Positions 1 to 64,000 of a DNA stretch of 64,000 nt are shown piece by piece. The notes under the pieces are model-generated. The model had not been told where the DNA came from. It made no database searches and was given only the letters and a program-made list of their open reading frames with translations. The stretch comes from Natrialba aegyptia DSM 13077 (lineage in GTDB: Archaea > Halobacteriota > Halobacteria > Halobacteriales > Natrialbaceae). Within the stretch, counting starts at the first letter, position 1. Each line of letters starts with the position of its first letter. The DNA lies in assembly GCF_000337535.1 (NCBI RefSeq), contig NZ_AOIP01000016.1, positions 1-64,000 on the forward strand, given 5' to 3'. The translations under genes and the position numbers were made by a program.

Positions 1-27
1 CCGCTCAGAGATGTGTATATGAGACAG
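1..27 (+). other. Nextera adapter remnant at the contig end
   Basis: Positions 9-27 match the 19-bp Tn5 mosaic end used in Nextera libraries at 18 of 19 bases, and bases 1-8 resemble the preceding part of the read-2 adapter. This is library DNA, not haloarchaeal sequence, so the real chromosome starts near base 28 and the window edge is an assembly break. Confidence 0.93.
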
Positions 28-56
28 CGCGTATTCCCCTCGCTGCACGGGTCGGC

Positions 57-449
57 TCACTCGAGGTCCTCGACCGCCGCGGCGAGGTCGCCGGCGTTGT
101 CCTCGAGTGCGGTTCGGGCCTCGTCCTCGCTGACATCGGCTCGCATCGCGACGATCTCGACGTCGTCGTCCGGGATGGACGAGCCACCGTCGTCGGCGTC
201 GGCATCGCCGCCGGCACCGCCGGCCGAGCCGGACTCGACCTGTTCCGGCGAGCCGATGATCTGGTAGGTCTCCTGGCCGCGAGCATCGATCTTGGTGACT
301 TCGGCGTCGTTGAAGACGAGATCGTACTCGTCGGTGCGAATGATTACCTCCTCGGCGTCGATGTCCTCGGCGTCGATCCCCATCTGCTGCATCATCTGTT
401 CCATCTTGCGCGGATTGAGTCCGCCGCCTCCTCCGAACATACCCGACAC
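57..449 (-). CDS. Nascent polypeptide-associated complex protein (archaeal NAC)
   Basis: A 130-residue archaeal NAC, a homodimeric ribosome-associated factor that shields nascent chains. The glycine-rich start and the [15 protein letters not shown] helix (about residues 11-25) are typical of archaeal NAC, followed by the NAC beta-barrel to about residue 70. An acidic, Gly/Ala-rich linker (about 72-92) leads to a C-terminal UBA domain (about 94-130). Length and architecture are normal. The stop codon lies only about 30 bases from the adapter, so the gene is complete but its downstream neighbour is lost. No partner is visible. Family assignment is firm; ribosome binding is known for the family, not shown here. 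Confidence 0.95.
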
Positions 450-621
450 GTCGCCACCCGCGACCTTTTACTTTGTCGTTCCACCTGCGAACCGTCCGTT
501 CCCGTCACTGCGCCCGCTCGCGAACCGACGGTGCCGACGATCGATGCCAGTATCGATACCGACCGCCCGTTCGCTCCACCAGAGCGATACGTTCAACCAC
601 CGGTATCCCATCAGGAACCCC

Positions 622-1236
622 ATGGACGCTGAACTCGGCTCCCTACTTGAACTCCTCGAGTTGAAAGACGAGACGCGGACGGGATGGGACCTTCGCGGCG
701 TCGAATCGCCGGAGTCGGTCGCAGCGCACACGTGGGGCACGGCGATGCTGTGCCTGCTGTACGCCGACCGTGCGGGTGAGGCGGTCGACCGCGAGCGAGC
801 GGTTGCGATGGCCGTCGTCCACGACGCCGCGGAGGCACGAACGGGCGACGTTGCAACCAGAGCGACGGCGGACGACCAACGAATCACCGCGGAGACGAAA
901 GAAACGATGGAGCGGGACGCTATCGCCGACCTTCTTAACCCGTTTCAGGACGACGAACCGCGTCACCTGTGGAAGGAGTACGAAGAACGCGAGACGCCGG
1001 TTTCCCGGTTCGTCAAGGACATGGACCTGGTAGATAACTGTCTCCAGGCACTCAAGTACGAGCGCGCGAATCGATATGACGGAAGCGATCCGACCGACGA
1101 GTTCAGCGAGTTCGACGATCTCGACGAATTCTTCGCGACGGCCGCGCCGCGACTGCGGACGCCGATCGGCGAATCGCTGTTCGAGGCGATCAAAGAGCGA
1201 TACGAACGAGAGATCGGGCGGGAGTGCCAGCTCTGA
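622..1236 (+). CDS. HD-domain phosphohydrolase, YfbR-like (5'-deoxynucleotidase family)
   Basis: A 204-residue HD-domain protein. Metal ligands are visible as H36 (AAHTW), H67-D68 (VVHDAAEA) and an aspartate in KDMDLVDN (about residue 133), the pattern of YfbR/YGK1-type 5'-deoxyribonucleotidases that hydrolyse dNMPs. I chose the ATG at 622 because family homology begins there; the frame is open further upstream but that part has no coding character. It is a single gene; the TetR regulator follows 118 bases later on the same strand. Substrate is inferred from family only; other HD hydrolases of small nucleotides are possible. Confidence 0.85.
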   Translation: MDAELGSLLELLELKDETRTGWDLRGVESPESVAAHTWGTAMLCLLYADRAGEAVDRERAVAMAVVHDAAEARTGDVATRATADDQRITAETKETMERDAIADLLNPFQDDEPRHLWKEYEERETPVSRFVKDMDLVDNCLQALKYERANRYDGSDPTDEFSEFDDLDEFFATAAPRLRTPIGESLFEAIKERYEREIGRECQL

Positions 1237-1354
1237 CGGGTCGAAGGGGACGGGGGCCACAACCGAACGAAAGGGATTACTCGACCCGGCGGCGGATGGT
1301 CTGATACGATCGTGGCGGCGGGAGACCGACGGATCTGCGGCAGGCGGAAATACA

Positions 1355-2038
1355 ATGACACGACAGCGAAACACCACCGACGACAGCGGAGAGCGAACGG
1401 GAAGCGGAGACGACCTCGATCCGGTCAAGCGAGAGATCATGGAGGCGACCTACCGGGCGCTTAGCACGCACGGTTACGGCGATCTCACGATACAGGCCAT
1501 CGCCGACGAGTTCGACAACAGCAAATCGCTGCTGTACTACCACTACGACGGCAAAGACGAGTTACTGCTTGACTTTCTGGACTACGCACTCGGACAGTTC
1601 CTCACCGAGATTCAGGTCAGCGACGACGCCCCGGACGAGCAACTCCGGACGCTCATCGACACGCTCGTTCCAGAAACGCTGCCGGACGACCCCTATCGGG
1701 TGCAACTCGCGATGTTCGAACTCCGCGTGAACGCACCGCACGACGCTGACGCCCGAACCCAGTACCTGAAAGCCGACCGCGAACTGAAAGCGCTGCTCCG
1801 GTCGATCGTCGAGCGCGGCATCACGTCCGGCGAGTTCGTTCCCGTTGATCCCGATCTCGAGGCCGAACTTTTCCTCTCGTTGCTTACCGGCACTCGAACG
1901 CGCCGGCTCACGGCGAACGACGAGTTCTCGATCGAGACGGCTCGCGCCGCGCTATTGACTCAGATGCGCCGATTGAAGGTGGACGATGCTGCGCCGGCAT
2001 CGCCGACGGGAGCGACTCCCGACAGCGACGAGGCCTGA
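1355..2038 (+). CDS. TetR/AcrR family transcriptional regulator
   Basis: A 227-residue TetR-type repressor. After a disordered, acidic 20-residue N-terminus, the HTH lies at about 24-70: ATYRALSTHGYGDLTIQAIA, then SKSLLYYHYDGKDELL, the canonical recognition helix and Tyr-rich end. The C-terminal helical domain (about 75-200) would bind a ligand and dimerise. The ATG at 1355 is chosen because residues upstream in this frame are low-quality. No palindrome is visible in front of the gene itself, but a perfect 14-bp TetR-style palindrome lies in front of the SDR gene 1.6 kb away (3691-3704), making that gene a candidate target. Ligand unknown. Confidence 0.9.
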   Translation: MTRQRNTTDDSGERTGSGDDLDPVKREIMEATYRALSTHGYGDLTIQAIADEFDNSKSLLYYHYDGKDELLLDFLDYALGQFLTEIQVSDDAPDEQLRTLIDTLVPETLPDDPYRVQLAMFELRVNAPHDADARTQYLKADRELKALLRSIVERGITSGEFVPVDPDLEAELFLSLLTGTRTRRLTANDEFSIETARAALLTQMRRLKVDDAAPASPTGATPDSDEA

Positions 2039-2226
2039 ACTCGAGCGGGCCACCGAATCGTTGATGACCGACTTGATCGGGCGTGGACCAGAAGGATGTC
2101 ATAGAACGATTCGCATAGTGTTTTTACCCCTATCTGAACTGAATTAATAGTTTACTACAGATGCGAACAGAACGGAAGAACACAATTTCCCTCAGCTATT
2201 AGTGAGCAAGGTTTGATAAAACGCCT

Positions 2227-2499
2227 ATGGAACGGTTGTACATCTATAACAGCGCTCTTGCAGTAATTGGACTGTCTCTTGGGTTCCCAGCAGTGCGATC
2301 GCTCATTTCTGGCGACCACAGTATACCGATACTGCTTATGGCAGTCGGTGGGGGTGGGATGATTGTCAGTGCTGGCTACGAATCACTGCAAACCGACCCT
2401 GACGAGTTTAAAATCTCTGTTGCCGCCCTCTTTGCGTTAGTTGGTGCCGCCTGTCTGAGTCTTCTCGGAACTGTTCTCTCCGCAGTGTCTGGTATATGA
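2227..2499 (+). CDS. Small three-helix membrane protein, unknown function
   Basis: A 90-residue protein with three hydrophobic segments (about residues 8-27, 33-51 and 63-88) separated by short polar turns; no signal peptide or catalytic motif. I do not recognise the family beyond small haloarchaeal membrane proteins. It stands alone, with AT-rich DNA on both sides (upstream stretch 2100-2226 contains T-runs that may end tetR transcription). Codon third positions are less GC-rich than in neighbours, so it could be a recent acquisition. Function cannot be inferred. Confidence 0.6.
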   Translation: MERLYIYNSALAVIGLSLGFPAVRSLISGDHSIPILLMAVGGGGMIVSAGYESLQTDPDEFKISVAALFALVGAACLSLLGTVLSAVSGI

Positions 2500-2640
2500 G
2501 CGACCTGTACTTATCGCCCGTCGGGGGGTCGCGGAGAAGGTATGTGAACCGTTCTATATTACCCCCCGGTTGCGGACTATCGCTGTTATCGAGGAGCCTT
2601 CTACGACTCGAGTTCGGGACACCGATCGACACCGGTTTGA

Positions 2641-2880
2641 AAATTCGTTCAATATAAAAACAACCCGGCGCGCTTACGGGACGACGGGCGACTCGAGTTC
2701 ACCGTCAACGTCGCCACCGGCAACGCCACCACACCGATTACTGAACTCGATGAAGCGCAGTGGGGCCGCGTCGTCGAGACCAAGCAAAAGGCACCCCGCT
2801 CGGGTTACAACACGAAACACCGGCAGTTCTCGAGCAGTAGCGGTGCGATTCGCTGGCTATGTTCGACCCATATTGCGTTC
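2641..2880 (+). pseudogene. Start-less coding relic, family not recognised
   Basis: Between 2500 and 2925 there is no intact gene. From 2662 to about 2880 one frame has typical haloarchaeal codon choice (CTC GAG TTC ACC GTC AAC GTC GCC and so on) and reads LRDDGRLEFTVNVATG, then ITELDEAQWGRVVETKQK. It has no start codon: a TGA lies at 2638-2640 and the preceding residues are AT-rich. It runs into the antisense of the SDR gene. I read it as the remains of a truncated gene; the family could not be identified. Confidence 0.35.
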
Positions 2881-2925
2881 GTGACCGGACACGCCCCGCC
2901 GTCCGACGGCGAAACGGTGTCGGAG

Positions 2926-3684
2926 TCACGTCGCGAGCAGTCCGCCGTCGATCGGCAGCGAGTGGCCGTTGATAAACGACGCTTCGTCCGATGCCAACCA
3001 GGCGACGGCGTCCGCGACTTCCTCCGGCGTCGCCATTCGGCCGAGCGGTTGGTCGGCGGTCAACTGGTCGATCGCGCCGGGGTGCTCCTCGAGACTTCGT
3101 TCGACCATCGGCGTTTTGACCACGCCGGGACAGATCGCGTTCACGCGAACGCCATCGTCAGCGTACTGGATCGCGGCCGACTTGCTCAATCCGACGACGG
3201 CGTGCTTGCTCGCGACGTACGGTGCGGTTCCGTCCGCGACGAGTCCGGCGATCGACGACGTGTTCACGATACTTCCGCCGCCGCTCTCGATGAGCGCCGG
3301 AATCTCGTGTTTCAATCCCAACCAGACCCCGGTGAGATTGATATCCAGGACCCGGTGCCACTGCGCCGAATCGAGTTCAGTTAGTGGAGCCGTCTCCCCT
3401 TCGATGCCGGCGTTGTTGTGCGCGATATCGAGACTCCCGAACTCGTCGATGGCAGTCTCAACCATCGTTTCGACGTCGTCTTCGTCGGTGACATCGACGT
3501 CGACAAAGACGGCGTCGCCGCCTACATCTTCGATGCGGTCGACGGTCTCGTGACCGCCGGCAGCGTCAATGTCGGCGACGACGACGGCTGCTCCTGCCGT
3601 TGCAAGCCGTTCTGCGGATGCCCGGCCGATACCGGACCCAGAACCGGTGACGATCGCGGTCTTGTTCGTGAAGTCTGCTTCCAT
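2926..3684 (-). CDS. Short-chain dehydrogenase/reductase (SDR)
   Basis: A 252-residue classical SDR using NAD(P). The nucleotide motif TGSGSGIG is at residues 13-20, NNAG at 90-93, the catalytic Ser at about 143 (NTSS), and the YVASK catalytic Tyr156/Lys160. Asp38 after the second strand (VVADID) suggests an NAD preference. The C-terminal PIDGGLLAT is the usual end of the FabG/glucose-dehydrogenase branch. Substrate is unknown. A perfect palindrome (3691-3704) sits seven bases before the ATG, between a TATA-like element and the start, implying repression by a TetR-type protein such as the one at 1355-2038. Single gene, convergent with nothing close. Confidence 0.9.
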   Translation of the reverse strand: MEADFTNKTAIVTGSGSGIGRASAERLATAGAAVVVADIDAAGGHETVDRIEDVGGDAVFVDVDVTDEDDVETMVETAIDEFGSLDIAHNNAGIEGETAPLTELDSAQWHRVLDINLTGVWLGLKHEIPALIESGGGSIVNTSSIAGLVADGTAPYVASKHAVVGLSKSAAIQYADDGVRVNAICPGVVKTPMVERSLEEHPGAIDQLTADQPLGRMATPEEVADAVAWLASDEASFINGHSLPIDGGLLAT

Positions 3685-3690
3685 TGCGAG

Positions 3691-3704
3691 ACTGAACGTT
3701 CAGT
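3691..3704. promoter_or_regulatory. 14-bp perfect palindrome, probable TetR operator
   Basis: ACTGAACGTTCAGT is its own reverse complement and overlaps the transcription start region of the SDR gene (ATG at 3684). Its core TGAACGTTCA resembles sites bound by many TetR repressors. A TATA-like TGTATTAA lies just upstream on the minus strand, so an occupied site would block initiation. The regulator is inferred, not shown. Confidence 0.6.
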
Positions 3705-3947
3705 TAATACATGAGCCTTTTGGTGTCGTCGACTCGAAATATCGACTGCACTCATCACACGTTCGTCGGGGAGTTCGAATCGCAAGTCTAGGGTCGCTCG
3801 AGTTCACTAGCGATGGAGAGCGTACGACGTGCAAGCCAGAGCAGTAACGTGGCTGTTCGGGTCGGGGTCGATACGAGACAGAAGAACTCGTGCGGTCGTG
3901 CGTGTGGTCGTGTGTGGTTGTACGCGTCGTCGTTTCGAGGACGGCGG

Positions 3948-4436
3948 TTATTCCGTGGCCGGTGCGCCCTCCCGGACGTTCACGGCCATTCCGGTTTCGA
4001 AGTCCTCGATGGCGGCGGCGGCGAGTTCGGCGCGGCCGACGGCGAGGACCTCGCCGCGTTCGTGGACGACGAGGACTTCGTCGCCGGGTCGAATGTCCGG
4101 GCCAGTCTCGCGGACGAACTTGGCGAAGACGTTCTTTTCGTCGCGGACGAACGGTTCGCTCTCGTCGTCGACGACGACGCGATAGGCGGGGTGTTCGAGT
4201 GCGCCATCCAGTCGTCGACCGCCCTCGAGACCGAGGGTGAAGCGGCCGTCGATTCCGAAGGAGACGATACGACCGGCTTCGGCGTGGACTTGCTGTGGTC
4301 GGCCGGAGGAGGTTCGTTTGACGGTGAGGGATTCGGTGGGTGGAAAGAGAGCCGTGCCTGTGCCCGCGCCGAACTGGTAGTCCGCGATGGTCCGAAGCGT
4401 CGAGAGGCCGGCGTTCCCGTCGGCTGGCTCGCTCAT
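3948..4436 (-). CDS. PUA domain-containing protein
   Basis: A 162-residue protein with a C-terminal PUA RNA-binding domain (about residues 75-150; FVRETGPDIRPGDEVLVVHERGE is split by strands, and GEVLAVGRAELAA is the classic PUA end). The N-terminal 70 residues (GLSTLRTIADYQFG and following) resemble the pre-PUA part of archaeosine tRNA-guanine transglycosylase C-terminal proteins. It has no catalytic domain, so it probably binds RNA or assists a modification enzyme encoded elsewhere. Single gene, divergent from the small membrane gene at 4557. Confident on domain, unsure on partner. Confidence 0.85.
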   Translation of the reverse strand: MSEPADGNAGLSTLRTIADYQFGAGTGTALFPPTESLTVKRTSSGRPQQVHAEAGRIVSFGIDGRFTLGLEGGRRLDGALEHPAYRVVVDDESEPFVRDEKNVFAKFVRETGPDIRPGDEVLVVHERGEVLAVGRAELAAAAIEDFETGMAVNVREGAPATE

Positions 4437-4524
4437 TGGAGGGGGGTTTCGTGTGTCGAGTCGAAAGCCCTTCGATCGTCGCTGTCGGGCCGAGGTGAAA
4501 GGTGTCCTGACGGTAATCAGGGCT

Positions 4525-4532
4525 ATTATATA
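4525..4532 (+). promoter_or_regulatory. TATA box of the small membrane gene at 4557
   Basis: TTATATAC lies 24 bases before the ATG at 4557. That spacing puts the transcription start at or next to the ATG, consistent with leaderless translation, common in haloarchaea. Confidence 0.6.
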
Positions 4533-4556
4533 CGTTGGTTTGGTAGTAGGCCGTGA

Positions 4557-4745
4557 ATGGATGTCGTACAGATCGTTCTCGGAACCGTCCTCCTCGCGGT
4601 CAGCGGGTTGGTTCTTGCCGGGCCGTCGATCCTGCAGACGAGCGCCGGCGGGTATCCCGTGGCTCTCTTCGTATCGGGGCTGGCGCTGGTGCTTGGAGCG
4701 GTTGCGGTTGCTATCGATCTCGCACGGACGGCGACACCGTCGTAA
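4557..4745 (+). CDS. Small two-helix membrane protein, unknown function
   Basis: A 62-residue protein made almost entirely of two hydrophobic segments (about 4-24 and 33-55) with a GGYPV turn between them and a short polar tail. The frame has good haloarchaeal codon use and a well-placed TATA box 24 bases upstream, which supports it as a real leaderless gene. It is convergent with the NYN gene, with a dispersed palindromic repeat (4814-4897) in between. No function can be inferred. Confidence 0.7.
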   Translation: MDVVQIVLGTVLLAVSGLVLAGPSILQTSAGGYPVALFVSGLALVLGAVAVAIDLARTATPS

Positions 4746-4813
4746 CGATTGCGTGGTGTCCGGTCAGCCGACCTGTCGCTGACGGAGCGAAGCGTCACCT
4801 GGATAGCGTGCTA

Positions 4814-4897
4814 CTCGGGCGGACTGCTGGAAGTCAGTTCCGACGCACCTGTAGACGGCCGCGGGTGCGCCCTGAATCGGTACGGCAGACCGTCTCA
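4814..4897 (-). repeat. Dispersed palindromic element, copy A (84 bp), overlaps NYN stop codon
   Basis: Read on the minus strand it starts TGAGACGGTCTGCCG and ends CCAGCAGTCCGCCCGAG, the two ends being imperfect inverted repeats around an internal GC-rich palindrome (GGCGCACCCGCGG...). The initial TGA is the stop codon of the NYN gene (4895-4897). Three related copies lie at 13188-13272, 19387-19470 and 25053-25134. The element could form a long hairpin in the mRNA 3' end. Confidence 0.85.
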
Positions 4898-5392
4898 GAG
4901 CAGGAACGTCTCGTGGCGGTCGCCCAGATCGAGGAACGTATCGGCTGCGTCGATCAGTTCGTCGGCCGTGGAGGATTCGAACGCCATGACTTCGACGCGG
5001 ACGCCCTCGTGACGAAGGTGCGAGCAGAGTCGTGAGAAGTCGCCATCACCGGTACACAGCACTACCGTGTCGACGTGGTTAGCGAGCGTTACGGCGTCGA
5101 GGCTCATCCCGACGTCCCAGTCGGCCTTTTTCGTGCCGTCGGAGAACGTCTTGATGTCCTTGATCTTCGTCTCGAAGCCGATATCGACGAGGGCATCGAA
5201 GAAGCTCTCCTCCTCCGGTGCGTCCGCACGGATGACGTAGGCGATCGCACGGGTGAGCTGGCGGTCCTGAATGGCCTTCGAGAGGAGCGCAGAGTAGTCG
5301 ATATTGCGACTGTGAAGGCTCTGTGCGGAGTGATAGAGGTTCTGGGCGTCGACGAGAACGGCGACGCGCTGGTCGGGATGGATATCGGTCAC
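4895..5392 (-). CDS. NYN domain protein (LabA/DUF88-like, PIN-fold nuclease)
   Basis: A 165-residue NYN-domain protein. The acidic cluster expected for a metal-dependent PIN-like RNase is visible: D15 and N18 in VLVDAQNLYH, D91 and D93 in KKADWDVGMSLDA, and D116/D118 in CTGDGDFSRL. The domain fills the whole protein. NYN proteins act on RNA, but the substrate here is unknown. The stop codon is provided by the first three bases of a dispersed palindromic repeat, so the 3' end of this mRNA carries that hairpin. Single gene, divergent from nothing close; HtpX lies upstream on the same strand. Confidence 0.9.
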   Translation of the reverse strand: MTDIHPDQRVAVLVDAQNLYHSAQSLHSRNIDYSALLSKAIQDRQLTRAIAYVIRADAPEEESFFDALVDIGFETKIKDIKTFSDGTKKADWDVGMSLDAVTLANHVDTVVLCTGDGDFSRLCSHLRHEGVRVEVMAFESSTADELIDAADTFLDLGDRHETFLL

Positions 5393-5488
5393 ACCTACTG
5401 GTGGGCCGTGCAGCCTAAAAAATCGCGTCGTTCGTGGGCCAGCAGACGAGGAAGGACGACGGAGATCCCGAACAGTGTGGCTGAATCG

Positions 5489-6313
5489 TTACTGACGGAG
5501 TTTCTCGAGGCGCTTTTCCATCGGCGGATGCGTCGCAAACAGCCGTTCGAGCAATCCGCGGTCCGCGTTGAAGATACACAGCGCGCTCACGCTGTCGTCG
5601 AGCGTCGACTCGCGACCCTCCGAACCCGAGGAAATCTTTTCGAGCGCGCGGGCGAGCGGTTCGCCGCTGCCGATGTACTGTCGGGCGTCCTCGTCGGCGA
5701 CGTACTCTCGGTACCGCGAGATGGCGAGGACGAAGACCACGACGAACATCTGTGCGATGTTCGAGATGATCATCCCGACGAAGATGCTCCCGAAGCTGCG
5801 GTCGTCACCCATCATGTAGACGATGTAGGCGACCCAGCCGACCATCATCCCGATCGACTGTCCGACGACCATCGTCACGACGTCGCGGTTCTTGATGTGG
5901 GCGAGTTCGTGTGCGATGACGCCCTCGAGTTCGTCGCGCCGGAGGAGGCTCATGAGTTCGGTCGAGACGACGACGATGCCGTTGCCCTTGCGGCCGGTCG
6001 CGAAGGCGTTGGGAACGCCCATCTGCTGGACCATCAGCGTGGGTTTCTCGATGCCCATGTCTCGGCTGAGGGATTCGGTCATCCGATGGATTTCCTGATA
6101 CTGGCCTTCCTCGGGCATTTCTTCGGCGCGTCTGGTCGCCGACCAGGTGCCGATCTTGTACTGGATGAACGGGAGGACGAGCAGGCCGAGCAGAACGAGC
6201 GGCCACGCCTTCGTCCCGAACATCGCCAGGCCGAAGAGGCCGACGACCATGTAAAAGGCGAACAGGATCGAGCCGACGATCGCCATCCGCACCTTCAGAC
6301 CGAAGTCTGTCAT
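5489..6313 (-). CDS. htpX: M48 family zinc metalloprotease HtpX
   Basis: A 274-residue membrane protease that degrades misfolded membrane proteins. Two N-terminal TM helices (about 9-33 and 36-52) are followed by the protease domain with HELAH (residues 135-139), zinc ligands H135 and H139, catalytic E136, and the third-ligand glutamate in the YREYVADEDA segment. Two further TM helices lie between (about 146-166 and 174-194). I start at the ATG at 6313 because family homology begins at MTDFGLKVRM; the frame is open to 6406 with an extra hydrophobic stretch, a less likely start. Single gene. Confidence 0.9.
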   Translation of the reverse strand: MTDFGLKVRMAIVGSILFAFYMVVGLFGLAMFGTKAWPLVLLGLLVLPFIQYKIGTWSATRRAEEMPEEGQYQEIHRMTESLSRDMGIEKPTLMVQQMGVPNAFATGRKGNGIVVVSTELMSLLRRDELEGVIAHELAHIKNRDVVTMVVGQSIGMMVGWVAYIVYMMGDDRSFGSIFVGMIISNIAQMFVVVFVLAISRYREYVADEDARQYIGSGEPLARALEKISSGSEGRESTLDDSVSALCIFNADRGLLERLFATHPPMEKRLEKLRQ

Positions 6314-6714
6314 GGTCGCCTGTAAGTAATGCGACGGGATAAGTTTCGCGAAAAAGTATGTCCATCGGTAGCAGAGGTCTATCGCGGCTAATAGGGTCGT
6401 GAACACAATCGATAAGGGGTCGCGGGCCAGTCAGTCGTGTATGCGTCTCGTCGCTCGCCCGGTTGTCGCAGCTGCCGTGAGCGACGGCAACGCTCGTTTT
6501 TCGACCCTGTCGAAATCGAAACCGAAACCGAAACGCGTGTGAGTGTGCTCGTGGCGGCGTGGCATCCCGTCTCGGGCACGGTTCGACGGCACGCGACGGA
6601 TCGCGAACCCGGTGATCGAGACGGAGTACGATCGGTTACCACAGTGATTCGAGGCGACGACTCGACACACAAAAAGAGACGACGCAGCGACACCTCACAG
6701 CACACACCGAACCC
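6314..6714. other. Intergenic region between htpX and dapA
   Basis: No supported gene. It holds the divergent promoters of htpX and dapA. A short hexamer-like run (GAAACC repeated three times) lies at about 6513-6537. Open frames across it lack coding codon bias. Confidence 0.5.
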
Positions 6715-7677
6715 ATGTCAACACAGCTCACCCTTTCCGGCGTCTTTCCGGCGATGTGTACGCCGTTCGACGACGACGAACGAATCGATTTCGAAACGCT
6801 CCAGCAGGACGCACAGCGACTCGAGGCCGCGGGCGTCGACGGTCTCGTTCCGGTCGGCTCGACCGGCGAATCCGCGACGTTAACCCACGAGGAACACGTC
6901 CGCGTCGTCGAAGCCGTCATCGAGGCCGTCGACGACGTGCCCGTCATCGCGGGCTCCGGGTCGAACAACACCCGCGAGGCGCTCGAACTCTCCGAGCGCT
7001 CGGCCGACGCCGGCGCGGACGGCTTGCTCCTTATCTCGCCGTACTACAACAAGCCCGAACAGCGCGGCCTGATCGAGCACTACCGTACGATCGCCGACGC
7101 AGTCGACCTCCCGCAGATCGTCTACAACGTCCCCTCGCGGACGGGCCGATCGATCGACCCCGACACCGCCGTCTCCCTCGCAAAGCACGAGAACATCGCG
7201 GGCTACAAGGCCGCAAGCGGCGACCTCGGACAGATAGGCGAGATCGCAGAGCGCACGCGCGAAGACGAGTTCAGCGTGCTCTCGGGCGACGACGCGCTGA
7301 CCCTTCCGACCCTCTCGGTCGGCGGCACCGGGACGATCAGCGTCGCCGCGAACATCGAGCCCGAACGGACCTGCGCGATGGTCGGCGCGGCGCTCGACGG
7401 CGACTACACGCGCGCACGAGAGATCCACCACGAACTCGGGCCGCTGTTCCGCGACCTGTTCGTCGAGACGAACCCGATTCCGGTCAAGGAGGCGATGCAG
7501 ATTCGCGGGTACGGCCCCGCACGGATGCGCCCGCCGCTGTCCCGACTCTCCGAGGAGCACCGCGACGAACTCGAAGCGGTGCTCGCCGAACTCGAGCGCG
7601 AGACGACGGTAACCGACGCGGAATCTGAATCGGAGTCTGAGTCTGAGTCTGAGTCGGAACCGGGAGGCGATCGATGA
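6715..7677 (+). CDS. dapA: 4-hydroxy-tetrahydrodipicolinate synthase
   Basis: A 320-residue (beta/alpha)8 aldolase condensing pyruvate with aspartate semialdehyde, the first committed step of diaminopimelate/lysine synthesis. GSTGE is at 48-52, the proton-relay Tyr137 in VYNVPSRTG, and the Schiff-base Lys165 in GYKAASGD. The family core ends near residue 295; the last 25 residues are an unusual low-complexity tail of alternating Glu and Ser encoded by a hexanucleotide-like run (7620-7660). The gene overlaps dapB by the ATGA at 7674-7677, so dapA-dapB-dapD form one operon with translational coupling. Confidence 0.96.
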   Translation: MSTQLTLSGVFPAMCTPFDDDERIDFETLQQDAQRLEAAGVDGLVPVGSTGESATLTHEEHVRVVEAVIEAVDDVPVIAGSGSNNTREALELSERSADAGADGLLLISPYYNKPEQRGLIEHYRTIADAVDLPQIVYNVPSRTGRSIDPDTAVSLAKHENIAGYKAASGDLGQIGEIAERTREDEFSVLSGDDALTLPTLSVGGTGTISVAANIEPERTCAMVGAALDGDYTRAREIHHELGPLFRDLFVETNPIPVKEAMQIRGYGPARMRPPLSRLSEEHRDELEAVLAELERETTVTDAESESESESESESEPGGDR

Positions 7678-8447
7678 CGGCCGCGACTCGAATCGGCGTC
7701 ACCGGCGCGACCGGCCGGATGGGCCGCGAAGTGATCGCCGCCGTCGCGGACCACGGGAGCTGCGAGGTGGCGTTCGCGGTCAATCGCGAACCCGATGGCG
7801 AGACGGTCGACGGCGTCGCGGTCGATCCCGCGGCCGAGTTCGGGTCGCTGCTGGCCGCACACGAACCGCAGGCGGTGATCGACTTCACCGGCCCCGAATC
7901 GGCGATCGAGTACGCCCGTGCCTGCGCGGACGCCGAAGTCGCGTTCGTCACCGGCACGACCGGCTTCGACGACGACCAGCTCGCCGCGCTCGAAGACGCG
8001 GCCGGCGAGATTCCGGTCCTCCACGCGCCGAACTTCGCTCGGGGCGTGCAGGCGCTCGTGAACGTCATCGGCGACGCCGTCAAGAGCCTGCCGGGCTACG
8101 ACGTCGAACTCGTCGAGACTCACCACAACGCGAAGCGGGACGCCCCGAGCGGGACCGCGAACCGACTGCTCGACGAGATCGAGGCCAACGGCGAGTTCAG
8201 TGAGCGCACGCACGGCCGCGAGGGAGAGGCCCCCCGCGAGGCTGGCGAGATCGGCGTTCACGCGCTCCGCGCGGGCGATATTACGGGCGAGCACGAGATT
8301 CTGCTCGCGGGGAATCACGAGGAGGTTCGCCTGACCCACCGCGCCGAGGACCGCGGCGTCTTCGCCGCCGGCGCAGTCGACGCGGCGGCCTGGATCGCCG
8401 GACAGAAGGCGGGAAGCTACGACTTTGCGGATGTGATCGACGAATGA
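7674..8447 (+). CDS. dapB: 4-hydroxy-tetrahydrodipicolinate reductase
   Basis: A 257-residue reductase that converts the DapA product to tetrahydrodipicolinate with NAD(P)H. The Rossmann motif GVTGATGRMG occupies residues 8-17; the substrate-site signature ETHHNAKRDAPSGTA is at about 148-162 with His150/His151 and Lys154. Length is normal. It overlaps dapA at its start and dapD at its end, each by four bases (ATGA), which argues for coupled translation and coordinate dosage. Confidence 0.97.
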   Translation: MTAATRIGVTGATGRMGREVIAAVADHGSCEVAFAVNREPDGETVDGVAVDPAAEFGSLLAAHEPQAVIDFTGPESAIEYARACADAEVAFVTGTTGFDDDQLAALEDAAGEIPVLHAPNFARGVQALVNVIGDAVKSLPGYDVELVETHHNAKRDAPSGTANRLLDEIEANGEFSERTHGREGEAPREAGEIGVHALRAGDITGEHEILLAGNHEEVRLTHRAEDRGVFAAGAVDAAAWIAGQKAGSYDFADVIDE

Positions 8448-9280
8448 GTGCACTCGAGACCGAAATCGATGACCTGTGGACACAGTACGACAACGATGAA
8501 CTCGACGCCGATAGCGCCGGCGAGGACGCGTTCGCGACGCTCGATTCGTTCCTCGATGCGCTGGAGGACGGCGAGATCCGCGCGGCCGAGAAGCACGACG
8601 GCGAGTGGGAAGCAAACGCCTGGGTCAAGCAGGGCATCCTGCTTAACTTCGGCCTGCGAGCGACCGAACCCCGCGAATACGGTGGCGTCACGTACAACGA
8701 CGTGCTCCCGCTTGCGAACTCGAGCGACTACGCCGCACGCGGCAGCCGCAACACGCCCGACGGCACCGTCGTCCGCCGCGGCGCGCACATCGGCTCCGAC
8801 TGCATCCTGATGAGCCCCGCGTTCGTCAACATCGGCGCGCACGTCGGCGACGGGACGCTCGTCGACTCCTGCGATACGGTAGGCTCCTGCGCTCAGATCG
8901 GCGCGAACGTCAAACTCGGCGCGAACACCCTTATCGGGGGAGTGCTGGAACCGGTCGAGAACGCGCCCGTCATCATCGAGGATAACGTCTCGCTCGGGGC
9001 CGGCTGTCGCGTCACGAGCGGGTTCGTCGTCGGCGAGAACAGCGTCGTCGGCGAGAACACCCTTCTGACGCCGCGCATCCCGGTTTACGACCTCGTCGAG
9101 GAGGAAGTTATCTACGGCGAACTGCCCGCGGACCGGCGCGCGTTCACGCGATTCGTCGAATCGTCGGTCAGCGATCACGACCTGTTCGAGGGCGGCGCGT
9201 ACAAGCCCGCCGTCGTCGCCACCGACCTGGAGACGGAGACGCTCGAGGCGACCGAGCGCGAGGACGCGCTGCGGGAATAA
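8444..9280 (+). CDS. dapD: 2,3,4,5-tetrahydropyridine-2,6-dicarboxylate N-succinyltransferase
   Basis: A 278-residue left-handed beta-helix acyltransferase that succinylates tetrahydrodipicolinate, placing this organism on the succinylase branch. An N-terminal helical domain (about 1-95) is followed by hexapeptide repeats (about 108-205: IGSDCILMSPAFVNIGAHVG, then IGANVKLGANTLIGG). The trimer is expected from the family. Start overlaps the dapB stop. It ends the tight dapABD unit; the next gene begins 90 bases downstream. Confidence 0.96.
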   Translation: MSALETEIDDLWTQYDNDELDADSAGEDAFATLDSFLDALEDGEIRAAEKHDGEWEANAWVKQGILLNFGLRATEPREYGGVTYNDVLPLANSSDYAARGSRNTPDGTVVRRGAHIGSDCILMSPAFVNIGAHVGDGTLVDSCDTVGSCAQIGANVKLGANTLIGGVLEPVENAPVIIEDNVSLGAGCRVTSGFVVGENSVVGENTLLTPRIPVYDLVEEEVIYGELPADRRAFTRFVESSVSDHDLFEGGAYKPAVVATDLETETLEATEREDALRE

Positions 9281-9370
9281 ACTCCCGGGACTCTTCTGAG
9301 CGAACTCGACCGCGATCCGCACCGCCCGCGAGACGAGTTCACTTACGTACTGTCGGTCCGTGAACTCGGT

Positions 9371-10147
9371 ATGGCTTCGCCGCTTGATCTCCCGCCCGTC
9401 GGCCTGGGGACGATGGGGATCGACGACCCCGCCGTGATTGAAACGGCGCTCGACCTCGGCTACAGACACCTCGATACGGCACAGATCTACGGGAACGAGG
9501 CCGTCGTCGGCGAGGGACTGGCCCGGAGTGCCGTCCCACGAGAGGACGTGACGGTCGCGACGAAAGTCTGGGCCGACAGCCTCGCGCCGGCCGACGTGCG
9601 CCGGACGACGGCGGAAAGTCTCGACCGCCTGGGGCTCGAGTCGGTCGACCTGCTGTACGTCCACCGCCCCGTCGAGACCTACGACCCCGACGAGACGCTG
9701 CCGGCCTTCGACGACCTTCGCGACGCCGGCACCATCCGCGCCGTCGGCGTCAGCAACTTCACCGTTGCTGAACTCGAGACCGCGCGGGCCGTCCTCGACG
9801 CGCCGATCGCGGCCCACCAGGTCGAGTTCCACCCGCTGTTTCAGCCGGACGACCTGCTCGCCCACGCCCGCGAGCACGGCTATCCGCTCGTGGCCTACTC
9901 GCCGCTCGCGAACGGTCGCGCGGGGGAGATCGACGCGGTCGTCGACATCGCCGAAAATCACGACGCGACGCCCGAAGCGGTCTGTCTCGCCTGGCTGGCC
10001 GCGAAGGAGGGCGTCGTGACGATTCCGAAAGCCAGCAGCGCCGCGCATCTCCGGGCGAACCTCGACGCCCAAGACCTCGAACTCGACCCGTCCGAACGCG
10101 AGCGCATCGACGCGATCGAGCGGACCGACGAACTCTTTCCGGAGTGA
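9371..10147 (+). CDS. Aldo/keto reductase
   Basis: A 258-residue NADPH-dependent aldo/keto reductase of the short, 2,5-diketo-D-gluconate-reductase-like type. The catalytic tetrad is visible: D35 (YRHLDTAQ), Y40 (IYGNE), K65 (ATKVW) and H98 (YVHRPV). The coenzyme-binding IPKASS loop is near residue 218. It sits inside the lysine cluster between dapD and lysA where dapF often occurs in relatives, but nothing in its sequence suggests a lysine-pathway role. Substrate unknown. Confidence 0.92.
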   Translation: MASPLDLPPVGLGTMGIDDPAVIETALDLGYRHLDTAQIYGNEAVVGEGLARSAVPREDVTVATKVWADSLAPADVRRTTAESLDRLGLESVDLLYVHRPVETYDPDETLPAFDDLRDAGTIRAVGVSNFTVAELETARAVLDAPIAAHQVEFHPLFQPDDLLAHAREHGYPLVAYSPLANGRAGEIDAVVDIAENHDATPEAVCLAWLAAKEGVVTIPKASSAAHLRANLDAQDLELDPSERERIDAIERTDELFPE

Positions 10148-10222
10148 TTGCCGATCCTGACGGGAGTCGCGCGGCCGAACTCGAGCCGAGCGTTCAAGTC
10201 GCCGTGCGGTCAATCGGGTGAC

Positions 10223-10482
10223 GTGAACTGGGACTCGGCCGTCGTGTTCGGACTGTTCGCCGTCGCCTGCGGTCTCGCCGCCGTCCGGGTGCGGACGGAA
10301 TCCTGGACCGTCCGCCGCACGATCGGCGTCGGGTCTTTTTGGCGGGTGCGGCCGCCGGGCTATTTCTCGATGAACTCGTACCTATCCCCTCGATTCTCGC
10401 CCCGTGGACCGAACCGATCGCCGCCGGCGTGATGGTCGTCGGCCTCGTCGTCGCGTGGACGCACAGACCGAGAACGGGCTGA
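10223..10482 (+). pseudogene. Small membrane protein gene with one frameshift
   Basis: A GTG at 10223 opens a frame reading VNWDSAVVFGLFAVACGLAA and RTIGVG. At about 10330, in GGGTCTTTTTGG, the coding character switches frame and continues FLAGAAAGLFLDELVP, then IAAGVMVVGLVVAWTHR to a TGA at 10480-10482. The two halves together give about 86 residues with three hydrophobic helices. One missing base in the T-run region would restore the gene. It may be a real mutation or a homopolymer sequencing error. Family not recognised; position is between the aldo/keto reductase and lysA. Confidence 0.6.
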
Positions 10483-10591
10483 CTGACGCCGGCATGTGGT
10501 AGCCAAGGGTAACCGACACCCAGAAGCCGACGTTCGAGACGCGGGCACGAAACCCAAACCCTTGACTCCTCGCGGTCACTTGTGGTGACCA

Positions 10592-11830
10592 ATGACCAGC
10601 CATGCGGATTCGCCGCCCGTCCGTCGGCTCGCGGACTGGGACCACGACCGACTCGAGTCCCTCGCCGAGGAGTACGACACGCCGCTTTACGTGACCGATC
10701 TCGACCGCATCAAAGAGAACTACACCCGTTTCTCGTCGGCGTTTCCCGACGCCCACGTCATGTACGCCGCGAAGGCTCACACGGGCAAGTCCGTTCTCGA
10801 AGCCGTCCTCGAGGCCGGCGGCGACATCGAGTGTGCGGCCTGGGGCGAACTAAAGCGCTCGATCGACGCCGGCGCGGACCCGAACACGCTCCAGTACACC
10901 GCGGTCAACCCGCCGGATCGCGACCTCGATTACGCGACCGACCTGGCCGACGACGCGCCGGGACTAACGATCACCATCGGCGCGACGGATACGCTGGACC
11001 GGCTGCAAGCGCGCGGCTACGACGGCCGCATCGCCATCCGCATCAACCCCGGGATCGGCACGGGCCACCACGAGAAGGTCGCCACCGGCGCGGACGCGAA
11101 ATTCGGCGTCCCCTACGAGCGCGTTCCCGATGTCGCCGACCGCGTTCGGCAGGAATTCGAACTCGTCGGCCTGCACGCCCACGCGGGCAGCGGCGTCCTG
11201 ACCGAGGGCCTCGAAGAGCACTGTCGGGCCATCGAGCGCGTCGGCGAGATGGCCCGCCGCGTCGGCGACGAAAGCCTGGAGTTCGTCGACGTCGGCGGCG
11301 GCTACGGCGTTCCCTACCGCGAGAACGACGAGCCGCTGGACCTCGAAAAAACGTCGGCGCTGGTCCGCGACGCCGTCGGTGAACTCGACGCCACGCTCAA
11401 GCTCGAACCGGGCCGATACGTCGTCGCCGATGCGTCGCTCATCCTGAGCGAGGTGAACACGATCAAGGAGGCCCCTGACACGACGGTCGTCGGCGTCGAC
11501 GCCAGCCTGGCGACGCTGATCCGCCCGGCGATGTTCGGCTCCTACCACCCGATGTACAACGTCAGCGCACCCGAGCGCGAGTCCGAACCGGTGACCGTCG
11601 GCGGGCCGGTCTGTACCAGCGCGGACGTCTTCGCCCACGACCGGCCGATCGCTCGCCCGGAGCGCGAGGACGTCATCGCCATCGGAAACGCGGGTTCCTA
11701 CGGCTATGAGCTGGCGAGCCAGTTCCACTCCCAACCCCGGCCGGCGGAGGTCGCACTCGAGGGCGGCGAGGCCCGCGTCGTGCGCCGACGGGAGACGCTC
11801 GAGGACGTGACCCGCGTCGAACAGGATTGA
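10592..11830 (+). CDS. lysA: Diaminopimelate decarboxylase
   Basis: A 412-residue fold-III PLP decarboxylase making L-lysine from meso-diaminopimelate. PLP-Lys61 lies in YAAKAHTGK, HAGSG (about 194-198) and the phosphate-binding DVGGGYG (about 233-239) are present, as is EPGRYVV (about 271-277) and the C-terminal GPVCTSAD with its active-site Cys. Length is normal. dapE starts two bases after its stop, so the pair is cotranscribed. LysA needs the meso form, yet no DapF epimerase gene is in the cluster. Confidence 0.96.
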   Translation: MTSHADSPPVRRLADWDHDRLESLAEEYDTPLYVTDLDRIKENYTRFSSAFPDAHVMYAAKAHTGKSVLEAVLEAGGDIECAAWGELKRSIDAGADPNTLQYTAVNPPDRDLDYATDLADDAPGLTITIGATDTLDRLQARGYDGRIAIRINPGIGTGHHEKVATGADAKFGVPYERVPDVADRVRQEFELVGLHAHAGSGVLTEGLEEHCRAIERVGEMARRVGDESLEFVDVGGGYGVPYRENDEPLDLEKTSALVRDAVGELDATLKLEPGRYVVADASLILSEVNTIKEAPDTTVVGVDASLATLIRPAMFGSYHPMYNVSAPERESEPVTVGGPVCTSADVFAHDRPIARPEREDVIAIGNAGSYGYELASQFHSQPRPAEVALEGGEARVVRRRETLEDVTRVEQD

Positions 11831-11831
11831 G

Positions 11832-12941
11832 ATGGGATTCGATATCACCTCGTTCCACGCCGATGCGGTTCGGATTCCGTCCCACGAGGACGTATCCGAG
11901 ATGCGCGAGTTCGTGCTCGAAACGCTGCGGGAGGCCGGTCACGAGCCGACGGTGGACGACCTCGGGAACGTGCTCGCGACGCGAGGCGGCGAGCGTGACG
12001 CCGCCGGCAATGGGCCCCACATCGTCCTCAACACGCACATCGACACGGTGCCGCCGCACGTTCCTTACGAGCGCGACGGCGACGTGGTCCGCGGCCGCGG
12101 AGCCTGCGACGCCAAGGGGCCGCTCGCCGCGCTGGTCGCAGCGTTCCTGCGCGTCGAACCGGCCGCCGGGACGCTGACGCTGGCGATCACGACCGACGAG
12201 GAAACGCTGATGACCGGTGCCGAGGGCCTGCGGGAGCGGCTCTCGGCGGACGGGTACATCGTCGGCGAACCGACGGGCCTCGACGTCTGCATCGCCGCCC
12301 GCGGACAGTGCGAGGGTGTCGTGACGATCGCGGGCGAGAGCGGCCACGCCGCAAGCGTGCCCGCTGACCGTAATCCGATCGCCGCGCTCTCGCACGTGCT
12401 CGACGCGCTTCGAGACTACGACGAAGTGGCGGGACCGAGCGAGGACGCGGTGCTCGGGGAACCGAAACTGACGCCGACCGTTCTCTGTGGCGGCGATGCC
12501 TCGAACCGCGTCCCCGAGCGCTGCCGACTCACGTTCGACCGGCGCAGCGTCCCCCCGGAGACGAGTTCATCGTTCCGCGATGACCTGGCCGAGCGTCTCG
12601 CGGACCGGGTGCAAGCGGAGTTCGATGTCGAGATTTCGGTCGAACTCATCCGACCCGACACGCCGTTCCCGCGGGCGTTCGTGACCGACGAGGACGCCGA
12701 TCTGGTCGGCACCCTGGCGGCGGCAAGCGGCAGCGCGGTCCGGCCGTTCGGGGCGGCCACCGAGGCCGGCTTCTTCGCGGCCGATGCACCGACGGTCGTC
12801 TTCGGACCGGGCGTGCTCGCCGACGAGGAGGGGGCCGTCGCCCACGCCGAGCGCGAGTACGTCCGCCTCCCGGACATCGAAGCCGCGGCGGACGCACTCG
12901 AAGCGACGCTCGCCGAACTCGTCGGCGAGAGGTGCCGCTGA
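11832..12941 (+). CDS. dapE: M20 family succinyl-diaminopimelate desuccinylase
   Basis: A 369-residue zinc deacylase of the M20 family. Metal ligands H69 and D71 (NTHIDTVPPH), bridging D93 (GACDAKGPLAA) and the TTDEET general-base segment (about 117-122) are present, with a dimerisation lid domain at about 165-275. In this operon the natural substrate is N-succinyl-LL-diaminopimelate, giving LL-DAP. The family also contains acetylornithine and LysW-type deacylases, but dapD and lysA as neighbours favour DapE. Starts two bases after lysA. Confidence 0.88.
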   Translation: MGFDITSFHADAVRIPSHEDVSEMREFVLETLREAGHEPTVDDLGNVLATRGGERDAAGNGPHIVLNTHIDTVPPHVPYERDGDVVRGRGACDAKGPLAALVAAFLRVEPAAGTLTLAITTDEETLMTGAEGLRERLSADGYIVGEPTGLDVCIAARGQCEGVVTIAGESGHAASVPADRNPIAALSHVLDALRDYDEVAGPSEDAVLGEPKLTPTVLCGGDASNRVPERCRLTFDRRSVPPETSSSFRDDLAERLADRVQAEFDVEISVELIRPDTPFPRAFVTDEDADLVGTLAAASGSAVRPFGAATEAGFFAADAPTVVFGPGVLADEEGAVAHAEREYVRLPDIEAAADALEATLAELVGERCR

Positions 12942-12989
12942 AAGCCAGTGCACACCTGATCGCACAGCCGTCGTGCGAGCGGTGTGTAA

Positions 12990-13088
12990 TTACTGCTTCG
13001 CGAGGAGGTACAGCAGCCCGATGAGACAGACGACCGTAATGAGAACGAGACCCGCAGTTGCGATTTCGGGGAACAGTCGCTCGACCAT
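12990..13088 (-). CDS. 32-residue single-helix membrane peptide
   Basis: A short frame, MVERLFPEIATAG followed by a hydrophobic helix (LVLITVVCLIGLLYLL) and AKQ. The hydrophobic helix, the acidic/basic flanks and codon choice support a real membrane microprotein; the longer frame upstream to 13232 looks non-coding and includes a repeat. It is convergent with dapE and lies downstream of the palindromic element at 13188-13272. No function can be inferred. Confidence 0.5.
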   Translation of the reverse strand: MVERLFPEIATAGLVLITVVCLIGLLYLLAKQ

Positions 13089-13187
13089 ACGCCCGCTTGG
13101 GAAGCGACCGGCAAAGGAGTATTGATTCCGCGGATACAACCCGGACGAGTTCACGGTCGGAACGCAACGACGGCCGTCACGTACTCT

Positions 13188-13272
13188 CTCAGCCGAACTG
13201 CTGTCGGGCAGTGCCGGCGCACCCGCGACCATCTACGAGTGTGCCGGGGACTCGGTGCAGCAGACCGTCTCA
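13188..13272 (-). repeat. Dispersed palindromic element, copy B (85 bp), overlaps SnoaL stop codon
   Basis: On the minus strand it reads TGAGACGGTCTGCTG at the start and CGACAGCAGTTCGGCTGAG at the end with an internal GGTCGCGGGTGCGCCGG half-palindrome. Its first TGA (13270-13272) is the stop codon of the SnoaL-like gene. Same family and same orientation to the upstream gene as copies at 4814, 19387 and 25053. Confidence 0.82.
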
Positions 13273-13692
13273 GGCCAGCGGATCGTGTCCGATCTGTTGG
13301 AGGAGCCCGAAGAGGTCCACGTTCGCCCACCGTTCCGCGATTTTTCCGTCCGCGATACGAACGACGTGGATGCCCATGATCTCGACGGATTCGCCCGTCG
13401 GTTCGATACCCATGAACGGCCCCTCGTGGGTCCCCGTTATCCGCCCCCAGAACGCGACGTAGTCCCCGTCCCGCATGTAGCGTTCGACCTCGAAGTGCAG
13501 GTCCGGAAACGTCTCGTGGTAGTTCGAAACGAACGACTCGAACTCGGAGAGCGGTTCCTCTCCGGACCCCGTCGGATCGTGGTACACCTGCTGGTCGGTG
13601 AGCACGTCGTCCATCGCATCGACGTCCCCGTCGTTCCAGACGACATCGACGTACCGCTTTGCGATCGCTTTGTGCTCGTCGTCTGCGGACAT
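13270..13692 (-). CDS. SnoaL-like ester cyclase / NTF2-fold protein
   Basis: A 140-residue protein of the SnoaL polyketide-cyclase-like superfamily (NTF2 cone fold). DVVWNDGDVDAMDDVLTDQQ and YHETFPDLHFEVERYMRDGD, then WGRITGTHEGPFMGI are the family signatures. Many members are small-molecule enzymes of unknown substrate; no biosynthetic gene cluster is nearby, so the role is open. The stop codon is contributed by palindromic element copy B. A run of eight C residues upstream (about 13733-13740) is a place where sequencing errors are likely. Confidence 0.85.
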   Translation of the reverse strand: MSADDEHKAIAKRYVDVVWNDGDVDAMDDVLTDQQVYHDPTGSGEEPLSEFESFVSNYHETFPDLHFEVERYMRDGDYVAFWGRITGTHEGPFMGIEPTGESVEIMGIHVVRIADGKIAERWANVDLFGLLQQIGHDPLA

Positions 13693-13854
13693 GAGGGACG
13701 GTCATCGGCCACGGCCAAATAGGTAATAGGTTCCCCCCCCGTCGATACGGCGGCGGATACCCACCCGCTTGCGATCGACATCGTCCGTGATTGCGGTGCG
13801 GTATAAGGGTGTTCGCCAATAGTTATGGTACTCTGGAACATGGGTATAACTAGC

Positions 13855-14277
13855 ATGTTCGAGGAGTTCTCCCGAAGCTACTACCTCGGCCGACTCTACG
13901 TGACTCCGACCGATGCCGACCGCGCGCTAATGGACAGCGAGCAACACGAGCGGATCAACGAGGCGGTGTACGCGACCGGAGAGGGTCTCGAATCGCTCGA
14001 AACGCCACTCGTGATGAAACTCGACTCGCAGCACTTCTCGGTCCACGGCGACAGCGCCGTCCCGACGAACACGCTCGCGCTGCCCGAAACGCTCCTCGAC
14101 GGCATGGATGTTCGAAACCCGCCATCCCTGCGCGAGGTCCTGCTCGCCCGTCGCGAGTGCGCCTCGCAGTTACTCTCGTTCGTCGACGGCTGGGACCCGT
14201 CCGTATCCTGGGCACGGGCTACCGATGGCGACGACACCCCCGCCGACGATGACGAGTTCAGGAACGCGGGCATGTGA
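13855..14277 (+). CDS. DUF5802 family haloarchaeal protein
   Basis: A 140-residue protein beginning MFEEFSRSYYLGRLYV, the conserved start of the haloarchaeal DUF5802 family. It is soluble, acidic, with no recognisable catalytic motif; the C-terminal 20 residues are disordered and rich in Asp. I choose the ATG at 13855; an in-frame ATG at 13825 would add ten residues of weaker quality. Convergent with nothing close; the Vms1-like gene follows 84 bases later on the same strand. Function unknown. Confidence 0.75.
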   Translation: MFEEFSRSYYLGRLYVTPTDADRALMDSEQHERINEAVYATGEGLESLETPLVMKLDSQHFSVHGDSAVPTNTLALPETLLDGMDVRNPPSLREVLLARRECASQLLSFVDGWDPSVSWARATDGDDTPADDDEFRNAGM

Positions 14278-14361
14278 GCGGTCGCGATCGGAGCCGCTGA
14301 CGGTCCCAACGCGAACGGAGACCGGGAGCTAGAAGTACATTCGTCGCACCTGTTCGGTCAG

Positions 14362-15300
14362 ATGCTCGATGAGTTGCTCGGACGCGCGTCGCTCAAGGAG
14401 CGCATCGCCGAACTCGAGGACGAAACCGAGCGGCTACGGGCGCGCTACGAGGCCGAAACCGACCGCCGAGCCGAGGCCACGACCGCCAGACAGGACGCCG
14501 AGGAGCGAGTCAACCGGCTCGAGGACCGAATCGCCCAACTCGAAGGCGAACTCGAGCGCGTCGACGCCGACGAGGACGACTCGCTCGCGTTCAGGCGGCG
14601 CGAGACGCTTCGCGGTGGCCGCCTCGCCGACGTGCTCGACAGGCTCCGGTCGGTTCGGACGGGTCCGGAGGGAGCGGTGACAACGGTCGTGGAATCCGGG
14701 TCCGACGAGTTCGCTCCGGACGACGAACTCGCGGCCGTGCTCGGCGATCGGGCGGCCCTCGTCGACGCCGCTGCGCCCTGCCTGCTCTGTGTCGACGACG
14801 CCGGCCTCGTCTCCGTCGCGCTCGATCCGCCGGTCCTTCCGAACGAGGGCGACGTGCCCGCGGGGTGGACGGACCGGTTCGCACTCGATCGCGAGTGGTT
14901 CCTGCCGACGGGACGCGACGCGCTCGCGGTCGTCAGGGCCGACCTGTTTGCAGTCGGCGTCTACGAGGACGACGATCGCATCGAATACCGGGGCTTCGAG
15001 AGCGACGTGAAGGGCAGCCACTCCAAGGGCGGGTTTTCCCAGGCGCGCTTCGAGCGGATTCGCGACGATCAGATCGACGCCCACCTCGACCGATGCCGGG
15101 AAACGCTGGCCGACGTGTACGACGACACCGAGATCGATCGCCTCTTTCTCACCGGGCAACGCGGCGTCATCGAGACGCTCGCCGAGGAGACGGCCGTCGA
15201 GCCGGCGGCAACTGCGGCGGTTGATGCGACCGGCGATCCGAAATCGGCTCTCGAGGACGCCTACGGCACCTTCTGGACGACGACACTGTTCGTCCTGTAG
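14362..15300 (+). CDS. Vms1/Ankzf1-like peptidyl-tRNA hydrolase (VLRF1 type)
   Basis: A 312-residue protein. Residues 10-75 form a coiled coil (LKERIAELEDETERLRARYE). The rest is a release-factor-like VLRF1 domain: the loop KGGFSQARFERIRDD (about 224-238) with an invariant Gln corresponds to the catalytic loop of Vms1/Ankzf1, which cleaves peptidyl-tRNA on stalled large ribosomal subunits. The C-terminal RLFLTGQRGVIETL and the beta strands are as in eRF1 domain 2. In archaea such proteins are thought to rescue stalled ribosomes. Single gene; dgcN follows 61 bases downstream. Confidence 0.85.
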   Translation: MLDELLGRASLKERIAELEDETERLRARYEAETDRRAEATTARQDAEERVNRLEDRIAQLEGELERVDADEDDSLAFRRRETLRGGRLADVLDRLRSVRTGPEGAVTTVVESGSDEFAPDDELAAVLGDRAALVDAAAPCLLCVDDAGLVSVALDPPVLPNEGDVPAGWTDRFALDREWFLPTGRDALAVVRADLFAVGVYEDDDRIEYRGFESDVKGSHSKGGFSQARFERIRDDQIDAHLDRCRETLADVYDDTEIDRLFLTGQRGVIETLAEETAVEPAATAAVDATGDPKSALEDAYGTFWTTTLFVL

Positions 15301-15361
15301 CCGGACTGGTACTCCCCTCGCCGAACTCTATCGTTAAGTGCCCCCTCGGACATTCCTCGAT

Positions 15362-16375
15362 ATGCGCGTCGCAATCCTCGCACACGAGCAGTTTCCCGAC
15401 CGCGCCAAAACCGCACTCGGCATCCTCCGGTACGCCGATTACGACGTAGCCGCCGTTCTCGACCGGGAGACCGCAGGCGGACAGGTCAACGACTACGTCC
15501 CCGACGTTCAGGACGCCCCCATCGTCGCCGGCATGGACGCCCTCGCCGACGACCTCGACGCCCTGATCATCGGCATCGCCCCCATCGGCGGCGGACTCGA
15601 AGACAGTTGGCGCGAAGACATCCGCGTCGCCCTCGAACGCGGCTGTGACGTGATCTCGGGTCTGCACCACTTCCTCGAAGACGACGACGAGTTCAGTCGG
15701 CTGGCGGCCGAACACGGCGGCGAGTTGCGGGACGTTCGCAAGCCGCCCGAGGACCTGACGGTAAGCGAGGGCCTCGCCGGCGAAGTCGACGCCGAGGTCA
15801 TCCTGACCGTCGGCACCGACTGCTCGGTCGGGAAGATGACGACGACGATGGAACTCGCCCGCGACGCCCGCGCGGCCGGCCACGACGCCGCCGTGATTCC
15901 GACGGGCCAGACCGGGATCATGATCGAGGGCTGGGGGAACCCGATCGACCGGGTCGTCTCGGACTTCACCGCCGGCGCAGTCGAGGAGATGATCCGTGAG
16001 AAGGGCGACGAGCACGACTACCTCTTCGTCGAGGGCCAGGGGAGCATCGTCCACCCCGCCTACTCGGCGGTCACCTGCGGCATCCTGCACGGCTCGATGC
16101 CGGACGAACTCGTCCTCTGTCACACCGCCGGCAAAGAGGTTATCCACGGCTACGAGTCGTTCTCGCTGCCCTCGATTCAGACCTACGTCGATCTCTACGA
16201 AAGCCTCGCCGCGCCCGTCTCCGACGCCGATGTCGTCGCCGGCGCGCTCAACACGGCCGGACTCGAGGACGACGCCGCGGCGCAGGCGATCGACGAGTTC
16301 GCAACTGAACTCGGTGCTCCTGCGACGGACGTGATCCGCGAGGACACCGACGACGTGCTCGAGAGCCTGCTATGA
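15362..16375 (+). CDS. dgcN: D-glutamate N-acetyltransferase-type DUF1611 protein (DgcN)
   Basis: A 337-residue DUF1611 protein: an N-terminal Rossmann-like domain (about 1-140) and a C-terminal P-loop-like domain starting GTDCSVGKMT (151-160). In the bacterial DgcN-DgcA pathway this protein acetylates D-glutamate and the adjacent racemase DgcA converts N-acetyl-D-glutamate to the L form. Here dgcA starts within the stop (ATGA at 16372), so the pair is translationally coupled, which supports the assignment. Start chosen at 15362 (MRVAILAHEQ); eight upstream residues in frame are unlikely. A 23-base segment of this gene (16140-16162) is repeated after dgcA. Confidence 0.85.
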   Translation: MRVAILAHEQFPDRAKTALGILRYADYDVAAVLDRETAGGQVNDYVPDVQDAPIVAGMDALADDLDALIIGIAPIGGGLEDSWREDIRVALERGCDVISGLHHFLEDDDEFSRLAAEHGGELRDVRKPPEDLTVSEGLAGEVDAEVILTVGTDCSVGKMTTTMELARDARAAGHDAAVIPTGQTGIMIEGWGNPIDRVVSDFTAGAVEEMIREKGDEHDYLFVEGQGSIVHPAYSAVTCGILHGSMPDELVLCHTAGKEVIHGYESFSLPSIQTYVDLYESLAAPVSDADVVAGALNTAGLEDDAAAQAIDEFATELGAPATDVIREDTDDVLESLL

Positions 16376-17412
16376 CGCTCGAAACCTCGTTTCAACGCCG
16401 GTCGCTGCCGCTCGAGTTCCCGTTTACGATCTCGCGGGGGACGACGACCGAGACCGAGGTCGTGACGGTCCACATCGAGGACGACGAGGGGAACGTCGGC
16501 ATCGGCGGTGCCGGCCCGTCGTCTCACTACGGCGAGACCGCCGCGACGGTCGAAGCGGTCCTGCCCGATCTGCTCGCAGTCGTCGAGGACGTGGACGACC
16601 CCCACCAGCTCGCGCGCATCGAGCGCCGGCTGCGCGAAACCGTCGAGCGCAACCCGGCTGCCCGCTGTGCGGTCAGCATCGCGGTGCACGACCTCGCGGC
16701 GACGCAACTCGACGTGCCGCTGTATCGCTACTGGGGACTCGATCCGCGGGAGACCCTCGAAACCTCCTACACGATCGGCATCGACGACGTCGAGACGATG
16801 CGCGAGAAGACCGAAACCGCCCTCGAACGCGGCTACGATACGTTAAAGGTCAAGCTCGGCACGGACCGTGATATCGAGAGTATTCGGACGATCCGGGAGG
16901 TCGCACCCGACGTTCGACTCTTCGTCGACGCCAACGAGGCCTGGACGCCCCGCGAGGCGGTCTCGAAGATCGACCGGCTCGCCGAGTTCGACCTCGCGTT
17001 CGTCGAGCAGCCGATCCCCGCCGAGAACTCGGCGGGCCAGCGGTTCGTCTACGAGAACGCGGCGCTGCCGATCGCGGCCGACGAATCCTGTATCACGGTC
17101 GACGATATTCCGCGGATCGCGGACCGCTACGACATCGCGAACCTGAAGCTGATGAAGTGCGGCGGCCTCCGGGAGGCCAAACGGATCATCCACGTCGCTC
17201 GCGCTCACGGACTGCAGGTGATGTGTGGCTGCATGAACGAGTCCAACGCCTCGATCGCGGCCGCCTGCCACCTCGCGCCGCTGCTCGATTACGTCGATCT
17301 CGACGGCTCGCTCCTGCTCGATGCGGACCCCTACGACGGCGTCCCGATGCCGAACGGTCGGCTGGCGCTCGCCGAACTCGAGCGGCCGGGTACGGGTGCG
17401 CGACTCGAATAA
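16372..17412 (+). CDS. dgcA: Enolase-superfamily N-acetyl-D-glutamate racemase / dipeptide epimerase (DgcA)
   Basis: A 346-residue muconate-lactonizing-enzyme-subgroup protein. The capping domain spans about 1-120; the barrel carries K159-x-K161 (TLKVKLG), metal ligands D186 (FVDANEA), E212 (FVEQP) and D237 (AADES), and the second acid/base lysine near 259-262 (NLKLMKCGG). This is the geometry for 1,1-proton transfer, as in Ala-Glu epimerases and DgcA. Coupling to dgcN favours N-acetyl-D-glutamate as substrate. Sequence alone cannot exclude a dipeptide epimerase. Confidence 0.87.
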   Translation: MTLETSFQRRSLPLEFPFTISRGTTTETEVVTVHIEDDEGNVGIGGAGPSSHYGETAATVEAVLPDLLAVVEDVDDPHQLARIERRLRETVERNPAARCAVSIAVHDLAATQLDVPLYRYWGLDPRETLETSYTIGIDDVETMREKTETALERGYDTLKVKLGTDRDIESIRTIREVAPDVRLFVDANEAWTPREAVSKIDRLAEFDLAFVEQPIPAENSAGQRFVYENAALPIAADESCITVDDIPRIADRYDIANLKLMKCGGLREAKRIIHVARAHGLQVMCGCMNESNASIAAACHLAPLLDYVDLDGSLLLDADPYDGVPMPNGRLALAELERPGTGARLE

Positions 17413-17434
17413 CACCGACTCCAACCGCTCTCGC

Positions 17435-17457
17435 TTATCCACGGCTACGAGTCGTTC
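17435..17457 (+). repeat. 23-bp direct duplicate of an internal dgcN segment
   Basis: Bases 17435-17457, just after dgcA, are identical to 16140-16162 inside dgcN (encoding IHGYESF). The copy is not part of any gene here. It probably marks a past recombination or a decayed duplication downstream of the dgcN-dgcA pair. Confidence 0.75.
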
Positions 17458-17549
17458 GCTTCGTTGTTGACGCGTGCTTTTGCTCCGAAACACAGTCTCT
17501 CGAATCGCCACCATCGTTTACAACGGCGGTCGCCGTGGCACCCACTGGC

Positions 17550-18398
17550 ATGACCGACGGTGAGCGGACAGGAATCTCTCGACGAACGGTACTGCGAGCG
17601 TCGGGGACTGCGGCCGCGGTGCCGATCCTCGGCGCGAACCGAACGAGCGCGGACGAAACCGCAGCCCCCGCGCCGTCGCCGGCACTGCCCGGCGATTGTC
17701 CCGACGCGACCGTTGAGCCGAGTATGACCCACTGCGAGGGGACGACCACGGAAGGGTGTGCCGACGACCATCCGGCGACGACCGAACTCCAGTCGGCGGT
17801 CCGGGAAACGCTCGCGGAAACGTATCCGACCGTCGGCGCGTTGCTCGACGCGGGATTCAAGCCGTACTTCGACACGCTCGACGTGACCGAGGAAAACGGC
17901 TACGCGCACTGGCTCTCCCCGGAGTTCATCGGCGACGAAACCGTACTGGACCCCGAGCGACCGGAATCGGTACTGGTCGATACCGGGTCCTGGCGCGCGA
18001 TCGGGGTCATGTTCATCGCGACCCATGACGGCGAGGCTGTCGAACCGATGGCGGTGTACGACGACAGTGAGGGTCGCTGCTCGCCCTGGCACGCCCACAC
18101 CGGACTTCCCGGACGCTTCGCCTGGTGGTACTACCAGCACGTCTACGAGGGGACCGATGACATCGAGTTCAGCCTGCCGTGTCGAACGCCCTGTATGCTC
18201 CACGTCTGGGCCGTCGACCATCCCGAGGGCGTCTACGCCCACGACGCCCCGCCCGACTCGGCCCGCGACCGGGAGCCCGCGGCCGACGCCGGGTTCGAGA
18301 CCGACGCCGATCCCGGGGCGGACGAACTCGGCTGGGAGGTCCTCCCGGACGCGGTAACCCCCGACCGCCTCCCGGACGAGATTCCCCTGTTGAACTGA
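17550..18398 (+). CDS. Tat-exported haloarchaeal protein of unknown function
   Basis: A 282-residue secreted protein. The N-terminus GISRRTVLRASGTAAAVPIL is a twin-arginine signal, with likely cleavage near residues 30-36. The mature part is acidic and Cys-containing: C47, C60 and C67 near the start, and CRTPC late, perhaps a disulfide or metal site, next to WHAHTGLPGRFAWWYY, which is rich in aromatics and His. No known enzyme domain is recognised. The ATG at 17550 is the first with the Tat signal directly behind it. It follows dgcA by 137 bases but is unlikely to share its role. Confidence 0.7.
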   Translation: MTDGERTGISRRTVLRASGTAAAVPILGANRTSADETAAPAPSPALPGDCPDATVEPSMTHCEGTTTEGCADDHPATTELQSAVRETLAETYPTVGALLDAGFKPYFDTLDVTEENGYAHWLSPEFIGDETVLDPERPESVLVDTGSWRAIGVMFIATHDGEAVEPMAVYDDSEGRCSPWHAHTGLPGRFAWWYYQHVYEGTDDIEFSLPCRTPCMLHVWAVDHPEGVYAHDAPPDSARDREPAADAGFETDADPGADELGWEVLPDAVTPDRLPDEIPLLN

Positions 18399-18450
18399 CT
18401 CAGGCCCCGATCGCTGACACACCGGTCGCCGCACCGATCGCGCCTCCGCG

Positions 18451-18915
18451 TCACTCCTCTCGAACCTCGAACCATCCCCACGATTCCATCGCGGCCAGAA
18501 TCCGGGCAACCGCCTCGTCCGCCAGGCAGTCGTCCGTATCGATCCGAACGTCCGCCTCCGGCTCGCTGAACTCGCGGTAAACGACGTGGACGCCCTGCTC
18601 GTCGATCGGATCGTCGCGCTCGCGATTCCGTTCGAGACACGTCTCGAGGCTCGCGGTGACGTGGACGAACCGCACAGTCGAGAGAGTGCGAAACTGCGTC
18701 TGCCACGACCGCCGGTAGAAGGTTCCGTCGACGATCGCAATCGTGCCCGCCGGCACGTCGCGAACGCGCTCGTAGAGTCGATCGTAGGTGCGCCGCGAGT
18801 AGTCGTCCGAGTGAACGAGTTCAGTCGGCTGCCCGCGGGCGGCGAGCGTGTCCCGGAGTCGGGTAGCGAGAGTCGTTTTGCCGGCACCGGGCGGGCCGCA
18901 GATGACGACGATCAC
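18451..18915 (-). CDS. P-loop kinase (AAA_33 / PSTK- and APS-kinase-like)
   Basis: A 154-residue NTP-binding kinase with Walker A GPPGAGKT at residues 7-14, DD in HSDDYSRRTYD after strand 2 and DGTFYRR (about 64-70) as the substrate region. It resembles small-molecule or tRNA kinases of the PSTK/Kti12 type, but is shorter. I choose the GTG at 18915: a TATA box at 18946-18953 would lie inside the longer frame (start 18963) and places the RNA start near 18923. Substrate unknown. Divergent from the cupin gene. Confidence 0.75.
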   Translation of the reverse strand: MIVVICGPPGAGKTTLATRLRDTLAARGQPTELVHSDDYSRRTYDRLYERVRDVPAGTIAIVDGTFYRRSWQTQFRTLSTVRFVHVTASLETCLERNRERDDPIDEQGVHVVYREFSEPEADVRIDTDDCLADEAVARILAAMESWGWFEVREE

Positions 18916-18945
18916 GGGTGGCAGTTCTAGGAGCGGCCGTGTGGA

Positions 18946-18953
18946 GTATATAG
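18946..18953 (-). promoter_or_regulatory. TATA box that fixes the start of the P-loop kinase gene
   Basis: CTATATAC on the minus strand lies about 31 bases before the GTG at 18915. Transcription would begin near 18923, after the ATG at 18963, so that upstream start cannot be used from this promoter. Confidence 0.55.
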
Positions 18954-19037
18954 GTGGTGGCACGCGGTCGAACGAGCGATCGTCTACACACCCGCTTCCC
19001 GTATCGATTTAGGAACTGCGAACGCAAGGACGCATGC

Positions 19038-19376
19038 ATGAGCTACGATACGGCAACGAAGACCGATCCGGAATCGATCATTCCCGAAGAGTACGGCGGC
19101 ATGTGGTTCCTCAAGGACGAACTCGGGACCGACCACCTCGGGTTCTCGGTCCTCGAACTCGAACCCGGCGCGGAGGGAAAAGCACACGACGAATCCGAGA
19201 CCGGCCAGGAGGAGATCTACTACGTCGTCTCCGGAACCGTCGAGGTGGAATTGGACGACGAGACGCTCACGCTCGAGACGGACGAACTCGTGCGGCTCGA
19301 TCCGGACGAGCGCCGGAAGGTTTTCAATCGCGGCGACGAGCGGGCGAAGCTCGTGCTGGTCGGCGCACCGCTGTAA
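19038..19376 (+). CDS. Cupin domain-containing protein
   Basis: A 112-residue single-domain cupin. GEEIYYV-type motif 1 is represented by GQEEIYYVVSGTVEVELDD (about 62-80), and motif 2 by LVRLDPDERRKVFNRGDE. The usual metal-binding histidines are mostly replaced (H55 is the only candidate), so it may be a non-metal, binding-only cupin. Start at ATG 19038 (MSYDTATKTD), since upstream residues in frame overlap the divergent promoter. The palindromic repeat copy C begins ten bases after the stop. Confidence 0.87.
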   Translation: MSYDTATKTDPESIIPEEYGGMWFLKDELGTDHLGFSVLELEPGAEGKAHDESETGQEEIYYVVSGTVEVELDDETLTLETDELVRLDPDERRKVFNRGDERAKLVLVGAPL

Positions 19377-19386
19377 TCCGTCGGAC

Positions 19387-19470
19387 TGAGACGGTCTGCT
19401 GGACCGATTTCCGGCGCACTCGCAGCCGGTCGCGGCTGCGACGGCATTGTCCGACAGCAGTCCGTCTAAG
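19387..19470 (+). repeat. Dispersed palindromic element, copy C (84 bp)
   Basis: Starts TGAGACGGTCTGCTGGACC and ends CCGACAGCAGTCCGTCTAAG, with a GC-rich half-palindrome in the middle. It begins ten bases after the TAA of the cupin gene, the only copy of four that does not supply a stop codon. It separates two convergent genes. Confidence 0.85.
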
Positions 19471-19501
19471 GCGGGCTGATGACGGTCGCGCGGTGTCGAC
19501 C

Positions 19502-20560
19502 CTAGCCGAGATCCTCGTCCCGCTCGCTTTCGCGCAGGATGAACGGCCCCATCGCGAGCGTTCGCTTCGCGACCGTTACGATCCGGAGGATGTACGTCGT
19601 GAACAGCACGAACGGCGAGAGCCCGACGACGAACCCCACGCTAGAGACCCAGACGAGGTTGTCGACGCCGAGTGTCACTCCGGGAAACGAACTCGCGTCA
19701 ACGTACATGAGCAGGACCCCCATGACTGTGAGCGCCGAAATTGCGACATAGAGGAGTACCCGCGAGAGGTTGATCAGTTCCCACTGGAAGTAAAGCGTCT
19801 TGAAGTGCTCTCGGGCCGGCGCAAAGAGCCGCAGCGTCGCAATCACGTCTTCGAGGTTCTCCTCCGCCTCGTCCGAGAGCGAGTCCGCGTGGTCGACCTG
19901 AATAGAGCGGGCATCGTAGATCTTTCGCGAGTAATTATACTGCAGCGCGCCCCAGAGCACCTCGAACGTGCCGAACTGAGCGTCCTCGAGATCGTCCTTG
20001 ACGGTCTCGGCGTTTTGACGAATGTCGTCCGTGTACTCATCGACGGTCGACCGCAGCTCCTCGTCCCGGCTCTCCGAGACGGCCGACTCGAGTTCACCGG
20101 CGCGTTCTTGCACGCCGTCGACGAGTTCGTAGAGGAAGGCACCGGGTTCCGGCGGGCTGATGTCCTCGCTGATGGTGTCTTCGGTGTCCTCGCGGAAGGT
20201 AGTCGCTTCCTCCATCCGGCTGCGCTGGCTGCCGATCGCACCGAGTTCCTGTGAGAGCACGAGTTGGTTGATCGTAACGACGATGGACGTGCCGGTGATG
20301 ATCGCACCGATGAACGACGAGAAGATGAAGGCGATACTGCCCTGCGTATCGACGATCCATCGGTGGGGAGCGAAGCCGAGTTGACCGGCGCCGATCAGGA
20401 TGACGAAAATGAGTGCGAGAATCGCGCCGGTCAGAGCGAGTCGATTGACCCGAAGTAAGAGCCACATCCGGAATCCGCCGAGTCTGTCACCCCCGTTCTC
20501 GTCGGTGATCGAGGGACCATCCGAGGCCTCATCTGTCGCATCCGAACTCGCGATGTGCAT
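19502..20560 (-). CDS. Four-helix membrane protein with central helical domain (paralog 1)
   Basis: A 352-residue protein. Two TM helices (about 38-62 and 73-100) include the conserved segment FIGAIITGTSIVVTINQLVLSQE; a long acidic, mostly helical domain (about 105-245) follows, then two more TM helices (about 258-280 and 293-320). The same layout and the INQL-LSQE motif recur in 21335-22420, so these are paralogs. Start at ATG 20560, since a TATA-like CTTTTATCC at about 20592-20600 points to it; a GTG at 20581 is the alternative. HPP gene and paralog 2 lie upstream on the same strand. Family known from haloarchaea without function. Confidence 0.75.
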   Translation of the reverse strand: MHIASSDATDEASDGPSITDENGGDRLGGFRMWLLLRVNRLALTGAILALIFVILIGAGQLGFAPHRWIVDTQGSIAFIFSSFIGAIITGTSIVVTINQLVLSQELGAIGSQRSRMEEATTFREDTEDTISEDISPPEPGAFLYELVDGVQERAGELESAVSESRDEELRSTVDEYTDDIRQNAETVKDDLEDAQFGTFEVLWGALQYNYSRKIYDARSIQVDHADSLSDEAEENLEDVIATLRLFAPAREHFKTLYFQWELINLSRVLLYVAISALTVMGVLLMYVDASSFPGVTLGVDNLVWVSSVGFVVGLSPFVLFTTYILRIVTVAKRTLAMGPFILRESERDEDLG

Positions 20561-20695
20561 CGACTGTGGTGGAGCGACCACGCGGGTGGATAAAAGCCAT
20601 TGGTTGGAAGACGACGGGTGACGGGTGGACGACAGCTGACCGGTAGCGGCTGATAACTAGTGGCCGGGAACTGGTGATCGGCGGAGCCGTTTCTG

Positions 20696-21262
20696 TCAAC
20701 GAGGGGCTTCCGGTTCGACCCCGTAGAGATCCTGCACACGGTCGACGATTGTATTGTGGAAGCCGACGAGCAGTGCAACTGCGAGGACGATAATGACGAC
20801 CTCGAGTACGGTCGACATGAGTCCGAGAGCGACGATCAAGGCCGTCGCACAGGCGGCCGGGTGGTTCGTGTTCGACCAGAGCATGCCGACCGTCGTGAGC
20901 GCCATCGAGACGATACCGCTAATGACGAGTCGACCGACCTCGGGCGAGAAGGGCCGGGCCTGTTGGAAGGCGTCGACGACGACGACGCCGTTTGCGAACA
21001 GAACGTAGGCGATCAACCCGCAGACGGCGGCGACGGCGTGGCCGCCGATAACGTGATACGCCCCTTCTGCGCGGTCTTTCTCGCCGGTTGCGAGAAGGTA
21101 CGCCGAGGGGCCGAGACTTGGAAAGAGAAACGGCTGGCCGGAGACCCATGCAATCGCGCCGAGAAAGAGAAAGTGAAGCGTGACGTTGGTGCCGGCGCTC
21201 AGGTCGTCGCGGACGTTGATCGACTCGCTGGTGGTAACACGGAGCTTGCTCCAGAACCCCAT
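20696..21262 (-). CDS. HPP family membrane protein
   Basis: A 188-residue HPP-family protein with four or five TM helices. Signature pieces are FPSLGPSAYLL (about 48-58), VIGGHAVAAVCGL and the NHPAACATAL motif (about 132-141) that names the family. Plant and cyanobacterial members are linked to nitrite transport; here that is only family knowledge. A TATA-like TTTATAC at about 21286-21292 gives it its own promoter. It is flanked on both sides by paralogous membrane proteins on the same strand, suggesting a joint complex or shared substrate. Confidence 0.88.
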   Translation of the reverse strand: MGFWSKLRVTTSESINVRDDLSAGTNVTLHFLFLGAIAWVSGQPFLFPSLGPSAYLLATGEKDRAEGAYHVIGGHAVAAVCGLIAYVLFANGVVVVDAFQQARPFSPEVGRLVISGIVSMALTTVGMLWSNTNHPAACATALIVALGLMSTVLEVVIIVLAVALLVGFHNTIVDRVQDLYGVEPEAPR

Positions 21263-21334
21263 CGGTTGTGGGTAATCACGACCGATCGTATAAACTCCGG
21301 GCCGGATCGATAAACTGGACGGCTCCGACGGGCC

Positions 21335-22420
21335 CTACTCCAGCGTCTCGTTGTCCGAACTCGTAAATGGACCCTCATCGGGATCCTTCTGTGGCATCAT
21401 CGGACCGACCGATGCGGTCCGGCGCGTGACGGCCGCCGTCCGGAGGATGTACGATGCCAACAGCGCGAGCGGCGAGAGGGCGATCGTTACGAGCACACAG
21501 ACGATGTACGGCAAGACAGCTATCGTCACGTTCGCGCCGGTGATATCCGCATAGAGAAACCCGATCAGCAGCGACGATAGAATCGCCGGAACGCCGGTAA
21601 GGATCGTCAACTGTGAAAATCGCGTCAACTCACGCTGCAGGTATGTCGTCTTGAAATGCTCCCGAACGGTCGAAAACAACACCAGATCATCGATCAGCGA
21701 ATCGAGCGCATCGCTGCCTTCCGCCGGCAACGAGTCGCCGTAGCGCCCGCGTATCTGGCGCGCGACGTACAGTTGCCAGGGAGCATCGTACTCGATCGCC
21801 GCCGAGAGTGCCCCGAAGGTATCGAGTTGGGAACGCTCTAGGGTCTCGTCCATCCGTTGGCTGCTCTCGGAGGTGTCGTTTGCAAACTGGGTAATCAAGC
21901 GCGTCTCCACGTCGCCCTGACCGCCGTCTTGCGTCTCGTCAGCGCCCGACTCCGGATCAACGGCCTCGGCAAGCGTAACTGCGCTCCCGTGAATCGACTC
22001 CGCGAGCAACTCGAGCAACCGCGTCGGCGACGCCGGAGCAGCCGGGACGGCAGCGGTCTCCGCAATCTCGTCGCGAAACGAGAGGACGCCCTCGAGTTGA
22101 TCGTGCGCGCTCGCCGCCGAGACGAACTCCTGTGACAGGATCAACTGGTTAATCGAGACGACGAGCGTAACGAGCGAAAACGTCCCCGCGATCATTCCGC
22201 TTGCGACCCGCGTCACCGAATTGGCGTTCGTAAACGAAATCAGCCCCACCTCGAACAACCCCACGAACAGCACGAAGACACCGCCGGAGATGAGCGCAGC
22301 CACCGCCAGCCGATCCCCCTCAACCACCAACCACTCCAGCACCCGCATCAGCGAGTTCGGCTGCTGATCCGTATCGGACCGGTACGACTCGACCGTCTCG
22401 TTTGCCTCCGGAGCTGCCAT
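21335..22420 (-). CDS. Four-helix membrane protein with central helical domain (paralog 2)
   Basis: A 361-residue paralog of 19502-20560. TM helices at about 35-60 and 71-96 (GTFSLVTLVVSINQLILSQE), central acidic helical region (about 100-245) and a TM pair at about 262-285 and 295-325, ending in a conserved basic AVTRRTASVGPMM segment that matches VAKRTLAMGPFI of paralog 1. Order in transcription is paralog 2, HPP, paralog 1. The central domain could be extracytoplasmic or cytoplasmic; topology is not resolved. Function unknown. Confidence 0.75.
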   Translation of the reverse strand: MAAPEANETVESYRSDTDQQPNSLMRVLEWLVVEGDRLAVAALISGGVFVLFVGLFEVGLISFTNANSVTRVASGMIAGTFSLVTLVVSINQLILSQEFVSAASAHDQLEGVLSFRDEIAETAAVPAAPASPTRLLELLAESIHGSAVTLAEAVDPESGADETQDGGQGDVETRLITQFANDTSESSQRMDETLERSQLDTFGALSAAIEYDAPWQLYVARQIRGRYGDSLPAEGSDALDSLIDDLVLFSTVREHFKTTYLQRELTRFSQLTILTGVPAILSSLLIGFLYADITGANVTIAVLPYIVCVLVTIALSPLALLASYILRTAAVTRRTASVGPMMPQKDPDEGPFTSSDNETLE

Positions 22421-22613
22421 ACCACATCGCTCGTCGGATATGACAATAAGCGCTCACGTTGCATATCCCGTTGCTGTCCCACTACTGACGGGCGCGTGCT
22501 TCGTTCGAGACGCCGAACGGGTACGGAACGGTATAGGGTAGCCGGACACTACAAGACACCGAGAGATCCCGAGCAAAAGACGAGATCACAGGAACACAGA
22601 AACGAGTTCACAT

Positions 22614-22646
22614 CCACCACGAACCAACCACCCACCACGAACCAAC
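22614..22646 (+). repeat. Two tandem copies of a 15-bp motif
   Basis: CCACCACGAACCAAC occurs at 22614-22628 and again at 22632-22646, an 18-base period, in the otherwise gene-free stretch 22421-22689. A TATA-like AAATATAT at about 22674-22681 lies just after it, so it could be an upstream regulator site of the lipoprotein gene. Confidence 0.6.
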
Positions 22647-22689
22647 AGCAGCGACGGTTCAGGGCCCACACTGAAATATATCGGCGGTG

Positions 22690-22785
22690 ATGTCGCAACC
22701 AGACATGCCCGGGCACGGTCACGACGAACAGCTGGCAAACCACCGGTTTCGACGGAGGAACACACGGAGGACCACAACTCGATGA
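22690..22785 (+). CDS. Possible 31-residue leader ORF coupled to the lipoprotein gene
   Basis: MSQPDMPGHGHDEQLANHRF and 11 further, Arg/Thr-rich residues. It begins shortly after a TATA-like element and its TGA overlaps the next ATG by ATGA (22782-22785), the same coupling used in the dap operon. It has no recognised domain and may simply be a short upstream frame. Confidence 0.3.
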   Translation: MSQPDMPGHGHDEQLANHRFRRRNTRRTTTR

Positions 22786-23348
22786 CCCGACCACCGAACT
22801 CGTCTCAAGGGCCGTCCCGATCCACGCGGCCGGACCGAACTCGGCGAGACGGGCGGTATCGTCGGCACTTCCTCGCGTCACTGGGCCTCGGAGCCACCGC
22901 AGCACTCGCCGGTTGTACGAGCGGCGAATCCACCCTCGGCGTCGAAACCGGGCCGAGCTACGAACGGGGACAGATCGACCCACCCAGCGACGCCGGAAAT
23001 CGGTCGGCTGAACAGTTGACCGCCGCAGCAGCCCTCGCAGAACAGGAACCACAGGAAGGCGTCACACCGCTCAACCGCCTCGAGATAACGACCCACGAGT
23101 TCACGTTCGAAAGCGGATTCAAGGGGTCGACGATTCAGGGAACCATCGAGAATACGGGGCCGGAGCGGGTTCGGCGTGCGGAGGTGCGCGTTCGGGTGTA
23201 CAACGAGATGGGAGAGCAACTGGGCCGCTATCTGTCGACGAACGGTGATCTCGACAGCGGTGACGTGTGGGCGTTTACGGTGGTCATCCTCAAGTCGCCG
23301 TCCGTCCTCGACGAATACGATATTACGGTGCTCGGAACGCCGTCGTAG
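22782..23348 (+). CDS. Tat lipoprotein with FxLYD domain
   Basis: A 188-residue exported lipoprotein. RRHFLASLGLGATAALAGC (about residues 27-45) is a Tat signal ending in the lipobox AGC, the Cys being the lipidated residue. After an acidic linker, residues 100-188 form an FxLYD domain (TIQGTIENTGPERVRRAEVR, then VRVYNEMGEQLG and WAFTVVIL). FxLYD domains are small beta-sandwiches of unknown ligand, common in archaeal cell-surface proteins. Monocistronic; convergent with pspA. Confidence 0.85.
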   Translation: MTRPPNSSQGPSRSTRPDRTRRDGRYRRHFLASLGLGATAALAGCTSGESTLGVETGPSYERGQIDPPSDAGNRSAEQLTAAAALAEQEPQEGVTPLNRLEITTHEFTFESGFKGSTIQGTIENTGPERVRRAEVRVRVYNEMGEQLGRYLSTNGDLDSGDVWAFTVVILKSPSVLDEYDITVLGTPS

Positions 23349-23427
23349 GTGGCGCTGTGCGGACGGCAGCGGTTCGGTGCGAGAAGTGTGTAGTGTGTAG
23401 TGCCGTAGTGGCGTGAACCGTCCGGCG

Positions 23428-24297
23428 TTAGGCGTTTTCCTCGTCCTGTAGCTCCGCGAGTTCGGAGTCGATTTCGGCGTCGTCGATATCGGAGTCGACA
23501 TCGACATCAGCGTCGTTCGCGGGCTCGGGTTCGCTACCGGTCTCGGCTTCAGTCTCGGATTCGGACTCGGTTGCAGCCTCCGCCTCCGTTGTACTCTCGC
23601 CCTCGCCCATCTCGGACTTGAGCGTATCGAGTTCGGCCTCGACGCCGCTGCCCGTCGAGAGGTCCTCGAGTTCGCGGTCGATCTGGTCCTTGTCAGATAG
23701 TACGTCGTCGAACGCACCCGTCTCGTGGAGTTCGTCGAGGGCGGCTGAACGGGCCTCCATGTCTTCGGTCTGTTCCTCGGCGCGCTCGATGGCGCGGCCG
23801 ACATCCTCGAACTCCTCGCCGGTTGCGGTCATCGCCTCGGAGACGGTCGAACTCGCTTCCGCGGCCTCGTATCGGGCCTTCATCGTCTCCTTCTTGGTGC
23901 GGAACTCTTCGATACGGGTCTGGAGTTCGTTCTTCTGGTCGATCAGGCTGTCCTGTTGGCTCTGGAGCTCCGAGACTTGCCGTTCCAGATCCTCGATCTG
24001 GTTCATCTTCGTCTTCTTCTTCTCGAGTGCGCGTCGAGCCAGGTCCTCCCGGTCCTGTCGGACCGCCGTGCGAGCCTGGTCGTTGTGTTTCTCGACGTTT
24101 TCCTCGAGTCGGCGCTTTTGCATCTCGAGGCGCTTTTTCTGGGTGGTAAGATCGGCGATACCGCGTTTGACCTCCTGCAGCTGGTCGCGCATCTGCTCGT
24201 AGGAGTAATCGAGGGTTTCGGTCGGGTCCTCTGTACGGTTGAGCAGAGAGTTGATTTTCGACCGGATGACGTAGGAGGTCCGAGAGAGGATGCCCAT
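23428..24297 (-). CDS. PspA/IM30 (ESCRT-III-like) family protein
   Basis: A 289-residue PspA-family membrane-stress protein. It opens MGILSRTSYVIRSKINSLLN, the amphipathic membrane-binding helix, then long coiled-coil helices (about 25-205). The C-terminal 75 residues are a disordered, highly acidic Glu/Ser/Asp tail, longer than in bacteria, ending in a short helix ELAELQDEEN. In haloarchaea these proteins are expected to polymerise on the membrane and preserve its integrity. Divergent from the alpha/beta hydrolase gene. Confidence 0.92.
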   Translation of the reverse strand: MGILSRTSYVIRSKINSLLNRTEDPTETLDYSYEQMRDQLQEVKRGIADLTTQKKRLEMQKRRLEENVEKHNDQARTAVRQDREDLARRALEKKKTKMNQIEDLERQVSELQSQQDSLIDQKNELQTRIEEFRTKKETMKARYEAAEASSTVSEAMTATGEEFEDVGRAIERAEEQTEDMEARSAALDELHETGAFDDVLSDKDQIDRELEDLSTGSGVEAELDTLKSEMGEGESTTEAEAATESESETEAETGSEPEPANDADVDVDSDIDDAEIDSELAELQDEENA

Positions 24298-24416
24298 ACT
24301 CGTACCTAACGCTCGTCACCCTTAAAAACATCACATCAACGACAGACGACGTGAGAATCGACGGACGATCGGCGTTGCTCGCCGTTTTGATTACGTCCCA
24401 GTCCAAACGGATGGGT

Positions 24417-25055
24417 ATGACCGACGTACTCGTTCCGGGCGGTCGCGACGTACGCGCCACGCTTACGGAACCGGACGCTGAGACGGATGCCATCGTCGTC
24501 GCTTGTCCGCCCCATCCCCAGCAGGGCGGCTCGCGAACCGATAGCCGACTCGTCGCCGTCGCAGATCGACTCCGCGAAAACGGGGTCGCCTGCCTGCGCT
24601 TTGACTACGGGGAATGGGACGAAGGCTACGGCGAGCGCGAGGACGTACGAAACGCGATCCGGTGGGCCACGGAGCGCTACGACCGCGTCGGCCTCTTTGG
24701 CTTCAGTTTCGGCGCGAGTCTGAGCCTGCTCGCGCCGGCCGATCTCGACGCCGCCGAGCCGCCGGTTGCGGCCGTCGCCGCGCTCGCGCCGACCGCGAGG
24801 CTCGCGGCCGATCTCGATGCAGTCCGCGCACTCGAATCCCTCGACTGCCCGGCCCGAATCGTCGTCGGGGAGCGGGATACGACCGCGGACTGGAAGCCGG
24901 TCGTCGAACGCGCGGCTGAACTCGGCGACGAGAACGAAAACGAAAACGAGTTCGAGGTCGTCACCCTCTCCGCGGACCACTTCTTCGTCGGCCAGACCGA
25001 CACGGTCGCCGAGACTATCGGGCCATTCCTCGAGTCGGCCCTCTGCGAGGAGTGA
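24417..25055 (+). CDS. Alpha/beta hydrolase (dienelactone-hydrolase-like)
   Basis: A 212-residue alpha/beta hydrolase. The nucleophile elbow GFSFG places Ser97; an acid in VVGERDTTADW (about 160) and His in SADHFF (about 191) complete a likely triad. CPPHPQQGGSR (30-40) is the oxyanion-hole loop of the KANL3/Tex30-like branch. A run of alternating Asn and Glu (NENENE, about 174-179) sits in a surface loop. Start chosen at ATG 24417; an ATG six bases upstream is equally possible. Its TGA (25053-25055) is the first codon of palindromic element copy D. Confidence 0.85.
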   Translation: MTDVLVPGGRDVRATLTEPDAETDAIVVACPPHPQQGGSRTDSRLVAVADRLRENGVACLRFDYGEWDEGYGEREDVRNAIRWATERYDRVGLFGFSFGASLSLLAPADLDAAEPPVAAVAALAPTARLAADLDAVRALESLDCPARIVVGERDTTADWKPVVERAAELGDENENENEFEVVTLSADHFFVGQTDTVAETIGPFLESALCEE

Positions 25056-25134
25056 GACGGTCTGCTGTACCGAGTTCCCGGCGCGACCACGGGTCGCGGG
25101 TGTGCCCGAACTGACTACCAGCAGTCCGTGCGAG
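25053..25134 (+). repeat. Dispersed palindromic element, copy D (82 bp), overlaps hydrolase stop codon
   Basis: Begins TGAGACGGTCTGCTGTACC and ends CCAGCAGTCCGTGCGAG, with GGTCGCGGGTGTGCC inside. Its TGA is the stop of the alpha/beta hydrolase; its other end lies three bases from the stop of the convergent HerA gene. Confidence 0.85.
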
Positions 25135-25137
25135 CGG

Positions 25138-27027
25138 TCAGTCCCGTCCGTGACGGGTCAGGCACTTCGAGAGCCCGATCAGTTCCACGGGTTCCGAATT
25201 GTCCGGCGAGTAGACGACCATCTGTCCCTTCTCCATGTAGGGCACCTTTGATTCGAGGTTGCTCGGAATGTTCACGCTCTTGATCGCGTCCTCGTCGCCC
25301 AGATTCAGGACGATGGTCGTGTTGATCTGCTTGAAGACCGCGTCGTGGATGTCCTGGGGGTCCTGCGTGATGAGAAAGAGTCCGAGTCGCTCCTTGCGTC
25401 CCTGTTTAGCGGCCTCGGTGAACTTTTTGATGACCTTCCCCGCCTGCACCGAATCCGCGTCGGTGAGGAAGTTGTGCGCCTCGTCCATCCCGAGGACGAG
25501 CGGCGTCTCCTTGATCCGGTCGTAGGTCGGGTCGTTCGAGAGCTTCTGGTCGATCAGCAGCGAGGATAGCGCCAGCACGATCGTCTCCGTCGCCCGGGTA
25601 TCGTTGATGTGGTAGGTCGGCACCACGGTCAACCCGCCGGGGCGAACGAACTCGTGTACCAGGTCGGTGATCGGCCGCGCGTCCTGATCGAAGACGTGCC
25701 CGAAGCCGAGCACGCGCCGCCGAACCGCGTCGAAGGTCGCCTCGTGGACCCGCCCCGACTCGTCTAACTCCTCGCGCAGCGCGGGGTCGTCGAGAAAGCG
25801 CGTGAACTCGTCGTAGGTCGCGTCGGCCCCGTACTGCTCCCGAAAACGCGGCAGGAGGACGCTGACCAGCGCGCCGTACTGGTTGTCGTTCAACCCGCTG
25901 CCCGCGACCAGCCACGGGTTCTCGTGAACCATCGAAAACGGAATCGTGAACTCGACCTGCTCCGCGCGGTGGTGGCCCGCGGCGTAGGACGAGGAGCCCA
26001 CCTTGGGGATGAACGCCGTCGTATCGTCCCCCCCGCCGTAGGCGATCCTCTCCCGCTCGAGTCGGCGGGCGAACTCGTCGTCCAAGTCGGGGTTGTCGTC
26101 GTGCATCTGGGCGTACTCGTCCTGCGGGTCGAACTGGACGACGGCGGGACCGACCTCGCGGCCGTCTTCCATGGGATACCGCCGCTCGTCGGCGAGGTAC
26201 TGCCGGAGGACGTTCTTCGCGCCGTGGGTCTTCCCCGACCCGGTGCCGCCGGCGACGAGCGTGTGCCGGAAAACGAGCGGGTCGCCGGCCTCGTAGTCGT
26301 CTTTCAGCCGGTAGTCGATCGTCGGCGGCGAGGCGGCGGTTCGAACCTTCTCGCCGCCGACCGAGAGGTGCCCGAGGAAGACGCCGTCGTCGGGCATCTT
26401 GAGGCCGGTCTTGATCGCCTCGGTGTCGTCGGCCTCCCGAATCACCGTCTGGGGTTTGGGGACGCGGTCGGTCATCCGGCGCTCGAGTTCGCCGTCATCA
26501 TCGTAGAGGATGGCTACCGGTTCGAGGTTCGCGACGAACTTGTAATCGGCCTCCTCGATGCCGTCCGTGCGCATCGCCCGCCGCGCGTGGATCTCCGTCG
26601 CGTCGTCGGCGTGGTACTGCTGGGCGTACTCCAGGCCCGTAATGCGACAGAACAGCGTCTCGCCGGTCGACGCTCCGCGGCCGCCGTCCGGATACGGGGC
26701 GAGCAGGTAGCTCCCGATGCGGATCGACGATCGGTTGCCGCGGGTGATATAGGCTCGGAGCGTCGTGTCGTCGCTATCCTCGGCGATTCGCAGGCCCTGG
26801 GAGACGCAGATCGCTCCGATACCGACGTCCTCGCCGCGCGGTTCGGCGGCGGTCGACTCGAAGGAGTCCTCAGCAGTCCCGGTTCCGGCCTCCGCGTCGC
26901 CCGCAGACTCGCTCGCGCGCGCCCGGTCTGCCCGCGCTGTGTCGGCCGTACCGCCGTCCGACACCCCGGAATCGCCGTCGCCGTCGGCGCTGAACTCGCC
27001 GAAATCTCCCAGATCGGTCATACTCAT
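25138..27027 (-). CDS. herA: HerA-like DNA-translocating ATPase
   Basis: A 629-residue HerA/FtsK-type hexameric ATPase that works with the NurA nuclease in DNA end resection. After a disordered acidic N-terminus (about 1-65) comes a HAS-barrel-like domain (about 66-200) and the RecA fold with Walker A GGTGSGKT (260-267) and Walker B LVLGMDEAHNF (about 480-490), plus the LFLITQDPQD sensor segment. NurA is 2.5 kb upstream on the same strand, supporting the role. Start at the ATG at 27027; the 67-residue frame extension is non-coding in character. Symbol by analogy with haloarchaeal HerA. Confidence 0.9.
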   Translation of the reverse strand: MSMTDLGDFGEFSADGDGDSGVSDGGTADTARADRARASESAGDAEAGTGTAEDSFESTAAEPRGEDVGIGAICVSQGLRIAEDSDDTTLRAYITRGNRSSIRIGSYLLAPYPDGGRGASTGETLFCRITGLEYAQQYHADDATEIHARRAMRTDGIEEADYKFVANLEPVAILYDDDGELERRMTDRVPKPQTVIREADDTEAIKTGLKMPDDGVFLGHLSVGGEKVRTAASPPTIDYRLKDDYEAGDPLVFRHTLVAGGTGSGKTHGAKNVLRQYLADERRYPMEDGREVGPAVVQFDPQDEYAQMHDDNPDLDDEFARRLERERIAYGGGDDTTAFIPKVGSSSYAAGHHRAEQVEFTIPFSMVHENPWLVAGSGLNDNQYGALVSVLLPRFREQYGADATYDEFTRFLDDPALREELDESGRVHEATFDAVRRRVLGFGHVFDQDARPITDLVHEFVRPGGLTVVPTYHINDTRATETIVLALSSLLIDQKLSNDPTYDRIKETPLVLGMDEAHNFLTDADSVQAGKVIKKFTEAAKQGRKERLGLFLITQDPQDIHDAVFKQINTTIVLNLGDEDAIKSVNIPSNLESKVPYMEKGQMVVYSPDNSEPVELIGLSKCLTRHGRD

Positions 27028-27073
27028 CCCATCTGACCGGTTCCTAAAACGCGTTTCCCTCCTCGGGTGACTA

Positions 27074-27841
27074 TCAGTCCGACCGCACGGTTCGAACAGC
27101 GAGAACGACGAGTCCGAATGCGATGACGAAGCCGACGCCGAGTTCAGGAACGGAATTCGAGAGCGCATCGAGCGGACCGGTGGTCGTGTCCGCATCCGAA
27201 TTCTCGTCCGCAGTCGTCGCGTTGGCATCCGCCGACAGCGAATCCACGGGGGGATGATCGAACGACTCGAGTTCAGTCTCGCCGCCGTCGATCACGACGG
27301 TCGCCGACTCGCCGACGACCGGCATGGGCCAGTCGGTCGCGAGTTCGATCTCGCTCTCGCCGAACGCGATCGCGGTTTCGCCGGGCGGGGCGTCCGGCGC
27401 GACCGAGACGGTCAGCGTCGCGATCCGCGCCATTCCCGTCGCGCCGCCGGCGACCGGGTCGCGCCACTGCGTCGAGAGCGCCGTCCCCTGCTCGTGAGCG
27501 AGCGTCTGGGTCGCGTACACGTCGGTCTCCTCGTCCTGTTCGATCCACGGCCCGCGTTCGACGTCGGTGATCTCGAGATACTCGGGATGGTACTGCGCGG
27601 CGAGGGTAACGCTGGAAGCGCCGCTGCCGTCGTGGCTCCCCTCGCCGTAGAGGACGACGTCGACGGTGAACTCGTCGCCGGGCTGGGCCGTAATCGTCGC
27701 GGGCTCGGTCGAGATGATCGCGACGCGGTCGCCGGCAGCGACGGATCCAATCCCGCCGAGCGTCAGTGCGCCGACCAGCACAACGACGAATATGGCGGTT
27801 CCCAGTCGTCGTGCGTGTCGGCCTGGAGGGGGCACGGACAT
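27074..27841 (-). CDS. Secreted, membrane-anchored cohesin-like domain protein
   Basis: A 255-residue protein. An N-terminal signal helix (TAIFVVVLVGALTLGGIG, about 14-31) is followed by a cohesin-type beta-sandwich (about 40-190: ITAQPGDEFTVDVVLYGEG, then LAAQYHPEYLEITDVERG and ARIATLTVSVAPDAPPG), an acidic Thr/Asp stalk and a C-terminal TM helix (about 230-250) with a basic tail. Start at ATG 27841, because TATA at about 27873-27879 fits it. A similar domain is in the genes at 38804 and 39636. Lies between herA and a regulator, likely fortuitously. Confidence 0.75.
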   Translation of the reverse strand: MSVPPPGRHARRLGTAIFVVVLVGALTLGGIGSVAAGDRVAIISTEPATITAQPGDEFTVDVVLYGEGSHDGSGASSVTLAAQYHPEYLEITDVERGPWIEQDEETDVYATQTLAHEQGTALSTQWRDPVAGGATGMARIATLTVSVAPDAPPGETAIAFGESEIELATDWPMPVVGESATVVIDGGETELESFDHPPVDSLSADANATTADENSDADTTTGPLDALSNSVPELGVGFVIAFGLVVLAVRTVRSD

Positions 27842-27932
27842 GCGTCTCGTCGGCACCGTTCGTGGGCCATTCGTATATGATTCTCGGGAGTGGTTGAATC
27901 AGGGGAAGCGAACGCGGTAATCGGAAAACAGT

Positions 27933-28619
27933 CTATAGAAACGACTCCATCTCCGTCGACTGCGAAACTTGGCTTGCTCGTCGATCGTACGCGATCGCGT
28001 CGATGTCGGCGAGCGCGGGCAGATGGTTGTGGTGCAGTTCGATCGTCGCCTCGCACCGCTCCGTCGGACCGACCTCCAGCCGCGTCGCAAGCACTGTCGC
28101 GAGTTCATCGACCGAAACCGGCCCGTCCTGTGTCCCGATGAACTCGAGCAGGCGGAGTCGGACGGGGTGGACGAGCCGGTCGAGGAGGGTGGCACCGGCG
28201 TCGGCGTCGGTCTCGAGAAGTAGGGAGAGGATTGCGGGGGAAAGCGGCGGTTCGTCGATGAGGGAGACGGTGAGTGCTGTCGGCTCGGTGTCGGTGTCGA
28301 TGTCGGTGTCGGTATCGCTTGCAGCGGTAGCGGCGGCCTCCCTGTCGAGTTCGACCAGTCCGTGATCAGCGAGTCGCGGCAGGTGAGCGTGAACGAGGCT
28401 GAGACGAACCTCGTGGCGGGCCTGGCCGTCCGAGACGGATGTGTCTTCCCGTTGTAAGAGTTCCGTCGTCAGTTCGGACAGCGAGAGGAAGTGTTCGTCC
28501 ATGAGAACAGAGAGAATGCGGAGACGGCGAGGGTGTCGAAGTACGTCGTAGCGTTCGATAGGAACGGTTACTACCGGATTCCGGTCCCCTATATCTCCGA
28601 GATGAACGTCCGAACCCAT
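27933..28619 (-). CDS. Tandem winged-helix regulator (DUF7344-type)
   Basis: A 228-residue protein with two similar HTH modules: about 20-95 (YDVLRHPRRLRILSVLMD, then LVHAHLPRLADHGLVELD) and about 140-215 (LDRLVHPVRLRLLEFIGT, then ELHHNHLPALADIDAIAYD). The duplicated HxHLPxLAD segment is the hallmark of haloarchaeal DUF7344-type winged helices. An acidic Asp/Thr repeat linker separates them. Start at ATG 28619; an upstream ATG at 28697 adds 26 residues with AT-rich, atypical codons. Target unknown. Confidence 0.75.
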   Translation of the reverse strand: MGSDVHLGDIGDRNPVVTVPIERYDVLRHPRRLRILSVLMDEHFLSLSELTTELLQREDTSVSDGQARHEVRLSLVHAHLPRLADHGLVELDREAAATAASDTDTDIDTDTEPTALTVSLIDEPPLSPAILSLLLETDADAGATLLDRLVHPVRLRLLEFIGTQDGPVSVDELATVLATRLEVGPTERCEATIELHHNHLPALADIDAIAYDRRASQVSQSTEMESFL

Positions 28620-28943
28620 TACCGAACACAACTGCCAGAGCGGGGATAAGGCCGTTTCCAAAACGATTTGGTCTCGATATCTGATGGTATTCGGCATATG
28701 GGCTCGTTCTCCGACCAGATAGTTGAGAGTCGAACCAAGAACGGGTGAATAGAGAGAAGTGACTCTCAGGAATTGTTGATTGTGGATTTAGAAGGAACGT
28801 ATTAATAACAGGTAAGATTAGCAGTAGAGCCGTAGTATTAGGTGATGGAGCGCAGATGGTCGGACCCGTTCCAGTTGTGAATCAAGTTTTTGGTTCTCGG
28901 ATCGTGCACGATATTTTTGCGGCTACGGAACATAGTTGGACGT
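28620..28943. other. Divergent promoter region, AT-rich
   Basis: No gene seen in these 324 bases. The stretch is distinctly AT-rich around 28770-28850 and must hold the divergent promoters of the tandem winged-helix gene and the DUF7113-type gene. Confidence 0.5.
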
Positions 28944-29288
28944 ATGCTCATGGTATGCGGGTGTGCAGGAGACACCGAACTTACCGGGACGCTGTACGAA
29001 CGCGGCGAGCGCGCCCCGTCCTTCGAGGGTGCGCCGAACGAGGACGCTGCATACGTTTGGGTCTGCGACGAGTTCTACGAGGTTGATAGCGGCGGAACCA
29101 GTCAACAGGTCGACGGCAGAGATATCAATCTCGCGTTCGAGTCGCCGATGCCGCGCGGCTTCGATACGCGGGATCAGGCGGTCGAGAACGCCCGCGAGCA
29201 CGTCCGAACGCAGTTCGCCAGGATCGGCGTCGATCCGTCGACGGTCGAGTTCGACATCGAGAAAGTGGAGTTAGATACGGACCTGTAG
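28944..29288 (+). CDS. Haloarchaeal DUF7113-like protein
   Basis: A 114-residue soluble, acidic protein starting MLMVCGCAGDTELTGTLYER, with GAPNEDAAYVWVCDEFYEVD and a C-terminal helix (AVENAREHVRTQFARIG). Three Cys near the N-terminus could bind metal, but the spacing is not a known ribbon. I recall this as the haloarchaeal DUF7113 family, unverified. Single gene; function unknown. The start at 28944 excludes an AT-rich in-frame extension. Confidence 0.65.
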   Translation: MLMVCGCAGDTELTGTLYERGERAPSFEGAPNEDAAYVWVCDEFYEVDSGGTSQQVDGRDINLAFESPMPRGFDTRDQAVENAREHVRTQFARIGVDPSTVEFDIEKVELDTDL

Positions 29289-29586
29289 CACGGCACCCGT
29301 CAACGAAATCGTAGGTTCAGGCGTTCGGGGGCAAAGCCCACGGCGGCGGGCGAAACACAGCCGAGTACGATGAGTGCCGTCAAAGCACGGAAGTCCGGAA
29401 CGGCATCCGAATCGGAACGAGATGTGCCGGCCGACGTGTCGGGAGCAGCGTCGGGGTCGCCGGTACAGTTACAGCGACAGTCACGGGCATCAGCCTCGCT
29501 CCCGGTATCCCGACCATAGCGATGATCGGTGATACCGGACACCGATAGAGAAGGGACACGCCGATCGAGGCAGTGTCAGTAGCCGC

Positions 29587-30861
29587 TCAGTATTCGTCGG
29601 CCCAGCGGTGATCGTCGTACGTTCGCTTGCGGGACGTGTCGAACTGCGTCTCGAGCGTCTCTCGAAGCGATTGCTTCTCCGGCGCGCTGATCCGCGCGAG
29701 TTCGTCCGCCTTCTCGACGATGGCCGGGGGACCGTGGGCGATCGCCACGTCCTGCAGGAGTTGCATCGTCAACCGCTCGCGGGTGTCCGGATCGCGCGTG
29801 AAGGCGTAGGGGGCTTCGATCCGAAAGAGGAGATCCTCGCGCGGGTCGTAGACGACGAAGAACGTGACCTCGTACTGCTCGCGGTCGAGACGGCGCTCGA
29901 CGCCGAGCGCGTCGCCCTCGGCCGAGAGGGGCCGGTCGACGCCGCCCCGCGAGCGAAACCAGTTCGTGTAGGTGAGCGCGTCGGTATATCGCTCCCAGCG
30001 CGTGCCCTCGACGTCCTCGACGAACTCGCCGCGCTCGAGCAGTTGGGTGAACAGCGCGGTGTCGTCGGCCCAGGGGACGCTCACGTCGACATCAGTTTTA
30101 CCTTTCAGCGTCCGTGTGACGACCCGTGTAGCGGGATTCTTGACGAATCCGACGAGGGGCACGCCGCGGTCGACGAACGACTCGACCAGTCGCACGTAGT
30201 TCTCGAGGACCGTCGTCGGCCGCGGGTCCTCGAGCAGGAAGTCGGCCAGATCGGGGTGCTGGTCGGCCCAGCGGAGCAGCCCGCGCGGATAGAGCGGGCC
30301 GTCTAAGACGAGCAGGTCAGACACGTCCTCGGCGTGCGCCAGTGCGTGCTTGCTCTCGGCGAGATAGAGCGCGAGCGCGTGAACGACGCCCTCCGCAAAG
30401 CGGGGTAGCGGTGGGATCTTCACGGCCCGACTGCGGCTGTAGCCCGCGTCGAACTTGCCCCACTCCTCGTCGACGGTCATCGTCTCGTCGTTCGAGTGGA
30501 CCGTCATCACCGTCGTCCGCGAGCGGTGGAGATCGAGTTCGCTCGGCGTCGTGCTCATGGCCGCCTGGGCGATGTCGATGACGAGCCCGTTCTTGAACGT
30601 CGTCGGGTTGATCGTCCCCGCGTCGAGGCCGTGCTGGGTCGGGAACTCGCGCTCTCGCAGGGCGACGGCCTCGCAGTCGACCAACCGCCGGGACCGCTCG
30701 CCGACCGGCTCGAGGATCGTCCGCCCGTCGTCGCGCAGGGGGTCGAGGAACGACTCCCAGACGGTTTCGGCGAACTCGCGGCGGTCGCGTTCGTCGGCAC
30801 CGTGATCGATCCGCCTCGCGAGTTGCGCGATGCCGTCGAAGTGGACCGGATCGAGTGTCAT
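29587..30861 (-). CDS. nurA: NurA-domain DNA double-strand break repair nuclease
   Basis: A 424-residue NurA protein, a 5'-3' nuclease acting with the HerA ATPase. The first catalytic acidic region lies near LVDCEAVALRERE (about 61-73); VLDGPLYPRGLLRW (about 186-199) and the VGFVKNPATR segment (about 242-251) are NurA core motifs, followed by a C-terminal region typical of haloarchaeal members (RSRGGVDRPLSAEG and ISAPEKQSLRETL). Start at ATG 30861 (MTLDPVHFDG); a longer frame to 30888 is unlikely. herA lies downstream on the same strand, separated by two other minus genes and one plus gene. Confidence 0.9.
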   Translation of the reverse strand: MTLDPVHFDGIAQLARRIDHGADERDRREFAETVWESFLDPLRDDGRTILEPVGERSRRLVDCEAVALREREFPTQHGLDAGTINPTTFKNGLVIDIAQAAMSTTPSELDLHRSRTTVMTVHSNDETMTVDEEWGKFDAGYSRSRAVKIPPLPRFAEGVVHALALYLAESKHALAHAEDVSDLLVLDGPLYPRGLLRWADQHPDLADFLLEDPRPTTVLENYVRLVESFVDRGVPLVGFVKNPATRVVTRTLKGKTDVDVSVPWADDTALFTQLLERGEFVEDVEGTRWERYTDALTYTNWFRSRGGVDRPLSAEGDALGVERRLDREQYEVTFFVVYDPREDLLFRIEAPYAFTRDPDTRERLTMQLLQDVAIAHGPPAIVEKADELARISAPEKQSLRETLETQFDTSRKRTYDDHRWADEY

Positions 30862-30984
30862 GCCAGTTGGCTCCCGCCGAACTCGCAAAAAGCCAGTGAT
30901 CGGAGTTACTGCTCGGCCACCGATTGTGCGCCGATATACACGGAACCTGTTAACTCGAGCGCGGGTAAATTACCATCAGAAAAA

Positions 30985-30992
30985 TTATATAA
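30985..30992 (+). promoter_or_regulatory. TATA box of the zinc-ribbon gene
   Basis: TTATATAA sits 28 bases before the ATG at 31020 and only ten before the ATG at 31002, so it selects the 31020 start and implies a leaderless transcript. Confidence 0.6.
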
Positions 30993-31019
30993 GATGGTCG
31001 CATGGATATCACTGTCCCG

Positions 31020-31283
31020 ATGTCACACCGAGGTATGGAGACAGGCGAGCGCGAGGAACGCGCAGTTAACTGGCGGCAGACGAACGCCGGCGTGACACTC
31101 TACGAAGACGAGAATCCGGACGCCTGGATCCGACTCGAATTCGAAGCCGGCATCAACCCAGCGCATCGACTCTACATGATCTGTGACGACTGCGGTGCGG
31201 TGTTCGCCCAGCGGTATAAACCTGGGAAGAGCACCATCTGCGGCGACTGTGGGGCGACGTTCGACCACAAGTCCACAGACTGA
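31020..31283 (+). CDS. Small zinc-ribbon protein
   Basis: An 87-residue protein with two CxxC knuckles, CDDCG (about 58-62) and CGDCG (about 75-79), 14 residues apart, forming one zinc ribbon after a beta-rich region (NAGVTLYEDENPDAWIRLEF). It resembles the haloarchaeal HVO_0649-type zinc-finger microproteins (from memory). A TATA box at 30985-30992 supports the start at 31020; 31035 is a further possible start. It abuts the transposase island on its right. Role unknown; nucleic-acid or protein binding is a guess. Confidence 0.8.
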   Translation: MSHRGMETGEREERAVNWRQTNAGVTLYEDENPDAWIRLEFEAGINPAHRLYMICDDCGAVFAQRYKPGKSTICGDCGATFDHKSTD

Positions 31284-31327
31284 CGAGAACCCACTTATTT
31301 TTCGAGAAGTAATTATTGGGTAAATGT

Positions 31328-31768
31328 CTAGTTCTGCACCTCCTCAACTGGCGTTCGGCCATTGAGTGCTTGATTTGGTCGACCGTAGTTATAGTGATGT
31401 CTGAAGCGTCTGAGCTAGCGGCGTGCGCTGGCTGGACTGTCTCTCCAAAAGGAGTGAAAGCGGTCGATCCGCATTGTGACGGTCTGAAACCACTTTTCGA
31501 CGTAGTTTCGTCGCTGTAGTTGAGCTGACCGCTCAATTCGTGGCGCGAGGGCAGTCAGACCCCTAGCATGGACGAGAAACTCTGCCTCGTCGATATCGTG
31601 TTTCTCGGTGAGTCGATGCAAAAACGCCGCCGCGGGGTCAGTCCCGCGCCAGTTGAACACGTCGATTTCGAGCAATAGCTTTGACTCTGTGTCGACCGCG
31701 GCGTATAACCACTTTTTCTCACCGTCAACCTCGATCTGGTTCTCATCGACCGCGACTCGCGACGCTTA
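31328..31768 (-). pseudogene. IS6-family transposase remnant
   Basis: The C-terminal catalytic half of an IS6-type DDE transposase: VAVDENQIEVDGEKKWLYA, then LEIDVFNWRGTDPAAAFL, FQTVTMRIDRFHSFW and RRFRHHYNYGRPNQALNG. The HTH-bearing N-terminal half is missing and an in-frame TAG at 31415-31417 replaces a Trp codon in the conserved RRWLRRFRHH segment. Residues near LTALAPRIERSAQLQRRN also look scrambled. It cannot encode an active enzyme. Its truncated end meets the IS630 remnant within five bases. Confidence 0.85.
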
Positions 31769-31773
31769 ATAAT

Positions 31774-32670
31774 CAAGATAACTTTTGCAGATATAGACTG
31801 AGGAACTGGTCGATCCAGGACTTAGCGAATCCAAGTCGATCAGTGAGGTCGTTGAAGAAACGGCGAGCGAGAGTGCAGAACGCGCTCCGCTCGCCACAAC
31901 GATTGGTGAAGCACTGCGTTTGAGCACTTTCCAGACCTGCTCAATTGGGTTGAGATGCGGTGAGCCAACCGGAAGAAAGACGAGATCAATAATGTGCGTG
32001 CTTGCGCGTGTGTTCATAGATGTGAGACGAAAAGTTATCCAAGACGAGCAGAATTCGGGAACTCAGATTCTGCTCGCGGACCACCTCCAATAAGGCATAG
32101 ATGTTCTCTCTCGGTTGATCTTCAGGGAACGTCAGGACACCTGTTATGTGCTGTCTCTGTTTTCTTCATCGAACGCGTCTGCGACACGTTCTTCGAGGGT
32201 TTCATCTGCACTTTCTGGCCGAGAGGGGCGTTTTGGGCGTGGTTTAGCGTACGACAGTCTGAGATTCCGGAGGAATCGACCAAGATAATCCGGATGGTAC
32301 TCAATATTGAACTCTTCGTCCATGAGTTGATAAACTTCCTGTGCTTTCCAGGGCTGCCCCTCCCAGAGAAGTTCTATAAGACGCTCTTGTTCCTCGACAC
32401 CGAGATTCGGGGTCTTCCGCCCCCGAAGTTCAGTGTCAAATGACCAAGTCCGCCATTGTTCCATCGACATGCCCAGCGACTTCCAGTCGATGCGGATTTA
32501 CCAATGTCGTCGGCCGCTTCCTCGTACGTTGTACCCTTGTAGAGACGTTTGACAAAGGTGAGCCGTTTGATGATATTTGGATCGTCTGCTGGATGAAGCA
32601 GACGATCCAGTTCCCTCTCACTAAGATGACGAACGAGAACCTGCAGACCCTCATTCGATTTTCGAACGAT
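31774..32670 (-). pseudogene. IS630-family transposase remnant, multiple frameshifts and a deletion
   Basis: Successive frames give parts of an IS630 transposase: HLSERELDRLLHPADDPN and YEEAADDIGKSASTGSRW (HTH), frameshift near 32415, EEQERLIELLWEGQPWKAQE and DEEFNIEYHPDYLGRFLRNL, a deletion near 32145, ALLEVVREQNLSSRILLVLD then NFSSHIYEHTR, a frameshift near 32000, LVFLPVGSPHLNPIEQVWKV, and a last shift near 31880 to FFNDLTDRLGFAKSWIDQFL and the stop. The catalytic domain is split by the deletion. No clean terminal inverted repeats were found. Confidence 0.85.
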
Positions 32671-32909
32671 CTACATCCGACAGATAGTGGCATATCGATT
32701 ATAAAACGATATCGGCGCGCGTGTTTGCAGTCGACCGCGACGCGAAAAACGCCTGATCGGGCCCCACGTCGGTGTCGCGGCGGGTGCTGTCAACCAACCT
32801 CCAGAGAGGGCTCCACGGCCAGAGGCAATGGCGTCAGGGAGCGTTTTCCTCTATTCCAATTCTTATATTCATTCAAAAAACTTATTATATAGTATGATGG
32901 TAACCAATT

Positions 32910-34064
32910 ATGCGAGGCAGAAAAGACGTTTCACGTCGCATAGCTATGAAATCTCTGGCAGCCAGCGTCCCCGCGGTAGCAGGGCTAGGCAGCGTCGCGG
33001 GCAGCGTCCGGGCGAACAGCAGTATTGAGTCCGACATCGACGACATCAAACACCGGTACGGCATTCAGGGCGTCTCCGCCGCCGTGCTAGAGAACTCGTC
33101 CTTCAACCACAAGTGGGAGTACGCCTCCGGATACTACACCATCCCCAGCGTTGGGAATAGGGTTCTCACCACAGACCACCGACTCAGAATCGCGAGCGTA
33201 ACCAAGGTGCTGACCGCCTCTGCGGTCCTCAGACTCATAGACCAAGGCCGACTCGGAATGTATGACCAAGTGTTCGGCTCCAACGGTATCCTGTCGGGGT
33301 ACCGCTGGGAGGATCCAGACTTTGACTGTTCCCTCAGGGTCGATGACCTTCTAAGCCACAAGATCAGGACGAAGAACGTCAGCAGGCCGGTGTACAAGTA
33401 TCCGGATCAGGAGAACGCAGATGCCGACGACGCGATCAACGAAGTGCTTCAGGCGGACGAGATAACCAGGGTGACGGAGGACGACTGGTGTGTGACTGAT
33501 GGAGACTACACCAATTGGTCGTACGGCGTGCTCGGCGCGATCGTCGAAGAAGTCGAAGCAGGAATGTTCAGCTACGGCAACACGTTCCGCGACTTCGTCC
33601 GAGATGAACTGCTGGCCAATGTCTCGAACGTGGACAAGGACGGGATGGGGACGGTCGCCGACAAGGAATTCGGCGTCGTTGAGGACGAGGCAGGTCACCA
33701 CGACTACCGCGACAACGAGAGCGTATACGACTCGAAGGCGATGCGGGAACCGGCGTGGGCTTGGGGCTCTTGGGCTGCACGACCGATAGAAATCGCCAGG
33801 ATAACCAGAGCCGTCTACGAGGACGACCTCTGGGATACCACCTACGACGAGTCCGACGCCTACATGCTGTACGACGATTGGCTGTACCACGGCGGTGCAC
33901 AGGCCGGAACGCTGGCGTACGCCTACTGCAACGACGACTTTGCCCTATGTATCCTAATCAACACCCGTAGGAGCCCCGACGACCACAGCGAGTGGGACGA
34001 GTTCGATTCGCCGCGGACGGAACTGAAGACGATGCTGCGCGACAACTGGTCCGAACTGGTGTGA
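32910..34064 (+). CDS. Tat-exported serine hydrolase (beta-lactamase / penicillin-binding-protein family)
   Basis: A 384-residue exported protein with a Tat signal (SRRIAMKSLAASVPAVAGLG, residues 8-27). Class C beta-lactamase-like motifs: S96-V-T-K99 (nucleophile and base), Y200-T-N202, and HGG at 327-329 in place of KTG. The substrate may be a peptide, ester or amide; beta-lactamase activity is not implied. Codon use is foreign: Arg is often AGG or AGA while neighbours use CGN. A TATA element TTATATAG at 32885-32892 suggests a leaderless start at 32910. It borders the transposase island and is probably acquired. Confidence 0.85.
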   Translation: MRGRKDVSRRIAMKSLAASVPAVAGLGSVAGSVRANSSIESDIDDIKHRYGIQGVSAAVLENSSFNHKWEYASGYYTIPSVGNRVLTTDHRLRIASVTKVLTASAVLRLIDQGRLGMYDQVFGSNGILSGYRWEDPDFDCSLRVDDLLSHKIRTKNVSRPVYKYPDQENADADDAINEVLQADEITRVTEDDWCVTDGDYTNWSYGVLGAIVEEVEAGMFSYGNTFRDFVRDELLANVSNVDKDGMGTVADKEFGVVEDEAGHHDYRDNESVYDSKAMREPAWAWGSWAARPIEIARITRAVYEDDLWDTTYDESDAYMLYDDWLYHGGAQAGTLAYAYCNDDFALCILINTRRSPDDHSEWDEFDSPRTELKTMLRDNWSELV

Positions 34065-34322
34065 GAATAGGGTCGCCACTCCGTCGAACGAACGTGGCGC
34101 CTAGACACCCGGACGCTTGACCTGTGGACCGCCGAGAGCAAGGCAATCTTCGAGATCCACGCGGACATGCAAACACATGTGAAAACCCACCATCCGATTA
34201 ATACCACCCAACGGAATCGACCGGAATGCTCCGGACGGATTGGAGTTCGGAATCCCGACCACTATATCTGACTCACGACGGACAACGACAGCTAATTAGG
34301 CCACGCTGGAAACCGGATACAT

Positions 34323-35891
34323 ATGGAAGCTGCGCTGATCATCCTCGACGGCTGGGGACTCAATAATGGCGGCAGAGACGCGGTTCAGGCGGCCGAGACG
34401 CCGGTCTTCGATCGGTTCTCGGAATCGGGATCGTACGGGCGGCTCGAGGTCTCGGGCCGGCGGGTCGGCCTGCCGGACGGCCAGATGGGAAACAGCGAGG
34501 TCGGCCACCTAAACATCGGTGCCGGCCGCGTCGTCTACCAGGAGTACACCCGAATCGCCGACTCCATCGCGGACGGTTCCTTCCGGGAAAACGACGCGAT
34601 CAACACCGCATTCGAGAACGCGCGGGACAACGACGGTCGCGTCCACTTCGTCGGCCTCGTCAGCGACGGTGGCGTCCACTCCGACCAGGAACACCTGCAC
34701 GCGCTCATCGAACTCGCCGCGGACCGCGAGGTCGAGGCCGTCACGCACGCGATCACCGACGGGCGAGACACCTCGCCGACCGGCGGCCGGGAGTACCTGG
34801 AAACGCTCGAGAGCGTCGTCGAGGAGCACGGCACGGGCCATGTCGCGACGGTCTCGGGTCGGTACTACGCGATGGACCGCGACCAGAACTGGGAGCGGAC
34901 GAAACGAGCGTACGACGCGATCGTCGAGCGCGAGGCCGACCACGAGGCTGCCTCGGCGGTCGCAGCGGTCGAGGAATCCTACGACCGCGGCGACACCGAC
35001 GAGTTCGTCGAGCCGACGCTGATCGAGAGCGAGGCGCTACCCGCCTCGGAGAGCGAACGGCGACGCCGCGAGCAGGGCGGGCCGGCGCTCGAAGACGGCG
35101 ATGCGGTCGTCTGGTTCAACTTCCGCTCGGACCGCGCTCGCCAGTTGACGCGCATGCTGGCCGACATCCGTCCGGAAGACTGGTCCGACGAGTTCAGCAT
35201 CAGTCCGCCGGACGCCGAGGTCGTGATGATGACCCAGTACGACAAGACGTTCGACCTGCCGGTGGCGTACCCGCCGAACCAGCCCGAGAACGTGCTGGGG
35301 GAGGTGCTCGCCGACGAGGGGCGGACGCAGCTTCGGATCGCCGAATCGGAGAAGTACGCCCACGTCACCTACTTCTTGAACGGCGGCCGCGAGGTCGAGT
35401 TCGACGGCGAGATCCGCGAGATCGTCGAGAGTCCGGACGTGCCGACCTACGATCTACAACCGGAGATGAGCGCGCCCGAGGTGACAGACACCGCGATCGA
35501 CGTGATAGAGAGCGACGATCCGAACGTGCTCGTGCTCAACTACGCCAACCCGGACATGGTCGGCCACACCGGCGACTACGAGGCCGCGATCGAGGCCGTC
35601 GAAACCGTCGACGCGCAACTCGGGCGACTCGTCGCCGAACTCGAGGCGGCCGGGTCGAACGTCCTCATCACCGCGGACCACGGCAACGCGGACGACATGG
35701 GAACCCCGGAGAATCCGCACACGGCACACACGTACAACGACGTGCCGCTGGTCTACCTGTCCCCCGACGGCACCGACGGCGGGCGAACGGTCCGCGAGGG
35801 CGGCACGCTCGCCGACATCGCGCCGACGATGCTCGAACTGCTCGGCATCGACCAGCCGCCGGAGATGACCGGGGAGTCGCTGCTGGAGTAG
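34323..35891 (+). CDS. gpmI: 2,3-bisphosphoglycerate-independent phosphoglycerate mutase
   Basis: A 522-residue two-domain, di-manganese phosphoglycerate mutase interconverting 3- and 2-phosphoglycerate. The metal ligand Asp9 (ILDGWG) and phosphorylated Ser58 (QMGNSEVGHLNIGAG) are present; the substrate-binding domain (about 85-300) carries HFVGLVSDGGVHS and DGRDTSP; metal ligands return in VLNYANPDMVGHTGDYEA and ITADHGNADDM. Length is typical. Monocistronic. It serves glycolysis and gluconeogenesis in the cytosol. Confidence 0.97.
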   Translation: MEAALIILDGWGLNNGGRDAVQAAETPVFDRFSESGSYGRLEVSGRRVGLPDGQMGNSEVGHLNIGAGRVVYQEYTRIADSIADGSFRENDAINTAFENARDNDGRVHFVGLVSDGGVHSDQEHLHALIELAADREVEAVTHAITDGRDTSPTGGREYLETLESVVEEHGTGHVATVSGRYYAMDRDQNWERTKRAYDAIVEREADHEAASAVAAVEESYDRGDTDEFVEPTLIESEALPASESERRRREQGGPALEDGDAVVWFNFRSDRARQLTRMLADIRPEDWSDEFSISPPDAEVVMMTQYDKTFDLPVAYPPNQPENVLGEVLADEGRTQLRIAESEKYAHVTYFLNGGREVEFDGEIREIVESPDVPTYDLQPEMSAPEVTDTAIDVIESDDPNVLVLNYANPDMVGHTGDYEAAIEAVETVDAQLGRLVAELEAAGSNVLITADHGNADDMGTPENPHTAHTYNDVPLVYLSPDGTDGGRTVREGGTLADIAPTMLELLGIDQPPEMTGESLLE

Positions 35892-36008
35892 CCGACTCGC
35901 CGTCTCGAGCGATGCGGCCCTGTTGAACTCGGGCGGTGATAGATCCAGTACGCTCTGCGCTCAATACAGAGGATGTACTTATCGGTGCAGGCAGTGTATT
36001 GTCTCTAT

Positions 36009-36296
36009 ATGCCCGAAGAAGTCCTGTTCAAATCAGAGAGCGACCAGACCCGAGAAGACATCGCATCGTATCTTCGCAGTGTCGCTAATAAGCTCGAACA
36101 AGGGGGTGCAGTCACACTAAAATCCGGTTCCGAGTCCGTGACAATGGAACCGCCAGCCCGTCCGACGTTTGAGGTCAAAGCCGAACGCGAAGGGCCAACG
36201 GACGGACCCGGTGAATTGAGTATCGAGTTCGAACTCGAATGGGACGAGAACGGCAGTGAAGGGAACGGCGGGAGCGGCCAGTTAGAAATCGAGTAA
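36009..36296 (+). CDS. Amphi-Trp domain-containing protein
   Basis: A 95-residue protein, MPEEVLFKSESDQTREDIAS onward, matching the small amphi-Trp domain family: two helices (EDIASYLRSVANKLEQG), a beta hairpin (AVTLKSGSESVTMEPP), and FEVKAEREGPTDGPGELSIE. The typical C-terminal Trp is in FELEWDEN. The last 15 residues are disordered. Start at ATG 36009; an upstream in-frame ATG at 35973 is unlikely. Function of the family is unknown. Downstream, 36297-36548 has no gene. Confidence 0.85.
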   Translation: MPEEVLFKSESDQTREDIASYLRSVANKLEQGGAVTLKSGSESVTMEPPARPTFEVKAEREGPTDGPGELSIEFELEWDENGSEGNGGSGQLEIE

Positions 36297-36548
36297 GCAA
36301 TTAGCACACCCACTTATCGGATGGTTCACCGTAGAAGTTGGTGGAATAAATTCCGGGAGAAGGCATCTATGACGCCCTTCTACCCTCGCGTGTTTCCGGA
36401 GCGATTCCTCGCGGTGAGTGTCGTCTGTTGGGAACTGTTACAGCACGTAACCGCCAGCGGAAGGCGGGATCGTTTCACGATGGCAGTCCCTGGTTTCCGG
36501 GGTAAATGGCGTGCATAACTACAACCGATATCGACGTGTTCCGTTGGC

Positions 36549-36818
36549 ATGGATCTCGATAAACACGCCGCTGAACGCCGCCGGTTCGCGCGATTGCTCG
36601 GCACTGATGGTGATCCCGGTTCCGGGCTGCCGATCGGCGCTGGTTCGCGTCGGCATCCCGGGCGTGCGTCCGGGTCTCCCTCCAATCTGGGGACCGATCC
36701 CAAGTCGAATTCGAATTCGAGTTCAGATTCGGATTTGGACCCGGATGCAACCACCCATCACGCGGCTTCGACCCCAGCACGGGAAGCGCCGACATCCGGA
36801 ACGAAACGAGAGGACTAA
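36549..36818 (+). CDS. Possible small disordered protein
   Basis: An 89-residue frame starting MDLDKHAAERRRFARLLGTD followed by a Gly/Ser/Asp-rich disordered stretch including SNSNSSSDSDLDPD, encoded by an imperfect TCGAATT/C repeat (36710-36740). Only the first 18 residues look like a folded helix. No homolog recognised. The surrounding 36297-36946 has no other supported gene. Confidence 0.3.
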   Translation: MDLDKHAAERRRFARLLGTDGDPGSGLPIGAGSRRHPGRASGSPSNLGTDPKSNSNSSSDSDLDPDATTHHAASTPAREAPTSGTKRED

Positions 36819-36946
36819 CAGCCGTTCACCGCGGGTATTCGCCACGCAAACTGCTTTTCGGCTCCCGTCCGATCGTCCACTGCTCTCCGCCTCCTCGCGC
36901 GTTCGATCACAAACTGAACTCGGAGTGTGAGGTATGGCGTGTAAGT

Positions 36947-37333
36947 CTACGCCCCGAGTTCGGGAAGCACCGAGTTCAGCGCGGTCGCGACCTCCTCGAA
37001 GTCCTTGAGCGTGAGCCCGTCGGTGGTGATGATGACGCCGTCGCTGTCGGTCGTCACGCGGAGTAAGAATCCGTTGTCGAAGACGCGGATGGTGTAGTTG
37101 TACTCGCCGAGTTCGGAGCGTTCGTAAGCGGTTTGGACGGTTTTGAAGCCGCGCCACTCGTGTCCGATGAACGTCGAGAGGTCGGCGTCGCGTTCGAGGT
37201 CGTCGCGGAGGTAGAGCTGTTCGTAGTCGTCGCGAGTGAAGTAGGTGACAGAGCGGAGACTATCGCCGATGGCGGTTCGGCAGGTTGTAATGATTTTGTC
37301 CGTGGCTCCCGGGGTCAGAAGGCTTGTGGCCAT
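36947..37333 (-). CDS. Conserved haloarchaeal protein (DUF7522-like)
   Basis: A 128-residue protein: an N-terminal helical half (CRTAIGDSLRSVTYFTRDDY, then EQLYLRDDLERDADLSTFIG) and a C-terminal beta half (EYNYTIRVFDNGFLLRVTTD, then GVIITTDGLTLKDFEEVAT). This layout recurs in many haloarchaeal genomes (DUF7522 by memory). Soluble, no catalytic motif. metY lies upstream on the same strand with an 87-base gap, but no functional link is evident. Confidence 0.75.
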   Translation of the reverse strand: MATSLLTPGATDKIITTCRTAIGDSLRSVTYFTRDDYEQLYLRDDLERDADLSTFIGHEWRGFKTVQTAYERSELGEYNYTIRVFDNGFLLRVTTDSDGVIITTDGLTLKDFEEVATALNSVLPELGA

Positions 37334-37420
37334 AGTGGGTCGTTGGACGCGGAGCCCTTAATCTCTCGTCTCTTGTGCCCCGGTCCCGATCTCGTTGCTC
37401 GTCTCTCAGCCCCTGATGGT

Positions 37421-38758
37421 TCAGATCTGTTCGATCGCCCGGTCGAGATCGGCGACGATGTCGTCGACGTCCTCGATTCCGACCGAGAGCCGGACGAGGT
37501 CGTCCGTGGTGCCGCTCGCCAGTTTCTCTTCCTCGGTGAGTTGCTGGTGGGTCGTGCTCGCTGGGTGGATGATCAGCGTCTTCGCGTCGCCGACGTTTGC
37601 GAGCAGGCTGGCGAGTTCAACCTCGTTGCAGACGGTTTCGGCGGCGTCGTACCCGCCCTCGAGACCGAAGGTGATCATGCCGCCGTAGCCGACGGCGGAC
37701 GTCCCGTCCGTCGAGGATCGGCTCGCTTCGCTCGTCTCACCGCCCTCGAGGTACTTCCGGGCGTTCTCGTGGGTTTCGTGGCTCTCGAGGCCGGGATAGT
37801 TGACCCACGAGATTGCCGGGTGGTCCGCGAGGTACTCGGCGACGGCCATCGCGTTCTCGCTGTGCTTTTCCATCCGCAGCGGCAGCGATTCGAGTTTCTG
37901 CAGCGTTACCCAGGCGTCGAACGGCGACTGTTGATTGCCCAGATCGCGCAGGCCGCGCGTGCGGGCGGCGAGAGCGAAGGCTTGCTCGCCGAAGGTCTCG
38001 TAGAAATTGATGCCGTGATACGCCGGGTTCGGCTCCGTTAGCTCGGGATAATCCCCTTCTGGCCAGGGGAACGAGCCGCCGTCGACGAGGACGCCGCCCA
38101 CGGTCGACCCGGCCCCGTGGAGCCACTTCGTCGTCGAGTTCCAGACCAGATCGGCACCGTGATCGAGGGGTCGACACAGGTACGGCGTCGCGAAGGTGTT
38201 GTCGACCAACAGCGGCACGTCGCGCTCGTGAGCGATGTCGGCGACGCGTTCGATATCCGGTGTGACGAGCGCGGGGTTGCCGATCGTTTCCAGGTGGACG
38301 AAGGCGGTGTCGTCGTCGATCGCATCCGCGTAGGCGTCGTAATCGAGCGTGTCGACGAACTTCGTTTCGATACCGCGCTTTGCGACGGTGTGGGTGAGGT
38401 ACGTGTACGTGCCGCCGTACAGCGAGGAGGCCGACACGATGTTGTCGCCCACGTCCGCGAGGATGAAGGTAGCGAGATCGAACGCGGCCATTCCCGACGC
38501 GGTGGCGAGCGCGCCGACGCCGCCCTCGAGTTCGGCGATGCGCTCCTCTAACATCGCGTTCGTCGGGTTCATGATCCGCGAGTAGATGTTGCCGAACTCC
38601 TCCAAGCCGAACAGGGCGGCGGCGTGATCCGTGTCGTCGAACTCGTAGGAGGTCGTCTGGTACAGCGGCGGTGCGCGCGCCCCCGTCGTCGGATCGGACG
38701 CCTGTCCGGCGTGGATGCTGTTCGTGGCGAACCGGTGGTCGGTGGGGTCGTCTCCCAT
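37421..38758 (-). CDS. metY: O-acetylhomoserine aminocarboxypropyltransferase (MetY-type)
   Basis: A 445-residue fold-I PLP enzyme of the Cys/Met-metabolism family. It uses O-acetylhomoserine and sulfide to make homocysteine (direct sulfhydrylation). NSIHAGQ (13-19), IYSRIMNPTN (58-67), and PLP-Lys211 in NSTTKWLHGAG identify it; length over 430 with the YHGINFYETFG insert (about 240-250) favours MetY over cystathionine gamma-synthase. An extra Ser/Glu/Thr-rich loop lies at about 330-348. Start at ATG 38758. A related but shorter PLP enzyme is at 45449. Confidence 0.92.
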   Translation of the reverse strand: MGDDPTDHRFATNSIHAGQASDPTTGARAPPLYQTTSYEFDDTDHAAALFGLEEFGNIYSRIMNPTNAMLEERIAELEGGVGALATASGMAAFDLATFILADVGDNIVSASSLYGGTYTYLTHTVAKRGIETKFVDTLDYDAYADAIDDDTAFVHLETIGNPALVTPDIERVADIAHERDVPLLVDNTFATPYLCRPLDHGADLVWNSTTKWLHGAGSTVGGVLVDGGSFPWPEGDYPELTEPNPAYHGINFYETFGEQAFALAARTRGLRDLGNQQSPFDAWVTLQKLESLPLRMEKHSENAMAVAEYLADHPAISWVNYPGLESHETHENARKYLEGGETSEASRSSTDGTSAVGYGGMITFGLEGGYDAAETVCNEVELASLLANVGDAKTLIIHPASTTHQQLTEEEKLASGTTDDLVRLSVGIEDVDDIVADLDRAIEQI

Positions 38759-38803
38759 GCCACCACGGTTCAGGGCCGAAGCGCGTAAAGCCACTAGATG
38801 GCG

Positions 38804-39631
38804 TCAATCCCGGCGAGCGGCCGTCCCGATTACGATCGCCACCATAACTGCGACGAGCGCGAGTGTCCCCGTAAAGCCGGGCAGCGACTCGGCGGGGGTA
38901 TCGGTGAGGAGGCCGCTTTCGCCGGATTCCGCGTCGCCGTCAGCGGATCGATTGTGTCCCGCCTCGGTTCCACCATCACCGACGGTCACGGTCCCGGCCT
39001 CGACCGCGGGTTCGACGGGGCTGCCGCCGTCGGCGTCGACCTGCATCGACGCGACGCTCACGTCGGCCGTTCCCGCCTCGACGCCGTCGACCTCGATCCA
39101 CGCCAGCGTGACGTTCGTCGCACCGGCCGTTATCTCGTCGTTCAGGTCCGCGGCTTCCACGGTGAGCGACTGGCCGTCCGCGCTGACGATGGGATCGCTC
39201 GTCAGCCCGAACCGATCGGGGTAGCTAGCGTTTGCGACCGTCGCCACGCCCTCCGAACTGAACTCGAGTTCGAGTTTGTAGCCCGCGAGCCCCTCCGGCG
39301 CGTCGGTCAGCGCGATGCGGTGCGTTCCGGTGTCGCCGGGAGCGATCGTCCCGTTGGAGACGACGAGTTCGGGGTCGTCTGCGGCGACGGAGGCCGAAGT
39401 CGATGCGTCCGTGGCGGCGATTCCGGACGAGGCGACGCCGGCGGTCGAGCCGGCACCGCTGACCGGGGCGACGACGCCGAGTCCGAGGACGATCCCGATC
39501 GCGAGGGCGAGGATGGCGACGACCGCGCGGGAGAGTCGGCGCGACCAGTCCCCGTCCTCGATTCGGGTCCGACTTTGAGTCCGCGACTGGTCTCGCGTCT
39601 CGGAAACCGGCTCGCTATCGTGGCGATACAT
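38804..39631 (-). CDS. Surface-anchored cohesin-like protein with PGF-CTERM-like tail
   Basis: A 275-residue exported protein. A signal helix lies at about 36-56 (VVAILALAIGIVLGLG). Residues about 86-215 form a cohesin-like beta-sandwich: VSNGTIAPGDTGTHRIALTD, then LAGYKLELEFSSEGVATV and TNVTLAWIEVDGVEAG. A Ser/Glu/Asp stalk leads to LPGFTGTLALVAVMVAIVIG and AARRD, the layout of PGF-CTERM archaeosortase A substrates. It starts four bases after the stop of the PhoX-dockerin gene upstream, so both are cotranscribed; it is a candidate anchor for that dockerin. Confidence 0.8.
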   Translation of the reverse strand: MYRHDSEPVSETRDQSRTQSRTRIEDGDWSRRLSRAVVAILALAIGIVLGLGVVAPVSGAGSTAGVASSGIAATDASTSASVAADDPELVVSNGTIAPGDTGTHRIALTDAPEGLAGYKLELEFSSEGVATVANASYPDRFGLTSDPIVSADGQSLTVEAADLNDEITAGATNVTLAWIEVDGVEAGTADVSVASMQVDADGGSPVEPAVEAGTVTVGDGGTEAGHNRSADGDAESGESGLLTDTPAESLPGFTGTLALVAVMVAIVIGTAARRD

Positions 39632-39635
39632 CGAC

Positions 39636-42266
39636 TTACAACTCGTCGTAGAGGGCGACGGTGTCGTCGTAGTCGATCTGGCCGTTCTCGTTGAAGTCGA
39701 ACGCGTCTTCGTTCAACTGGACCGCGTCGTCGTCGATGTTCTCGAACAGCACGACCACGTCGTCGTAGTCGACCCGGCCGTTGCCGTTGACGTCCTCGAA
39801 CTTCCCGTCGCCGTCGGGGTCGGTCGGCGAACCGCCGCCCGGTCCGCCACCGATCGGCGGCGGGCCGGTGACGACGACGCCCGGCCGGCGCTGCGGTTCG
39901 ATCGGCATCCCCGAGTCGTCGTCCAGATCGTGAACCTCGACCGTCGCGTCCGTCGCTCCCGCGCCGACGCCCTCGAGTTCGATCGTCGCCAGCGTCGCCT
40001 CCGTCGTCCCCGGCTCGATCTCGTTCTCGATGTCCGCGAACCTGAACTCGACCGCGGAGCCGTCCTCGCTGATCTCCGGCGCTGCGGTGAGTTCGAATCC
40101 GTCGCCGTAGGTGGCGTCCGTAATCGACGCGACGTCGGTGTGATCGAGTGTCACGGTGACGCGACCGCCTGCGATGCCGTTCGGCAGCGACGACAGCGTC
40201 AGGTCGATCTCGCCGGTCGCCTCCTGGCTGACCGCCAGCGAGTCGACGCGGATCACCGCCGGGGGTTCGTACACCCACATGGCGTCGTTGGGGTAGGAAC
40301 GGCCGAAGCTTCCCTTGTCCTCACAGAGCAGCACCCGCCCGTCGTCCATCACCATGACGTTGTCGACGTTGATGAGCGAGGCGTCCTGCAGCGACTCCGA
40401 ATCGCTCGCGTTCGGCCCGACGACGACCGGTTCGAGCCGCGAGACGTTGTACTCCGACTCGAGTTCGGCGCGGTAGACGACGCCGGTGTCGACCTCGTCG
40501 AATCGCAGCTCTCCCTCGTCGTCGGTCATGGAGCCGCCGAGCGAGGAGATGCCGAAGTAGATGAAGTCGCCGGGTGCGGCCTCGTCGTGGGAGTCGATCC
40601 CCTCGGCCTTGTTGAACTCGATGCTGGCACCGATCTCCTTGGCGGCCGCGCGGGTTTCGAGGAAGGGGACGCGACGGAGGTCTTCGTCGACGCCGTCGGG
40701 ACCGTCCGCTTCGTACTGGGCGGCCCACTCGACGATTTCCTCGTCGGTGATGTAATCCCGGTTGCCGTTGATGGCGACCTCCTCGTCGGCCTCGGCGAGC
40801 GCCGTCTCGAGGTCTTCCTCCCAGTCGGTCTCGGCGTGGGTTTCGAGGTAGTCGACCTGCGTCACGCCGTCGTACTCGGCGATCCAGGACTCGACCTCGG
40901 CGTTGCTGGCGGTGCCGAGTTCGAGCCACTCGACGGCGAGGTCGGTTTCGCCGACCGTGCCCTCGCCGATCTCGCTCGCCTTGATCGCGTACAGCGTTCC
41001 GCGGACGTCCATCGGGTCGTCGTACGCCGGAATCGGCTCGTCGGCGACGAACTTGTAAATCCCCTTCGCGCCGCCGTCGGAGGCGAGGTAGACGGTGCGC
41101 TCGTCGGGCAGGACTTCGGGGCACTCCCAGGCGGACCGACCGAAGACGTGGTGTTTGACGGGCGTCGGTTCGTCGGCGGTCGGCTCGGTGATCTCGACGA
41201 TCTTCCCGTAGCGGTAGCGGTTGGGGAACACCTCGTCCTCGATGGGCTGGGGCGTGTTCTCGCCGTCGGCGATGTCGACCGGCTCAGCGCCGAGGTGGTA
41301 GGCGATCTTCTCGGTCCCCCTGTTGTTGCTCAGCCCCATCGGGTACCAGCTGTCCGCGCCGAAGATCTCCTCGAGCGAGTTCTCGACGTCCAGGATGTTC
41401 GGTCGATTCCAGAACTCGCTGCCCCCGCGGAGGCCGACGCCGCTTCCCTGCTCGACGATGTCGCCGACCGTCGCGAGACCGTTCACCCGCGCGTGGCCGT
41501 ACTCCTCTTCGGCCGACAGCGGCGTCTCCCACGGGCTGAGATCGCCGTAGCAGTTGATCTTCGTGCCGCCGATCGCGCGGAACGCGTCGGTGTTTTCGAG
41601 TTCCATCGCGTTCTCGAGGTCGGCCTGCCAGTAGCCGTCCGCGTCGCGGTACAGCGGCGTCCGCGAGATCGCCCCCGGTCGCGTCTCGTTGTTGGTAAAG
41701 AGGTAGCCCTCCGTGCCGTCGTCGTTCGTCGCGACGAAGAAGTTCATGTCGGCCTGCTCGCCGATGCCCTCGTAATTCTCCTCGACGATGTCGCCGAGGT
41801 CCTCGCCGGCCGGCGTCTGCGGGTGGCCGAAGCGCTCGGTCCCGCCGTTGATCTCGTCTCCCGCCTGAACGAGGAGCCGATACTGGCCGGCGGCGGACTG
41901 CACTTCGGCCTGTTCCGCGTTGGTCCGCGGCGCGTCCAGCTCGTCGAACTCGTCGCTCGTCCCGTCGAACGTGAACTGGAAATCGTCGATGACGCCGACG
42001 CCGCCGCGGTCGAACGGCGCAGGGTTGTCCTCGCTCGGATGCTGGAGACTGTATAGCAACTCGCCCGTCTCGAAGACGAACGGACCCGTGACCTCGGCAC
42101 CGCGCGCCGTCGTCGAAAACCGCTTGATGTTCCCGTTGACGTACGGTGCCGTCTTCGTGTCGTGTTCGTCCTCCCCATCGGCCGCGTGGGCCGTCCCGAG
42201 TAATCCCGCCCCGAGCGCCGCCGCCGTCGACGATGCCATCAGCGTCCGCCTGGTGTATTCGACCAT
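39636..42266 (-). CDS. PhoX-type (DUF839) exported protein with cohesin-like and dockerin domains
   Basis: An 876-residue exported protein. A Tat signal (YTRRTLMASSTAAALGAGLL, residues 4-23) is followed by a DUF839/PhoX beta-propeller (about 40-660), with NIKRFSTTARGAEVTGPFVF and VYLASDGGAKGIYKFVAD; PhoX enzymes are calcium/iron alkaline phosphatases. Residues about 668-798 are a cohesin-like sandwich. After a Gly/Pro linker, residues 815-876 form a type I dockerin: DVNGNGRVDYDDVVVLFENI and DFNENGQIDYDDTVALYDEL, two calcium loops. A TATA box is at 42297-42305. Cotranscribed with the anchored cohesin gene. Phosphatase activity is inferred. Confidence 0.85.
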   Translation of the reverse strand: MVEYTRRTLMASSTAAALGAGLLGTAHAADGEDEHDTKTAPYVNGNIKRFSTTARGAEVTGPFVFETGELLYSLQHPSEDNPAPFDRGGVGVIDDFQFTFDGTSDEFDELDAPRTNAEQAEVQSAAGQYRLLVQAGDEINGGTERFGHPQTPAGEDLGDIVEENYEGIGEQADMNFFVATNDDGTEGYLFTNNETRPGAISRTPLYRDADGYWQADLENAMELENTDAFRAIGGTKINCYGDLSPWETPLSAEEEYGHARVNGLATVGDIVEQGSGVGLRGGSEFWNRPNILDVENSLEEIFGADSWYPMGLSNNRGTEKIAYHLGAEPVDIADGENTPQPIEDEVFPNRYRYGKIVEITEPTADEPTPVKHHVFGRSAWECPEVLPDERTVYLASDGGAKGIYKFVADEPIPAYDDPMDVRGTLYAIKASEIGEGTVGETDLAVEWLELGTASNAEVESWIAEYDGVTQVDYLETHAETDWEEDLETALAEADEEVAINGNRDYITDEEIVEWAAQYEADGPDGVDEDLRRVPFLETRAAAKEIGASIEFNKAEGIDSHDEAAPGDFIYFGISSLGGSMTDDEGELRFDEVDTGVVYRAELESEYNVSRLEPVVVGPNASDSESLQDASLINVDNVMVMDDGRVLLCEDKGSFGRSYPNDAMWVYEPPAVIRVDSLAVSQEATGEIDLTLSSLPNGIAGGRVTVTLDHTDVASITDATYGDGFELTAAPEISEDGSAVEFRFADIENEIEPGTTEATLATIELEGVGAGATDATVEVHDLDDDSGMPIEPQRRPGVVVTGPPPIGGGPGGGSPTDPDGDGKFEDVNGNGRVDYDDVVVLFENIDDDAVQLNEDAFDFNENGQIDYDDTVALYDEL

Positions 42267-42296
42267 GCACTCGGTTCAGGAAGCGAGAATGACGTG

Positions 42297-42305
42297 AAAT
42301 TTTAT
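42297..42305 (-). promoter_or_regulatory. TATA box of the PhoX-dockerin operon
   Basis: TTATAAAAT-like sequence on the minus strand, about 31 bases upstream of the ATG at 42266, predicting a very short leader. The rest of the gene-free stretch 42267-42585 shows a second TATA-like element near 42372-42380 but no coding sequence. Confidence 0.5.
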
Positions 42306-42585
42306 AATAGGTGACTAGTGCATTATATCGCGATCCGGACCGGCACCGAGCGCTCTGTCCCCTATTGCACCATATATAGCTTGTGGCCGATTTGTATAGC
42401 CGCGCTCGGCCACCTCGAACGAGAACGCACGATGTCACGGCTTCGGCCACCGACGCACATCGGCTCCCGGCGCGCACAGCGCCTGCGCTAGGGCTACTTA
42501 CTGTCCCGCATGGAGAACTGAACCGCTGGTTCGCCAGTAAAACGATCGCGTTCGAGTCCCGAAGCGAACGGAACTCGCAGCCGGC

Positions 42586-42993
42586 CTACTCGACGTCCCG
42601 GTCTGCGATCTGCGTGCGGATCTCCGTCGCCCGATCGCGAACCCACGAGAGATACCGCTCGATTTCGGTCGGCGTCGCGCCGTAGAAGGAGGCGACCCAG
42701 TTAACGTCGGCCCAGGGGAGCGTCACGAGGTAGGTCGCGAGGGTATCCTTCCCGGCCTGCACGACCTCCGGCGGGACGCCGCGCTCGCCGGTCCCCTCCT
42801 CGACGAAGCCGTTCACATCGAAGTAGACGTCGGCGTAGCGCCGCGCGTCTTCGGGGCTGTCGAAAACGATCTCGGTGTGTTCGGGGGCCTCGAAGCGATA
42901 GCGCTCGCCGGTATCGGTCGCGACGATCCGAACGCCAAGCACGTACTCCTCGACGACGGCCTCGGTCTCGGGTGCAGTATCGGACGTTGCCAT
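42586..42993 (-). CDS. Conserved haloarchaeal protein, unknown function
   Basis: A 135-residue soluble protein: EEYVLGVRIVATDTGERYRF and EIVFDSPEDARRYADVYFDV form a beta-alpha fold, followed by helical WADVNWVASFYGATPTEIER and a terminal helix. The C-terminal half contains a WADVNWVASFYG segment like a helix-turn-helix of RHH or sigma-like regulators (targets by DUF only). Start at ATG 42993, directly after which the family-like sequence begins; a longer open frame to 43485 is antisense to the reductase-UbiA gene. No function assigned. Confidence 0.7.
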   Translation of the reverse strand: MATSDTAPETEAVVEEYVLGVRIVATDTGERYRFEAPEHTEIVFDSPEDARRYADVYFDVNGFVEEGTGERGVPPEVVQAGKDTLATYLVTLPWADVNWVASFYGATPTEIERYLSWVRDRATEIRTQIADRDVE

Positions 42994-43140
42994 GACGGTC
43001 TCTCTACCCCCACCGGGACTCGAAATAGTATTAAACGTTGATATGATCTCTATTGTGCACTCGGGAGCACTTCGTACCGACCCCATCAAGCACCGTCTTT
43101 TAGGACGGCCGCGTCCCACGGTGAGACGATCACGGCGACG

Positions 43141-44664
43141 ATGAACGTCCTGCTCGTCCTCGGCCACCCCCGGACCGACAGCCTGTGCGGGTCGCTGGCC
43201 GCCGCATACCGCGACGGGGCGCTCGAGGCCGGCGTCGACGTTCGCGAACTCGCCGTCGCCGAACTCGCGTTCGATCCGGACGTCCACGAGGTCTCTCCCA
43301 GCGACCAGCGACTGGAACCCGACCTCCGCGAGGCCCGGGAATCGATCCGCTGGGCGGACCACCTCGTCTTCGTCTACCCGAACTGGTGGGGGACGATGCC
43401 GGCGCGGCTCAAGGGCTTCTTCGACCGCGTCTTCACGCCCGGCTTCGCGTTCGTCGAGTACGACGAGGGGGAGGGCGCGGGCCACGAAGGGCTACTGGAC
43501 GACACGACCGCCGAATTGCTCGTCACGATGGACATGCCCCCGTGGGTCTACCGCTGGATCTACCGCCAGCCGGGAACCAACGCCGTCAAACGCGCGACGC
43601 TCGGCTACGCCGGCATCCGAACCACCCGTGTCACGACGCTCGGGTCGGTCGAGGAGTCGACGCCCGACGAACGCGAGGCGTGGCTCGAAAAAGCAACCCG
43701 GCTGGGGCGCAGCCTCGACGACGGCCCCGATTCCCGCTCGACGCGCGTTCGCCGCCGGACGACGGCGTGGCTCAAAGCCCTTCGACTGCAATTCTACCCG
43801 ATGGCGTGGGCGGCGTACACGATCGGCGCGCTGGCGGCAGCAGGTTCGAGCGATACCGTCTCGTCGCTCCCGTACTGGCTCGGCTTCGCCTTCCTGTTCT
43901 TTCTCGAGGCGGCGACGGTACTCTCCAACGAGTTCATCGACTACCCGTCCGACCGCGAAAACACGTTCGCCGGTCCCTTCACCGGCGGTTCGGGGGTGCT
44001 CGTCGACGGTGAACTCGACTTCGCGGCGCTGCGCCGCGGAATCGGGGTCGCGCTCCTGTTCGCCGTCGGTGCCGGCGGGGCTGCCCTCGCCGTCAGCCCC
44101 GGACCGATCCTCACCACGGCAGCCGTCATGATCGCCCTCGGCGTGCTGGCGCTCGGCTACACGTTCCCGCCGCTCGAGTTCTCCTACCGAACGCTCGGTG
44201 AACTCGACGTGGCCCTCACCCACAGCACCGGCGTCTTGCTGTGCGGGTACGTCGTCCAGGGCGGTGCGGCGACCGACTCGCTGCCGTGGTTGCTTTCGAT
44301 CCCGTTTCTGCTGGCCGTGCTCCCGTCGATCACGCTGGCGGGCGTTCCGGACCGCGCCGCCGATCGGAGCGCCGACAAGGAGACGATCGCCGTCCGCTTC
44401 GGAATCGATGGCGCTGCGACCGTCGCGGCGGCGACTGCGCTGCTTGCCAGCCTGACGGGGGTCGTCTGGGCGGCCCTCGGTGTTGGGGGCGGCCTCTACG
44501 GGCCGCTGGTCGCCCTCAGCGTGCCCCACGCGCTCGCACTCGTCTGGCTCCTTCGAACTCGATTGGGAAACCGGACGACCCCCGCTCGCATCGACGGGCT
44601 GATGGTTGCGTCGCTAAGCTTTCTGGTCTGGTTCGCCACCGTGCCGCTGCTCAATCTCATCTGA
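43141..44664 (+). CDS. Fusion: flavodoxin-fold quinone reductase and UbiA prenyltransferase
   Basis: A 507-residue two-domain protein. Residues 1-190 are an NQO-type flavodoxin_2 domain: VLGHPRTDS, the FVYPNWWGTMPARLKGFFDR loop (77-96) and FTPGFAF. Residues 215-507 are a UbiA membrane prenyltransferase with about eight or nine TM helices, first Asp-rich motif NEFIDYPSDREN (263-274) and second motif GVPDRAADRSADKETIAVRF (about 400-420). One frame spans both with no sign of a stop, so this is a true fusion. It may prenylate an aromatic acceptor reduced by its own flavin domain; substrate unknown. Confidence 0.85.
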   Translation: MNVLLVLGHPRTDSLCGSLAAAYRDGALEAGVDVRELAVAELAFDPDVHEVSPSDQRLEPDLREARESIRWADHLVFVYPNWWGTMPARLKGFFDRVFTPGFAFVEYDEGEGAGHEGLLDDTTAELLVTMDMPPWVYRWIYRQPGTNAVKRATLGYAGIRTTRVTTLGSVEESTPDEREAWLEKATRLGRSLDDGPDSRSTRVRRRTTAWLKALRLQFYPMAWAAYTIGALAAAGSSDTVSSLPYWLGFAFLFFLEAATVLSNEFIDYPSDRENTFAGPFTGGSGVLVDGELDFAALRRGIGVALLFAVGAGGAALAVSPGPILTTAAVMIALGVLALGYTFPPLEFSYRTLGELDVALTHSTGVLLCGYVVQGGAATDSLPWLLSIPFLLAVLPSITLAGVPDRAADRSADKETIAVRFGIDGAATVAAATALLASLTGVVWAALGVGGGLYGPLVALSVPHALALVWLLRTRLGNRTTPARIDGLMVASLSFLVWFATVPLLNLI

Positions 44665-44918
44665 TACCGGTCGGTTCCGGTTGTCTCTATTGACGCTCTA
44701 TCTTCGGGGTGGTTTATCGTGAAATATCCGCCCACTACATGTGCGTATTGACCAGTAAGCGTTCTATCAGGCCTGAACGAGGTTTGTCGGTCATACTGAA
44801 TACAGGGCACGTATCTTCCAGAACAGGAAATTCGATCGGGACTATTGAATTGGCCGATACAGGGAGATACGCGTTATCCACTTACGGACTTCACTAATCA
44901 AACCGGTTGGTGATTTCC

Positions 44919-45239
44919 CTACACGAGTGGGCTCGAATCGTCACCGAACCCACTCCCAGATGTCTCAACGACTTCCGTAACGGTACCCTCATACGCATCG
45001 TACCACTCTGTCCACCGCCGTTTCGCGCGTTTGTGGTCCGCATCCGCTCCAAACAACACGAGTGCGTCCGACGACTCCCGATAGTAGCTGACAAGAACCT
45101 CCTCACTATCCGGTGCATGCCACGTCTGCTTGCCCGGATATCCTTCTGTGTCCTCAGCAGCCGCTTGTATCGCGCCATTCAACTCGTGAAACTCCGTATC
45201 GTACTCACCCGGAGCGAGGCGGAACGTTACCAAATACAC
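44919..45239 (-). CDS. Antibiotic biosynthesis monooxygenase-like (ABM, dimeric ferredoxin fold) protein
   Basis: A 106-residue protein, MYLVTFRLAPGEYDTEFHEL and DTEGYPGKQTWHAPDSEEVL then VSYYRESSDALVLFGAD, RWTEWYDAYEGTVTEVVET. This alternation of strands and helices is that of ABM/DUF3291-like stress proteins. Catalytic role is uncertain. Convergent with nothing near; the region 44665-44918 before it and 45240-45448 after it hold no supported gene. Confidence 0.7.
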   Translation of the reverse strand: MYLVTFRLAPGEYDTEFHELNGAIQAAAEDTEGYPGKQTWHAPDSEEVLVSYYRESSDALVLFGADADHKRAKRRWTEWYDAYEGTVTEVVETSGSGFGDDSSPLV

Positions 45240-45448
45240 CAGGACGATTCACTCGTCCATGCGAACAAGACGCTTTCCCTCGGAGCATACAACGGGTAGC
45301 AACCAACGACTCGCTGACCCACGTCCAAGTCGGGTTTGGGATTCTGGCCACCCTCGCCGGAAACTTCACACCTATCCTTCGCAACTGAGAACACTCCTGT
45401 GAACACCCCTCTAAATCGGGTCTACGTGGGTCCCGTGGAGAGTATCTG

Positions 45449-46633
45449 ATGACACGACACAATAGCCAATCCGACAGGAATCGATTCGCAACCATCGCAG
45501 TCGGCGCAGCTGAAACCGAGATGCATCCTCATAGAGATGGAACGAACGACGTCGTCCCGCCGATTCATCTTTCGACTACGTTCGAGTGGGCCAGCGGGGA
45601 GGACGCCAATAAACACGACTATTCGCGCGAGAGCAATCCGACGCGGGCAGCTCTTGAAGAACAGTTAGCCCGCCTCGAAGGCGGCGAGTACGGGTTGGCG
45701 TTCGCCTCCGGAATGGCCGCCACATCGACGACGATGCTGTCGCTGGTCCCCCCGGGAGGCCACGTCGTCTCCTCGGATACCATCTATAGCGGAACCGAAA
45801 AACTGCTCACGGAACACATGGCCGGACATCTCGGCGTTGACATCGACTTTGTTGACGCCCGTGACCCCGACAACGTCGCCGATGCAGTCAACGCGGACAC
45901 TGACTTGATCTGGGCAGAAACACCGTCGAACCCCTTGATCAGGTTGTGCGATATCCAAACGATAGCCGACATCGCCGATGACCACGATGCCCTGTTCAGC
46001 GTGGATAGTACCTTTGCGAGTCCGTACTGTCAAGCCCCACTCGAACTGGGTGCCGACATCGCTGTCCACAGCACTACCAAGTATCTCAACGGGCACTCCG
46101 ACTCGATCGGTGGTGCCGTTATCACCGACGATGAGGGAGTTTACGAGCAATTGGCGTTCGCACAGCGGGTTGGGCTTGGGAATATGCTTTCGCCGTTCGA
46201 CTGCTACCTCGTTGCACGAGGCATCAAGACGCTGCCCGCGCGGATGGAATCTCACGAGCAGAACGCGATGGCAGTTGCCCGGTTCCTCGAAAGCCACGAT
46301 CGGGTCGCTCGGGTTCACTACCCGGGTCTTGAAAGCCACCCGCAACACGATCTTGCGACTGAGCAGATGTCGGGGTACAGCGGGATGCTGTCCTTCGAGT
46401 TCGACGGTACGCTCATCGAACTTGAGGCGTTCATCGAGGGCCTTGAGGTATTCACGCCGGGAGCCAGTCTCGGTGGGGTCGAGAGCCTTGTCGAGGTGCC
46501 GTCACTAATGATCCCCGACGAGTTCAGTCGGAGTGAGGATTCAGCGGAGATCCCGGAGACGTTGGTCCGGGTATCCGTTGGCCTCGAAGACGCCGATGAC
46601 CTCTGCGAGGATCTCCGGAGGGCGCTACCGTAG
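45449..46633 (+). CDS. PLP-dependent cystathionine gamma-synthase/lyase family enzyme
   Basis: A 394-residue fold-I PLP enzyme in the Cys/Met family. FATIAVGAAE near the start, YSRESNPTRAALEEQLARLE (58-77), FASGMAATST and PLP-Lys211 in HSTTKYLNGHSDSIGG are clear. Shorter than MetY and lacking its insert, it is closer to cystathionine gamma-synthase or gamma-lyase, or methionine gamma-lyase; these cannot be separated here. It may link with metY at 37421 in sulfur amino acid conversion. Codon use is slightly less GC-biased than in nearby genes. The MOSC gene is convergent. Confidence 0.9.
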   Translation: MTRHNSQSDRNRFATIAVGAAETEMHPHRDGTNDVVPPIHLSTTFEWASGEDANKHDYSRESNPTRAALEEQLARLEGGEYGLAFASGMAATSTTMLSLVPPGGHVVSSDTIYSGTEKLLTEHMAGHLGVDIDFVDARDPDNVADAVNADTDLIWAETPSNPLIRLCDIQTIADIADDHDALFSVDSTFASPYCQAPLELGADIAVHSTTKYLNGHSDSIGGAVITDDEGVYEQLAFAQRVGLGNMLSPFDCYLVARGIKTLPARMESHEQNAMAVARFLESHDRVARVHYPGLESHPQHDLATEQMSGYSGMLSFEFDGTLIELEAFIEGLEVFTPGASLGGVESLVEVPSLMIPDEFSRSEDSAEIPETLVRVSVGLEDADDLCEDLRRALP

Positions 46634-46743
46634 GCGCACGTTCTTCTCTCCCTCGACGACCCGTACTACAAGCGGGTCGATCGCCCACTAGATATGGTAG
46701 CCGCGAGCGGAATACGAACTGTTTCTAAACGAGAGAACGCGGA

Positions 46744-47235
46744 TTATTCGAGCGGTTCGATTACGTCTCCGGGGCGAATCATCCCGTCTTCGAGAATGTC
46801 CACTCGGAGCCCACCTCGGTGGGTGAGTGCCTGCAATACGCCGTCCTGAGTGATGCGCTGAAGATGGTTGCAGGGTTCACACAGCCGATCGCCCCGACAG
46901 ATGGCGTCACCGACTCGGAATCGTTGTCCAACGAGATGATTGAGTGCGACATCACGGGTTTCGATGTTTCGTCGGTGTTCTCCCGGTGCGAGTTCGATTC
47001 CCGATTCACGTTCGATTGCTGTTACAGCCTCTTGCTCGATCAACGTGAGGTCGTACCCATCGTGGCGTTCCTCATCTGGCTCCCACTTGACGAAGGTTCC
47101 CGTCTCAATCTCGCTAAAGTAGCGATCACCTCGGAGTCCCTTCCCAGCAACTGCTTCAACGTCGGTCTGTTCTTCCATCTCCGCTTCGGCTTCAGGTGCG
47201 ATAAAAATCCGTTCGACGGTGCCACTCCCGGTCAT
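46744..47235 (-). CDS. MOSC domain-containing protein
   Basis: A 163-residue single MOSC domain (MOCO sulfurase C-terminal fold): VEAVAGKGLRGDRYFSEIET, LTLIEQEAVTAIERESGIEL, PGEHRRNIETRDVALNHLVG, and RGDRLCEPCNHLQRI with the conserved Cys pair (about 119-122) thought to carry sulfur or bind metal. Stand-alone MOSC proteins may transfer sulfur or reduce N-hydroxylated compounds using molybdenum cofactor. Convergent with the PLP enzyme, which could supply sulfur; this is only inference. Confidence 0.9.
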   Translation of the reverse strand: MTGSGTVERIFIAPEAEAEMEEQTDVEAVAGKGLRGDRYFSEIETGTFVKWEPDEERHDGYDLTLIEQEAVTAIERESGIELAPGEHRRNIETRDVALNHLVGQRFRVGDAICRGDRLCEPCNHLQRITQDGVLQALTHRGGLRVDILEDGMIRPGDVIEPLE

Positions 47236-47656
47236 GTGTTCTATGCGCGTTTAACACAGTATAAACACTCGGATGTGGGTGTTGTTACCAAGGTAACTCA
47301 GCGGTATGTCCGCAAATCATACCGAGTAGCTGGGTCATTGGCTACCAAGTGAATAGATGAAGCCGCCGCGCTGAACTCCTCCTCAATATTCAGCAGGTGG
47401 TTTTTGGAAAATCTCGGATAGACCGATAGCTGCTTCGGTAACTCCTTCGCCTGTACTTATCGAATCTGGGTACCCACATAGTAGATGTAAGACCTGTTTT
47501 ATGACCTCCCCGGGAGTGGGCCAGTGACAATCACACCGGAGACGGCTACGTCGGGAACGGGCGTGGAAGTCGAAGAACGCTGCCTCCGAAACGGGAACCA
47601 AACGTGCAGCGAACGTAACACCCTTTCCGACGAGACGCGTTTTCTTATCCACGCTC
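47236..47656. other. Gene-free intergenic stretch
   Basis: About 420 bases without a supported gene. It holds the promoter of the MOSC gene at its left end and that of the DUF5813 gene at its right. A minus frame across 47383-47658 lacks haloarchaeal codon bias and was not accepted. Confidence 0.5.
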
Positions 47657-48175
47657 ATGACGACACTCCCCGATTCTATCGATCGTGAACTCGCAGCACA
47701 CGAGGATTTCAAGGCGATCGACGACGATCGCTACGCGCTTACGACGACGGTATTCGACGCAATCGTCACAGCAGCGGATGCAACAGGAAAGCGCGACGGG
47801 CGGGTGACGATCACGGTAACCCTGCCGACGCTCGACGCCGCCGTCGCGGGGGAAACCGTCGCGCCAGTCGTCGAGGACGGCTGGTTCGAAACCCTGGAGC
47901 GGCGACTCGAGGACGCGTTTACCGTCGCCCGGACGGATACCCACGACGAACCGCAGATCGACCGCGACGCCGATACCGTGACCGTCGTCCTCGAGTTCAC
48001 CGCCTGGGATGCGCGGGACGGCGTCGAGGATGCCAAGGCACTCATCGAGTTCATCGAGGGGACGTTTGCACAGGGGATCGTGCCCGGCTACGAGTACGGC
48101 GGCCCGGCGGCGACGCTCCTCGAGAGTGCACAGGACCGCGGCCAGCAACCGCAAAACAGCGATACGCCGATGTGA
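47657..48175 (+). CDS. DUF5813 family haloarchaeal protein
   Basis: A 172-residue soluble acidic protein of the haloarchaeal DUF5813 family: RYALTTTVFDAIVTAADATG, then RVTITVTLPTLDAAVAGETV and VVLEFTAWDARDGVEDAKAL, ending PGYEYGGPAATLLESAQ. It has beta strands followed by helices and no catalytic motif. It is convergent with the Lrp/TrkA pair. Function unknown. Confidence 0.8.
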   Translation: MTTLPDSIDRELAAHEDFKAIDDDRYALTTTVFDAIVTAADATGKRDGRVTITVTLPTLDAAVAGETVAPVVEDGWFETLERRLEDAFTVARTDTHDEPQIDRDADTVTVVLEFTAWDARDGVEDAKALIEFIEGTFAQGIVPGYEYGGPAATLLESAQDRGQQPQNSDTPM

Positions 48176-48190
48176 CCGGTCGGTGCCGCG

Positions 48191-48421
48191 TTAGTCCATC
48201 GCGATGTACGTTTGCGTGTCTTCGACGCCGTCGATGCCCTGTATCTGTGTCGCTGCGATTTCCTTGACTGCGGCGGGCGTCTCGACGCGTGCCTTGGCGA
48301 TAATATCGACGTCGCCGGCGACGATGTGTGCCGACTGAACGCCGTCGATCGCGGTCATTTCGTTTCGCAGTCGGTCCGCCTCGCCCGTGTTCGCTTTGAC
48401 CATAACGAATGCTGTAACCAT
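48191..48421 (-). CDS. Lrp/AsnC ligand-binding (RAM) domain protein
   Basis: A 76-residue protein that is a RAM domain alone, without an HTH: AFVMVKANTGEADRLRNEM, then VQSAHIVAGDVDIIAKARV and GIDGVEDTQTYIAMD. Such stand-alone RAM proteins bind amino acids or other small effectors. It starts one base inside the stop of the TrkA gene (TGATG overlap at 48419-48423), so it is cotranslated and could be a sensor of the potassium-uptake regulator. Confidence 0.92.
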   Translation of the reverse strand: MVTAFVMVKANTGEADRLRNEMTAIDGVQSAHIVAGDVDIIAKARVETPAAVKEIAATQIQGIDGVEDTQTYIAMD

Positions 48422-49146
48422 CAGTGGATCCCTCCAGTATCAGCGTCGATGCCGGGATCGGCGTCTGCGTTAGCGGTCGCTTGCTTCGGATCTTCGCCGA
48501 CCAGCAACTGACGAACCTCGCTCAACACCGCGAAATCAGCCAGGACGATAAGCCGATCCCCGACCGCGAGCGACTCGTCTTCGGACGGGATTCCGAGCGG
48601 CTGCTCGTGCTTGCCGAAGGCGAGAACCGTCGCGTCGGCCGGGAGTTCCAGTTCGCTGATCGTGTATCCGTTGACGGGTGCCGCCTCGGTGATCGTTAAC
48701 TCGACGATCTGCAGGTGCGGGGCGATATCCGCGATCGCGCGAATCGTCCCGCCGAGAAGGGCGTTCTTCGCGCCGATCGCACCCAGTCGCTCGGGGTAGA
48801 TCACCTCGTCGACCGCATCCGCGTACTTGCGGTAGATACCCTCTCGATAGGCCTCGTCGATGCGCATGACCGTCCGACAGCCGTGGTACTTGGCGATCAT
48901 ACAGGCCGTGAAGTTGACGTTCAGATCGCCGGTCAGGGCACCGAGGACATCCGCTTGCGCGATGCCGGCCTCGTCGAGAACGTCCTCGCGCGACCCGTCA
49001 CCCTCGACGACGGTGAACTCCTGCGTCCGGGCGCGCCTGATCATCGCCTCATCGTGCTCGATGATCGTCACGTCGTGGTCTTCCTCGCGCAGGACACGCG
49101 CCGTCCGAAGGCCAACACGGCCAGCACCGATAATCACGAACCGCAT
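48421..49146 (-). CDS. TrkA family potassium-channel/transport regulator
   Basis: A 241-residue RCK protein: a Rossmann TrkA-N domain with VIIGAGRVG (4-12) binding NAD(H) or nucleotide, DVTIIEHDEAMIRR (acidic end of strand 2) and GDGSREDVLDEAGI, then a TrkA-C domain (about 150-225: ELTITEAAPVNGYTISELEL). It would gate a Trk/Ktr-type membrane channel encoded elsewhere. Start chosen at ATG 49146 (MRFVIIGAG); nine residues upstream are possible. The RAM-domain gene overlaps its stop. Confidence 0.9.
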   Translation of the reverse strand: MRFVIIGAGRVGLRTARVLREEDHDVTIIEHDEAMIRRARTQEFTVVEGDGSREDVLDEAGIAQADVLGALTGDLNVNFTACMIAKYHGCRTVMRIDEAYREGIYRKYADAVDEVIYPERLGAIGAKNALLGGTIRAIADIAPHLQIVELTITEAAPVNGYTISELELPADATVLAFGKHEQPLGIPSEDESLAVGDRLIVLADFAVLSEVRQLLVGEDPKQATANADADPGIDADTGGIH

Positions 49147-49270
49147 GGACTGGGGTACGTTCGCACCCATCAATAAGGTTGTGCCACAGAATCACACAAC
49201 TCGGGTCACGACGAGGGTTAACACCGGTCAGTCACACCATCGGATTGATTTGTGTCATTATCAACCGGAG

Positions 49271-49492
49271 ATGGCTGGTTTAATGACTCCTGAGGACGAA
49301 ATGGATCGTGTCCGGGTTGGCAACTACCTACCACCACAACCACCTATCGACCACCCGGACACACGGTCTCGATACCGTTCTCGACTCGGCGAGGTTCGGC
49401 TCTATACAGTGACAGCAGTGACCTCGACCGAACGCTGGCAGACGCCGGAGGGAACAGCGTGGGCGAACGAGGAAGTGATAATCTGTCAGTAG
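49271..49492 (+). CDS. Possible 73-residue haloarchaeal protein
   Basis: A short frame reading MAGLMTPEDEMDRVRVGNYL, PPQPPIDHPDTRSRYRSRLG and EVRLYTVTAVTSTERWQTPE, then GTAWANEEVIICQ. Codon choice is mixed but the peptide looks protein-like, with a Pro-rich loop and a small beta part. It is the only candidate in the stretch 49147-49613. A start at 49283 is also possible. Family not recognised. Confidence 0.45.
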   Translation: MAGLMTPEDEMDRVRVGNYLPPQPPIDHPDTRSRYRSRLGEVRLYTVTAVTSTERWQTPEGTAWANEEVIICQ

Positions 49493-49613
49493 CTTGCCGG
49501 TAGCCCGTCACCGTCTTCAGGATACCAAGCAGAGAGCAGTGGAGGAGTACTCGATGGCGAGGACGAGGCAGCTCAGCGAACGAGTCGGCAAGATATTGCC
49601 ATAGGAGACGCGG

Positions 49614-49889
49614 TCAGGGTTCGACGTACTGGCGCTCCCACTGCCGACGGTCTTCGATCGCGCGTCGACCATCGTCGCTGATCGCATAGTAGTTCGTTCG
49701 TCGATCGAGTTCACCTTTCTCGACGAGTTCCTTATTGACAAGGGTGTCGAGGTTGGGGTACAACCGTCCGTGGTTGATCTCGGCGCTGTAGTAGGTCTCG
49801 ATCTCGTCCTTTACGTCTTGGCCGGATGGCTGGTCCGCTCCTGCGATGACGTACAGGAGGTCCCGCTGGAACCCGGTCAGATCGTCCAT
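49614..49889 (-). CDS. PadR-family transcriptional regulator
   Basis: A 91-residue PadR-type winged helix: LTGFQRDLLYVIAGADQPSG (helix 1-2), QDVKDEIETYYSAEINHGRL (recognition region), YPNLDTLVNKELVEKGELDR and RTNYYAISDDGRRAIEDR (wing). It lacks the C-terminal dimerisation helix of long PadR proteins, as usual for the haloarchaeal type. A perfect palindrome, TGTGATCACA, lies 11 bases upstream of the start and suggests autorepression. Ligand and targets unknown. Confidence 0.92.
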   Translation of the reverse strand: MDDLTGFQRDLLYVIAGADQPSGQDVKDEIETYYSAEINHGRLYPNLDTLVNKELVEKGELDRRTNYYAISDDGRRAIEDRRQWERQYVEP

Positions 49890-49899
49890 GTTTCACCCA

Positions 49900-49909
49900 T
49901 GTGATCACA
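49900..49909. promoter_or_regulatory. Palindromic operator candidate upstream of padR
   Basis: TGTGATCACA is a perfect ten-base palindrome located between the padR ATG (49889) and its likely promoter. The position fits autoregulation. The rest of the gene-free stretch to 50211 shows no other element. Confidence 0.45.
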
Positions 49910-50211
49910 CCACGACACTGACTATTTGTTATCTATCGCGTATCTGGCCCGAGAACGGGGTTTCTGACGGACTACTGCGCGTTTGGAGGCGCTACTCGAG
50001 GCACCGGCCACACGGGGATCAAGCGCACGAACGCAATTCGAGCGAGGCGTCCCACGGGCGGCATCCGGATGGCATCCGCGAATTTGACTCGAATATACGG
50101 TATCCCTTGCTATCGAATGGCGAGATTAGCACGGCCTTGTGACCGCGTAATCCATCGCATAGCGGCTCCGGATAGTATCGTTTAGGTACGTCGGGCCGAG
50201 AGGCGGCGGAT

Positions 50212-50925
50212 ATGAACCACCAGCGTGCCACGCCGACGGTCGCCCAGGTCGCACTGATCGGCCTGTTCGTCACGGCGCTCGTCACGGCGCAGGTGACGGC
50301 TTCGAAGATCCTCGCGTTCTCGCTCCCGTTTTCACTCCCGATCATCGGCGCGGAACTCGCCCTCCCCGGGGCGGCGCTCGCGTACGCGGTGACCTTTCTC
50401 GCCAGCGACTGTTACGCGGAGTTGTACGGTCGGAAAGCCACGCAGATCGTCGTCAACGTCGGATTCGCGCTCAATTTCGTCGTGCTCGCGCTCGTCTGGT
50501 CGACCATCGCGGCACCGGCCGCCGATCCGGCCGTCGCAACGGAGTTCGCAACGGTACTCGGGGCGTCGACGAACGTCGTCCTCGGAAGCTTGCTCGCGTA
50601 CGTCGTCAGCCAGAACTGGGACGTGATCGTGTTCCACCGCATTCGAGCCCACACCGGCCGGGAGAAACTCTGGCTGCGCAATATCGCCTCCACGGCGAGC
50701 AGCCAGGCGATCGATACGGTCATCTTCGTCTCCGTGGCCTTCGCGATCGCGCCCGCTATCCTCGGCATCGGCACCGTCAGCGGCGGGAGTGCACTGCTCA
50801 CGCTGATCGTCGGCCAGTACTTGCTGAAACTTCTGATCGCCGTGCTCGATACGCCCGTCGTCTACGCCGTCGTGTCGATCGTCCGCTCGCGGGATGGGGT
50901 TGGGACGGCCGAGACGCCGTCGTAG
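50212..50925 (+). CDS. Queuosine-precursor-type transporter (YhhQ/VUT family)
   Basis: A 237-residue integral membrane protein with about six TM helices, of the VUT_1/YhhQ family: VTALVTAQVTASKILAFSL, then YAVTFLASDCYAELYGRKAT, VVSQNWDVIVFHRIRAHTG and NIASTASSQAIDTVIFVSVA. Bacterial YhhQ imports 7-cyano-7-deazaguanine; archaea need that base for archaeosine in tRNA, so import of an archaeosine precursor is a reasonable inference. Single gene, followed by the 7-bp tandem repeats. Confidence 0.88.
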   Translation: MNHQRATPTVAQVALIGLFVTALVTAQVTASKILAFSLPFSLPIIGAELALPGAALAYAVTFLASDCYAELYGRKATQIVVNVGFALNFVVLALVWSTIAAPAADPAVATEFATVLGASTNVVLGSLLAYVVSQNWDVIVFHRIRAHTGREKLWLRNIASTASSQAIDTVIFVSVAFAIAPAILGIGTVSGGSALLTLIVGQYLLKLLIAVLDTPVVYAVVSIVRSRDGVGTAETPS

Positions 50926-50953
50926 CTGCTATCGCCGACTCATAGTCCATGGG

Positions 50954-51016
50954 TCACGGCTCACGGTTCACGGTTCACGGCTCACGGCTCACGAGTTGCG
51001 AATTGCGAATTGCGAG
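50954..51016. repeat. Nine consecutive 7-bp units (TCACGGY and TTGCGAA types)
   Basis: Six units of the type TCACGGC/T (the last TCACGAG) at 50954-50995 are directly followed by three units of TTGCGAA/G at 50996-51016, all in phase at seven bases. It lies in the space between the transporter stop (50925) and the M29 start (51067). A heptameric array could vary in copy number by slippage and so change promoter spacing. Confidence 0.85.
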
Positions 51017-51066
51017 CCAGCGCCACAGACGATGACGATTTTATAGACCCGTCCACACGTCCCCGT

Positions 51067-52176
51067 ATGGACGACCGCATTCGCGAACACGCAACCGTAC
51101 TGGTCGACTGGAGCGCCCGCGTCGAGGCCGGGGACAACGTCGTCCTCTCCGTCGGGCCCGACGCGCACGAACTCGCCGTCGCCGTCGCCGAGCGCCTCGG
51201 CGAGCGCGGAGCCAACCTCCTCGCCACCTACAGCTCCGGCGAGATTACGCGCGCCTATCTCCGCGCACACGACGCCCAGGACCGCGAGTTCAGCGAGGAT
51301 CCGAGTCACGAACGCGCCTTGCTCGAGGAGACGGACGTCTATCTCTCGCTGGGTGGCGGTCGGAATACGAGCGCGACGGCGGACGTGCCGGGCGACGTTC
51401 GGAGCGGCTATCGCCGCGCCCGAAGCGAAATCCGCGAGGCGCGCTATGACACGCGCTGGGTGTCGACAGCGCACCCGACGCGCGCGCTCGCCCAGCAGGC
51501 CGACATGGCCTACGCGGAGTATCGGGACTTCGCCTACGACGCGATACTTCGGGACTGGGAGTCGCTGGCGGACGAAATGGCGCGCATGAAGGAGTTGCTC
51601 GACGACGGCTCGGCGGTCCGACTCGTCTCGGAGGGGACCGACCTGACGATGCGGATCGACGGGCGGACCGCGGTCAACAGCGCCGCCTCGGTCGCCTACG
51701 ACTCGCACAACCTTCCAAGCGGCGAGGTGTTCACCGCTCCCGCCGGAACCGAGGGCGAGGTCACGTTCGACGTCCCGATGACGCTCCGCGGCGAGACCGT
51801 CCGAAACGTCCGCCTCGAGTTCGCGGACGGCGACGTCGTCGACTACGATGCCGACCAGGGTGCGTCCGTGATCGGCGACATTCTCGACGCCGACGACGGC
51901 GCTCGTCGCCTAGGTGAACTCGGTATCGGGATGAATCGCGGTATCGACCGCTACACGGACAATATCCTGTTCGACGAGAAGATGGGCGATACCGTCCACC
52001 TCGCGCTCGGACGGGCCTACGACGCGTGCCTGCCGGCGGACGAGTCGGGCAACGACTCCGCCGTCCACGTCGACATGATCACCGATGTAAGCGAGAACTC
52101 TCGGCTCGAAATCGACGGCGAGGTCGTCCAGCAAAACGGCCGATTCCGCTGGGAGGGTGATTCGGACGCGGAGTAA
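51067..52176 (+). CDS. M29 family aminopeptidase
   Basis: A 369-residue metallo-aminopeptidase of family M29 (AmpS/thermophilic aminopeptidase T). Residues 1-110 are the N-terminal domain (VLVDWSARVEAGDNVVLSVG). The catalytic domain contains LVSEGTDLTMRIDGRTAVNS, NLPSGEVFTAPAGTEGEVTF (the conserved NxPxGExFxxP core with metal-binding Glu), LGELGIGMNRGIDR and GDTVHLALGRAYDA, then VHVDMITD. These residues bind two divalent metals. Cytosolic peptide turnover is expected. ATG at 51067, behind the heptameric array. Confidence 0.93.
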   Translation: MDDRIREHATVLVDWSARVEAGDNVVLSVGPDAHELAVAVAERLGERGANLLATYSSGEITRAYLRAHDAQDREFSEDPSHERALLEETDVYLSLGGGRNTSATADVPGDVRSGYRRARSEIREARYDTRWVSTAHPTRALAQQADMAYAEYRDFAYDAILRDWESLADEMARMKELLDDGSAVRLVSEGTDLTMRIDGRTAVNSAASVAYDSHNLPSGEVFTAPAGTEGEVTFDVPMTLRGETVRNVRLEFADGDVVDYDADQGASVIGDILDADDGARRLGELGIGMNRGIDRYTDNILFDEKMGDTVHLALGRAYDACLPADESGNDSAVHVDMITDVSENSRLEIDGEVVQQNGRFRWEGDSDAE

Positions 52177-52585
52177 GCGCGGCCAAATTCGGGACAGGGC
52201 CGGCGTACTGAACGTAAGCGAACCGTAGTACGGGCGGGAGAGCGAGACTGGCCCCACAGCACAACGGAACCCACTGCATACTAATACGGACCAGCGTACT
52301 CGGATCGAGTACCGCCCCGCCGGTGGCGGCGAGTAACCGGTTGAGAGTGCGCCCGGCGTCCAGTTTCCGTCATGGTTCGTTCGCACTCTCCGTTCGACAG
52401 TTGTCTGCCCGCCCCGCCGGAGGCGGCACGTATCCGGCATTCCCCATTTCCGTTCCCCACTTCCCCTCTTTCTGTAGCTCCCATCGCAGTTCGTCGTCAG
52501 TCAGCCATCAGTAAACCGGTCGTTGGCCGGCCAGCCACCGACGGTCGACCGACAAACCCTCGACGCTCGACCGCCAACCCCGACC
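52177..52585. other. Gene-free intergenic stretch
   Basis: About 410 bases between the aminopeptidase and the DUF309 gene. Open frames exist on both strands but none has haloarchaeal codon bias; the DUF309 promoter must lie at its right end. A GGCCGGCCAGCCACCG-like GC-rich patch lies near 52525-52545. Confidence 0.5.
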
Positions 52586-53200
52586 ATGCGCGATCAGCTC
52601 CGGGCCGGCATCGCCATCTACAACGACGCGTTCTACCACGCCGCTCACGATGTCTGGGAGCCGACCTGGCTCGATCTCGAAACCGGAACCGACGACGAGC
52701 AGTTGCTTCACGGCCTGATCCAGACGAGCGCGGCGGTTCACCACGCCCACAGTCACAACTGGGAGGGAGCCGTCGGGCTGGCCGAGCGGGCACACGGCTA
52801 TCTCCGCGCGTTACCGCCGACGTATCGCAACATCGAGCTTCAGCCGATACGGTCGTTTCTCACGTCGCTCGCCGACGACCCTGAACTCGTCGAACGGCGA
52901 CCGCCGGTCCGAATCGAGCACGAGGGGACTGTCCCGTCCCTTGCGACGCTCGATCTCGATTCGACGCTGATCGCAGCGCCCGTCCTCGCCGAGGCAACGG
53001 GCTACGAGACGGCACCGATCGAGCAAGCCCGCGAGTACGCGGAGAGCGATCTCGAGGCGGGGGGAGACGACAGCCGATTCATCGCGTTGCTGTTCGATTT
53101 CGTTCGCGAGGACGACGCTCGCGGTATCGTCTACCAGCGACTGACGAGCCACGTCGAGCGACGACAAACCCGCGAGTCGGACGTAGAAGGTCTCTTCTGA
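52586..53200 (+). CDS. DUF309 domain-containing protein
   Basis: A 204-residue all-helical protein. DUF309 is at about 1-75: AGIAIYNDAFYHAAHDVWEP, then WLDLETGTDDEQLLHGLIQT and AAVHHAHSHNWEGAVGLAER; the EW/E and HxxxDVWE residues are the family hallmark. The remaining 125 residues are a haloarchaeal helical extension. Start chosen at ATG 52586; an in-frame ATG 63 bases upstream has a non-coding-like segment. Role unknown, possibly nucleotide or metal binding. Confidence 0.87.
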   Translation: MRDQLRAGIAIYNDAFYHAAHDVWEPTWLDLETGTDDEQLLHGLIQTSAAVHHAHSHNWEGAVGLAERAHGYLRALPPTYRNIELQPIRSFLTSLADDPELVERRPPVRIEHEGTVPSLATLDLDSTLIAAPVLAEATGYETAPIEQAREYAESDLEAGGDDSRFIALLFDFVREDDARGIVYQRLTSHVERRQTRESDVEGLF

Positions 53201-53294
53201 GATCGCTGTCGAAACACGGTTACAACGGTACTTGTGTGCGTAGAACCGCTCCCGGCCGTCGACGCGTCAGTTAGCCCGTCGGCCCGCCGGCCCG

Positions 53295-54038
53295 TCAGTC
53301 GTGTCGTGCAGAATTATCCTGCGGCTCGTACCCCAGCGCCTCCTTCGCCCGCTCGATCGAGTAGTACTTGCGGTCGTTATCCGAAATGCCGTAGACGATT
53401 TCGAACTCGTAGTCGGCGCGGATACAGCGGTCGAACAGGTGTGCACAGTCGCGGTAGGACAACCACATCGCCTGCCCGCGCTCGTAATCGATTGGCGGGT
53501 GTCCCTCCGTCAGGTTGCCGATACGAACGCAGGCAACCGACAGTCCGAACTCGTCGTGGTAGTACCGGCCGATCGATTCGCCCGCGGCCTTCGAGACGCC
53601 GTAGAGATTCCCCGGCCGCGGGAGTTCGGTACCGTCTAACAGGTAGTCGTCGTGGGCTCGGTACAGGTCGGGCGTCCGTTCTTCGGTCTCGTACGCGCCG
53701 ACGGCGTGATTCGAGGAGGCGAAGACGACCTTCTCGACATCGGCGTCGACGGCAGCCTCGAAGATCGTCTGCGTGCCGTCGATGTTGTTCGTCAGGACGC
53801 TGTCCCAGGGCGCGTCCGGTCGCGGGTCGCCTGCGAGGTGGATCACCACGTCGACGCCGTCCATCGCCTCGCGGACGGCCTCCTCGTCGGTGATGTCCGC
53901 AACGACGAACTCGCCCGGATGGTCATCAGTCATCGGGTCGCGATCCATCAGCCGCCACTCGTGTTCGTCCGCGAGGTCGGCGAGGATCGCCGTTCCGACG
54001 CGCCCCGCAGCCCCGGTAAGCAGGACCGACTGTGCCAT
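53295..54038 (-). CDS. azf: NAD-dependent glucose-6-phosphate dehydrogenase (Azf-type SDR)
   Basis: A 247-residue extended SDR. NAD motif TGAAGRVG (8-15), Ser108 (FASSN), and YGVSK with Tyr146/Lys150 are visible. The whole protein matches the archaeal Azf family that oxidises glucose-6-phosphate with NAD+ in the haloarchaeal oxidative pentose phosphate pathway; NLYGVSKAAGESIGRYYHDE is conserved there. Start at ATG 54038 (MAQSVLLTGAAG); the frame continues upstream as antisense. Divergent from mptD, with about 140 bases between them. Confidence on the exact substrate is moderate. Confidence 0.85.
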   Translation of the reverse strand: MAQSVLLTGAAGRVGTAILADLADEHEWRLMDRDPMTDDHPGEFVVADITDEEAVREAMDGVDVVIHLAGDPRPDAPWDSVLTNNIDGTQTIFEAAVDADVEKVVFASSNHAVGAYETEERTPDLYRAHDDYLLDGTELPRPGNLYGVSKAAGESIGRYYHDEFGLSVACVRIGNLTEGHPPIDYERGQAMWLSYRDCAHLFDRCIRADYEFEIVYGISDNDRKYYSIERAKEALGYEPQDNSARHD

Positions 54039-54180
54039 TCGTACGATGGGAGGGAAAGCGTCGATAAGAACCATGCGGTTCTGGATCGGTAGCGCCACCG
54101 ACCTCGCATCGCTCCAGCCGACCACCGCCCCGTTCCGACCGATCGGAACGCCCTTCCTCCCGGCCCGCGAGCACACGGCC

Positions 54181-54573
54181 ATGACCGACGACTCCGAGAC
54201 CGACGACTCCACGACGCCGACAGCCGCCCAGACCGCCTGCTTCGAGGCCGGCATCAAGTTCGGCTCGCTCTACCACCAGTTCGCCGGCACCCCCGTCTCG
54301 CCCGGCAGCGCCCCGAGCCTCGCACGCGCGATGGAGGAATCGATCGAGAACCAGCCCCACTGCAGCGCCGTCACCGTCGACGTTCGCACCGACGAACTCG
54401 AACGCGAACTCGCCGACTCGACAGCTGACTACACCGAACTCACCGGTCGCTTTCTCGAAGTCGAAATCGTCGTCGACTACGAGGATCACGAGGTCGTCAC
54501 CCGAATGGCCATGGAAAACGGCTATCCGCTGATGGAACTCGTCTCCGTCGACGGCCGCGAAACCGACGCGTAG
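54181..54573 (+). CDS. mptD: Dihydroneopterin aldolase, archaeal MptD type
   Basis: A 130-residue protein with ACFEAGIKFGSLYHQFAGTP and APSLARAMEESIENQPHC, the defining segments of MptD, the aldolase giving 6-hydroxymethyl-dihydropterin in archaeal folate and methanopterin-type synthesis. Residues 1-17 are an acidic disordered extension. Strands ERELADSTADYTELTGRFLE and VEIVVDYEDHEVVTRMAMEN complete the ferredoxin-like fold. Length is slightly above the family core because of the extension. ATG at 54181. Confidence 0.92.
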   Translation: MTDDSETDDSTTPTAAQTACFEAGIKFGSLYHQFAGTPVSPGSAPSLARAMEESIENQPHCSAVTVDVRTDELERELADSTADYTELTGRFLEVEIVVDYEDHEVVTRMAMENGYPLMELVSVDGRETDA

Positions 54574-54717
54574 TTCGACGGCGTCCCAACCGACGCACGG
54601 CAAACGACCTCCCTTTCGAAACCCGTCTGCCGTTCGGTCGATACCGACTCGCTTCTCCCAAATTTCACTTTCACTTTCGGGCGACCTTTTAACCTCAGTC
54701 GGCGTGAACGTGGTGAC

Positions 54718-55197
54718 ATGAGCCAAGCGACGCTCGGCGACGACGAGGAACTGTTCGGCGAAGCAGCCAACGAGATGCGCGAGGACGTCGAATCCTCGCT
54801 TGCCGACGCCTGGGACGCACTCCCCGACGCGGACGATGTCTGGGAAGCCGACGCCGACAACGTCCTCGGCGTCCTCAACGCCCTCAACTCCGCGCTCGAC
54901 CCCGGCGACGCCGAGTCCCACCTCCGGGATGCAAAGAAGTGGTTCACCATGGGTCAACGCGCCGACGCCTTCGAAGATGCGGCCGACCTGGAGGAAGAGA
55001 TCGAGGCGCTCGAGGAAACGATCGCGGACATCGGCGACGCCGGCGAGCAGGTCGGCGACCTCACCTCGACGATCCCGGCACTCCGCGGGACGCTCGAGGA
55101 CGCGGGACCTGCCGACGAGACTGAGTCCGACGAGGGCGACGAGACGGACGACGAAGCGACTGCCGACGACGAAGAAAGCGGCGACGACGCGGAGTAA
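54718..55197 (+). CDS. DUF5790 family haloarchaeal protein
   Basis: A 159-residue acidic protein: SQATLGDDEELFGEAANEMR, SLADAWDALPDADDVWEADA, DNVLGVLNALNSALDPGDAE, SHLRDAKKWFTMGQRADAFE, then helical EEEIEALEETIADIG and a long Asp/Glu tail. This is DUF5790, found only in haloarchaea. It is helical and soluble. It is convergent with the creatininase-family gene; role unknown. Confidence 0.82.
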   Translation: MSQATLGDDEELFGEAANEMREDVESSLADAWDALPDADDVWEADADNVLGVLNALNSALDPGDAESHLRDAKKWFTMGQRADAFEDAADLEEEIEALEETIADIGDAGEQVGDLTSTIPALRGTLEDAGPADETESDEGDETDDEATADDEESGDDAE

Positions 55198-55225
55198 GCG
55201 CGAAAACGACGCCCGGCCGACGGCG

Positions 55226-55990
55226 CTATCGGCCGTCCGGACGCGACACGTCCCGTTCAGCCACCGCGTCGAGCAACCGCGCCAACGAATCGGCTGCGAG
55301 TTCGAGCAGTTCCTCGCCCCGCTCTTTCTCACCCGCGGCCGGATCGCCGACGACACCGTTCTCGCTGAACTCGGCCGAGTCGTAGGCCAGATTTGCGTGA
55401 CTCGTCCACTCGCCCCAGCCGTCAGCAGCACCAGCGCGGGCCGTCTCGATCCGCTCTTCGTGGACGAGTTCAGGTGCGACCCGACGCAAGAGTGCAGTCT
55501 CGAGCGGCCCGCCGTGGCCCATGTCCGCGGAGTGGTCGCCGACGGCCTCGAACCAGGTGAACGGAACGGTGTAGGCGTCGCGGTCGCGCGTGAGTCGCGC
55601 GCCGACTTCCCGGAGGGCATCGACGTTCCCGCCGTGGCCGTTGACGAGGACGACGCGCTCGATCCCGTGGTGAGCCAGGCTCTGGACCGACTCGCGCACG
55701 TAGCTCCGAAAGGTGTCCGGCGAGACCCACATCGTCCCGGGGAACTGGCGGTGCTCCTCGGCGATGCCGACCGGAATCGCCGGCGTGCGGATGACCGCTC
55801 GATCGACGCGTTCGAGTCCGGCGTCGGCGACGGCCTCGGCGGTGAGAACGTCCGTCCCGAGCGGTGCGTGCGGGCCGTGCTGTTCCGTGCTGCCGACGGG
55901 AACGACCGCGAGTTCGGGGTCGCTGTCGCGAACGTCGGTCCACGTGGCGGAAGCGAGGTCCATGCGTGAGTAGGCTTCCCGTTCGACCAT
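55226..55990 (-). CDS. Creatininase-family amidohydrolase (ArfB-like candidate)
   Basis: A 254-residue metal hydrolase. Metal ligands are visible: E36 and H38 in GSTEQHGPHAPLGTD with D47, LVNGHGGN (about 114-121), and GHGGPLETALLRR (about 157-169) with its Glu. The archaeal enzyme ArfB, which deformylates a riboflavin/F420 precursor, belongs to this family, and mptD (pterin synthesis) is 650 bases away, so ArfB is a reasonable guess. Creatininase-like or mycofactocin-type activity cannot be excluded. Start at ATG 55990; an inner ATG at 55963 is possible. Confidence 0.82.
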   Translation of the reverse strand: MVEREAYSRMDLASATWTDVRDSDPELAVVPVGSTEQHGPHAPLGTDVLTAEAVADAGLERVDRAVIRTPAIPVGIAEEHRQFPGTMWVSPDTFRSYVRESVQSLAHHGIERVVLVNGHGGNVDALREVGARLTRDRDAYTVPFTWFEAVGDHSADMGHGGPLETALLRRVAPELVHEERIETARAGAADGWGEWTSHANLAYDSAEFSENGVVGDPAAGEKERGEELLELAADSLARLLDAVAERDVSRPDGR

Positions 55991-56070
55991 GAAACCGTCG
56001 GTGGTGTGACCGGCCGTCGCGTGGCGAACGCAAGGTCAACCGGTTTCCGAATCATGGATGAAATGCCACT

Positions 56071-56415
56071 ATGAGCAACGACAACCGCGAACTCGGCGTC
56101 GAACTGGGCGACCTGGCCGACGACCTCGAATCCCAGGAGTACCCGATCGGCCACGACGAACTCCTCGAGAAATTCGGCGACGAAGAACTCGAGATGGGCG
56201 AGGAGACGACGACGCTCGAGGACGTGATCGGGCCGCTGAACGAAGACGAGTACGAGTCGGCCGACGCGGTCGAGGACGCGATCATGACCATGGTCAGCGA
56301 CGACGCGATCGGACGGAAAAACTACAGCGACCGGACGCCGCCCGCGACCGGCGAACAGCGACAGGACGAGGGTGCGCCGGATCAGGAGGGACAGAGCGAA
56401 CAGGAGTCGTTCTAA
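56071..56415 (+). CDS. DUF5789 family haloarchaeal protein
   Basis: A 114-residue acidic protein: GVELGDLADDLESQEYPIGH, DELLEKFGDEELEMGEETTT, LEDVIGPLNEDEYESADAVE, DAIMTMVSDDAIGRKNYSDR and a disordered Gln/Glu tail. This is the haloarchaeal DUF5789 family, a small helical domain related to DUF2795-type domains. Convergent with the ABC transporter. Role unknown. Confidence 0.82.
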   Translation: MSNDNRELGVELGDLADDLESQEYPIGHDELLEKFGDEELEMGEETTTLEDVIGPLNEDEYESADAVEDAIMTMVSDDAIGRKNYSDRTPPATGEQRQDEGAPDQEGQSEQESF

Positions 56416-56453
56416 GAGCGTCCCTCGGAGACGAACCGAGACGGACTACGAAC

Positions 56454-58376
56454 TCAGTCGTCGTTGATCTCCGTCCGCGCGTGTCGCCGCTGGGCCCGCT
56501 CGATGAACTCCTGTGGCAGTTCGTCGATCTCGCCGGCCTGTACGCCCCAGAGGTGTGAGTAGAGACCGCCGTTTTCCAGTAGTTCGTCGTGCGTGCCGCG
56601 TTCGACGATCCGACCACCCTCGAGAACGAGAATCTGATCCGCGTCCTTGATCGTCGAAAGGCGGTGTGCGATAGCGAACGTCGTTCTGTCCGCCGTCAGC
56701 TCGTCGATCGACCGCTGGATGAGCATCTCGGTCTCCGTGTCGACGTCGCTGGTGGCCTCGTCCAGGATCAGAATGTCCGGATCCTTGAGCACGGCCCGCG
56801 CAATGGCGACCCGCTGGCGCTGCCCGCCCGAGAGTTTGACGCCGCGTTCACCGACCATGGTGTCGTAGCCGTCCGGAAGGTTCTCGATGAAGTCGTGGGC
56901 TTCGGCGGCTTTGGCCGCCGCGACGATTTCCTCGCGGTCTGCGTCGAAGGTGCCGTAGGTGATGTTCTCCTCGACGGTGCCGTAGAAGAGATAGGACTCC
57001 TGACCGACGTATCCCATCGATTGGCGGAGACTGGAAAGGGAGACCTCCCGGATGTTCTGTCCGTCGATTCGGATCGCCCCCTCGTCCGTGTCGTGCAGGC
57101 GCAACAGCAGTTTCAGTACCGTCGACTTCCCCGCCCCCGTCGGGCCGACGAGTGCGACCGTCTCACCGCCGGGCACGTCGAACGAGATATCGTCGATGAT
57201 CGTCTCCTCGTCGGTGTAGCCGAAGGTTACGTCGTCGTACTCGACGTGACCCGTTTCGATATCGAGCGGTTCGGCGTCGGCGTCTTGCTCGATACGGCCC
57301 GTTTCGTCCATCAGGCCGAAGATGCGCTCGCTCGAGGCCTCCGCGCGCTGGTACATGTTGATCACCTGTCCGAACTGGGCCATCGGCCAGACGAGTTGCT
57401 GCGTGAGGAGGATGAACGTGGCGAACTCGCCGACATCGAGCGTGCCGGTAAACGGGCCGGGAGCGCCCTGAAACACCCAATAGCCGCCCACGAAGAAGGT
57501 GAGCACGAACCCGATTCCGGAGAGGACCTGGAGCCCGGGGAAGAACTTGATCCGAAGGTTGATCGCTCCCCAGTTGGTGTCGTAGTACTTCCGGGAAACG
57601 TCATCGACGCGCTCGGATTCGTACCCCTCGGTGTTGCTCGCCTTGATCACCTGAATACCGCCGAGGTTGTTCTCGAGTCGGGAGTTCACGTTGCCGACAG
57701 AGGAACGAACGGCGGCGTACTTGGGCTGGATCTTCTTGACGAAGACGTAGGTGAACGCGGCGATCAACGGCACAGGCGCGATCGAAATGAGCGCGAGCTG
57801 GGGATTGATCGTAAAGAGCACCACGCCGACACCGACGACCATCACGCCGAGTCGAAACGCGGAGTTGAGGCCGTCGTTGAGGAATCGCTCGAGCTGATTC
57901 ACGTCGTTGCTCAGAATGGACATCATCTCGCCGGTCTGCTTGTCGGCGAAAAACTCCATGTCAAGGCGCTGCATCTTGTCGTACGTCTCGGTCCGCACGT
58001 CGTGCTGGATATCCTGTGCGAAGGAGTTGAACCCCCAGTTACGGACCCAGTGAAACGCCGCGCCGACGAGAAACGACAGGGCAATGATGACAACCGTGAA
58101 CGCGAACTGGCCGGTCGAGTCCGTCGGAAGCCACCCGTCCGGCACGAACCGAACGCTAAACGGCTTGTCTTGCAGGAAAATCGCGTCGATCGCGACCCCG
58201 AGCAAGATCGGCGGGATCAGATCGAGCAACCGCGCCAGCACGCTCCCGATAATACCGGCAGTCACGGACCCCCAGTACGGCCGACCGTACTCGAAGAGCA
58301 ACCGCTTCATGGGACTATCGATGTTCTCCCGTTGCTCTTCGAACGGGTCGTCATCGTCCCAGTCGACACCACTCAT
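56454..58376 (-). CDS. ABC transporter, fused permease and ATPase (exporter type)
   Basis: A 640-residue half-transporter that would dimerise. Residues about 35-345 form the six-helix ABC exporter domain (AFHWVRNWGFNSFAQDIQHD; FFADKQTGEMMSILSNDVNQ). The nucleotide-binding domain follows at about 375-610, with GPTGAGKST (Walker A), the Q-loop GYVGQESYLF, signature KLSGGQRQR and Walker B ILILDEATSDVD. It resembles MsbA/lipid-A-type exporters (ABCB family). Substrate unknown. Divergent from nothing close; DUF192 gene lies upstream on the same strand. Confidence 0.93.
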   Translation of the reverse strand: MSGVDWDDDDPFEEQRENIDSPMKRLLFEYGRPYWGSVTAGIIGSVLARLLDLIPPILLGVAIDAIFLQDKPFSVRFVPDGWLPTDSTGQFAFTVVIIALSFLVGAAFHWVRNWGFNSFAQDIQHDVRTETYDKMQRLDMEFFADKQTGEMMSILSNDVNQLERFLNDGLNSAFRLGVMVVGVGVVLFTINPQLALISIAPVPLIAAFTYVFVKKIQPKYAAVRSSVGNVNSRLENNLGGIQVIKASNTEGYESERVDDVSRKYYDTNWGAINLRIKFFPGLQVLSGIGFVLTFFVGGYWVFQGAPGPFTGTLDVGEFATFILLTQQLVWPMAQFGQVINMYQRAEASSERIFGLMDETGRIEQDADAEPLDIETGHVEYDDVTFGYTDEETIIDDISFDVPGGETVALVGPTGAGKSTVLKLLLRLHDTDEGAIRIDGQNIREVSLSSLRQSMGYVGQESYLFYGTVEENITYGTFDADREEIVAAAKAAEAHDFIENLPDGYDTMVGERGVKLSGGQRQRVAIARAVLKDPDILILDEATSDVDTETEMLIQRSIDELTADRTTFAIAHRLSTIKDADQILVLEGGRIVERGTHDELLENGGLYSHLWGVQAGEIDELPQEFIERAQRRHARTEINDD

Positions 58377-58507
58377 TACACTCGCTTGAATGGACGGTCA
58401 GCAATAAGCATTTCCTACGAATCGAAACACCACGGTCGAGCGGACCGTTCACCGCGGAAACGGATCACGCCACTCGAAACGCACCCACTCCGTGAACTCG
58501 TCGAGAA

Positions 58508-58999
58508 TCACTCTTCGTCGATCACCACCCTGTCACCGACCTCGATCCCCGTCTCTGTCGCGTATCCGCGCGGCACTTCGAGGACCCACTTGGCCTGACC
58601 GGTGTACTGGATGTCTTCACCGTCTTCCCCCGATTCCGGCGCTCGGGCGTGCTCGATCGACGTGATTTCGCGATCCGCACCGACGAAGACGATATCGATA
58701 TCGAAGTCCATCTCTCGCATGACGTAGGTCTGCTCGCCTTCACTCGCGTGGACGAACAGCATCCCCTCGCCCGACTCGAGCGAGGTGTGATCACTCAAAC
58801 CGGTATACCGTTCCGTGGCGCTGTCGGCGATCTCGGCCTCGACCGTCGCCTTGGACTCGCCGTCCGCGTCGAGAACGTGTACCGTCGCCTGATCGGCCGC
58901 CCACGGTGCCGACACGATACCGGTCTGCACGACGAGGAAGCCGCCGAGTAAGAGGGCGATAATGACGAGCAACCCCTTCCAGGCGCGCTCGAAAGCCAT
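58508..58999 (-). CDS. DUF192 domain-containing, membrane-anchored protein
   Basis: A 163-residue protein with an N-terminal TM helix (GLLVIIALLLGGFLVVQTG, about 9-27) and a DUF192 domain (about 40-160): VHVLDADGESKATVEAEIAD, SATERYTGLSDHTSLESGEG, MLFVHASEGEQTYVMREMDF and LEVPRGYATETGIEVGDRV. DUF192 proteins are small extracytoplasmic beta-rich domains of unknown function. It lies upstream of the ABC exporter on the same strand with about 130 bases between them, so a link is possible but unproven. Confidence 0.88.
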   Translation of the reverse strand: MAFERAWKGLLVIIALLLGGFLVVQTGIVSAPWAADQATVHVLDADGESKATVEAEIADSATERYTGLSDHTSLESGEGMLFVHASEGEQTYVMREMDFDIDIVFVGADREITSIEHARAPESGEDGEDIQYTGQAKWVLEVPRGYATETGIEVGDRVVIDEE

Positions 59000-59059
59000 A
59001 CCGACAGTGCGGCGTGAGAAAGTAAAGGTTATTCGGACGGGGGGACTTATTCCGGATGC

Positions 59060-59133
59060 GGGCTCGTGGTCTAGCTGGTCATGACGCGGCCTTTACAAGG
59101 CCGAGGTCGGTGGTTCGAACCCGCCCGAGCCCA
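59060..59133 (+). tRNA. tRNA-Val (anticodon TAC)
   Basis: A 74-nt cloverleaf. The acceptor GGGCTCG pairs with CGAGCCC, followed by discriminator A; anticodon stem-loop CGGCC-TTTACAA-GGCCG carries TAC; GGTTCGAACC forms the T arm. No intron. Reads valine GTA and, with modification, GTG. The 3' 25 bases are repeated downstream, a sign of integration. Confidence 0.95.
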
Positions 59134-59136
59134 CTT

Positions 59137-59166
59137 CCTGCTGCGAGCAAATCCGCGAGCAGCAGG
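59137..59166 (+). terminator. Hairpin after tRNA-Val
   Basis: CCTGCTGC and GCAGCAGG form a perfect eight-base-pair stem with a 14-base loop, three bases after tRNA-Val. It could aid 3' processing or termination, though it lacks a T-run. Confidence 0.4.
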
Positions 59167-59225
59167 TGCGTGGATCGAGGACGGTTCGAACTACAGAACG
59201 AGCGAACGATAGTGAGCGAAGTTCA

Positions 59226-59250
59226 GGTGGTTCGAACCCGCCCGAGCCCA
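59226..59250 (+). repeat. 25-bp copy of the tRNA-Val 3' end (att-like)
   Basis: Bases 59226-59250 repeat 59109-59133 exactly, covering the T arm and acceptor end of tRNA-Val. A third partial copy of 17 bases is at 59328-59344, with one inserted C after it. The spaces between copies hold no intact gene. Such repeats arise when an element integrates at a tRNA gene. Confidence 0.85.
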
Positions 59251-59327
59251 TTTCTGGGACGAACGACAGTGAGTTACAGAACTGTTTCCGAGGGCGGGTT
59301 CTAATCAGGGAGGAGCTTGCTCCGACC

Positions 59328-59344
59328 GTGGTTCGAACCCGCCC
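59328..59344 (+). repeat. 17-bp third partial copy of the tRNA-Val T arm
   Basis: GTGGTTCGAACCCGCCC recurs here; the next C is extra compared with the tRNA, and identity ends at GAG. Probably the degraded att site of an older or excised element. Confidence 0.65.
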
Positions 59345-59463
59345 CGAGTTCAGCGGGTTCAGTGCGGCGATCCACACGGGAATTCACAGTCAGTACTGAA
59401 CTCGACAAGAGAGAGGAGACGATAGAGCGGTTATTCGACTGCTAGAGAGGGGAAGAAGCGCAG

Positions 59464-59910
59464 TTACTGTTTGAAGCGAGCGACGTTCTCGCGAATTTGG
59501 CTGAAGAATCCCTCACCGGTCTCGGTTTCGAGGGCAGCGTACAGTGTCGAGTTCTCCGGTTCGTCCTTGACGACGATGCGGAGGTACGGTTCGAGTTGGT
59601 CGAAACTGTCCGCGAGGACGACGGTGTGGTTCTCTTCGTCGTGGTCAACGACGCCGGCGTCGGCCAGTTTCGGGACGTGGCACTGAACGGAGGAGACGTA
59701 GACGCTCTTGTATTCGTTCTTTGCGACCTCTTCAGGGGGAACATCGTGTTCCCAACCGGCGACCCGTTCTGCGAGTGTCGAGAGTTCGATCGGACTATCC
59801 TGGCCACGGAGGGCATACAGGAGGTACCGACGGCGACGGTTTGCCAGTAATTCGAGGATAGTGTCCGCCGAGAGGTCGGACTCCGCTTGGCTCGAGGTAA
59901 GTGCCCCCAT
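59464..59910 (-). CDS. Winged-helix protein of the DUF7344 type
   Basis: A 148-residue protein: LSADTILELLANRRRRYLLY (helix 1), LRGQDSPIELSTLAERVAGW (helices 2-3), YVSSVQCHVPKLADAGVVDH (recognition helix and wing entry) and DEENHTVVLADSFDQLE. The VQCHVPKLADAG segment matches HxHLPxLAD-type motifs of 27933-28619. Such proteins are common regulators near mobile regions in haloarchaea. Its position between two tRNA genes suggests it may be a leftover of an integrated element. Target unknown. Confidence 0.85.
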   Translation of the reverse strand: MGALTSSQAESDLSADTILELLANRRRRYLLYALRGQDSPIELSTLAERVAGWEHDVPPEEVAKNEYKSVYVSSVQCHVPKLADAGVVDHDEENHTVVLADSFDQLEPYLRIVVKDEPENSTLYAALETETGEGFFSQIRENVARFKQ

Positions 59911-60134
59911 AACATGATATTACCCACGAGTGCGGAAAAACGTGTCTTGAATATCTATATATCCAACAGACGGGCGTTACCCGGAGCCATCGGAGACTGT
60001 ATTCCGACCATTATAGAGTGTTGGATAGCCTACTAATGATGAGCGTATCAGGACAGAAGTGTCACGAGATGCACGTAATGACTGGATGCGATTCGAAATC
60101 CTTTTTTATGCCATGGCCGGAGATGTAAGTGCGA

Positions 60135-60208
60135 GCCGCCTTAGCTCAGACTGGGAGAGCACTCGACTGAAGATCGAGCTGTCCCCGGTTCAAATCCGGG
60201 AGGCGGCA
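60135..60208 (+). tRNA. tRNA-Phe (anticodon GAA)
   Basis: A 74-nt cloverleaf: acceptor GCCGCCT pairs with AGGCGGC, discriminator A; anticodon stem-loop CTCGA-CTGAAGA-TCGAG carries GAA; T arm GGTTCAAATCC. No intron. Provirus-like genes begin 318 bases downstream, so this tRNA is a candidate integration site. Confidence 0.96.
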
Positions 60209-60525
60209 TTCCGGTTTTACTCGGACGACATTCGGACGCAGGCGACGCCTTACGCCGATTTTACCGCTGATCTCCCGATTAGATTTGACCATGGTTCCAC
60301 TCGCGCCCCGACGCCTTCGGGCACTTCGCTCTACATTTGAGCCCATGAGATTATGTACTTACTCGTCGCGCCTCGTCAGCGCGCGCACCGGGACTCTCCA
60401 GTTCGAGTTAGAAGGCTGACACTCACTTGCTCGTGAGGCATTCTCACTTGCCGTAGAATCGGATTCGCCCTGCGGGGCAGCGTCATTGGTCTGCTCGAGC
60501 AAGAGATGGCATGAGCGGCGTCCTA
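60209..60525. other. Gene-free stretch between tRNA-Phe and the provirus-like genes
   Basis: About 317 bases without a convincing gene on either strand. If an element integrated at tRNA-Phe, its attachment junction should lie at the very start of this stretch, immediately after or inside the tRNA 3' end; the matching partner copy would be outside the window. Confidence 0.4.
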
Positions 60526-61176
60526 CTAAGTCTCACTCGATTCGCCGTCTTCGACGAACCCACGCCAAGACTCGAGCCGATCTTCTTCATCCGGTTCGGA
60601 TAGCACTCCTAACTTCTCGAGATCGTCGAAGATGCTCATATCGTACTGACGTAGTTCGTCGAGCAGAGCAGCCGACTCCTCGCGACCAGAGATCGTCTGA
60701 ACCAGCCCGGACTCGCTCTCGACATAGTCAGACGCCTTCGATACGATGTGGAGTTTCACCGCGACTCGATGGGCCAGTTCATCGTCGAGAGAATCAACAT
60801 CGCCATATCTCGCTCGGTGACGGTTCAGGATTGTCTCGGAGATGCCATCGACGAACGTCTGTTCCTCCTCGTCGAGCGACTCGTAGTAGTGCTGGGGATT
60901 CGACCGGAGCCCGTGAGTCTGCCCGTTCTGATTATGAGCCGGCGCACCAGCACCCTCGATCGCTCCCCCGTGAAGTTTGCACCGTCCCTCCTCGACGTGA
61001 TCAGTCCCCCAACCAGCCCGAAGCGAGCAATAGCCCTTGAACACTTTCTTACCATCATCCGTACGCCCCGACTGTTTCGAGTTGCAGTAGTAGTCGGGCG
61101 CGATCTTCGGAGCCTCATCGACCGGACCGCCCACGAACTGTTCCGTATCGATCGGACGATTACTGTCTCGAGTCAT
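60526..61176 (-). CDS. Phage-type protein, possible terminase small subunit
   Basis: A 216-residue protein. An N-terminal Cys/His segment (YYCNSKQSGRTDDG, GYCSLRAGWG and RCKLHGG, about 30-72) looks zinc-binding; GAPAHNQNGQTHGLRSNPQH (about 77-96) resembles the GAPxGNxNxxxHG signature in small-terminase-like proteins of haloarchaeal proviruses. The rest is helical. Large-terminase and portal genes are not visible in the window, so the role is tentative. Last gene of the minus-strand provirus run. Confidence 0.55.
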   Translation of the reverse strand: MTRDSNRPIDTEQFVGGPVDEAPKIAPDYYCNSKQSGRTDDGKKVFKGYCSLRAGWGTDHVEEGRCKLHGGAIEGAGAPAHNQNGQTHGLRSNPQHYYESLDEEEQTFVDGISETILNRHRARYGDVDSLDDELAHRVAVKLHIVSKASDYVESESGLVQTISGREESAALLDELRQYDMSIFDDLEKLGVLSEPDEEDRLESWRGFVEDGESSET

Positions 61177-61500
61177 GGATATTGCTCGTCGTATCGAGGG
61201 TCGTTCGTACAGACTGATGCTTAGAGCATGGTATCTGGGCTATTCTACTGGGATCGATTCTATCGGGGAACGGGAGGACTTGGGTTCGACTACTAAGTGT
61301 ACTATTTGGGACTTGGTTGGAGACTATACTACTGGTGACGAACCTACTGGGGGACTCTCTAATCATGGCGATCACCAATTGGTCTCCGACGCTGGATTTA
61401 CTCTCTTAACTCGTTCGTAGCGTGTCATATAATAGTTCCCACCCACCATTATGCAGAGACTCGACCATGGATAAAACGTGTAACTGTTGAAATCACTGGC
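61177..61500. other. AT-rich spacer within the provirus-like region
   Basis: About 324 bases with markedly lower GC and T/A-rich codon frames (for example 61175-61420 on the plus strand), no convincing gene. It presumably carries the promoter of the 60526-61176 gene. Confidence 0.4.
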
Positions 61501-62025
61501 TTACAGGTGCGGAATGAGGGCTGTATAATCGATGGATAGCGGGTATGAGACGTATTTTATGACACGCTCTCGTTCGAGCAATTCGCGCTTGCATTCGGGA
61601 ATCTCTTGTCGGCAATGGTGAGAGGAGTGCTCTCCCCAGTCCATGACCTCGATATTCCCCGGTCGGTTATCCCGAGGGTGATCAGAGCGATGATGACAGA
61701 CCATCGAGTCATCGAAGACGTCGTAAGGGTCGGCTCCGTCTGCTATTGCAAGTAGTTGATGAACGTAGATCGACTCCTCGCAAATCTGGTCCTTCCACAG
61801 CTCGTAGTTGCCTGTCGTGATCTCGTAAGTCGCATACTCGACCCGATTATGACGTCCCCGCCGACGTCGATCGATTCCATGCCTCTCCATCCAGGTGCGA
61901 ATCGTATATTGAGAACACTCCAACTCGTCGGCGATCTCATAAGTCGTTAGACCCTTCTCAACATACAACCGCCGAAGGGTCTCCTCGTCTCGGTATGACG
62001 TTGACTTCTGGGCTGTACTACTCAT
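61501..62025 (-). CDS. HTH-containing HNH-type homing/phage endonuclease
   Basis: A 174-residue protein. An N-terminal HTH (LRRLYVEKGLTTYEIADELE, then CSQYTIRTWMERHGIDRRRR) would bind DNA; the C-terminal part has an HNH-like nuclease core: VCHHRSDHPRDNRPGNIEVM and DWGEHSSHH, with the H-N-H residues in HHR, N, and HxxHH positions. Free-standing HNH endonucleases are frequent in viruses and proviruses. Start at ATG 62025; the ribbon-helix-helix gene's stop overlaps it by eight bases, so both are cotranslated. Confidence 0.8.
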   Translation of the reverse strand: MSSTAQKSTSYRDEETLRRLYVEKGLTTYEIADELECSQYTIRTWMERHGIDRRRRGRHNRVEYATYEITTGNYELWKDQICEESIYVHQLLAIADGADPYDVFDDSMVCHHRSDHPRDNRPGNIEVMDWGEHSSHHCRQEIPECKRELLERERVIKYVSYPLSIDYTALIPHL

Positions 62026-62155
62026 GGTCGGACTCCTCAAGAAGACGATTGACGACTTCCCCGAAGGGGACTGACTCACTCCCGTAGATCTCTTGGCGGA
62101 CTTCCTCGAGTCGTTCGTACTCGTCGTCGGAGAGGACAATGTGCTTGTCTCTCAT
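62018..62155 (-). CDS. 45-residue ribbon-helix-helix-like (antitoxin-type) protein
   Basis: MRDKHIVLSDDEYERLEEVR, QEIYGSESVPFGEVVNRLLE, ESDHE. A short strand (KHIVLS), a helix (DDEYERLEEVRQEIYG) and a second helix (PFGEVVNRLLEE) match small RHH or VapB-type DNA-binding antitoxins. It overlaps the HNH gene by eight bases. No toxin gene is seen next to it. The frame is well supported by codon choice and the overlap arrangement. Confidence 0.7.
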   Translation of the reverse strand: MRDKHIVLSDDEYERLEEVRQEIYGSESVPFGEVVNRLLEESDHE

Positions 62156-62376
62156 GCTCTTAATAGCCCTTGAGTCCCCATAAGGTGTCTGCCAGTCGAC
62201 AACTCTAAACTCACGATCTCGTCAGCGGCCATATGAGCCGATTATTTCTCTCCGACCTTGCGCTCCGGTGCTCGACCCTGCTCTATTCGACGATTCTCTC
62301 TCACTGGCAATAGAAGCCGTAGAATAGCAGAGAGAATCTCGACAGGCCAGCGCCATCGGGGAAGCGGGTCGAATCA

Positions 62377-64000
62377 TTAGTCTACCCTGTGCGCTTTGAG
62401 GGCTTGCGAGAGACCTCGTTTAGTAGCCCGTTCGACTTCATCGGGGTCATCGGCTCCCCGAGCATCGATATCGATCGCACCTTCCTCGACGACGATCTCC
62501 GTTCCCGAACTCCCGGAGGGGACATCTGGAGCCGGAAGGTCTCCTGCTGTCAGATCGGGACGGGCGGCTTTGGCGAGTTCATCGACAGCGCCGGAGACCA
62601 CACCGACGTTCGTACTAATCTTGGACGCCAGCGTCTCCGGGAGCGCCTCGCCTGCGTCATCGAGATCTGAAAGCGGTCCCTCTTTCGCGGGACTGAACGG
62701 GAGCATATCCCTCGCTTCACCGACGACGTCCTCAACGGCGTTCTTGACTGCATCGGGGGCGTCTTTGATACCCTCGACGATGGCGTCTACCAGACCCTCA
62801 CCAGCGGAGAGGAAGTCGCTCACTGCGGAGCCTGTCAACCACTGGTAGGCGTCGTTGAGGATCTCGTAGAACGCATCTTGTACGTCCGTCTCCGTGATCG
62901 TCTCGAGGATATCCGACATTAGGTCGTCAATCCAGTCGGTTGCGTCGTCGTAGAGATCCTCGAAGAATCCAATGACGCCCTCGACCAGGTTGTCGATCGT
63001 CTCCTCGAAGTCCTCGCGCAGGTCGCTAATGGTACCAAGGACGTCTTCTTTGAGGTCGCCGATCCACTCGGTGACCTTCTCCCAGAGCCATTCAAAGAGG
63101 CCGATAACCGCATCGACCATTCGCTCGACGATATCCTCGACGTTCTCGCGAGCCGTCTCCCAGTCGCCACGTAGCAGGGCAAAGAACGCCGAGAGGGCAT
63201 CGGTGATATTGGCGATCGCTAATTCGATGATGGACTCCAGCGCACCGAATAGCAATTCGACGACCTCCTCGACCGCTTCACCGTGTTCATCCCACCACTC
63301 CTCGATTTCGTCGAGTTTCTCCTGAACGTTCTCCTCGAACCAGTCAAGGAACGGTCCGATGATTTCCTCCTCAAGCCAGCCGAGTAGTTCCTCGACCTTT
63401 TCGGCCCACACCTCGAACGTCTCTTGGGCCTCCTCGACCGGCTCCTCAAGATGGTCCTCCCAGATCTCCGACGACCACTCGAGGAACGGCTGGATGACGT
63501 CTTCCCACGCCGTTTCGATGGCACTGCTGATAATCCCGAATGCCGTCTCGAATGCGTCAGCGGCTTCCTCGATGACGACTATCAGCCCGTCTGCTACGAG
63601 GTCAACGACGGTTTCGATGTACGGTTCTGCAAGGTCGACGAACTCGAGGACAGCGTCTTTGATCGTATTGAAGATCTCGACTCCATCGGACTGCAACCAT
63701 TCGATTGCCGGCTGTAGTGCCTCACGGAAGACTTCAACGACTTCCTCTGTACGAGTTCGTATCCCTGCGAAGTCCGTCGCAAAGGCAGCCGCGAGTAGAC
63801 CGATAGCACCAACGACGGCCAGTACAGGAGCAGTGATCGCTCCGATAGCAGTTGCGAGGGGGCCGAGTAACGCGGTGACGGTTGACGCTATCCCAGCCAG
63901 ACCTCCGAGATGAGCGATCAGTCCGCTGGCAGCGACGGCCAGTCCCCCGACAAGACCAGCGAGCAGACTAATTGTACCAGCCCACCCGTCGGTCTCCTCG
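62377..64000 (-). CDS. Phage tape-measure-like protein, 5' end beyond the window
   Basis: At least 540 residues, open to the window edge. The N-terminal part visible here has hydrophobic segments (LLAGLVGGLAVAASGLIAHL; TALLGPLATAIGAITAPVLA) of the kind tape measure proteins insert into membranes. Then follow more than 300 residues of acidic amphipathic helices rich in Trp, Glu and Ile at regular spacing (WLEEEIIGPFLDWFEENVQE; LFEWLWEKVTEWIGDLKEDV). The C-terminal AKEGPLSDLDDAGEALPETL and a disordered tail resemble tail-length proteins. Assignment is by style of sequence. Confidence 0.7.
   Translation of the reverse strand, partial: EETDGWAGTISLLAGLVGGLAVAASGLIAHLGGLAGIASTVTALLGPLATAIGAITAPVLAVVGAIGLLAAAFATDFAGIRTRTEEVVEVFREALQPAIEWLQSDGVEIFNTIKDAVLEFVDLAEPYIETVVDLVADGLIVVIEEAADAFETAFGIISSAIETAWEDVIQPFLEWSSEIWEDHLEEPVEEAQETFEVWAEKVEELLGWLEEEIIGPFLDWFEENVQEKLDEIEEWWDEHGEAVEEVVELLFGALESIIELAIANITDALSAFFALLRGDWETARENVEDIVERMVDAVIGLFEWLWEKVTEWIGDLKEDVLGTISDLREDFEETIDNLVEGVIGFFEDLYDDATDWIDDLMSDILETITETDVQDAFYEILNDAYQWLTGSAVSDFLSAGEGLVDAIVEGIKDAPDAVKNAVEDVVGEARDMLPFSPAKEGPLSDLDDAGEALPETLASKISTNVGVVSGAVDELAKAARPDLTAGDLPAPDVPSGSSGTEIVVEEGAIDIDARGADDPDEVERATKRGLSQALKAHRVD

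Follow-up and report, generated by a model that had tools for sequence, protein, structure and literature searches.

A palindromic mobile element of haloarchaea, probably non-autonomous, that is found preferentially at stop codons

Copies of the element in the window

The window analysed in this study, a 64,000-nt stretch of the genome of Natrialba aegyptia DSM 13077, carries four copies of a short palindromic sequence at or close to the 3' ends of genes (Table 1). These copies had been named in a first-pass annotation made from the sequence alone, which described a family with common ends, repeatedly joined to genes at the stop codon. All four are real, and their shared ends gave 9 matches against a mean of 0.85 and a maximum of 3 in shuffles. 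As had been described, the first TGA serves the upstream gene as its in-frame stop in copies A, B and D, and copy C begins ten bases past the TAA stop of a cupin-like gene. The three copies said to lie between convergent genes are A, C and D; copy B lies between co-directional genes. At the 3' end of each copy stands the second member of a 3-bp direct repeat. Copies A to D are old, diverged members of their family. A search of the whole window with Rfam at gathering score matched only two tRNAs, and the element copies gave no match.

Table 1. Coordinates of the four element copies in the window and of adjacent genes.
Feature	Position	Strand	Remarks
Copy A (3-bp repeats included)	4815..4897	-	TGA 4897-4895 is the stop of the NYN-domain gene; distal repeat is a degenerate CGA
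Copy B	13189..13272	-	Perfect TGA..TGA repeat; TGA 13272-13270 is the stop of the SnoaL-like gene
Copy C	19387..19469	+	TGA 19387-19389 lies 10 nt past the TAA stop (19374-19376) of the cupin-like gene; distal repeat is TAA
Copy D	25053..25133	+	TGA 25053-25055 is the stop of gene 24351-25055; distal repeat is a degenerate CGA
Gene upstream of copy A	4895..5392	-	NYN domain, PF01936; its own TGA is the target duplication
Gene upstream of copy B	13270..13692	-	SnoaL-like polyketide cyclase, PF07366
Gene upstream of copy D	24351..25055	+	Weak Peptidase_S15 similarity, under the curated cut-off
Convergent gene downstream of copy D	25138..27228	-	HerA/DUF87-like ATPase

Structure and distribution of the family

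The genome-wide collection of copies that the first-pass annotation had proposed was carried out with fuzzy and covariance-model searches, and about 70 unique copies were recovered from the window's genome (4.6 Mb, 65 contigs), where the element is found in either orientation at other loci. A copy is a palindrome of 75-80 bp (about 79 bp) with two stems and a conserved internal loop, and the 3-bp direct repeats lie outside it. The layout, read from one end, is T-A, an outer stem of about 10 bp, TGTAA, the internal loop, an inner stem of 13 bp and the hairpin loop, and then back. The end sequence is TANNGNCNGYTGTAA, and the family consensus reads TSA-T-ACGGTCTGCTGTAACGATTTACCGGCGCAACCGC-loop-GCGGTTGCGCCGGAAATGACTTACAGCAGTCCGT-A-TSA. 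A second in-frame stop, created by the conserved TGTAA (or TGTAG), follows the duplicated TNA codon at a distance of five codons in young copies from several families, L112:1501-1518 among them. Among copies that otherwise lie the same way round (L011-L027 and others), the orientation of the hairpin loop is AGGACGGGC in some and GCCCGTCCT in others, as if flipped between the arms, and two Halostagnicola copies (L076 and L082) have a longer loop with common extra sequence (TGGTGAGTCGAACCGTGTGAGACGAGCC..GAGTCAACCG).

The family was detected in 79 of 293 sampled Halobacteriales genomes, representing 33 of 87 genera, and often reaches tens of copies. Near-identical copies with perfect duplications in genomes G119 and G259 point to recent movement, and the family looks recently active in some genomes. 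Phage records contained no match to the element. No description of the element or of stop-codon-directed miniature inverted-repeat transposable elements (MITEs) was found in the literature searched, the genome paper of Natrialba magadii mentions neither MITE, palindrome nor inverted repeat, and the family appears to be undescribed in this literature.

Target duplication and empty sites

In the many copies that were read, the outermost three bases are identical on both sides, TGA..TGA or TCA..TCA, regardless of the orientation of the element, and 139 of the 185 copies that could be assigned have a perfect duplication. These flanking 3-bp repeats are a target-site duplication. Because rare TTA..TTA and TAA..TAA duplications also occur, the target is defined as TNA, of which the TSA forms are strongly preferred. 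Its flanks show a symmetric preference, (C)GAC-TSA-GTC(G), which is much alike at stop and non-stop sites. Hairpin targets were considered and rejected; the flanks of the insertion sites have no dyad covariation beyond the motif, and thus the targets are not hairpins.

The comparison with relatives suggested in the first-pass annotation revealed empty sites. A young copy (C15:239499) is common to the window's genome and G005 and is absent in G002, where a single native TGA at that codon ends the gene. The site orthologous to copy D is empty in G003, which has a single native TGA, and in G001, which has TAA. The element had been thought to provide the stop codon of its neighbour; the single stops at empty sites overturn this claim, and the stop is therefore native and was duplicated by insertion. 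In the copy D orthologues of G004 and G006 (L259 and L260), another short repeated sequence (CTGCTGGTCATCGGT..) stands at the same stop codon, which suggests that unrelated insertions accumulate at this gene end. That the family is an immobile, ancestral gene-end sequence (a terminator or conserved 3' UTR) agrees with the many copies at gene ends between convergent genes, but it is refuted by the empty orthologous sites and is also contradicted by the 3-bp duplications, by one copy nested in another and by identical copies at unrelated loci, which leaves it practically no probability.

Preference for stop codons

Insertion sites were classified with a codon-usage model trained on the window, and the gene calls came mainly from this model. 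The sample comprised 162 independent insertions from the window's genome and other haloarchaea, almost all Natrialbaceae, and 161 of these were of usable length. In 104 of the 161 insertions, the upstream gene ends in frame on the duplicated TGA. Stop codons account for 7% of the TGA sites that do not fall at other coding positions, and for 15% after weighting by the target motif, with weights learned from non-stop insertions only. Among sites with a perfect duplication, 82 of 125 are at stop codons against this motif-weighted expectation of 15% (p = 1e-37). In the deposited plasmid annotation, the last codon of a CDS coincides with the duplicated TGA at 6 of 14 annotated insertion sites (p = 0.01). 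In three genomes of other families, 19 of 27 insertions are at stops (p = 8e-5 against the motif-corrected null), one of them a TAA stop with a TAA duplication. Stop codons are thus favoured genome-wide by an element that is mobile and matches no known IS, so neither of the outcomes that the first-pass annotation had set against its reading, namely, copies indifferent to stop codons or relatives with the same sequence as ancestral gene ends, was found.

The preference is not universal, since the stop share in G119 is at the level of the null. This genome had a recent burst, with many identical or near-identical copies, and 21 of its 70 insertions are at stops (21 stop vs 36 intergenic), a share not above the motif-corrected null (p = 0.31).

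Selection could produce such a pattern if the element inserted at any GAC-TSA-GTC-like site, harmful insertions (in genes, promoters, operon junctions and 3' UTRs) were purged at once, and those at stops remained since the duplication leaves the gene intact. Coding sites are indeed strongly depleted, with 4 insertions observed against a weight of 4892. Operon junctions are avoided as well: none of 59 element-bearing stops has a co-directional next gene less than 46 nt away, compared with 34 of 127 controls (p = 7e-7), as would follow if insertion within an operon were deleterious. The burst genome G119, where coding and intergenic insertions are common and the stop share is near expectation, also suits such purging. 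Positions 1-50 nt past the stop should be equally harmless, yet 104 insertions are at stops and 25 within 50 nt of the 3' end (p = 2e-16); per weighted target, the stop is used 5-fold more than these downstream positions, and divergent far intergenic sites are at the same low baseline. Purging also sits poorly with the stop share in bins of age (nearest-neighbour identity), which is about equal throughout (60-76%) and does not rise with age, and with the near-identical young copies of G259, of which 8 of 10 are already at stops.

Orientation provides a further point against purging, because it is biased at stops only. The left end is toward the gene in 108 of 144 stop sites pooled (108:36, p = 1.5e-9) and at a ratio of 75:29 in Natrialbaceae alone; non-stop sites have no significant orientation bias. 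The first-pass statement that all copies have the same orientation to the upstream gene holds as a strong bias and fails as a rule. Two possible causes of the bias were rejected: GC asymmetry on the element side is lacking at non-stop sites, and gene direction at nearby non-stop sites does not explain it. The excess of stops over nearby harmless sites, its independence of age, the near-identical copies of G259 and an orientation bias confined to stops favour a preference that acts during insertion or shortly afterwards, and we consider purging of randomly placed insertions the less likely source of the pattern.

Conservation and decay of the palindrome

In a set of copies picked solely by an exact match of the left 20 nt, eight pairs of the inner stem have double changes, in 40 cells compared with 11 in shuffles. 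The outer stem covaries too (wider set), and the TGTAA motif and the internal loop are nearly constant. These compensatory changes indicate that the palindrome is kept by selection in the mobile lineage. The consensus, built and folded as had been proposed, forms a strong hairpin (z = -8.8 against shuffles).

The element had been regarded as a possible mobile 3'-end hairpin, and it might accordingly be retained at gene ends because its RNA hairpin stabilises or ends the mRNA. The strong consensus hairpin, the covariation of both stems and the orientation bias at stops are compatible with such selection. The individual copies speak against it: copies A (z = -1.3), B (0.4) and D (-2.1) fold at best somewhat more stably than shuffles, pairing is kept no better at stop than at non-stop sites, and stop-site copies are as diverged as others. 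As a check for RNA-level selection in the left-end-picked set, A.C mismatches were counted and are about as frequent as G.U pairs. A scan of the surroundings of copy D detected no GC stem followed by a T run and no U-tract. A maintained 3'-end function is unlikely because the window copies have lost most of the hairpin, and retention of the element for an RNA hairpin is accordingly an improbable account. The decay of pairing after insertion instead speaks for a role of the palindrome in mobility.

Search for a transposase

The window's genome, G005 and G119 were searched for unpaired element ends, and no autonomous partner was detected at 2-3 mismatches. The candidates inspected were only remnants, nested copies and neighbouring genes. 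The DDE_Tnp_1 transposases of G119 have ends (CATTCGTCTTTAGC.., CTCGGCTCTGCACG.. and CGTTACTTCCC..) that differ from those of the element. Some IS5-family groups make 3-bp TNA duplications; this target is in common with the element, no IS with the element's ends was found, and the likeness is a lead only.

Two further observations concern related elements. One of the DDE_Tnp_1 transposases, 458 aa long, belongs to a 1.4-kb IS (L406:1008-2498) located within a copy of a related TACTG palindromic element. Genome G119 (2.9 Mb; L371-L390) contains a second palindromic element, TACTGCCGGCTGTAA..TTACAGCCGGCAGTA, of about 78 bp with TSA duplications and dozens of near-identical copies. This second type has TA ends, the TGTAA motif and the TSA duplication in common with the family, and its interior is unrelated; 6 of 20 of its insertions are at stops. 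Two of its copies adjoin TACGGTCGGTTGTAA ends and are apparently nested in the arm of the other element.

Discussion

By form, the element fits either of two descriptions, a MITE lacking a known parent or a short mobile repeat of the Haloquadratum kind. The repeats SMR-A and SMR-B of Haloquadratum walsbyi are 80-110 bp long, with prominent inverted terminal repeats and tens of near-identical copies; they were reported without target duplication, and SMR-A with a preference for the palindromes of IS605-type elements (PMC3119063). The present family resembles these repeats in size, inverted repeats, high copy number, haloarchaeal host, strong target preference, insertion into other mobile elements and the absence of a found transposon with matching ends. 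Unlike them, it duplicates TNA and prefers stop codons, a distinction drawn from the published description of the SMRs (HqIRS40-43/55 among them). According to the passages searched in two MITE reviews (PMC10969869, PMC2229807), which do not mention stop-codon insertion, MITEs are likewise short and non-coding, with inverted repeats, TA termini, target-site duplication and presumed mobilisation in trans. The present element differs in being a palindrome over its whole length, with two stems that both show compensatory change, in its preference for stop codons and orientation, and in that no parent was found. REP elements are also extragenic palindromes at gene ends, but they measure 20-40 bp and carry GTAG or CGTC tags, whereas the present element has a length of about 79 bp and duplicates 3 bp of its target (PMC3733652).

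We propose that the family is probably a non-autonomous palindromic mobile element, inserted in trans, which prefers stop codons that end transcription units. An enzyme acting in trans, presumably a DDE-type transposase, would make a staggered cut of 3 bp, as the length of the duplication suggests, in TNA (almost always TSA) within a (C)GAC-TSA-GTC(G) context. The palindrome would be needed for mobility. The preferred sites would be the TGA or TAA stops of genes standing last in a transcription unit, entered in most cases with the left end leading; the stop would be regenerated by the duplication, and the gene would therefore remain untouched. Most insertions in coding DNA would be lost, and the enrichment at stops would arise at or very soon after insertion.

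A sharp and oriented preference for stops is hard to explain because a short DNA target alone cannot tell a stop from any other TGA. Tentatively, and at somewhat less than even chances, integration of the element is genuinely targeted, in an oriented manner, to the stop codons that close transcription units. If so, the machinery would respond to more than a short DNA motif and would sense the 3' ends of genes, for instance via the termination of transcription or of translation.

Tn7 finds a harmless site downstream of glmS. The stop preference described here is either a novel means by which a mobile element reaches harmless sites, comparable with that of Tn7, or an unusually clean measure of selection filtering insertions. 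The family is widespread across a whole archaeal order, and its apparent recent activity in some genomes makes the question testable.
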